Shown here: piece by piece, positions 1 through 21,336 of the stretch | How the letters are laid out: every line of letters starts with the position of its first letter | How positions within the stretch are numbered: the first letter of the stretch is position 1 | Virus record (IMG/VR): IMGVR_UViG_3300021952_000044 | Span: 1-21,336 of that record | From: a virus | Length of the DNA: 21,336 nt | Reading direction: 5' to 3' (one strand) | Program-made: the position numbers and the translations under genes | Notes under the pieces: generated by a model | The model's database searches: none | The model's input: the letters and a program-made list of their open reading frames with translations, nothing else | Told to the model about the DNA's origin: nothing

Positions 1-2
1 CC

Positions 3-224
3 CTAACCAAGTTGGTTGTTGACTGCTCAACAGGCGAACAGACCATTGTCGAACTGACCGCTGAAGAAATCGCACAGCGCGAAGCAGATGCTCAGGCTTA
101 TGCCGAGGCTAAGGCGATCAAGGATGCGGAGATTGCTGCAAAGGCTACTGCCAAAGCAAGCGCCATTTCAAAGCTCGGCGCGCTCGGTCTAAGTGATGCA
201 GAAATCGCCGCGCTAACCGCATAG
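3..224 (+). CDS. C-terminal part of a phage tail-associated protein, 5' truncated
   Basis: The frame is open from the first bases of the window, so the true start is probably just upstream; a TTG at 12 is the first possible internal start. The visible 70 or so residues begin with a short beta-like segment containing DCSTGE. A long alanine- and glutamate-rich helix (roughly residues 18-55) follows, and the end reads LGLSDAEIAAL. Small proteins of this build are common at the distal end of tail operons, just before lysis genes, and this one is followed by a lysis cassette. I recognise the type from phage context, not from a defined domain, so the precise role (tail fibre accessory or assembly) is open. 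Confidence 0.6.
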   Translation, partial: LTKLVVDCSTGEQTIVELTAEEIAQREADAQAYAEAKAIKDAEIAAKATAKASAISKLGALGLSDAEIAALTA

Positions 225-272
225 TAAACTAGCCATAGGCCTACGCAACCTAACCCCATAAGGAAACCCCTA

Positions 273-479
273 ATGCCTGAGCCTACGAGCGACAAGATGC
301 TTTTCCAGATTGTGCAAGACCTTGCCGAAATCAAGGCCACAGTTAAGAACTATGCCGATTTGGAATTGCGCGTTCGCGACCTAGAAAAAGCGCGTTGGTC
401 TAGTGCCTGGGTTACAGGTATTCTCTCTGCCGCTATTTCAAGCGGTGTTGTTTTTATGATTATTAAGGCGTTGGGCTAA
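273..479 (+). CDS. XhlA-like small membrane protein (putative holin or lysis accessory)
   Basis: This 68-residue protein has a soluble helical N-terminal half, heptad-like with alternating charged and leucine residues at about 10-40. One hydrophobic segment follows near the C-terminus (about residues 46-66), with a short positive end. That topology, a coiled coil followed by one transmembrane helix, is the one seen in XhlA/hemolysin-type phage lysis proteins. The gene has an AAGGAAA ribosome binding site and its stop overlaps the start of the endolysin gene (TAATG). Together with the endolysin and the holin-like gene downstream it makes a three-gene lysis cassette. Which of the two membrane proteins is the actual holin cannot be told from sequence. 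Confidence 0.6.
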   Translation: MPEPTSDKMLFQIVQDLAEIKATVKNYADLELRVRDLEKARWSSAWVTGILSAAISSGVVFMIIKALG

Positions 480-946
480 TGGCTAAGATGCAATACTTTG
501 AACCGTTTCCGGGCAACCGTGGCGACGAGCTTGGCAATATGGCCAGTTACCGCACTCACCCGCACCGCGGATCTGATTGGGGTAAGAAAGCTGCTATTGG
601 TGGTAAGTCTGTTAAGGCTATGACTAATGGTCGTGTCAAGGCTGTTTTCTGGTCTGATGTTTTGGGTTGGACTGTTACGCAGTCTACTGGCGATGGTCTT
701 TATATTGAGTATTCTCACTTGTACCCTAAGCCTGAGATTGAGATTGGAACTTTGCTTGAAGGTGGCAAGACTGTCGTTGGTAAGGTTGGCGGCGGTAAGG
801 ATACCCCTAGCGGTTCTGCTTCTACTGGCGCACATCTTCACACCGCGGCAGCCCCTATCGAGTTTGGTTTGAACGTTCACACGGTCGATGCAAAACACTT
901 GGTTGATTTGTTCAAGCACATTGACGCAAATAAGACGGCCGCCTAA
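479..946 (+). CDS. Endolysin-like M23 family metallopeptidase
   Basis: This 155-residue protein is predicted to cut peptide cross-links of host peptidoglycan at lysis. The zinc-binding signature of M23/lysostaphin-type peptidases is visible: H29-x3-D33 within PHRGSDWG, and H119-L-H121 near the C-terminus, with an additional H80 in YSHL. The region between is glycine-rich and beta-like, as expected for the M23 barrel. No signal peptide or separate cell-wall-binding domain is apparent, so export would depend on a holin. It lies between two small membrane proteins and shares TAATG junctions with both, which supports a lytic role. It could instead be a virion-associated wall hydrolase, but the size and context favour endolysin. 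Confidence 0.8.
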   Translation: MAKMQYFEPFPGNRGDELGNMASYRTHPHRGSDWGKKAAIGGKSVKAMTNGRVKAVFWSDVLGWTVTQSTGDGLYIEYSHLYPKPEIEIGTLLEGGKTVVGKVGGGKDTPSGSASTGAHLHTAAAPIEFGLNVHTVDAKHLVDLFKHIDANKTAA

Positions 947-1230
947 TGAGTATCAAACGCCGCGCTAAAGCTGTTGCCGCCGTTGTCGCTACCCTAGTCT
1001 GGCGTGGCTTTGGTTTGTTCCTGTTCATTTTGGGCGCTTCTGCGGGTGTTGGTGCGGTTGTTACTGGCGACTGGATTAACGGTGTTGTTATTGCCTGGTC
1101 TACTTTGATGCTGGGCGTTATTGGTGCTATCGGTTATGCGATTGCTACGACTGGCGAAGCAAGCCCGGACACGGTGGCTAAGGCTACTCAGGATGCTGTG
1201 CAGAAGGCTCAGGAAGCCGCGAAGAAGTAG
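946..1230 (+). CDS. Holin-like membrane protein
   Basis: This 94-residue protein has a basic N-terminus (KRRAK), two hydrophobic stretches at about residues 10-40 and 45-68, and a charged, alanine- and lysine-rich cytoplasmic tail ending EAAKK. Two transmembrane segments with a charged tail match the general design of class II holins, and the gene directly follows the endolysin (TAATG overlap). The last 47 bases overlap the 3' end of the convergent whiB gene, so both transcripts run into each other and no terminator hairpin separates them. The holin assignment rests on topology and neighbours only. Confidence 0.6.
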   Translation: MSIKRRAKAVAAVVATLVWRGFGLFLFILGASAGVGAVVTGDWINGVVIAWSTLMLGVIGAIGYAIATTGEASPDTVAKATQDAVQKAQEAAKK

Positions 1231-1522
1231 TTCGCGCTAGACGCTTCAGGTCTGCGCGTTCTCGGGGCAACAAACCGCCCCAGATTCCGTAAGATTCGTT
1301 ACCGATAAGCGCGTACTCTAGGCACTTCAGACGAATCGGGCATTGATTGCAGATGATTTTCGCTAGTCGGATATCTCTTTGAACCCCGGCTTCCCAGTCG
1401 TCTGGAAAAAACACGTCTGGTAGTTGCGCGCATTCCACGCCGTCATTGTCGTCTATGGCCTTTATTAGTTCAATGTAGGCGCGCGTAACGGCTTTGTCTT
1501 GATTTTGTCCGAGGTCAAACAT
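1184..1522 (-). CDS. WhiB-family iron-sulfur transcriptional regulator
   Basis: This 112-residue protein carries the four WhiB cysteines: one early (VEC, about residue 30), then C-x2-C-x5-C at about 57-66. They are followed by the family's GIWGG turn and a basic PRERADLKR segment. In known WhiB proteins the cysteines hold a 4Fe-4S cluster and the proteins bind the housekeeping sigma factor; phage copies such as WhiBTM2 can interfere with host WhiB2 and cell division. I place the start at the ATG at 1522, which has AAAGGG just upstream; extending the frame to 1582 would enter the divergent exonuclease gene. It is the only gene on the - strand in the window, and its 3' end overlaps the lysis operon. 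Confidence 0.9.
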   Translation of the reverse strand: MFDLGQNQDKAVTRAYIELIKAIDDNDGVECAQLPDVFFPDDWEAGVQRDIRLAKIICNQCPIRLKCLEYALIGNESYGIWGGLLPRERADLKRLARTTSSRLPEPSAQHPE

Positions 1523-1534
1523 ACCCTTTAGACT
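1505..1534 (+). promoter_or_regulatory. Candidate promoter of the early + strand operon
   Basis: TTGTCC (1505-1510) and TAGACT (1529-1534) are separated by 18 bases, ahead of the GTG start at 1561 with its AAAAGG site. The elements lie in and beside the 38-base gap between whiB and the exonuclease gene, so whiB and the early operon probably share a control region. A TTGACA also reads on the - strand (1543-1538), but a matching -10 box is not evident. The same TAGACT hexamer appears before the terminase and capsid genes. Prediction by eye only. Confidence 0.35.
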
Positions 1535-1560
1535 AACTGTCAAATACGAAAAGGCGAAAT

Positions 1561-2442
1561 GTGCAAAAACTATCTGAGTCACCGTTTGAAACGGTTAAGG
1601 TTATTGGCGATTTTGAGAACGGATCTGCTGGCTGGCACGAGCTTAGAAATCAACCAGGTGTAATTGGTGGGTCAGATGTTGGCGTTATTCTCGGTCTGTC
1701 ACCTTGGAAAAGCCCTCTCAGCCTTTACCACGAGTCGCTAGGCGCGGTTTCAGGCACGGTCGAACAATCTATGCCGATGAAGATTGGCACAGCCTTAGAA
1801 CCGGCTTTGCTCGCTTTGTTCGAATCTGAGCATCCAGCCCTTGAAGTGTTTACGATTGGCACTTTAGGTCACGTTGAACACGAATGGGCGCATTGCAACG
1901 TCGATGGGTTGTACCGCAACTCGGTCGGCGACTGGGGCATTCTTGAACTCAAGTTTTCTAGCCAGTTCTGGGATAACGAACCGCCAGCGAACTACCGCGC
2001 ACAAGTGATGTATTACTTGCACGTTACAGGGTTGAAGTCTGCGAAGATTGCCGGGCTTGTTGGTTCGCGCTGGGTTGAACACGATATTGAGTATGACGAG
2101 TTCGAAGCGTTGGCTTTATGGGATCAGGTCGTTGCGTTTCGTAACGCGGTTCTCACGGAAACACCGCCAGCGTTTGACGGCTCAGATTCTACCTATCAGA
2201 CGATGCGTGAACTGTACCCGGTTGGTACGGATGCTGAAGAAGAACTTGGCGAGTTGGGCATTAGTTTGTGTAACGCTTATGACGCTTTCAATGCGGCTAA
2301 GGCGCACTATACGGAAATGCAGTCGCGCACGTTGGAAGCTTTGGGCGATAAAAAACACGGCGTTGTTGATGGAATTCGGGTATGCTCTAAACAACAAAAG
2401 GGTGCTGGGTTGCCTTACCTAGCAATGAAGGGAAGAAAATAA
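1561..2442 (+). CDS. YqaJ/lambda-exonuclease-type recombinase nuclease
   Basis: This 293-residue protein belongs to the YqaJ viral recombinase family (PD-(D/E)xK fold), which degrades one strand of duplex DNA from ends to feed strand annealing. Visible landmarks are W25-HELR near the N-terminus and the IGGSDV...LGLSPW signature (about 35-49). The nuclease core follows: E80 (GTALEP), D115 in NVDG, E129-x-K131 in ILELK, and Q148 in YRAQV. The start is GTG, chosen because AAAAGG lies six bases upstream and because it leaves a short divergent gap to whiB. The next gene, an annealing-protein candidate, begins in a TAATG overlap, so the pair resembles a lambda Red exo/beta module. Confidence 0.88.
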   Translation: MQKLSESPFETVKVIGDFENGSAGWHELRNQPGVIGGSDVGVILGLSPWKSPLSLYHESLGAVSGTVEQSMPMKIGTALEPALLALFESEHPALEVFTIGTLGHVEHEWAHCNVDGLYRNSVGDWGILELKFSSQFWDNEPPANYRAQVMYYLHVTGLKSAKIAGLVGSRWVEHDIEYDEFEALALWDQVVAFRNAVLTETPPAFDGSDSTYQTMRELYPVGTDAEEELGELGISLCNAYDAFNAAKAHYTEMQSRTLEALGDKKHGVVDGIRVCSKQQKGAGLPYLAMKGRK

Positions 2443-2969
2443 TGGCAATGTTTGATTTGGCGCAATACGCGACCGTAGCGGAACGTATTCAGGTTCTTTA
2501 CAAAGAGTACCCGGATGCGCGAATTATTACCGAGAACTTGACTACGCTGCAAGATCGTCAGGTTTCAACCTGGGTATTCAAAGCGACCCTCTATTTGACC
2601 GATGCTGATCAGGAACGCGGTTTGCCCAAGGCTACTGGTCACGCTTTCGAAATTGATGGTCAGGGTATGGCCAATAAAACGTCGGCTATGGAGAATGCCG
2701 AGAGTTCGGCCGTGGGAAGATGTTTGGCTTTGGCTGGCTGGTCTGGCAACAAAAAGCAAACCGCGTTGGCTTCTGCTGAAGAAATGCAGAAAGTTGCTCG
2801 CGATGTGACCCCGGTTGCCCCGGCACGACCTTGGCTGCTAGAAGCGGAATCGTTGGCTAAGTCCGGCGATATTGTCGCTTTGCGTAGTCTGTACTCGGAT
2901 GCGGTTCGCCTAAAGGTGAGTGCGCCGATTCTGGAAAAGATTAAAGAGATTGCAACTAACGCCAACTGA
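2442..2969 (+). CDS. Erf/Rad52-like single-strand annealing protein (putative)
   Basis: This 175-residue protein begins with a helix and the pattern VAERIQVLYKEYPDARI. A beta-rich section with WVFKATLYL follows, and then the diagnostic segment TSAMENAESSAVGRCLALAG (about residues 80-100). The last appears in many actinophage proteins annotated as ERF-family or ssDNA-binding recombination proteins. The C-terminal third is helical and variable. Such proteins coat and anneal single strands made by the partner exonuclease, which is encoded immediately upstream with a TAATG junction. I am confident of membership in this phage family from the signature and partner gene; biochemical activity is inferred. 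Confidence 0.7.
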   Translation: MAMFDLAQYATVAERIQVLYKEYPDARIITENLTTLQDRQVSTWVFKATLYLTDADQERGLPKATGHAFEIDGQGMANKTSAMENAESSAVGRCLALAGWSGNKKQTALASAEEMQKVARDVTPVAPARPWLLEAESLAKSGDIVALRSLYSDAVRLKVSAPILEKIKEIATNAN

Positions 2970-3159
2970 TTACCGCATTTTGCTGGCTTCGATTGTTGAA
3001 GCTCGCGAAACTTATCACGCTTTGATGGGTGCAGGTCAAACCAATACGGCTGACAAAATGCACGACGATATTATCGAAAGGATGGAACGGCTTGAACTCG
3101 GGCAATACTATTACGGACACAATCGGGGAACTGCGACACCTTCAGACGGAGATGGCTAA
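2950..3159 (+). CDS. Small helical protein of unknown function
   Basis: This 69-residue protein starts at a TTG inside the end of the annealing-protein gene (20-base overlap), preceded by AAAGAGA. It begins MQLTPTDYRILL, is helical through about residue 55 (IVEARETY, MHDDIIERMERLELG) and ends in a short polar tail. The frame could be opened further upstream at 2920, but that would add only residues read out of frame from the annealing-protein gene. I do not recognise a family. The position between recombination genes suggests an accessory role in the same transcript. Confidence 0.55.
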   Translation: MQLTPTDYRILLASIVEARETYHALMGAGQTNTADKMHDDIIERMERLELGQYYYGHNRGTATPSDGDG

Positions 3160-3436
3160 GGGTGTCCAGGCGTTGTTTGATGCTGAAGTGAAGTTAGCGG
3201 ATGCTGAACACGCGTACGAGCGCACGGTCAATCTTTCGTTTCTAAACAATACGGGTATTGAGAAGGAGCGAACGGCGCGATCCAAGTTGGATGCGGCCGA
3301 GGAACGGTTGCAAGCGGATTTGGCTAAGGCTAGTTTGAATCGAGTTCGTGCCAAGTTGAAGATGTTGGAGTTGCAACAGTTGTCGACTCAGACGATTAGC
3401 CGTTTGATTGAAACTGAATTGAAGGCGTTGCGATGA
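3092..3436 (+). CDS. Coiled-coil protein of unknown function in recombination operon
   Basis: I read 114 residues from a TTG at 3092, supported by AAAGGA ten bases upstream; ATG at 3152 is an alternative giving a shorter product. Almost the whole protein is predicted alpha-helical and rich in A, E, L, K and R. Segments such as DAEVKLADAEHAYERTV and DAAEERLQADLAKA fit a long antiparallel coiled coil. Proteins with the AEHAYERT-type helix recur next to exonuclease and annealing genes in actinophages, without a defined function. It overlaps the upstream small gene by 68 bases in another frame and ends in an ATGA junction with the next. Confidence 0.6.
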   Translation: MNSGNTITDTIGELRHLQTEMAKGVQALFDAEVKLADAEHAYERTVNLSFLNNTGIEKERTARSKLDAAEERLQADLAKASLNRVRAKLKMLELQQLSTQTISRLIETELKALR

Positions 3437-3576
3437 TTGTTTTGTTGTTGTGGATGGGTGGGCTAATCGGGCTAACCGCTGCGTTCACTACTGGCTTTTG
3501 GTGGTCTGTGTTGTTTTGGATTGAGTTGCAGTTTATGCAGTTAGAAAAAGACGGTTATGACACCGAAAGAATTTGA
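3433..3576 (+). CDS. Mini membrane protein
   Basis: This 47-residue ORF starts at the ATG in the ATGA junction with the upstream gene. It has a nearly continuous hydrophobic stretch, from residue 2 to about 32, with several tryptophans, probably one long or two short membrane helices. A charged tail ends YDTERI. Its end overlaps the HNH gene by 20 bases. The ORF is short, but the tight coupling on both sides and the membrane-protein composition favour a real gene. Function unknown. Confidence 0.5.
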   Translation: MIVLLLWMGGLIGLTAAFTTGFWWSVLFWIELQFMQLEKDGYDTERI

Positions 3577-3904
3577 AAAGTATCTAGCCCGTGATGTGCG
3601 CTGTTCTCATTGTGGCCGTGCAGACGACACGCTCGTTATTCAACATCGAGCTAACCGGGGGATGGGTGGTTCTAAGCGCCGTAATTCGCCCGCTAATTTG
3701 TTGGTGTTGTGTAGTGAAGTTAACGGGCTGATTGAGTCGGATGCGGATTGGGCTGCGACTGCTAAACGGTTTGGGTGGAAGTTGGAGTCGTGGGAAGACC
3801 CCGAGGTTGCCCCTGTTTATGATGTTGCCATTGGTGTTTGGTCTTTGCTTGATAACGATATGAATCGTTACGCGTTACTTGCATACGATCAAAACGATGT
3901 ATAG
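3557..3904 (+). CDS. HNH-like nuclease domain protein
   Basis: This 115-residue protein has C16-x2-C19 near the N-terminus, then IQHRANRGMGGSK (H30), SPANL (N47) and LC52-x3-N56. That is the order of a zinc-stabilised HNH (beta-beta-alpha-metal) core, in which the H and N are the catalytic or structural positions. The C-terminal half (WKLESWEDP onward) carries no motif I recognise. Proteins of this exact build are frequent in actinophage early regions. The role is probably DNA cutting in recombination or replication, but nicking activity cannot be inferred with certainty. It is the last gene of the first early block and is followed by a hairpin-rich gap. Confidence 0.7.
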   Translation: MTPKEFEKYLARDVRCSHCGRADDTLVIQHRANRGMGGSKRRNSPANLLVLCSEVNGLIESDADWAATAKRFGWKLESWEDPEVAPVYDVAIGVWSLLDNDMNRYALLAYDQNDV

Positions 3905-4034
3905 TAATCAAGTGCAATACGCATGATAAAATAAATGGGTAGCCAGCTTCAACCAAGCAACTGACTACCCTACCGATAAACAGACTATCGGCAATTGCTA
4001 TTTTAGCAGAGTTGCCGGGAAACGAGCAACACAA
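3905..4034 (+). promoter_or_regulatory. Hairpin-rich non-coding leader upstream of replication genes
   Basis: No ORF is supported here. A -10-like TAAAAT (3927-3932) lies just before a hairpin with GGGTAG/CTACCC (3937-3942 and 3965-3970), extended by CAG/CTG across one mismatch. A second hairpin CCGATA/TATCGG follows (3973-3978 and 3986-3991, 7-base loop). A third nested pair uses GGCAA/TTGCC (3990-3994, 4012-4016) around TGCTA/TAGCA (3996-4000, 4004-4008). Hairpins two and three share two bases and compete. No T-tract follows, so a simple terminator is unlikely. It may be a structured 5' leader, or part of a replication origin beside the initiator gene. Confidence 0.5.
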
Positions 4035-4859
4035 ATGCCCTGGTTCAAAGTAGACGACGGTTTTTCAACCTCTCGCAAAGTAATCCAAATCCCCCGCCGT
4101 GACCGCCTTCAAGCAATCGGTTTATGGACTATGGCGGGCAACTTCGCAGCTCGCGAACTCACAGACGGATTTATTCCCGCCTATGTGCTAGATGAACTAG
4201 GCGCGCCAGACGAACTAATCGAAACGCTAATCGCTGTCGGCCTATGGGATCGACTAGAGAACGGCGAAATCTGGTTTCACGATTGGTGCGAATATCAACC
4301 AAGCGCTTCTGCGTATCGTGACAAGCAAGAAGCATTGAAGGTCAAGCGTTCTGAGAATGGCAAGAAGGGCGCTGGAATGCGTTGGCAAAAGCCAAGCGAT
4401 GGCAAAGTTATAGCGAACACTATGGCAAACACTATGGCAAATGCTATGGCAAACGAATGGCAAATGGATGCCCCCGAACCCGAACCCGAACCCGAACCCG
4501 AACCAATTACTTCTAACGAAGTAATTAAAAACCAGCAAAACGCTTTTGACGAATTTTGGGCTGTCTATCCTCGACGAGCTTCGAAACCAACAGCGCTCGC
4601 AGCATTCACAAAAGCCACCAAAAAAGCAACCGTTGCCGAAATCGTCGACGGGGCAAGCCGTTACGCCACAGACCCTAACCGGGTAGACGCATACACGAAG
4701 TTGCCCGCAACCTGGCTAAACCAAGAATGTTGGAACGATCCGCCATTGCCCGCACCCGCAGGGAACGCGAAAGAACGCCAACGAGAACAAGCCGCTGCCG
4801 AATTCATGGCAAGCTTCAACCAGCCTTTAGAGATAACTACGAACCCGGATTGGGCATAA
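4035..4859 (+). CDS. Phage replisome organizer / replication initiation-like protein
   Basis: This 274-residue protein has three parts. Residues 1-90 (PWFKVDDGFSTSRKV, LQAIGLWTMAGNFAA, WFHDWCEYQPS) form the winged-helix-type N-terminal domain common to actinophage replication initiators. Residues 105-160 are a low-complexity linker with NTMA-type and EP repeats. Residues 165-245 (FDEFWAVYPRRASKPTAL, ATWLNQECW) form a C-terminal domain widely found in phage replication proteins. By family knowledge it should bind the origin and recruit helicase or a loader. The next gene looks like a loader-type partner, and the hairpin-rich gap before the gene could be its target. The first ATG of the frame is used; the ribosome site (GGGAAACGAG) is weak. 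Confidence 0.75.
   Translation: MPWFKVDDGFSTSRKVIQIPRRDRLQAIGLWTMAGNFAARELTDGFIPAYVLDELGAPDELIETLIAVGLWDRLENGEIWFHDWCEYQPSASAYRDKQEALKVKRSENGKKGAGMRWQKPSDGKVIANTMANTMANAMANEWQMDAPEPEPEPEPEPITSNEVIKNQQNAFDEFWAVYPRRASKPTALAAFTKATKKATVAEIVDGASRYATDPNRVDAYTKLPATWLNQECWNDPPLPAPAGNAKERQREQAAAEFMASFNQPLEITTNPDWA
4413..4502 (+). repeat. In-gene tandem repeats (NTMA and EP linker)
   Basis: Three tandem 12-base units encode A-N-[TA]-[TM]-type repeats (4413-4448), and after a short gap five perfect CCCGAA hexamers (4473-4502) encode PE repeats. They form the linker between the N- and C-terminal domains of the replisome-organizer-like protein. Perfect DNA-level repetition suggests recent slippage and probable length variation between relatives. 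Confidence 0.85.
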
Positions 4860-4860
4860 A

Positions 4861-5256
4861 ATGAACAGCGAAGAAACCAAACAGATTCTCGATTTTGTTG
4901 CCGCCGCAGACGGTCGCAACGTGACAGCACAAACCTACGGGGCTTGGCATCTCGTCATTGGCCACCTAGGGTTTGACATCACCCGCAACGCAACACTCAT
5001 GGCGTTACAGGATACCGATATCCGCTGGGTCGAACCGAAACACATTCTCGCCAAGGTAGCAAAACTGGTCGCTGCAAAAGAAGCCGATGAACGTCGCGAA
5101 CGCGCACTAACAGCACAAGTAGAAAACCAAGGCTCAGCAATGCCAAACTGCAAACACGGCAAAGGCCTACTGTACTGCGACCCTTGCTGCCACCAAGCAG
5201 CCATCAACGCAGGACTAATCGCAAACAAGCCATACAGGATGAAGACAAATGTTTAG
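4861..5256 (+). CDS. Replisome/helicase-loader-like protein with C-terminal zinc motif
   Basis: In this 131-residue protein, residues 1-75 are helical: MNSEETKQILDFVAAADGR, an AWH helix, then a segment ending IRWVEPKHILAKV. They match the small loader-like domain seen downstream of actinophage replication initiators. A charged helix (EADERRERALTAQ) leads to a cysteine/histidine cluster, C-K-H-x4-LLYCDPCCH at about 108-121, that could bind zinc. It starts one base after the upstream stop. Its TAG stop is followed in the same frame by 21 bases and then the next gene's GTG, so both genes lie in one frame split by a single stop. Confidence 0.6.
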   Translation: MNSEETKQILDFVAAADGRNVTAQTYGAWHLVIGHLGFDITRNATLMALQDTDIRWVEPKHILAKVAKLVAAKEADERRERALTAQVENQGSAMPNCKHGKGLLYCDPCCHQAAINAGLIANKPYRMKTNV

Positions 5257-5277
5257 AATTTCGCTAGGCTTAGTTTC

Positions 5278-5547
5278 GTGGAAGAACGCAACCTATGCGC
5301 ACGCTGTGGAGTCGCATGGGAAAACCCGAAACGCAAACGCCCCGATCCGTTATGCGTCGATTGTCGCGCCCGGCCAGCCAAAACCATCAAATACGGGGCG
5401 GAACGTTGCATTCCCTGGCAAGGCGACTTTACCAAGCATGACGAACCAATGTTGCACGGTGAACTATTCCTACCGGGGCAACGCATATGCAACCATTCCG
5501 ACTGCTGCAACCCGTTGCATCTCAAAAATGTCTTAGACGACGTATAA
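5278..5547 (+). CDS. Zinc-finger protein with degenerate HNH-like core
   Basis: This 89-residue protein is read from a GTG, the only plausible start after the upstream stop in this frame. The N-terminus has C7-x2-C10 and a second C-x2-C about 18 residues later (LCVDC), a zinc ribbon pattern. The C-terminus has the sequence ICNHSDCCNPLHL, which resembles the second half of HNH_3-type nucleases (compare CDNPSCVNPDHL in the HNH gene at 6940). The catalytic first histidine is not obvious, so it may be a DNA-binding derivative. It sits in the replication block; the ribosome site is weak, hinting at translational coupling or readthrough. Confidence 0.6.
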   Translation: MEERNLCARCGVAWENPKRKRPDPLCVDCRARPAKTIKYGAERCIPWQGDFTKHDEPMLHGELFLPGQRICNHSDCCNPLHLKNVLDDV

Positions 5548-5579
5548 ATTTAATCAACCCCTAAAGAAAGTGGATACCA

Positions 5580-5939
5580 ATGGCACAAATCACCTTTACA
5601 GGCTTCGTTGAAGACTGGACTAAGGCAACCCCGCAGCACCCGGATTGGGCTATGCGAGTTAGTGAACCGCACCGCAAGAAGGATGGCGAAGCATGGGTCA
5701 CTATTGGCCGCACCTATCGCACCATTAAAGCTGGCTGGGAATCTGGCATCGACTTTAGCCAGTTCAAGAAGGGCGATTTGGTCGAGATTGCTGGCAAGGA
5801 AATCACCGAGTCAAGCGAAAAAGACGGCAAGCGTTACGACAACCTAGTCGTAAAGGCCGATACTGTGACCGTCAAGACTGCGGCGAGCGCTGTCAAGACC
5901 ATTCTTGCACCCGCACCGCTAGACAACCTACCGTTCTAA
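5580..5939 (+). CDS. Putative single-stranded DNA-binding protein
   Basis: This 119-residue, mostly beta-strand protein (ITFTGFVEDW, WAMRVSEPHRKKDGEAWV, FKKGDLVEIAGKEITESSEKDGKRYDNLVVKADTV) has an OB-fold-like rhythm: a strand set, a G-D-V/L-V-x-I-x-G core and a final K-Y-D-N-L-V-V-x-A strand. The last residues read PAPLDNLPF, much like the acidic DDxIPF tip with which bacterial SSB recruits partner proteins. It lies between replication genes and RusA, an expected location for an SSB. It is not a close SSB homologue by eye; the OB-fold call is inference from pattern and tail. Confidence 0.6.
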   Translation: MAQITFTGFVEDWTKATPQHPDWAMRVSEPHRKKDGEAWVTIGRTYRTIKAGWESGIDFSQFKKGDLVEIAGKEITESSEKDGKRYDNLVVKADTVTVKTAASAVKTILAPAPLDNLPF

Positions 5940-6337
5940 TGTTTACGATTACGGTCGAGGGCATTCCCGCAACTCAGGGCAGTAAGACCCTTTACCGTGG
6001 TCGCATGGTCGAAGCTTCAAAGAAACTACCAGCATGGCGTAAGGCGATTATGGTTGCCTGTTATGCCGAGTTGTTGAAACAGGGCAGACCTGATCCGCTG
6101 GATGAGCCGCTCAAGCTCACCGCGTTTATTTTTCTACCTCGCCCGGCTAAACCTAAGTGGGAACGGTTGCCAGCATCAAAACCCGATGTAGATAAATTGG
6201 TTCGCGCAATTTGCGATTCTTTAGTCTTGGCCGAGGTCATCAAAGACGATGCCCTAATCGTCGAGTTGCAGGTTAAAAAGTTGTGGGCTGGCGAGGTTGC
6301 TTCAGGCGCTCAAATCTCGTTAACCAAATCGTTATAA
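5939..6337 (+). CDS. RusA-like Holliday junction resolvase
   Basis: This 132-residue protein shows the RusA layout: N-terminal strand FTITVEGIPATQGSK, a basic region (KKLPAWRK), LTAFIFLPRPAKP, the core KPDVDKLVRAICDSL with D83 and D85, and KDDALI with D103/D104. In E. coli RusA the three essential aspartates (D70, D72, D91) occupy the equivalent places. The enzyme resolves four-way junctions made by replication and recombination, fitting the exonuclease/annealing pair upstream and preparing DNA for packaging. It is coupled to the SSB-like gene by a TAATG overlap. Confidence 0.88.
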   Translation: MFTITVEGIPATQGSKTLYRGRMVEASKKLPAWRKAIMVACYAELLKQGRPDPLDEPLKLTAFIFLPRPAKPKWERLPASKPDVDKLVRAICDSLVLAEVIKDDALIVELQVKKLWAGEVASGAQISLTKSL

Positions 6338-6429
6338 AAAACTTGCACGAAATGCTTCAAATTCCATCCCAAACAGGTTAGTGTTTATTTATCAGCCAAC
6401 GCGGTTGAAGTTTCAGGGAAGGAAACAAA

Positions 6430-6585
6430 TTGAAAATAGCATTAACGGTAGGCGTTATCATCGCCGCATGGTGGGGCGTAGAACACATTCCAGCCCCGCT
6501 AGTCACCCCGCTAGCACTACTAGCCCTAGCAGGTATCTTCACCGGGCTAATCATCGCTGGCATCAAGTGGGTGCGCAATGCCTAA
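6430..6585 (+). CDS. Small two-helix membrane protein
   Basis: This 51-residue ORF starts at a TTG, with a strong AGGGAAGGA site five bases upstream, and ends in an overlap with the next gene's ATG. It has two hydrophobic helices (about residues 4-17 and 26-45) separated by a short EHIPAP turn, and ends with the basic IKWVRNA. The 92 bases before it (6338-6429) hold no clear promoter or hairpin. Function unknown; small membrane proteins in accessory regions often act in host takeover or lysis timing. Confidence 0.55.
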   Translation: MKIALTVGVIIAAWWGVEHIPAPLVTPLALLALAGIFTGLIIAGIKWVRNA

Positions 6586-6874
6586 AGCTCGTCTAACAGA
6601 CCCTATAACGTCACACGAAGCCGCATCAAGTGTCACAGGGCTAACAGCAACCAAACGCGCAATCCTTGACTTGCTCAAATACCCGGCAACAGACGAAGAA
6701 CTGGTCAACCGCTACCAGTCAATAGCACGCATCGGCCTAGCACCAATGGCCAGCCCGTCTGGCATCCGATCACGCCGCCACGAACTACACACGGCCGGAT
6801 TCGTAAAGCCACTCGATTACTCAAAGTCACTAACAGGCCGTCGCGCGCTTGTTTGGGGTTTAGTAGTACAATAG
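6578..6874 (+). CDS. Winged helix-turn-helix DNA-binding protein
   Basis: This 98-residue protein begins MPKARLTDPITSHEAASS, a motif common to small actinophage DNA-binding proteins. A helix with ATKRAILDLLKYPATDEELV follows, then ASPSGIRSRRHELHTAGFV, a typical recognition-helix segment ending in a beta wing (TGRRALVWGL). This is the layout of a winged HTH, so it probably binds operators or the origin. It overlaps the preceding membrane-protein gene by 8 bases. A -10-like box and hairpin follow its stop, so the genes downstream may have their own promoter. Confidence 0.7.
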   Translation: MPKARLTDPITSHEAASSVTGLTATKRAILDLLKYPATDEELVNRYQSIARIGLAPMASPSGIRSRRHELHTAGFVKPLDYSKSLTGRRALVWGLVVQ

Positions 6875-6912
6875 AAATGTAAAACCCCAGCGATGATGGA
6901 CACATCCTGGGG
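6867..6912 (+). promoter_or_regulatory. -10-like box followed by a 10-bp hairpin in the HNH-HTH leader
   Basis: TACAAT (6867-6872) matches a -10 box closely, though no good -35 is seen. Twelve bases later comes a stem of CCCCAG/CTGGGG (6885-6890, 6907-6912), continued by GATG/CATC (6892-6895, 6903-6906) past one bulged C, with a 7-base loop. No T-run follows, and AAGGAG plus a TTG start lie 18-28 bases on. The hairpin therefore looks like a structured mRNA 5' end rather than a terminator. Confidence 0.45.
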
Positions 6913-6939
6913 CATGATCGAACTAGTTAAGGAGTTCAA

Positions 6940-7455
6940 TTGTCTAATCTTACCAAACGCAATCGGAATCATCGAACACACGCTAACCTACAAGATGTTT
7001 TTGCGCGATCTAAGCGCGTCGAATCAGGTTGCATCGAATGGCAACTAACTAAATCAAATGGTTACGGTCAGCTGTATATCAATCGCAAAATGACCAGTAT
7101 GCACCGATGGGTTGCAACACTCGTTTACGGCGCACCTAAAGCAAACCAGTTTGCCTTGCACTCGTGCGACAATCCAAGTTGCGTTAACCCGGATCACTTA
7201 CGATGGGGAACGGCAGCAGAAAACAGTCGTGAAGCCGTAGACCGGGATTTATATCTTCGTGGGCAAGAAAATCCATTCGCAAAACTCACCAATTTACAGA
7301 TACCGCAGATTCTAGAAGCAATCGCTGCTGGCGAATCAATGACTGCGGTAGCGCGTAAACTCGGCGTATCGCGTACGTGCATTAGCGATGTAGCACGAGG
7401 CCGCACCTGGCAAACTGAAGTAGCAATTTACAAAAAGGGGTTAACAAATGTCTAG
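6940..7455 (+). CDS. HNH endonuclease with C-terminal HTH (homing-type)
   Basis: This 171-residue protein starts at a TTG after a good AAGGAG. The N-terminal half is an HNH_3-type nuclease: C31-IEWQ, H55-R-W in the MHRW helix, H74-x-C76 and C81-VNPDHL with H86, then WGTAAENSREAVDR. Residues about 119-155 (IPQILEAIAAGESMTAVARKLG onward to CISDVARGR) form a helix-turn-helix that would position the nuclease on DNA. This domain pair is typical of free-standing phage homing endonucleases, which spread by cutting genomes lacking them. No intron or split gene is evident nearby. It overlaps the next gene by 8 bases. Confidence 0.85.
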   Translation: MSNLTKRNRNHRTHANLQDVFARSKRVESGCIEWQLTKSNGYGQLYINRKMTSMHRWVATLVYGAPKANQFALHSCDNPSCVNPDHLRWGTAAENSREAVDRDLYLRGQENPFAKLTNLQIPQILEAIAAGESMTAVARKLGVSRTCISDVARGRTWQTEVAIYKKGLTNV

Positions 7456-7675
7456 TCCAATTTTTGACGAACTAAGCGCCAACATTGACGCGCTAAAAGA
7501 TGCCGCTTACAAGCGCGGCCACCTAAAAGCACGCGTTGAAATGCTTGAAGCGCTAAAAACCATCAATATCTCAATGATTACGCCCGAAAAATTGTTCCAA
7601 CAGGTCGTAGAACTACTCGGCGACATCAAAACACCAACAAAAGCGCCAAAAACTCGTGCAAAGAAGGTCGCATAA
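7448..7675 (+). CDS. Small helical protein with basic tail, unknown function
   Basis: In this 75-residue protein, residues 1-60 are predicted helical with a heptad feel (LSANIDALKDAAYKRGHLKA, LFQQVVELLGDI). The last 15 residues are lysine-, threonine- and proline-rich (KAPKTRAKKVA), a tail that could bind nucleic acid. AAAAGGGG lies shortly before the ATG. The next gene contains a similar EAGVESGKREQYEIMLNEL stretch in its first half, so the two may be related small accessory proteins. No family recognised. Confidence 0.6.
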   Translation: MSSPIFDELSANIDALKDAAYKRGHLKARVEMLEALKTINISMITPEKLFQQVVELLGDIKTPTKAPKTRAKKVA

Positions 7676-7878
7676 TGCTAGATATCACTCAGCAAGCCTT
7701 CAACCAGGCAATTAAAGACGCTTTCGAAGCCGGAGTTGAATCTGGGAAGCGCGAACAGTACGAAATCATGCTTAATGAGCTTGAAAATCTCAATCTGGAG
7801 TACAAACTCAAAAAAGCGCCCGGTTTGGTGTTCGTAGCCATCCGAATTATGACCAAAAGGTTACGCCATGAGTTCTAA
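7675..7878 (+). CDS. Small helical protein, unknown function
   Basis: This 67-residue protein begins in a TAATG overlap with the previous gene. It starts MLDITQQAFNQAIKDAFEAG and stays helical to about residue 45. It then has a hydrophobic segment (LVFVAIRIM) and a basic C-terminus (TKRLRHEF). The A-x-x-x-G-x-x-x-G-K-R-E pattern recalls the A-Y-K-R-G-H-L-K-A segment of the upstream product. No recognised domain. Confidence 0.55.
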   Translation: MLDITQQAFNQAIKDAFEAGVESGKREQYEIMLNELENLNLEYKLKKAPGLVFVAIRIMTKRLRHEF

Positions 7879-8497
7879 AACGTGTTCAATTGACACTTGC
7901 ACCAGTCGCGCTGCCGCTCGCGGCTACTGTACTGCGCATTATCAATCACAACGCAAAAAAGGGCTGCTAGTCAACCGCGAAAAGCCAATTTGTACAGTCG
8001 CCTACTGTGGCCACCCGAATTATGCGCGCGGATTCTGTGCAAACTGCTACCAGTCATATCTGAAAGGCCGAAATCGGCCAGATAAGACCAGTTGCATGGT
8101 TGAACATTGTCCAGGCTTCGTATACCGTGAAAATCATTGTATGCGGCACTACAAAGTGCTATACCCGGCATCGGAAATCAACAAAAGCGACTGCGTAACC
8201 AAAAACTGTACAGAACCCCGTTACCACAAATCAGCAATGTGCAAGAAACATTTCCAAGCACAACAAGCCCTGTTTGCTCGCAAGCGACAGGAGAAAAGGG
8301 AAAAAATGCAAGCAAAACGCCTAGCAGCACAACTAGCAGAAGACGCTAAGCCACGTTGCGTTGAAGACGAATGCAATAAGGCCGCCTGGTCGATGGATCG
8401 CTGCCAGTTGCATTACAACGCATGGAAAACTGCCGCCACTCAGGCAGAAGACTTCTGGTCATTCGTTAAAACCGAGCTGAATTTGGAAAACGCCTAA
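7868..8497 (+). CDS. Protein with five tandem CX4CX9-10CX2[HC] zinc-type motifs
   Basis: This 209-residue protein holds five copies of one motif. The ligand sets are C6/C11/C21/H24, C42/C47/C57/C60, C76/C81/C91/H94, C109/C114/C125/H128 and C164/C169/C179/H182. Each ends in an aromatic residue (Y or F) and most carry a G- or R-rich turn before the third cysteine. The second copy has C in place of the final H. A charged helix (about 137-162, many K, R, E and Q) separates copies four and five. The motif count and spacing strongly imply structural zinc sites; nucleic-acid or protein binding is the natural guess, but no function is known to me. The start overlaps the previous gene by 11 bases with AAAAGG upstream. 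Confidence 0.8.
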   Translation: MSSKTCSIDTCTSRAAARGYCTAHYQSQRKKGLLVNREKPICTVAYCGHPNYARGFCANCYQSYLKGRNRPDKTSCMVEHCPGFVYRENHCMRHYKVLYPASEINKSDCVTKNCTEPRYHKSAMCKKHFQAQQALFARKRQEKREKMQAKRLAAQLAEDAKPRCVEDECNKAAWSMDRCQLHYNAWKTAATQAEDFWSFVKTELNLENA

Positions 8498-8931
8498 TGA
8501 AAATAACCGTTTGGACTTTACCTAACTGCGTGCAATGCCAGCAGACAAAGAAGCAGTTCGATTCAATGGGCATTCGTTATGAAGAAAAAGCGTTAGATTC
8601 TGACCCGTTCAAGGCCGACTATTTCCGGGCTAGGGGTTTGCTTACCGCGCCTATCGTTGAAACCGATGTCAAGCTTTGGGCGGGTTTCCGTTTGGATAAG
8701 ATTCGCAGCCTTGCCGCGCACCTAAAATCTTTGGGCGAGGTGGATAAGGTCGAACCGTATATTGTTATGGAAGCGCCGGGCAAAGAAGCGCGTGAGTTGT
8801 ATCGCAAGGAAGGCGAACAACGCGAGCGCCAACGCATCATCAAGTTGCTAGAAGAAGCAGAATGTCAGGGCGAAGACGACTGGTGCGGAACTATCGGACA
8901 GGCCATTGCTCTTATCAAAGAAGAAAAGTAA
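8497..8931 (+). CDS. NrdH-like glutaredoxin fused to a recurrent C-terminal module
   Basis: In this 144-residue protein, residues 1-76 are an NrdH-type redoxin: ITVWTLPNCVQCQQTKKQF with the C11-V-Q-C14 active site, the cis-proline region TAPIV (about 50) and WAGFRLDKIRSL. NrdH passes electrons to class Ib ribonucleotide reductase, so it may support nucleotide supply, although no reductase gene is in the window. Residues 108-144 are a separate module (ERQRIIKLLEE ... IALIKEEK). The same module ends the next two proteins, which are otherwise unrelated. The gene starts in a TAATG overlap with the zinc-repeat gene. Confidence 0.8.
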   Translation: MKITVWTLPNCVQCQQTKKQFDSMGIRYEEKALDSDPFKADYFRARGLLTAPIVETDVKLWAGFRLDKIRSLAAHLKSLGEVDKVEPYIVMEAPGKEARELYRKEGEQRERQRIIKLLEEAECQGEDDWCGTIGQAIALIKEEK

Positions 8932-9122
8932 TGCCTGAAACGGAATACACGAAGGGATACCGTGCCGGTTATGACTTTGCCCGCGCCGAAACCCAAACGC
9001 GCATCATCGAATTGCTAGATAAAGACTATTGGCATAGTCAACTATTCAATTTCTCAGAAGTAATCTGCCTCGCAGACTGTGAAATGTGTAAAACTATCGC
9101 TCTTATCAAAGGAATGAAATAA
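8931..9122 (+). CDS. Small protein ending in the RII-LLE/IALIKG module
   Basis: This 63-residue protein is read from the ATG in the TAATG junction; an upstream start at 8862 would only read the redoxin gene out of frame. The N-terminus is TEYTKGYRAGYDFARAETQ, then TRIIELLDKD and, after a cysteine-bearing middle (C-LADCEMC), IALIKGMK. Both ends of the module match the tails of the two neighbouring genes. The DNA at the end contains AAAGGA that serves as ribosome site for the next gene. Function unknown. Confidence 0.65.
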   Translation: MPETEYTKGYRAGYDFARAETQTRIIELLDKDYWHSQLFNFSEVICLADCEMCKTIALIKGMK

Positions 9123-9430
9123 TGAAATATCGTTTTGAATGCGCCGAGTGCGGCTACGCCTATAAATCTTTTTGGTATGAGCCAAATTGGATTGCCAGGC
9201 GCTTTTACGAAGCGGATCACATATCGTTTCATCACAACAGTTGGCTAAATGATTACCCTAGTCAATGGAAGCGTTATGGCGCTGAAATCGAACGCGCACG
9301 CATTATCAAGTTGCTTGAAGAATATTTAGCGTTGACTGAGTATTCTGAGCAAGTCGAAGACGCGCAGTCAAATCCGGAATGGACTAACGGCTTTCAGTCG
9401 GCTATTGCGCTTATCAAAGGAGAAAAGTAA
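9122..9430 (+). CDS. Zinc-finger-like protein ending in the RII-LLE/IALIKG module
   Basis: This 102-residue protein has an N-terminal C7-x2-C10 (CAECGYAYK) followed by histidines at ADHISFHHN about 25 residues later, which suggests a zinc ribbon or C2H2-like site. The C-terminal half (ERARIIKLLEEYL ... SAIALIKGEK) is the module shared with the two preceding genes. The final codons contain AAAGGAG, which is placed correctly as Shine-Dalgarno for the next ATG. The start is in a TAATG overlap. Confidence 0.65.
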   Translation: MKYRFECAECGYAYKSFWYEPNWIARRFYEADHISFHHNSWLNDYPSQWKRYGAEIERARIIKLLEEYLALTEYSEQVEDAQSNPEWTNGFQSAIALIKGEK

Positions 9431-9621
9431 TGCCTGAACTTATGGAAGCCGCAGAACTGCTTGATTCGCCGCTTATCTGGTCTGCCGATATGGATCAGAT
9501 ACGTTACCACCTAGCCGGAATACTCAGGGCAATACAAGAAGGGCGCGACCCTGAACCCTATGCCAATGACCTCGCTGAAACACTACTTAACGAGTTTCAT
9601 AACAAAATCGGTATAGGCTAG
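9430..9621 (+). CDS. Small acidic protein of unknown function
   Basis: This 63-residue, acidic, mostly helical protein (MPELMEAAELLDSPLIW, IRYHLAGILRAIQEG, YANDLAETLLNEF) lacks the C-terminal module of the three genes before it. It begins in a TAATG overlap behind a strong AAAGGAG encoded inside the upstream gene, and ends four bases before the next start. No family recognised. Confidence 0.55.
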   Translation: MPELMEAAELLDSPLIWSADMDQIRYHLAGILRAIQEGRDPEPYANDLAETLLNEFHNKIGIG

Positions 9622-9625
9622 AACC

Positions 9626-9856
9626 ATGAGCTTACTCAACGGACTTACGCCACCCCCGCGCGCCTACTCATGCAAAGTGCGAACCATCGCCAGCCAACTC
9701 GAAGAAAAAGATGCCAAGATTCTTATCGACGCAGTAAACAATTCAGAACTATGGCCATCACGCACCCTATGCAACGCGCTCCAAGAACGCGGAATCCAAC
9801 TCAGCGACCTAAGCATTACCCGCCACCGCAAAAAGTTGTGTAGTTGTGCTGGATGA
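9626..9856 (+). CDS. HTH-type small DNA-binding protein (putative)
   Basis: This 76-residue protein has the pattern ASQLEEKDAKILIDAVNNSELWPSRTLCNALQERGIQLSDLSITRHRKKLCSC. That reads as two helices, a short turn and a recognition-like helix ending in basic residues and a C-x-C. Similar small proteins immediately precede a metallophosphoesterase gene in other actinophages and are usually annotated as HTH proteins. Its last 11 bases overlap the GTG start of that gene here. A role in transcription or packaging-site binding is conceivable but not shown. Confidence 0.6.
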   Translation: MSLLNGLTPPPRAYSCKVRTIASQLEEKDAKILIDAVNNSELWPSRTLCNALQERGIQLSDLSITRHRKKLCSCAG

Positions 9857-11024
9857 CCTACACCCGGCAGCCAAAGTAGAAGCACCTAGCGGATGGCGAC
9901 CAGCCGTCGAGTTCGATGGCACAACGGGGGAAGCAACAACACAAGGCATAGAAGGCCAGCCAGATTTTGAAGCATTCCTTCGAGAACGTGGATACGACCC
10001 GGCAGAATACGAAGTTATAGGCAACAGCGTACGCACGTCGCAATGGCAAGTAGCATCACCCTGGCCAGCAGAACCACGCTGGCTAACCTCGTACCGTTTT
10101 CATTTTCGCAAGCGCACCAACGCCGGGATAGACCTACCGCTGCTATACGCTGAAGCTAAACGAGGTATAAAGAAACCCTTACGATTGGTTAGCGACAAAA
10201 ACAATCGTAAGGCGTTAGTAGTAGCCCTAGCAGACTTCCAACTAGGTAAGGTCGACCACCGCGGCGGCAGCAAAGAAACCATCGCCCGCATTCTAGAAAC
10301 CTACGACCGCATAGAAGCACAGTTCAAGGCCGGCAAATACGAGCAGATTATCCTGGCCGATGTAGGCGATATCGTAGAAAACTTTAGCAACGCAGCCAGC
10401 GAGCAACAACAATACTCAAATGACCTATCGCTAATGGATCAAGTAGACGCAGCAACAACCCTAATCTGGGATATCGTCAAACGAGCCAGCCGATACACAG
10501 ACCAAGTAACCTACGCATCGGTAGCATCGAACCATTGCCGATTTAAAATCAACAAACAAAACGTGGGCAACCCTGGTCAAGACGACTGGGGCGTTATGAT
10601 AGCCAAGCAAGTACACCGCCTAGCAACAGAAACCGGGCTACCAGTCAAGGTACTAATCCCTAACCCGCAAGACGAATCACTCGCTTACGACGTATTCAAT
10701 GACGGCTTCCATGTCCTAGGCATATGGCACGGCCACCAATGCGGTTCACCCGATAAGGTCGGCCAATGGTGGAAAGCTCAAGCATTCGGACAACAGCCCG
10801 TTCATGCCGCCACCATAGCACTAACCGGGCATTGGCATCATCTCAGGGTACAAGAACTCGCCCTAAGTTCTAACGGTGGCTCACGCTACTGGGTACAAGC
10901 ACCAACAATGGATGCCGGGTCTAACTGGTATCGTCTAACCTCGGGCGAAGACAGCCAGCCAGGTATAGCAGTATTCGAACTACACGCGGGCAAACACTTC
11001 ACAGGCACAGTACAAAAGCTATAA
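9846..11024 (+). CDS. Calcineurin-like metallophosphoesterase
   Basis: This 392-residue protein shows the metallophosphoesterase metal-ligand series: D130-x-Q132 (LADFQLGK), GD175-x-VE, SN229-H230, H295-G-H297 and GH329-W-H331. The N-terminal 110 residues are a phage-specific extension with LRERGYDPAEYEV. Known members hydrolyse phosphodiesters or phosphomonoesters and resemble the nuclease Mre11/SbcD in fold; which substrate applies here is unknown. The GTG start is used because it couples to the preceding gene. It closes the block before the packaging genes, with only a structured gap and two small zinc proteins between it and the terminase. Confidence 0.82.
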   Translation: MLDDLHPAAKVEAPSGWRPAVEFDGTTGEATTQGIEGQPDFEAFLRERGYDPAEYEVIGNSVRTSQWQVASPWPAEPRWLTSYRFHFRKRTNAGIDLPLLYAEAKRGIKKPLRLVSDKNNRKALVVALADFQLGKVDHRGGSKETIARILETYDRIEAQFKAGKYEQIILADVGDIVENFSNAASEQQQYSNDLSLMDQVDAATTLIWDIVKRASRYTDQVTYASVASNHCRFKINKQNVGNPGQDDWGVMIAKQVHRLATETGLPVKVLIPNPQDESLAYDVFNDGFHVLGIWHGHQCGSPDKVGQWWKAQAFGQQPVHAATIALTGHWHHLRVQELALSSNGGSRYWVQAPTMDAGSNWYRLTSGEDSQPGIAVFELHAGKHFTGTVQKL

Positions 11025-11105
11025 ACTAAACACGATTCAATCATTAAAGGTTGCGCTAACAACTGAAGGATTGGGGTGTCCCGGTCGGGGTTGAATCATT
11101 AGCAA
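11025..11105 (+). repeat. Non-coding gap with paired short repeats
   Basis: No ORF is supported. GATTCAA (11034-11040) is the inverse of TTGAATC (11091-11097). The surrounding 11 bases form a near-perfect direct repeat (10 of 11 identical, 11036-11046 and 11091-11101), 55 bases apart. Between them lie GTTG/CAAC and the GC-rich CCCGGTCGGG. A structured RNA, a protein-binding array or part of the packaging site are all possible. Confidence 0.4.
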
Positions 11106-11175
11106 GGATAGTAGCCCAACGAGTAGAGGCAAGCCACCAACGGCCGTCAGAGTAAGTGCAAGTCTTACCTATCCG
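11105..11175 (+). ncRNA. tRNA-like structured element, degenerate anticodon arm
   Basis: GGATAG (11106-11111) pairs with CTATCC (11169-11174). Directly abutting it, GTAAG/CTTAC (11152-11156, 11164-11168) encloses a 7-base loop TGCAAGT, which is the exact geometry of a tRNA T-arm with one change from the consensus loop. After the acceptor come T and A (positions 8-9) and a 3-bp D-arm-like GCC/GGC with an 11-base loop. The anticodon arm fails: only GCC/GGC pairs, with a 6-base loop and no T33, and no CCA end is present. A decayed tRNA, a tRNA mimic or chance are the options. Confidence 0.3.
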
Positions 11176-11192
11176 CAACAGAAGGGAACACC

Positions 11193-11372
11193 ATGCCGTT
11201 ATACAACTACACTTGCAAGACGTGCAACCTAACATCGGTCATCACCCGATCAATACACGACACAGAAGTTATACCCGAATGCCTCAAATGCAACAAGCCA
11301 ATGGCAAGACAATACAACAGCCCCGCCGTAGCCTTCAAAGGTACAGGCTTCTACACAACAGACAAACGCTAG
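11193..11372 (+). CDS. FmdB-family zinc ribbon protein
   Basis: This 59-residue protein begins MPLYNYTC with C8-x2-C11 and C30-x2-C33, the zinc ribbon of FmdB-type putative regulatory proteins, and ends with their characteristic GTGFYTTD. Bacterial FmdB was described as a regulator of formamidase/amidase genes, but small phage homologues have no established role. AGAAGGGA lies before the ATG. The gene abuts the HNH gene exactly (TAGATG). Confidence 0.8.
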   Translation: MPLYNYTCKTCNLTSVITRSIHDTEVIPECLKCNKPMARQYNSPAVAFKGTGFYTTDKR

Positions 11373-11663
11373 ATGGCAACAACCAAATTCCGTAGACCAT
11401 GCATCGAGTGCGGGCAACTAGGCAACCCCGGCGAGTCACGCTGCCCAATACACCGCATAGACAAACGGAAACTATACAACAGCCAATACGCCAAAGATGC
11501 AGCAATGGTTAGGGCATTAGCAACCAACTGCCACCTATGCGGAGAAGGCGCAAGGGCAGACGACCCCTGGACAGCCGACCACATAGTCGCAAGCGACCCG
11601 GCAAGCCCCCTAGCAGCCGCCCACAGGTCATGCAACAGCCGTAGAGGCAACCAAGCACTCTAA
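11373..11663 (+). CDS. HNH endonuclease of the packaging region
   Basis: This 96-residue protein has two zinc-type pairs (C10-x2-C13 with C24-x2-H27, and C53-x2-C56), then WTADHIVA with D69-H70, AAAH84-x2-C87-N88 and a terminal RRGN. This is a complete HNH core. In HK97-like phages an HNH protein encoded beside the terminase is required, with TerL, for specific cleavage at cos, and this gene sits just upstream of TerS. By that established pattern it is more likely a packaging component than a homing enzyme. The cos site itself should be nearby. Confidence 0.85.
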   Translation: MATTKFRRPCIECGQLGNPGESRCPIHRIDKRKLYNSQYAKDAAMVRALATNCHLCGEGARADDPWTADHIVASDPASPLAAAHRSCNSRRGNQAL

Positions 11664-11750
11664 CCGCTACGATTCGACCGGGGGTGGGTCATTTCAACGC
11701 AAATATTTGGTACACAGAAGACCCCGAAACTTATTTCTGCACATCCGCAG

Positions 11751-11777
11751 TTGAAACCTTTGGGGTTTGGTTAGACT
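11751..11777 (+). promoter_or_regulatory. Candidate promoter of the head operon (possibly leaderless)
   Basis: TTGAAA (11751-11756) and TAGACT (11772-11777) are 15 bases apart in the 120-base gap before the small terminase gene. The TAGACT ends six bases before the ATG, so transcription would begin at or next to the start codon. AGGAG also precedes the ATG but with a single base of spacing, too close for normal Shine-Dalgarno use. Leaderless mRNAs are common in actinobacteria. The rest of the gap (11664-11750) shows no gene. Confidence 0.4.
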
Positions 11778-11783
11778 AGGAGC

Positions 11784-12233
11784 ATGGGAAATCCTTCGAA
11801 ACCAGCCGAGTTGAAATTGATGCAGGGCAATCCGGGTAAGCGTGCTATGCGTTTGAATGATGCTATTGCCCCGCTTGATTATGGGTATGTTGAACCTATT
11901 CGCCCGCTTGGTGTTGTGGGTAAACAGTTTTGGGATTCGGTGTTTGGTGCTGGCGAGTTGTGGATAAGTATTAAGACTGATACGCAGTTGGTTCAGTTGG
12001 CTTGTGAGTTGTTGGATCGGCGCGAGGTGTTGCGTGAAGCTTGGGCGGCTAATCCTGTGGATAGGCCTACGAATATGAGTTTGTTGGAAACTGAGAAGCA
12101 GATTGTTGCGGCATTTTCTTTGATGGGTTTCAGTCCGTCTGACCGTACGCGTTTGGGTTTGGTTTCGGCTAAGACTAAATCGAAGCTTGAAGAACTGCTT
12201 GCTAAGAAGGCTGAGAAGGCTAATGCACAGTAG
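11784..12233 (+). CDS. terS: Terminase small subunit, P27 family
   Basis: This 149-residue protein begins MGNPSKPAELKLMQGNPGKRA, the classic opening of P27-type small terminase subunits. It ends with the family's SPSDRTRLGLVSAKTKSKLEELLAKK, a helical C-terminus that contacts the large subunit. In packaging the small subunit binds the phage DNA start site and regulates the motor. The start is fixed by the family N-terminus despite unusual ribosome-site spacing. It overlaps TerL by 11 bases and follows an HNH gene, the usual HNH-TerS-TerL-portal order. Confidence 0.88.
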   Translation: MGNPSKPAELKLMQGNPGKRAMRLNDAIAPLDYGYVEPIRPLGVVGKQFWDSVFGAGELWISIKTDTQLVQLACELLDRREVLREAWAANPVDRPTNMSLLETEKQIVAAFSLMGFSPSDRTRLGLVSAKTKSKLEELLAKKAEKANAQ

Positions 12234-13749
12234 TTGGCCGCCGCGTTGGCTTACGCCTGTTGCGCCGGATGCTTTGGCTCGTGGCGATGGTGAGTTTGCT
12301 GCCGAGTTTGCAGAAGCTTTTGGTTCTATTGGTAAGGATGGTATTGCCGGGCGTGCTGGTCAGGCATTGGAGTTGCGACCTTGGCAGCATGAGTTGTTGA
12401 AGCATCTTTACGCGCGTGATGAGCAGGGCGGGCTTATGGCTCAGACGGCTTTGATTGGGATGCCGCGTAAGAATGGCAAGTCGGCTTTGTCGTCTGCTGC
12501 TATTGGCCTTTATAGTTTGATTGCCGAGGGCATTGGCGGTGGCGAAGTGATTGCTGTTGCTGCGGAAAAGGAACAGGCTCGCATTGTCTTTGGCGAGGCT
12601 AAGCGCATGGTTGAGAATAGCGAACTGTCTTCGATGGTTACGTTGTATAAGGATTCGATTTATGTTCCCGCTACGTCTAGTGTCTTTCGTGTTGTTTCGG
12701 CCGAGGCTTATTCTAAAGAAGGTTTGAACCCTAGCCGCGTCATTATGGATGAGTTACACGCGCATAAGAACCGTGAACTGTTCGACGTATTTTCTTTGGC
12801 TATGGGTAACCGTGGCAAGATTGGCCAGTTGGTTGCGATTACAACTGCCGGGGTTAAGTCTGATATGACGGGGCAAGACTCTATTTGTTACAGTCTTTAC
12901 CAATACGGCCAAAAGGTTGCCCGCGGTGAAATCATTGACCCGGCATTTTTCATGGCTTGGTGGGAAGCAAACCCGGATGCGGATCACCGTTCGCGCGATG
13001 CATGGATTGAAGCGAATCCTGGCTTCGACGATATCGTTTCTGAAGCCGACTTTGTTTCGTCTATTCGCCGCACCCCTGAAGCCGAGTTTCGCACGAAGCG
13101 TTTAAACCAATGGGTAAGTTCACAGATTAGTTGGTTGCCGAATGGCACTTGGGAAACTCATGCAGAACCCCGCGAGTTGACAGACGACGACGAGATTATG
13201 CTCGGCTTCGACGGCTCATTCTCAGGCGATGCGACTGCAATCGTTGGTTGCACCATTCCCAAAGATGACGAGAAACCGTATGTGTTTATGGTCAAGGCGT
13301 GGGAAAAAAACGACCAGTTCCACGATGACACTTGGAGAGTGCCTATTCAAGAAGTCGAACAGACCATCATTGATTTCTGCGCAACGCATAAGGTTCGCGA
13401 AGTTGCCTGTGACCCGTACCGTTGGCAACGCAGCATGGAAGCCCTAGCCGATGTTGGTATTCCTATTGTCGAATATCCGTCTACTAGCGCTAAGCGAATG
13501 GTTACTTCGTGCGCAAAGTTCTTCGACTATGTGACCGATGGCCGGATGCATCATGACGGTAACCCGATGCTCACCCGCCACTTGTCTAACGCTGTCACCA
13601 AGTCGGATGCGCTTGGCGTTCGCATCGTAAAAGAAAATCGTGCAAGTAGTCGCCGCATCGACTGTGCCGTTGCAGCCATCCTTGCCTTAGACCGTGCAAC
13701 TAGCGGTAGACTAGAAACGCAGGTTGTACCTGAGTTCTTTTCTTTTTAG
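12223..13749 (+). CDS. terL: Terminase large subunit (packaging ATPase-nuclease)
   Basis: This protein is 508 residues from the ATG at 12223, which has GAGAAGG five bases upstream; the frame is open further 5' but only inside terS. The ATPase half has Walker A GMPRKNGKS (79-87), Walker B VIMDE (173-177) and the ITTAG coupling motif (about 206). The nuclease half begins near 325, with D330 in GFDGS and D336. A late RRIDCAVAA supplies the last acidic ligand of the RNase H-like site. It pumps DNA into the prohead and cuts it. Base composition shifts within the gene from G+T-rich to balanced. Confidence 0.93.
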   Translation: MHSSWPPRWLTPVAPDALARGDGEFAAEFAEAFGSIGKDGIAGRAGQALELRPWQHELLKHLYARDEQGGLMAQTALIGMPRKNGKSALSSAAIGLYSLIAEGIGGGEVIAVAAEKEQARIVFGEAKRMVENSELSSMVTLYKDSIYVPATSSVFRVVSAEAYSKEGLNPSRVIMDELHAHKNRELFDVFSLAMGNRGKIGQLVAITTAGVKSDMTGQDSICYSLYQYGQKVARGEIIDPAFFMAWWEANPDADHRSRDAWIEANPGFDDIVSEADFVSSIRRTPEAEFRTKRLNQWVSSQISWLPNGTWETHAEPRELTDDDEIMLGFDGSFSGDATAIVGCTIPKDDEKPYVFMVKAWEKNDQFHDDTWRVPIQEVEQTIIDFCATHKVREVACDPYRWQRSMEALADVGIPIVEYPSTSAKRMVTSCAKFFDYVTDGRMHHDGNPMLTRHLSNAVTKSDALGVRIVKENRASSRRIDCAVAAILALDRATSGRLETQVVPEFFSF

Positions 13750-13755
13750 GTAGGT

Positions 13756-13893
13756 ATGTTGAAAGCTACGATTCTACAAGCCGCCGGGGTTGCGGTTGTG
13801 GCGCTCGGTGTTGGCCTTTGGTTTATCCCCGCTGGCGTTATTGTCGCTGGCGTGGGCTTGGTTTTGTTTGGTCTAGCTTTGGAGCGTAAGTGA
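13756..13893 (+). CDS. Mini membrane protein between terminase and portal
   Basis: This 45-residue ORF has AGGTAGG directly before its ATG. It consists almost entirely of two hydrophobic helices (about 5-22 and 24-42, PAG turn between) and ends with ERK. Its stop overlaps the portal start (TGATG). Small hydrophobic ORFs at this position occur in other actinophages. Function unknown. Confidence 0.55.
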   Translation: MLKATILQAAGVAVVALGVGLWFIPAGVIVAGVGLVLFGLALERK

Positions 13894-15257
13894 TGCTTGG
13901 TCGTCTTGGTAACTCTTTTGAAGGCGCTGAAGAACGCGCGATTTCATTTCAGTCTATTTGGGGTGCTGGCGATTCTCTCGCTTGGCAATCTGACTCAGGC
14001 GCGAACGTAACCCCGAATTCTTCTTTCGGCATTACCGCCTTTTATGCAGCCGTAAACCTTATCTCGGGAACTATCTCAACGCTGCCATGCGATACGTTTG
14101 TGCGCAAGAATGGTACGCGCGAATACTACCGCCCGAAACCAGCCTGGGTACAGAAGCCAGATATCGACCTCGTATCAGGTCAAGCGTTCTGGCAGCAGAC
14201 CCTTATTAGCCTTCTCGTTTGGGGCAACTCATACACTCGCATTTTCCGCGACCCTGAAACCCTAGAGATTGTCAACCTTGTCGCCCTCGATCCAACGCTT
14301 GTGAACGTTACTCGTTCTACCGCAACTGGCCGCAAGGTATTCCACTACCAGGGCGAAGAAAACAAAAGCCTAACCGCTAACGAAGTTCTTCACATCACCG
14401 ATGTACTTCTACCAGGTGCGCTAACTGGCAAGGGTCGCGTTGAAGCGCTAAAAGAATCTTTTGGTTTGTCTATCGCTTTGCAAGCGTTTGCTGCTCGCTT
14501 CTTTGGTGGCGGCATTCAGACCTCGGGTGTTATTGAATATCCGGGAACTCTTGCTAAGGAACAAGCTCGCGCATTGGTTGAAGGTTTCGACTCACGTCAC
14601 ACCGGATACCGCAAGGCTCACCGCACCGGAATTCTCACGGGTGGCGCTAAGTACACTAAGACTGGTTCAACGCCAGACGAGGCACAGATGGTGCAGAGTC
14701 GCGAGTTCGCGGTTCTAGAGGTTGCTCGTGCTTTCCAAATCCCGCCAGTTCTCTTGGGCGTTCCAGGCACTTCATCTTATTCGTCGGCTGAACAGCAGTC
14801 GCAGGATTTTGTTACGCACTCGCTTCGCCCGTTTGTGGAGAAACTAGAACAGGGTTTCTCTAGCCTTCTACCACAAGGCGTATTCATTAAGTGGAATCTC
14901 GATGGTTTGGTTGAAGCTGATTTCGCAACCCGTATGCAGGGTTACTCAGTAGGCGTGCAGGGCGGCTGGCTGTCCATCAATGACATTCACCGTCTAGAAG
15001 ATTTGCCACCTGTTGACGGTGGCGACACTTACCGTGTACCGCTAGCAAACGTGAACTTGAATGCTGCCGAATTGTCTTCGACTGAAATCAAGGTGAAGAT
15101 GGCTAACGATATGATTCTTGCTGGTTTCGATCCGGTAGAAACTTTGAAGGCTTTCGACTTGCCTGTTATCCCGCACTCAGGCGTTCCATCGGCTAAGTTG
15201 CAGCAGGTTCAGAACATCGACCCTAACGCGCCAGATACCGTTTATAAGGGCAACTAA
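13893..15257 (+). CDS. HK97-family portal protein
   Basis: The protein is 454 residues; I choose the ATG at 13893 over the GTG one codon earlier because GGAG lies eight bases before it and the TGATG junction is typical here. Recognisable segments are ITAFYAAVNLISGTISTLP (about 48-66), LVWGNSYTRIFRD, the VLHITD region, the ARFFGGG helix, and EVARAFQIPPVLLGVPGTSSYSSAEQQSQDFV, the portal signature near residue 285. Twelve copies form the vertex through which TerL loads DNA and to which the tail attaches. Confidence 0.92.
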   Translation: MLGRLGNSFEGAEERAISFQSIWGAGDSLAWQSDSGANVTPNSSFGITAFYAAVNLISGTISTLPCDTFVRKNGTREYYRPKPAWVQKPDIDLVSGQAFWQQTLISLLVWGNSYTRIFRDPETLEIVNLVALDPTLVNVTRSTATGRKVFHYQGEENKSLTANEVLHITDVLLPGALTGKGRVEALKESFGLSIALQAFAARFFGGGIQTSGVIEYPGTLAKEQARALVEGFDSRHTGYRKAHRTGILTGGAKYTKTGSTPDEAQMVQSREFAVLEVARAFQIPPVLLGVPGTSSYSSAEQQSQDFVTHSLRPFVEKLEQGFSSLLPQGVFIKWNLDGLVEADFATRMQGYSVGVQGGWLSINDIHRLEDLPPVDGGDTYRVPLANVNLNAAELSSTEIKVKMANDMILAGFDPVETLKAFDLPVIPHSGVPSAKLQQVQNIDPNAPDTVYKGN

Positions 15258-15523
15258 TGAGCGCTATCTCTAACGGTACTTTGTTTGTTGGTACTAGCCC
15301 TGTACAAATCGATGGCAATTCTAACGGCTGGTCGCATATCCACATTCGCAATAATGACACGACTAAAACTTTGTACATCGGTAATAGCGCTTTGACTACT
15401 GCTAACGGTTTGGCATTGGATAAGTTGGCAACTATCGATTTCGATATCCCGCCTGGCATTTCTTTCAACATGGTTACCGATGCTGGCACTTGTTCTGTTT
15501 CATGGCTAAGGATTGACCACTAA
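15257..15523 (+). CDS. Small beta-rich structural-like protein
   Basis: This 88-residue protein is almost wholly beta-strand by pattern (GTLFVGTSPVQIDG, SHIHIRNNDTTKTLYIGN, IDFDIPPGISFNMVTD, CSVSWLRI) with no helix or membrane segment. It sits between portal and protease, coupled by TAATG on both sides. Small beta proteins at this place in HK97-type head operons can be decoration, stopper or head fibre proteins. No specific family is recognised, so I call it only a likely virion protein. Confidence 0.55.
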   Translation: MSAISNGTLFVGTSPVQIDGNSNGWSHIHIRNNDTTKTLYIGNSALTTANGLALDKLATIDFDIPPGISFNMVTDAGTCSVSWLRIDH

Positions 15524-17535
15524 TGCCTTACTACATTTCAGATAAGCAAGCGGATTGCAAAGGCTGGGCTGTTATCAAGCTCGAAGATAACAAGCCTGTA
15601 ACTGTTGCGTGTCACGAAACTAAGCAAGATGCAACAGACCAAATGATTGCTGTTTCTATGGCTGAAGGTCTACGCCCGATGGGGCAATTCTTTGCAGGTA
15701 CTTCTGGCGAAGGTCGCGACGGTGGCGACGGTAACAACCAGGTACTTATTTGCGATATCGACGATACCCTGATTCACAACGGTATGTTAATTGCCGATAC
15801 CGCCGATTTTGTTGCGCAACAAAACGTTGGCATCATGCTAGTTACCGGCCGCTTAGAAGCAGACCGTGCGCAGACTGTCGCGCAATTGGCTAAACTAGGA
15901 ATGGATTACGATCATCTTTACATGAACAACCTCGGTAGTTCTGCAAAGTCGATTGAATTCAAAAAGAATACTGCACAAGAACTACTCAAGAATTACGATG
16001 TGACTCTTGCGATTGATAACGATGGCGGTGCGCGCGCGGCTTATGCGTCGCTGGGCATTCCCGTCATTGACCCGACCCGACTACCTGTAAAGCGTGAAAT
16101 GAATCCAGCAGACCAGTATCCAGCCGTAGACGACAGCACTACCCTTAATGGCGTGGCGGTCTTGCCATGCACCAAAGAAGACTTAGCACTACGCCTAAAG
16201 GACTTGCTCGGCGATACCGTTAATTTCAAGTTCCTTGCTCACGGCTTCCATTGGAACGTACGCGGTGTTAACTTCGCGCAGTACCACGAATTTTTTGGTG
16301 AAATTTACACCGATGCAAATGATGCTATTGACCCGATTGCGGAGAACATTCGCAAACTCAATTTCGATGCCCCTATCAAGCTGAGCGATTACCTAGAGTC
16401 TGTCGATGAAATCGAACCTACCGATTCAAGCGATCCGCTAGAGATGTGCCGTTCTTTGTACATGGCTAACGAGGATGTTTTGGAATCTGTCGTTCACGCT
16501 TTGCAGATTGCCAACGAACTTGATGAGCAGGGTATTGTTAATTTCCTAGCCGAGCGCCAGGATGCTCACGCTAAAAACCAATGGCAACTGCGCGCTATCG
16601 TCGGCGATTCTTTTGCCAAGAACTACCAGGTCGATGTTCACGCTGTGGCAGAAGGTCAGACTGGCGAAGGCAATGAAAAGCCAGCCGAGATTGATACCAC
16701 CCCGGCTAACGCCACCCCTAACGTAAACGTAAACGCCGATGGTACGCCTATGGTGCAGATGAACTCAACCGCTACCAAGTGGGCTAAGGCGGCCGAGATG
16801 ATTGTTCGCAAGCTCGAGCCTGTTCAAGAAGTGCCATTGTCTGAAGAACGCGGTTCAAAAATTGAAACCCGCGTGAACCATGTCGACGTAGAACTACGCG
16901 CGACTAGTGCAGACGGTATGACTTTCGAAGGTTATGCCAGCGTATTCAACAGCCCTTCAGAACCTATCGGTGGCAAGTTCACCGAGTATGTTGCACCGGG
17001 CGCTTTCAAGCGTTCACTTGCCGCGCGTAACGATGTAAAACTTTTGTGGAATCACGACACCGGGCAAGTACTTGGTTCTACCCGTGCTGGCACTTTGCAG
17101 TTGGTCGAAGACGCTCACGGTCTAAAGGCGATTGCTACTTTGCCAGATACGCAACTTGGCCGCGATGCTGCAACTCTTATCAAGCGTGGCGATGTCGCTA
17201 ACATGAGTTTTGGTTTTAGCGTTCCGGCAGGTGGCGATGCTTGGTCTAGCGATGGTCAGACTCGCACTCTAAACAGCGTTCGTTTGCACGAAGTGAGCAT
17301 CGTTGCTTTTCCGGCCTACCAGGCAAGCACCGCTAACGTACGCGCAGAAGTTCGTTCACTAGACGCAGACCTTCTAACCGATGGTCTAACCAAGTTGGAG
17401 AACGGCGAAGACCTGACCCCGGCAGAAGCAGAAGCGTTAACTGGCGTAGTTGCTAAACTAACTAAGACGGAAAAAGTCGAACAGTCTTTGGATCTCCTAA
17501 AGGCTAAACTCACCCTTCAAGCAAAGGCTATCTAA
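15523..17535 (+). CDS. Fusion: HAD phosphatase-like / Dps-like ferritin / HK97 prohead protease
   Basis: This is a single 670-residue frame with AAGGA before the ATG. Residues 1-50 are a small cap (GWAVIKL, ACHETKQDATDQ) common in phage head proteins. Residues 72-185 are HAD-like: DID80-D-T82, VTGR (T108) and AIDND (165-167). Residues 215-365 resemble Dps: H243 and H255 in HWNVRGVNFAQYH, then D270-x3-E274. The 12-, 15- and 4-residue spacing matches Dps ferroxidase ligands (H31, H43, D58, E62 in Listeria Dps); the D47 equivalent is G259, with E260 beside it. A linker follows (about 366-450). Residues 455-605 are the HK97 protease: EGYASVFN, LLWNH511, NMS562FGF and LHEVSIVAFPAY. The helical remainder may act as scaffold. 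HK97-type proteases are usually near 200 residues. Confidence 0.85.
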   Translation: MPYYISDKQADCKGWAVIKLEDNKPVTVACHETKQDATDQMIAVSMAEGLRPMGQFFAGTSGEGRDGGDGNNQVLICDIDDTLIHNGMLIADTADFVAQQNVGIMLVTGRLEADRAQTVAQLAKLGMDYDHLYMNNLGSSAKSIEFKKNTAQELLKNYDVTLAIDNDGGARAAYASLGIPVIDPTRLPVKREMNPADQYPAVDDSTTLNGVAVLPCTKEDLALRLKDLLGDTVNFKFLAHGFHWNVRGVNFAQYHEFFGEIYTDANDAIDPIAENIRKLNFDAPIKLSDYLESVDEIEPTDSSDPLEMCRSLYMANEDVLESVVHALQIANELDEQGIVNFLAERQDAHAKNQWQLRAIVGDSFAKNYQVDVHAVAEGQTGEGNEKPAEIDTTPANATPNVNVNADGTPMVQMNSTATKWAKAAEMIVRKLEPVQEVPLSEERGSKIETRVNHVDVELRATSADGMTFEGYASVFNSPSEPIGGKFTEYVAPGAFKRSLAARNDVKLLWNHDTGQVLGSTRAGTLQLVEDAHGLKAIATLPDTQLGRDAATLIKRGDVANMSFGFSVPAGGDAWSSDGQTRTLNSVRLHEVSIVAFPAYQASTANVRAEVRSLDADLLTDGLTKLENGEDLTPAEAEALTGVVAKLTKTEKVEQSLDLLKAKLTLQAKAI

Positions 17536-17693
17536 TGGCAACCAAAGAAGAAATTCTTAACGCAGTCAAAATCGTTGGCGACTTCGCGGGCAACCCTGAT
17601 TCTGGGATTGTTGCACAGTTGCTAAAGGATTTGGAATCTTCAACAAGTGCGACCAAAGAAGTTCGCACCGTTGATGCAAAAGAAACCCGCTAA
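17535..17693 (+). CDS. Small protein following the protease, possible scaffold fragment
   Basis: This 52-residue protein starts in a TAATG overlap with the protease fusion gene. The first 35 residues are helical (TKEEILNAVKIVGDF, VAQLLKDLE); the rest is polar and charged (TKEVRTVDAKETR). The location between protease and capsid, where scaffold or delta-domain sequences usually lie, suggests an assembly role. No homologue recognised. A strong terminator follows 20 bases after the stop. Confidence 0.5.
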   Translation: MATKEEILNAVKIVGDFAGNPDSGIVAQLLKDLESSTSATKEVRTVDAKETR

Positions 17694-17712
17694 CTTCCCA
17701 TAGCGTTTCTTT

Positions 17713-17753
17713 CCCCCGCCGGTCTTACCCTTTTCCCGGCGGGGGTTCTTTTT
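17713..17753 (+). terminator. Rho-independent terminator upstream of capsid gene
   Basis: A perfect 10-bp stem (17713-17722 with 17736-17745, CCCCCGCCGG) and a 13-base loop are followed by TTCTTTTT. It would stop or attenuate transcription coming from the terminase-portal-protease genes. Confidence 0.9.
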
Positions 17754-17779
17754 ACCCTGTGCATGGTGTCGTATAGACT
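17751..17779 (+). promoter_or_regulatory. Candidate capsid gene promoter
   Basis: TTTACC (17751-17756) and TAGACT (17774-17779, preceded by TA) are 17 bases apart, immediately after the terminator. A 5' leader of about 90 bases would follow; it holds a small hairpin around GCG-TCAA-CGC flanked by CTGT/ACAG (about 17815-17836). The leader ends with purine-rich AGAAGAAAGAAG before the capsid ATG. The terminator immediately upstream makes a local promoter necessary for high capsid output. Confidence 0.5.
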
Positions 17780-17877
17780 TTAAGTAATGCTTATGCGTTA
17801 GCGCGTGGCAGGTCTGTTCTGCGTCAACGCGACAGGTTTATTCCCTATTTATTTCATTCAGAAGAAAGAAGACAATT

Positions 17878-19059
17878 ATGTCTGAATTCCTAAAGGCTCA
17901 GGTTGAACTGCGCCAGAAGGCTTGGCACGAAGCCAAGGCAATGCTGGATGTTGCAGAGTCAGAGAAGCGCGAGCTTACTGGCGAGGAGTCGGCAAAGTTC
18001 GCTGAAATTTCGGCAGACCTAGACAAGCGTGCAGCATTCATTACCGAGGCAACCAAGATGGCTGAGCGCGAAGAACGTGCTGCTGCTGCATCAAACGGTT
18101 TCATCGTTCCAGAGGGTCGCTCAAGCGACGCTGACCAGATTCGTGCAATGGCTCGCGGCGAGGCTCGTTCATTCGAGTTTGGTCACGAAAAGCGTGCAGG
18201 TCTAGTACCGTCAACCACCGGCGCGCCAGTTCCTACCTCGTTCTATGACCAGGTTATTACTGTTGCTAAGTATGTTGGCCCTATGCTGTCAACCTCGACC
18301 ATGCTTCGCACCGCATCAGGTGAGCCGCTTCAGATTCCTTCACAGGCAACTTACTCGGCTGGAACTCAGACCGCAGCAGGTTCTGTACTATCTGAGTCTG
18401 ACCCTACCTTCAACGCGTTCAAGACCCTTCAGTCTTGGAAATACGGCGGTATTATTACTGTTGCACGCGAGCTTCTAGAAGACACCGGTGTCGACCTTCT
18501 TGGTTTCCTATCAGACCAGATTGGTGTTGGCCTTGGTGCTTCAGTTAACGCTGCCCTAACCAACGGTACTGGTACTACTCAGCCAACCGGTATTGCTGTT
18601 GCAGCATCAACCGGCGTAACTGGTGGAACTGGTGTTACCGGTGCATTCACCGCCGACAACCTAATTGACCTCGTTTACTCTCTTGACACTCTTGCACGTC
18701 GTCGCCCTGGCGCTGGCTTCATGATGAACAAGACTGCTATCTCAGCAGTTCGTAAGCTCAAGGACAACTACGGCCGCTACATCTTCGAGCCAGCCCTATC
18801 GGCTGACAAGACTGACCTATTGCTTGGTTACTCAATCGCTGAGAACCCTGATCTAGCTTCTGCTGGAACTGGCGTTACCTCGGTTCTATTCGGTGACCTT
18901 GCATCGTACTACGTTCGCGAAGTAGGCGGCATCCGTCTAGACCGCAGCGACGACTACGCTTTCGCAAACGACCAGGTGACTTTCCGTTACACCTGGCGTG
19001 GCGACGGCAACCTAATCCAGCCAAGCCACATCAAGGGCTTCAAGGGCGGCGCAAGCTAA
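17878..19059 (+). CDS. HK97-fold major capsid protein
   Basis: In this 393-residue protein, residues 1-70 are a charged coiled coil (QVELRQKAWHEAKAM, ADLDKRAAF), the delta/scaffold domain expected to be removed by the prohead protease. The mature part probably begins somewhere after about residue 100 (EKR-AGLVPS), which is inference. Family landmarks are GAPVPTSFYDQVI, the P-domain segment SESDPTFNAFKTL, ARELLEDT, MNKTAISAVRKLKD, LLGYSI, and the final VTFRYTWRGDG. Codon choice is regular, consistent with high expression. The gene stands alone between two strong terminators. Confidence 0.94.
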   Translation: MSEFLKAQVELRQKAWHEAKAMLDVAESEKRELTGEESAKFAEISADLDKRAAFITEATKMAEREERAAAASNGFIVPEGRSSDADQIRAMARGEARSFEFGHEKRAGLVPSTTGAPVPTSFYDQVITVAKYVGPMLSTSTMLRTASGEPLQIPSQATYSAGTQTAAGSVLSESDPTFNAFKTLQSWKYGGIITVARELLEDTGVDLLGFLSDQIGVGLGASVNAALTNGTGTTQPTGIAVAASTGVTGGTGVTGAFTADNLIDLVYSLDTLARRRPGAGFMMNKTAISAVRKLKDNYGRYIFEPALSADKTDLLLGYSIAENPDLASAGTGVTSVLFGDLASYYVREVGGIRLDRSDDYAFANDQVTFRYTWRGDGNLIQPSHIKGFKGGAS

Positions 19060-19083
19060 ACCCTGTTTTAGGTTAAACAGACT

Positions 19084-19124
19084 GAACCCCCCAAGGTGCG
19101 TAGGCCTTGGGGGGTTCTTCTATT
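19084..19124 (+). terminator. Rho-independent terminator after capsid gene
   Basis: A perfect 13-bp stem (19084-19096 with 19105-19117, containing six consecutive C:G pairs) and an 8-base loop are followed by TTCTATTT-like T-rich sequence. It lies 25 bases after the capsid stop codon. Confidence 0.9.
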
Positions 19125-19125
19125 T

Positions 19126-19144
19126 GCGCGAAGGGGGTTCGCGC
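19126..19144 (+). promoter_or_regulatory. Second hairpin between capsid terminator and glycosyltransferase
   Basis: GCGCGAA (19126-19132) and TTCGCGC (19138-19144) form a perfect 7-bp stem with a GGGGG loop, directly after the terminator's T-rich tail and before TAGATT (19153-19158) and the AAAGGG site of the next gene. It lacks its own T-run, so it may be an operator or a 5' mRNA hairpin. Confidence 0.4.
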
Positions 19145-19177
19145 TCATAAGATTAGATTACAACGAAAGGGCTACAA

Positions 19178-20347
19178 ATGGCAAAAGGTACAATCTCTTG
19201 GTTTTCTAATTCTCCAGAAGCAACTACTGGTTATGGTCAACAGACTAACCAGGTTGTGAAGCGTTTGAAGCGTGACGGGTACGATGTTGCAATCCTTAGC
19301 AACTATGGTCGCGAGGGTTCTATCGGCGATTGGGATTCTGGCGAAGGTTTGGTTCGTGAGTATCCTAAGGGTGCGCAAGCCTATTCGCAGGATGTGACCC
19401 CGTTGAATCATGCGCATTGGTCTGCGGAACATCCAGGCCAGCCAAATGTTTTGATTACTCTTTACGATGCTTGGATTCTCGAGGGTCGCAAGTATGACGA
19501 AATGAATATTGCGTCTTGGATTCCTGTGGATCATTATCCTTGCCCGCCTAAGGTTTTGGCGTGGGCTGCTAAGGATTCTGTGACCCCTATTGCTATGAGC
19601 CGGTTTGGGCAGAAGGCTATGCAGGATGCGGGCGTTGAAGCCGAGTATGTGCCGCACGCTATCGAACCTGTGTTCACGCCTACGCCTATGATTAATGGCA
19701 TGACTGGCCGTGAGTATCTTGGCCTTGCCGAAGATGATTTCATCGTTGGCATTTTTGCCGCCAACAAGGCTAATGGTTTGGTTCACCGTAAGGCGTTGGC
19801 CGAGAACATTTTGGCGTTTGGTATTTTCGCTAAGGATAAGCCGAATGCAAAACTGTATTTGCATATGGATATGTTTGGCGTGTTTGGTGGATGGAATATT
19901 CCTGATTTGCTTGAAGCTTGCGGGCTAACTCACGACCAGGTTGTTCTTGTAGACCAGGTTGCATACCGTTACGGTTTGGGGCAAGATGTGCTTGCTGGCT
20001 TGTACACGGCTTGTGATGTTTATCTAGGTACTTCGCTTGGTGAAGGTTTTGGCATTCACACTATCGAGGCGCAAGCTTGTGGCACGCCTGTTATTGTTTC
20101 TAACTTTGCTGCGTCAAAGGAACTTGTTGGCGATGGCTGGCTTGTTGATGGGCAGCCGTTGTGGGATCATCACCAAAAGTCTTGGTTCAATGTGCCATCT
20201 ATTCCAGGTATTGTTGATGCTTTGCAGAATGCCTTTGCGCGCCCGCGTGAGCGTTCTCAGAAGGCGTTGGACTTCGCTGCCGAGTACGGCGCGGATGTTG
20301 TCTATGAAACCTACTGGAAGCCGCTGCTAGCAAAGTTGCTTAAGTGA
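19178..20347 (+). CDS. GT4-type (GT-B fold) glycosyltransferase
   Basis: In this 389-residue protein, the N-terminal domain begins ISWFSNSPEATTGYGQQT, typical of acceptor-binding Rossmann domains with the glycine-rich first loop. The C-terminal donor domain has VGIFAANKANGLVHRK (about 189-205). It also has the GT4 signature GEGFGIHTIEAQACGTPVI at 288-306, with E289 and E297 in the E-x7-E position. It would transfer a sugar from a nucleotide donor to protein, DNA base or glycan. It is the first of three sugar/polyol genes downstream of the capsid; AAAGGG precedes the ATG. The target is unknown. Confidence 0.85.
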   Translation: MAKGTISWFSNSPEATTGYGQQTNQVVKRLKRDGYDVAILSNYGREGSIGDWDSGEGLVREYPKGAQAYSQDVTPLNHAHWSAEHPGQPNVLITLYDAWILEGRKYDEMNIASWIPVDHYPCPPKVLAWAAKDSVTPIAMSRFGQKAMQDAGVEAEYVPHAIEPVFTPTPMINGMTGREYLGLAEDDFIVGIFAANKANGLVHRKALAENILAFGIFAKDKPNAKLYLHMDMFGVFGGWNIPDLLEACGLTHDQVVLVDQVAYRYGLGQDVLAGLYTACDVYLGTSLGEGFGIHTIEAQACGTPVIVSNFAASKELVGDGWLVDGQPLWDHHQKSWFNVPSIPGIVDALQNAFARPRERSQKALDFAAEYGADVVYETYWKPLLAKLLK

Positions 20348-20991
20348 TTCCTGTTGTTGGTTTCGCTACGCTGAAACGGTTTGACCTTGCAGACCGTTTA
20401 CTTGCTTCGATTGATTACCCGGTTGAGAATCTGGTTATTGTTGACAACTCGGGGCTTGGGGATTGGAATCCTGAGAAGCCTGTTTGGGTTGTCAATATGT
20501 GGATTATCCGTGTACCGTTTGGGCTGGGTTTAACAGGCGCTTGGAATCTCATTGTCAAGTCAACACCCTATGCCCCGTATTGGGTTCTTATTAATGACGA
20601 TGCTTGGTTTGCTCCTGGGTCGCTCAAGCTCATTGAAGAAAACGTTGATACCGAGGCTTTGAACTTTGCGTTGATAGAACCTAAATGGTCTGCCCCTATT
20701 TTCGGCGAAGGCATGGTTCGTGAAGTTGGTCTTTATGATGAGCGCTTTTATCCGTTGTATTACGACGATAACGATCTTGAACGTCGCGTGAATTATCACG
20801 GCGTAAGAACGCATTACATTCCCGCGGTGATTCATCACGAAAACAGTTCGACACTTGCCAGCGGTTTCAATAAGGTAAATGAAAAATCTTTCGCGGCTAA
20901 TAGTTTTCTTCATTCGAAGAAGGTTGCCGAGGATGATTACACAGAGGGCAATTGGTCGCTAGATATTAGAAGGGCTAACCGATGGGATTGA
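20344..20991 (+). CDS. GT2-like (GT-A fold) glycosyltransferase
   Basis: This 215-residue protein starts at a GTG overlapping the end of the previous gene by 4 bases. It shows the GT-A pattern: N-terminal strand PVVGFATLKR, VIVDNSG (D34-N35) for nucleotide binding, GLTGAWN, and LINDDAWF with N84-D85-D86 as the metal-binding DxD-like motif. YDDNDLERR near residue 140 gives the catalytic ED-like pair. It is short for a GT2 enzyme but complete. It probably works with the GT4 neighbour on one glycan. Acceptor unknown. Confidence 0.75.
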   Translation: MIPVVGFATLKRFDLADRLLASIDYPVENLVIVDNSGLGDWNPEKPVWVVNMWIIRVPFGLGLTGAWNLIVKSTPYAPYWVLINDDAWFAPGSLKLIEENVDTEALNFALIEPKWSAPIFGEGMVREVGLYDERFYPLYYDDNDLERRVNYHGVRTHYIPAVIHHENSSTLASGFNKVNEKSFAANSFLHSKKVAEDDYTEGNWSLDIRRANRWD

Positions 20992-21336
20992 TAGTTTACA
21001 CGGGCGGCTCGTTCGACCTGTTTCATTCAGGCCACGTTGCGTTTCTCAGACGTTGCAAAGAACTAGCCGGGAAACATGGGCGCGTTATCGTGTCATTAAA
21101 CACCGATGAGTTCATCCTTGCCTATAAGGGCAAAGGCTTAGTTATGAACTATGCCGAGCGTGAAGCGGTTCTTGAAGCTTGCCGTTATGTCGATTTTGTT
21201 ATGCCTAACTATGACGGCGCAGATAGTAAAACCGCGATTGAAGCCGCATCTCCTGATTTAGTTGTTATCGGTTCTGATTGGGCTAGGCGTGACTACTATA
21301 AGCAAATGGGGTTTACGCAAGATTGGTTAGATGAAC
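20982..21336 (+). CDS. Glycerol-3-phosphate cytidylyltransferase-like protein, 3' truncated by window
   Basis: The 118 complete codons visible run off the window end. The start overlaps the preceding gene by 10 bases. The cytidylyltransferase signature is clear: YTGGSFDLFHSGHVAFLRR with the H-x-G-H motif, SLNTDEF, a basic YKGKG stretch, NYAEREAVLEACRYVDFVMP and PDLVVIGSDW. It most resembles TagD/GCT enzymes, which make CDP-glycerol from CTP and glycerol 3-phosphate for teichoic acid; related family members use other phosphorylated alcohols. With two glycosyltransferases alongside it suggests assembly of a glycerol- or polyol-containing decoration. A bifunctional heptose- or ribitol-type activity cannot be excluded. 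Confidence 0.85.
   Translation, partial: MGLIVYTGGSFDLFHSGHVAFLRRCKELAGKHGRVIVSLNTDEFILAYKGKGLVMNYAEREAVLEACRYVDFVMPNYDGADSKTAIEAASPDLVVIGSDWARRDYYKQMGFTQDWLDE

Follow-up and report, generated by a model that had tools for sequence, protein, structure and literature searches.

Apparent assembly of small genes from exchangeable front and back pieces, joined at two DNA seams, in many uncultured bacterial viruses

The mosaicism of phage genomes is an old question, and short conserved boundary sequences at module edges have been proposed for it (PMC3029335). Most mosaic joints lack such sequences, and illegitimate recombination is therefore usually invoked (PMC3029335). Cluster K mycobacteriophages carry start-associated sequences (SAS), in which a repeated AGGAG-bearing sequence stands before the starts of many unrelated genes; approximately half of the SAS have 17-bp imperfect inverted repeats (PMC3203893). 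Rad52-like phage recombinases form mosaics at short, diverged homology and recombine such homology in vivo, with the minimum for Red-beta quoted as 30 bp (PMC3945230). At the protein level, fragments are shuffled between phage proteins, including tail fibres, endolysins and replication proteins (PMC10684548).

The DNA analysed here, hereafter the window, comprises the 21,336 bases of one IMG/VR virus record. Three of its consecutive genes are probably mosaic mini-genes of a hypervariable accessory locus, with parts joined at two coding seams (A and B) by annealing recombination and with an additional role for the seams in the proteins themselves. In contact-dependent inhibition toxins, variable C-termini are exchanged at a conserved peptide border; in the genes described here, variation extends to both sides of the border and the encoded proteins are tiny. 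The seams resemble boundary sequences in being short conserved stretches at module edges suited to homologous exchange, as is evident from their identity profiles (discussed below), but one of them is intracoding, both are found repeatedly, on many unrelated genes and across at least three groups of phages defined by gene content, and the flanking parts assort freely. Like SAS, seam B repeats a ribosome-site motif directly before unrelated genes (138 of 150 here), but it also encodes the end of the upstream gene and is joined to the internal seam A. Relaxed recombination by Rad52-like proteins is our proposed engine; in that system gene blocks are exchanged at any homology, whereas in this locus a recurrent, conserved seam provides the homology. 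Domain exchange between phage proteins is likewise common to this locus and to fragment shuffling, although the latter study covers core proteins and its text does not contain the terms "short homolog", "conserved sequence" or "linker" (PMC10684548).

The first of the three genes, P0001 (positions 8497..8931, plus strand), encodes a 144-aa protein consisting of an NrdH/glutaredoxin-like domain (residues 1-81) and a seam unit. It matches the Pfam family Glutaredoxin (PF00462; E=1.6e-7, 31.8 bits against a curated cut-off of 22.9) and phrog_22 (3.7e-13), and its CxxC motif is CVQC. P0002 (8931..9122, plus strand) encodes a 63-aa protein with the N-terminal part (N-part) MPETEYTKGYRAG, and P0003 (9122..9430, plus strand) a 102-aa protein with a zinc-finger-like N-part (CxxC...HxxxH); Pfam searches with these two proteins gave no match. 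Homologues of the P0002 N-part occur in loci L301 and L304, where they are joined to another loop. The N-part of P0003 is homologous to those of L079 (which has the CxxC...HxxxH motif in common with it) and L081, and the loops of both differ from that of P0003. Directly upstream of the glutaredoxin gene (7868-8497) is a 209-aa protein with several Cys/His-rich repeats (C..x..RGYC..HY) that is probably a multi-zinc-finger protein.

The three genes are adjacent, and their joints are TAATG overlaps. Their tails are ERQRIIKLLE-17 aa-IALIKEEK (P0001), TQTRIIELLD-25 aa-IALIKGMK (P0002) and ERARIIKLLE-28 aa-IALIKGEK (P0003), which align as [ET][RQ]xRII[KE]LL[ED], a spacer of 17, 25 or 28 residues, and IALIK[GE]xK. 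The initial annotation had recorded these shared ends on a redoxin, a 63-residue protein and a zinc-finger-like protein, and both the open reading frames and the alignment agree with it. On the plus strand, seam A lies at 8824..8853 in P0001, 8991..9020 in P0002 and 9290..9319 in P0003, and the corresponding copies of seam B, each ending in a TAATG junction, lie at 8905..8933, 9096..9124 and 9404..9432. Ribosome-site-like motifs had also been read in the tail codons: AAAGAAG (8917-8923), AAAGGA (9108-9113) and AAAGGAG (9416-9422) are indeed found there, 7-8 nt upstream of the ATG in each junction. Since the N-parts are unrelated, the three genes are not full-length duplicates, the outcome that the annotation had named as contrary to its reading.

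The shared tail is far beyond chance, and it is wider than first noted. A 24-nt IALIKGEK pattern, in which every synonymous codon was allowed and nothing was demanded downstream, was found in 41 viral stretches, mostly at the end of an open reading frame and followed by TAAATG, TAATG or TGA. A fully degenerate DNA pattern for ERERII[KE]LLE, permitting all synonymous codons, was found in 98 viral stretches, nearly all of which reach an IALIKGE(N)K-like tail after 20-65 codons. The profile search suggested at the outset did recover further fusions: after two further scans, the tail HMM matches 276 ORFs in 190 loci of IMG/VR viral contigs. At 16 bits, position-specific matrices for the two seams give 188 and 195 matches in the viral loci and none in the reversed sequence. 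All 48 viral records searched whole, which were picked for holding the motif, are matched, usually 1-5 times each and for the most part in clusters.

The module contigs are all metagenomic assemblies. When cultured phages were searched with the DNA of the locus, two tails and the two seam sequences, nothing above chance emerged, a weak test given the short queries, and a 14-kb stretch of Pontimonas phage phiPsal1 has no module. Among bacterial genome contigs, the degenerate IALIKGEK pattern was found in 93 stretches, 9 of them near a C-terminus and none with RIIKLL; no tail was found in 296 genomes of one bacterial class, in a search that had no positive control. Viral contigs searched on the basis of P0001 returned no match, and none of the papers listed in a search of open-licence literature has the motif letters in a relevant sense.

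Seam A is 30 nt in length, with the consensus GAGCGTGAACGCATTATCAAACTGCTAGAA and the peptide ERERIIKLLE, and is located 20-60 codons inside the gene rather than between genes. Seam B is 24-30 nt in length, with the consensus ATYGCTCTTATCAARGGAGAGAAC; its peptide is either IALIKGEN followed by AAR-TGA or IALIKGEK followed by TAA-ATG. It thus serves at once as gene end, ribosome site and junction with the start of the following gene and, as it encodes the end of the upstream gene, it is not an intergenic sequence. A single constant module of 35-50 residues, as originally proposed, was dropped since the middle of the module is exchanged: the constant elements are two short seams flanking a freely exchanged loop. 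Seam B also ends genes that have no seam A, and the genes that it ends are unrelated (a helicase, a 33-aa small protein and a glutaredoxin). In a set of 150 genes, a ribosome-site-like motif is present at the end of 138 and an NTGA start overlap at the end of 109. Loci L003, L014, L015, L026, L030, L038 and L009 encode a 33-34 aa hydrophobic protein (MPE[FI]L.GICIG...IA[LF]IKGE) that is little beyond one possible membrane helix and seam B.

Assortment of the parts was assessed in 150 non-redundant genes from 125 loci. Homologous N-parts are found in 53 gene pairs, 48 of which have plainly unrelated loops; homologous loops are found in 46 pairs, 41 of which have plainly unrelated N-parts; and both parts are homologous in 5 pairs. 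The cut-offs for similar and unrelated were alignment scores of our own choosing (55 and 50; 28 and 25), and stricter ones give the same picture. The control consisted of other small ORFs from these contigs that have homologues on different contigs, and it was split 45 residues from the end rather than at a seam; of its N-similar pairs, 80% are similar at the C-terminus as well and 5% have unrelated ends.

DNA identity changes at the seams, which identifies both of them as joints. In pairs with the same N-part, identity is 0.5-0.7 upstream of seam A and 0.76-0.92 across it, and falls to chance (0.27) within approximately 6 nt after it. In pairs with the same loop, identity starts at chance immediately ahead of seam A, rises to 0.81-0.89 within it, is 0.6-0.75 in the loop and up to 0.92 in seam B, and declines toward chance past the stop codon; the downstream gene differs in 15 of the 18 comparable pairs. 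The exact run that two mosaic partners share across a seam is short, with a median of 15 nt.

In the window, a unit of this kind is inserted in the glutaredoxin gene. In L301 and L304, the end of the glutaredoxin gene overlaps (TAATG) a gene whose product begins MDTEYTKGF. Both neighbours of this junction are also present in the window, with 186 nt (62 codons; 8740..8925, plus strand, relative to L304) separating two codons, GAG and AAG, at the end of the glutaredoxin gene: L304 reads ..GGGGAGAAGTAATGGATACCGAATACACAAAAGG and the window reads ..GGCGAG-[186 nt]-AAGTAATGCCTGAAACGGAATACACGAAGG, or Grx-GAG-AAG-TAATG-DTEYTKG versus Grx-GAG-[186 nt]-AAG-TAATG-PETEYTKG. The insertion brings RELYRKEG, seam A, a loop, seam B and the ribosome site; its product is a fused protein, and the original stop/start junction is retained. 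The tail is absent from all 26 glutaredoxin homologues in other loci, so that 1 of 27 related glutaredoxins carries it, and it is therefore not needed for glutaredoxin function. Between L065 and L301, DNA identity is 80% for the glutaredoxin and 99% for the loop, and the N-parts are unrelated. The proposal of a mobile gene-end cassette with its own translation-coupling site is largely supported, in that seam B is a gene end with a ribosome site, is found on unrelated genes and arrives with the 62-codon insertion; it does not hold for what moves, as the mobile parts are the N-part and the loop between the seams, which assort independently. The RELYRKEG segment (8791..8814, plus strand) recurs as well, as a third piece immediately upstream of seam A, and the pattern RE[FYL]YR[RK]QG, present at this position and in L111, L122, L242 and others (12 of 150 genes), is a possible third seam.

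By the marker genes in the locus fragments, three groups can be told apart: one with RusA, YqaJ and replication genes (58 loci, the window among them), one with a DEAD helicase and a Cas4-like exonuclease (10 loci), and one marked by ThyX, Hsp20 and a DNA-binding protein (24 loci). There is almost no mixing of these groups, and 31 loci are left unassigned, many of the loci being fragments. N-part or loop similarities link loci across groups in 17 cases. In the window's group, the right boundary of the variable locus is an exonuclease/metallophosphoesterase-like gene (9846..11024, plus strand; phrog_284, 4.4e-58, and synteny). Module genes lie between the glutaredoxin gene and this gene in 6 of the 9 loci with both markers on one strand, and the hypervariable locus thus has a recurrent place in this group. 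By terminase, the nearest phage is Pontimonas phage phiPsal1 (56% identity). The window also encodes, on the minus strand among plus-strand genes, a WhiB-like protein (1184-1582; PF02467, 6.5e-16) whose family is also found in 24 contigs. Together with the closest terminase being that of an actinobacterial phage, this points to actinobacterial hosts.

Elsewhere in the window, a 670-aa ORF (15523-17532) is an unusual three-part fusion of a polynucleotide-kinase/phosphatase-like part, a match to a phage DNA-binding family (which looks Dps/ferritin-like) and an HK97-type head maturation protease. Two adjacent glycosyltransferase-like ORFs, as judged by eye from the translation, are located 3' of the head genes (19178-20991).

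The seams show excess similarity at the DNA level. At positions with the same amino acid in unrelated genes, obtained with codon-neutral patterns, codon identity reaches 0.59 for seam A and 0.62 for IALI (the part of seam B that precedes the ribosome site), compared to 0.22-0.45 in ten other families of the same contigs. The first Arg of seam A is CGT in 79% of cases (27% in the background) and the second is CGC in 87% (23%), the two Leu codons are position-specific (CTG, then CTA), and the Gly of seam B is GGA in 93% (16%). Homogenisation of seam A within contigs is weak (0.66, versus 0.59 on average after shuffling; 0.66 was attained in 13 of 500 shuffles), and that of seam B is not above shuffled labels.

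Seam A is also under clear constraint at the protein level, and both levels act. Its pairwise identity at codon positions 1/2/3 is 0.84/0.95/0.60 (0.76/0.90/0.54 in loci found by IALIKGEK only), and all 197 matches are in the ERERII frame; part of the persistence of seam A therefore needs no recombination argument. An AF2 model of P0002 is a helix-loop-helix (helices at residues 5-30 and 51-59; mean pLDDT 73, moderate confidence) that fits a hairpin built of the two seam peptides, and a Foldseek search with this model did not find a PDB match. A C-x(1-4)-C pattern occurs in the loop of 44 of the 150 genes, and some loops may therefore bind zinc. Taken with the model, the constraint suggests that the seam peptides have a role in the protein, most likely as a small helical hairpin cap. 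These same observations (the codon-position identities, the single frame and the modelled hairpin) would suit a C-terminal docking tag or folding cap for many phage proteins, spread by ordinary domain shuffling, with the DNA similarity reflecting recent spread and codon habits. We nevertheless find this account unlikely: the loop and the N-part are both freely exchanged, so that only the seams could be a common surface, seam B is found without seam A, synonymous-site likeness is above that of the ten control families, the breakpoints track the seam edges, and the tail, borne by one of 27 related glutaredoxins, is not needed for their function.

If conservation instead arose purely from translation coupling, because the gene end must hold a ribosome site, recombination would be incidental. 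The AAAGGAG-type site at most gene ends, the frequent start overlap and the GGA codon of seam B are all in keeping with this, but it would account for the last 10-15 nt only, and not for IALI, which precedes the site, for seam A, another 60-130 nt upstream, or for the breakpoints; as a full explanation it is very improbable. We also considered that the seams pair with each other in the mRNA or bind a dedicated site-specific recombinase, for which the short inverted repeat GCGT-GA-ACGC in the seam A consensus might speak. Pairing of the real seams is found in 17 of 106 cases versus 22-29 when synonymously recoded, and is thus rarer; the repeat is perfect in 43 of 106 cases, and its two arms do not clearly covary beyond what independence would give; and a scan confined to the seam consensus sequences found no inverted repeat longer than 4 bp within them. 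Both mRNA pairing and a palindromic recombinase site were thus tested and found unsupported, and we give this explanation hardly any credence. Finally, as the module contigs are all metagenomic, assemblers could in principle have joined different genes at short repeats. The exact runs shared by mosaic partners are too short for usual k-mer joins (33 nt is reached by 5 of 102 pairs), and 23 junctions recur in at least two viral records, most from different metagenomes by contig name, making assembly chimeras an extremely remote explanation.

For annealing at the seams, which is the most economical model, candidate machinery is encoded in the window. A YqaJ/RecE-like recombination exonuclease (1561..2442, plus strand; PF09588, 2.6e-18, 67.2 bits against a cut-off of 22; phrog_434, 9.6e-60) is directly followed by a predicted single-strand annealing protein with a putative Rad52-like fold (2442..2969, plus strand; AF2 pLDDT 82.8). 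The best structural matches of the latter model are RAD52 (Z 8.9), Mgm101 (Z 7.8) and 80alpha Sak (Z 6.5); its Foldseek E value is weak (0.02 at best) and a Pfam search gave no match. A RusA Holliday-junction resolvase is encoded at 5939..6337 (plus strand; PF05866, 1.9e-11; phrog_140, 9.9e-21). Among the families of related contigs, one is a Cas4-like exonuclease and another a Sak4-like annealing protein, and exonuclease and annealing-protein families are present in two of the phage groups; a search of the third group did not identify a recombinase. Small genes would be assembled from an N-part, a loop and a following gene, with joining at seam A (inside the gene) and seam B (at the gene end). 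The engine would most likely be homology-dependent annealing by the phage's RecE-like exonuclease and the adjacent Rad52-like protein. Seam A, at 30 nt, may be set against the 30 bp quoted for Red-beta; the median exact identity across the seams falls short of what classical homologous recombination needs, barring a machinery tolerant of mismatches. As both seams preserve the frame and seam B supplies a ribosome site, any exchange at the seams yields a gene that is in frame and can be expected to be translated.

The seams may be kept as recombination joints, allowing combinatorial gene assembly from N-parts and loops drawn from a pool shared across unrelated phage lineages; we advance this tentatively, as a real possibility somewhat short of an even chance. 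If it is true, each product would be in frame and provide a ribosome site for its neighbour, giving a cassette system without a dedicated integrase or attachment site. With 150 non-redundant genes sharing two joints and assorting freely, the homology model of phage mosaicism can make testable predictions. The two halves of such a mini-gene differ in ancestry, which would suggest why these genes look like ORFans, and the locus suggests how phages can quickly generate many small accessory proteins.

Follow-up and report, generated by a model that had tools for sequence, protein, structure and literature searches.

During T4 head assembly the internal proteins and the protease are co-assembled, these proteins are trimmed by gp21 and some of them are injected (PMC9958956). 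Free Dps genes have been reported in gut phages (PMC8008677) and in Lactobacillus phages (PMC6669764), and freshwater phages often carry genes for defence against reactive oxygen species (ROS), ferritin included (PMC6802176); in each of these reports the genes were interpreted as protecting the host. A search of the openly accessible literature found no paper describing the fusion of a Dps/ferritin domain to a prohead protease, and no cultured phage in INPHARED carries such a fusion. Sequences of this kind are already public under the names "prohead protease" or "Dps"; in BFVD the fused relatives appear as "Prohead protease" (A0A6J7WPK9, 763 aa) and "DNA-binding protein Dps". The fusion is real and widespread, and lacks a description in what could be searched.

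The sequence analysed in this work (the window) is the whole of IMGVR_UViG_3300021952_000044, a linear IMG/VR contig of 21,336 bases representing a fragment from a metagenome. A single uninterrupted ATG frame at positions 15523-17535 of its plus strand encodes a product of 670 aa, in which the original prediction had read a HAD phosphatase, a Dps-like ferritin and a prohead protease; each of these domains was significant in Pfam or PHROGs. The head genes and the parts of the product are the following:

12187..13749, plus strand: terminase large subunit (context)
13890..15257, plus strand: portal protein (context)
15257..15523, plus strand: 88-aa ORF in the portal-protease interval, kept in relatives with and without Dps
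15523..17535, plus strand: fusion ORF comprising N-domain, HAD, Dps, linker and prohead protease (frame, Pfam, PHROGs)
15523..15720, plus strand: N-terminal domain, aa 1-66 (YYISD...CHETKQ), common to nearly all relatives
15727..16092, plus strand: HAD phosphatase domain, aa 69-190, predicted to be Pnkp 3'-phosphatase-like (Pfam, PHROGs, structure match)
16162..16641, plus strand: Dps/ferritin domain, about aa 214-373, with the putative ferroxidase ligands H243, H255, D270 and E274 (Pfam, PHROGs, PDB search, model)
16642..16770, plus strand: low-complexity linker, aa 374-416, faster evolving, a candidate self-cleavage site
16771..16842, plus strand: amphipathic helix KWxxAAxxIxxRLE, aa 417-440, N-terminal of the protease, also in relatives without Dps
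16888..17346, plus strand: Peptidase_S78 prohead protease, aa 456-608 (Pfam, alignment, structure match)
17878..19059, plus strand: major capsid protein, with an N-terminal helical (delta-like) region of its own (sequence)

Terminase, portal, 88-aa ORF, fusion, major capsid protein and glycosyltransferases follow one another in the usual head-gene order, and the protease gene sits after that of the portal and before that of the major capsid protein. Directly 3' of the capsid gene (window 19178-21335) lie glycosyltransferase, galactosyltransferase-like and heptose-phosphate adenylyltransferase-like genes; glycosyltransferases occupy the same place after the capsid gene in the Pontimonas phage phiPsal1. 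Another redox function of the same phage is encoded by a glutaredoxin gene (Pfam PF00462) at window 8497-8931. Among cultured phages, phiPsal1 was the closest in its terminase (56%), capsid (42%) and protease, suggesting an aquatic actinobacterial host for the phage of the window; our best guess is aquatic Actinobacteria, e.g. Pontimonas or related Microbacteriaceae.

Among the PHROGs profiles, the 670-aa product matched those of head maturation protease (8.6e-68), Dps-type DNA-binding protein (9.6e-22) and polynucleotide-kinase-type HAD (7e-13), and its Pfam and PHROGs matches to HAD/Acid_phosphat_B, Ferritin and Peptidase_S78 were all above the curated cut-offs where these are given. Peptidase_S78, at aa 456-608 (E=1.2e-48, 165.8 bits against a cut-off of 21), takes up only the last third of the product, as had been claimed for this HK97-type protease. 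Residues H511, S562 and E590 were invariant across 24 aligned relatives, and from knowledge of the HK97 and T4 proteases we take them to be the catalytic triad; the structure nearest to the protease part of the full-length model was T4 gp21. At the other end of the product, the N-domain of one relative weakly matched DUF2188 (E=0.003, under the cut-off).

The Dps assignment of the middle third is supported by several lines of evidence. Pfam Ferritin was found at aa 225-361 (E=7.5e-15, 55.5 bits against a cut-off of 24.5), and the top matches of this third in a PDB sequence search were all Dps proteins (8ff9 at 2.9e-17). The full-length AlphaFold model, built on an alignment with relatives of mixed architecture, was poor (pTM 0.35, with a pLDDT below 50 in the Dps region), the Dps being badly modelled because few alignment rows covered it. 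A second model (AF2) of residues 69-375, based on 66 sequences, gave a HAD fold and the four-helix bundle expected for this region, joined by a weak linker; the bundle reached a pLDDT of 90-98 and contained a short BC helix at model residues 219-222. When the Dps model was compared with the PDB by Foldseek, the top 50 matches were exclusively Dps proteins, the first being P. aeruginosa PA0962, with a probability of 1.0, TM scores mostly of 0.84-0.91 (target length) and 28-31% identity.

The 12-15-4 spacing of H243, H255, D270 and E274 was as originally described, and these residues correspond to H51, H63, D78 and E82 of E. coli Dps, the inter-subunit ferroxidase ligands. Across 123 distinct viral Dps domains, H243 was kept in 122, H255 in 123, D270 in 123 and E274 in 122, the conservation of H243 being partly selected by the search pattern AHGxHWN, outside which the other three residues lie. 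Of these domains, 88 belong to ORFs with a length of 250 aa or more; as the scan patterns were built from head-fused Dps, counts of this kind cannot give the fused share among all phage Dps. The equivalent of E. coli Dps D67 is G259, a position that is not conserved and holds G, Q, E or A across the family. A carboxylate there is a supporting feature of Dps, not an absolute requirement, and with Gly in its place the di-iron site may be partial. Judging from the retained ferroxidase ligands, the Dps domain appears to be catalytically intact.

The net charge of the Dps core was -16 (median -18, range -24 to -11, in the fused relatives), and the flanks of the fused Dps were poor in K and R, with no lysine-rich tail. 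DNA binding through a basic tail is found in some Dps proteins only and is not required for membership of the family. An acidic core with K/R-poor flanks makes it unlikely that the domain coats DNA and speaks for iron/peroxide chemistry; the same features disfavour the earlier idea that the domain binds DNA, and condensation as its main role.

As for the HAD domain, Pfam Acid_phosphat_B/HAD was found at aa 95-164 (E=1.5e-8, 34.9 bits against a cut-off of 27), and the HAD_PNKP profile reached 22.6 bits at best, below its cut-off of 27.6. The residues of HAD motifs I-IV (DxD, T/S, K, acidic), namely D78, D80, T108, K147 and D165, were kept in 94-100% of 48 relatives. In the full-length model this part was nearest to Pnkp1 and the T4 Pnkp 3'-phosphatase (4xrp, 1rrc and 5uj0 were the top HAD matches), and the sequence match to Pnkp1 was weak (E=0.013); the model thus predicts a domain that resembles a PNKP 3'-phosphatase. 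No relative of this domain was found in the INPHARED phage collection at E 1e-5. Ends bearing a 3'-phosphate are typical scars of oxidative breaks. A Pnkp-like 3'-phosphatase fits the repair of such ends, but it could equally well serve RNA repair after injection.

Three loci with 98-100% aa identity to the product (L002, L003 and L004) and many contigs at 62-79% contain the same continuous fusion frame. Since these contigs are independent, the fusion is not an assembly artefact, and a frameshift or chimera as its source was ruled out. Between the window and L002, the synonymous/non-synonymous changes were 17/2 in Dps, 19/2 in S78 and 8/1 in HAD; Dps is under strong purifying selection, equal to that on the protease. 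The linkers diverge much faster than the domains (14-35% for linker 1 vs 61-78% for Dps in diverged relatives). A linker between Dps and protease had originally been placed at about residues 366-450: a low-complexity linker does exist, with narrower bounds of about 374-416, and residues 417-440 belong instead to the amphipathic helix shared with Dps-less relatives. As no cleavage motif is definable from the sequence, self-cleavage at this linker is something that we infer. That the protease takes the domain into the prohead and then frees it by self-cleavage is plausible.

A census of S78 proteins at the loci of the first scans revealed one scheme, in which the N-domain is followed by exchangeable modules and then by the protease. 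These modules were KG (helical, PHROG 2859-like), Tudor-like, HAD, Zn-like and Dps, and the commonest architectures, with near-copies counted, were N-HAD-Dps-S78 (29), N-KG-HAD-Dps-S78 (26) and N-Tudor-KG-S78 (24). HAD was gained or lost between close relatives, being present in L027 and L031 and absent from L043, and L009 and L122 kept Dps without the N-domain and HAD, the fetched locus holding no HAD. Clean presence/absence pairs for HAD among closely related proteases were L043 vs L027 and L053 vs L052. Judging from these sequences, the N-terminal region of the protease is clearly a site of module shuffling. Prohead proteases would thus bear a cargo slot whose modules are swapped between phages, and such a slot could serve to predict other head-packaged enzymes or to load proteins into capsids.

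The linkage of Dps to head genes recurs in other forms. Besides the form of the window, in which Dps is N-terminal to a PHROG-80 S78 protease (a), Dps was found C-terminal to a distant S78 protease at 25 loci (b), in 18 of which a divergently transcribed portal gene bears a HAD domain at its C-terminus; the portal ORF of L186 (minus strand) and 17 similar loci, whose proteases have a C-terminal Dps, contain a HAD/Pnkp-like domain near the portal C-terminus. Dps was also C-terminal to an XkdF-type protease in L123 and L233 (c), with a Zeta/AAA kinase domain after the protease-Dps of L233; a Zeta-toxin/AAA_33 kinase domain adjoins or is fused with the XkdF-type protease-Dps at L123:8552-9601 and L233:3-2030. 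The remaining forms were Dps C-terminal to PHROG 9427 and PHROG 2753 proteases in L216 and L218 (d); a 1766-aa ORF at L211:633-5930, whose polyprotein combines a KG module with portal, protease and Dps domains (e); a free Dps gene directly 3' of a PHROG-776 portal in L149, L151, L152, L160 and L178 (f); and a free Dps gene that overlaps the end of an XkdF-type protease gene in L223 or lies just before the terminase in L089 (g). Dps was fused to the start of the ORF after the portal in L162, and at L149:6199-15840 the portal and free Dps were followed by a 194-aa protein and then by a 2258-aa ORF with NUDIX and exonuclease domains, a giant head-linked protein.

The L123 domain grouped inside the window-type set of the Dps tree despite its other protease family, implying domain transfer. 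Within the PHROG-80 protease clade, a tree test did not reject one common origin for the N-terminal Dps-S78 form (p-AU 0.35), so the fusion count rests on different protease families or domain orders; because forms (a), (b) and (c) differ in one or the other, we claim that Dps was joined to head proteases at least three times independently. These joinings, the interchangeable N-terminal modules and the predicted PNKP-like nature of HAD go beyond the original prediction. Cellular genome contigs gave no match when scanned with the whole protein; scanned with the Dps alignment, they yielded two MAG contigs with Dps-S78, which are phage-derived, as portal and terminase accompany it.

The three domains of this single polypeptide each have an intact active site; its gene occupies a late head-gene position, and the linkage of Dps to head proteins is recurrent. 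We propose, with a probability of about 0.5, that the protein is a head-maturation protease with exchangeable N-terminal cargo, here a PNKP-type HAD and a Dps, co-assembled in the prohead for defence against iron and peroxide. From packaging and cleavage to cage formation, activity and benefit, the steps that we infer are these. The precursor would co-assemble inside the prohead, as happens with protease and internal proteins in T4 and HK97. Once activated, the protease would cleave both its own linker and the delta region of the capsid, so that Dps (and HAD) would remain in the head. Dps, alone or as a cage, could then oxidise Fe(II) and consume peroxide, with less Fenton damage to a packaged genome whose DNA stays uncoated, and, either within the head or following ejection, the HAD phosphatase may remove 3'-phosphate ends. 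At about 9 nm, a full Dps 12-mer would not fit through the pores or the tail and should be retained in the head; HAD could be ejected. More tentatively, we extend this proposal to many uncultured aquatic phages, in which the protease would be the covalent carrier that brings a 3'-phosphatase and a working Dps ferroxidase to the genome, and in which repeated acquisition would have equipped the virion with its own defence against oxidative DNA damage.

Dps could instead act in the infected cell before packaging, as a stress protein against ROS in the cytoplasm, the fusion merely tying its expression to the late genes. The ROS-defence genes of freshwater phages (PMC6802176) and the free Dps of gut phages (PMC8008677) were read in this way, and the window encodes glutaredoxin too. 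Furthermore, free phage Dps genes lie near non-head genes in L090, L093, S-SRM01 and pSal-SNUABM-01, and therefore Dps is not always a head protein in phages. However, repeated joining to proteases and adjacency to portals in unrelated lineages would be unexpected for a cytoplasmic enzyme, and the usual late expression of head genes leaves little time in which the host could still be protected. We therefore regard a role confined to the host cell as rather unlikely. The usual view of phage Dps and other ROS genes is that they help the infected cell; the repeated fusion to head proteases suggests that in many aquatic phages the target of protection is the virion genome.

Dps self-assembles, and protease and scaffold must co-assemble; with the module sitting on the protease, a 12-mer might cluster protease subunits as a prohead nucleus or size ruler, its iron chemistry being incidental. 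Nevertheless, the invariant ferroxidase ligands would be needless in a mere scaffold, a delta-like region is already present in the capsid protein, and many close relatives without the Dps module keep protease, capsid and portal. The original suggestion that the domain templates assembly is weakened by these last two findings, and we consider it improbable. Likewise, Dps cages store iron and the ligands are invariant, as would suit the delivery of iron to the next host by the head, in analogy to the proposed iron-in-tails (Ferrojan) idea; yet an intact cage cannot pass the tail and that idea concerns tail proteins, making iron delivery very doubtful. That Dps is an inert passenger left by shuffling, at what is clearly a shuffling site, is hardly credible in view of its invariant active site, low dN/dS and repeated acquisition, and purifying selection already contradicts it.

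Taken as a head-borne defence, the fusion can be compared with several known systems. With the Dps family (P. aeruginosa PA0962, 8ff9; V. cholerae Dps, 3iq1) it has in common the four-helix bundle, the BC helix and the H-H-D-E ligands, but here Dps is embedded in a phage head protease of 670 aa instead of standing free, the D67 position is not conserved and there is no lysine-rich DNA-binding tail. The H-S-E set and the portal-capsid gene position are those of the Peptidase_S78/PHROG 80 prohead proteases (HK97, T4 gp21-like fold), whereas here the protease is only the last third, preceded by an N-terminal tray of modules (N, KG, Tudor, HAD, Zn, Dps). The closest cultured relative, the prohead protease of phiPsal1 (AUV61415), has the same N-domain and gene order, with Zn-like and KG modules where the window has HAD and Dps. 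T4 Pnkp 3'-phosphatase and bacterial Pnkp1 provide the HAD fold, the catalytic motifs and the best structural matches, but the window protein has no kinase domain, is fused to a head protein and scores below the HAD_PNKP cut-off.

The T4 internal head proteins (IPI-III, Alt) would follow a common logic of co-assembly in the prohead, processing by the head protease and retention or injection; they are the products of separate genes, some with a targeting sequence, whereas the proposed cargo described here is covalently part of the protease. The free Dps proteins of gut, Lactobacillus and cyanobacterial phages are also phage-encoded, but they are single genes, lying away from the head cluster in the cases examined, and have been interpreted as protecting the host from stress. 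Finally, encapsulins with ferritin-like cargo (IMEF, EncB/C) share the arrangement proposed here, a ferritin-like ferroxidase inside an HK97-fold shell, although they are bacterial compartments whose cargo is joined by a targeting peptide, not phage heads with a protease and a packaged genome. We know of no earlier covalently loaded ferroxidase cargo in a phage head; if our proposal is correct, this would be the first, and a natural parallel, in a related shell fold, of the ferritin-loaded encapsulins.
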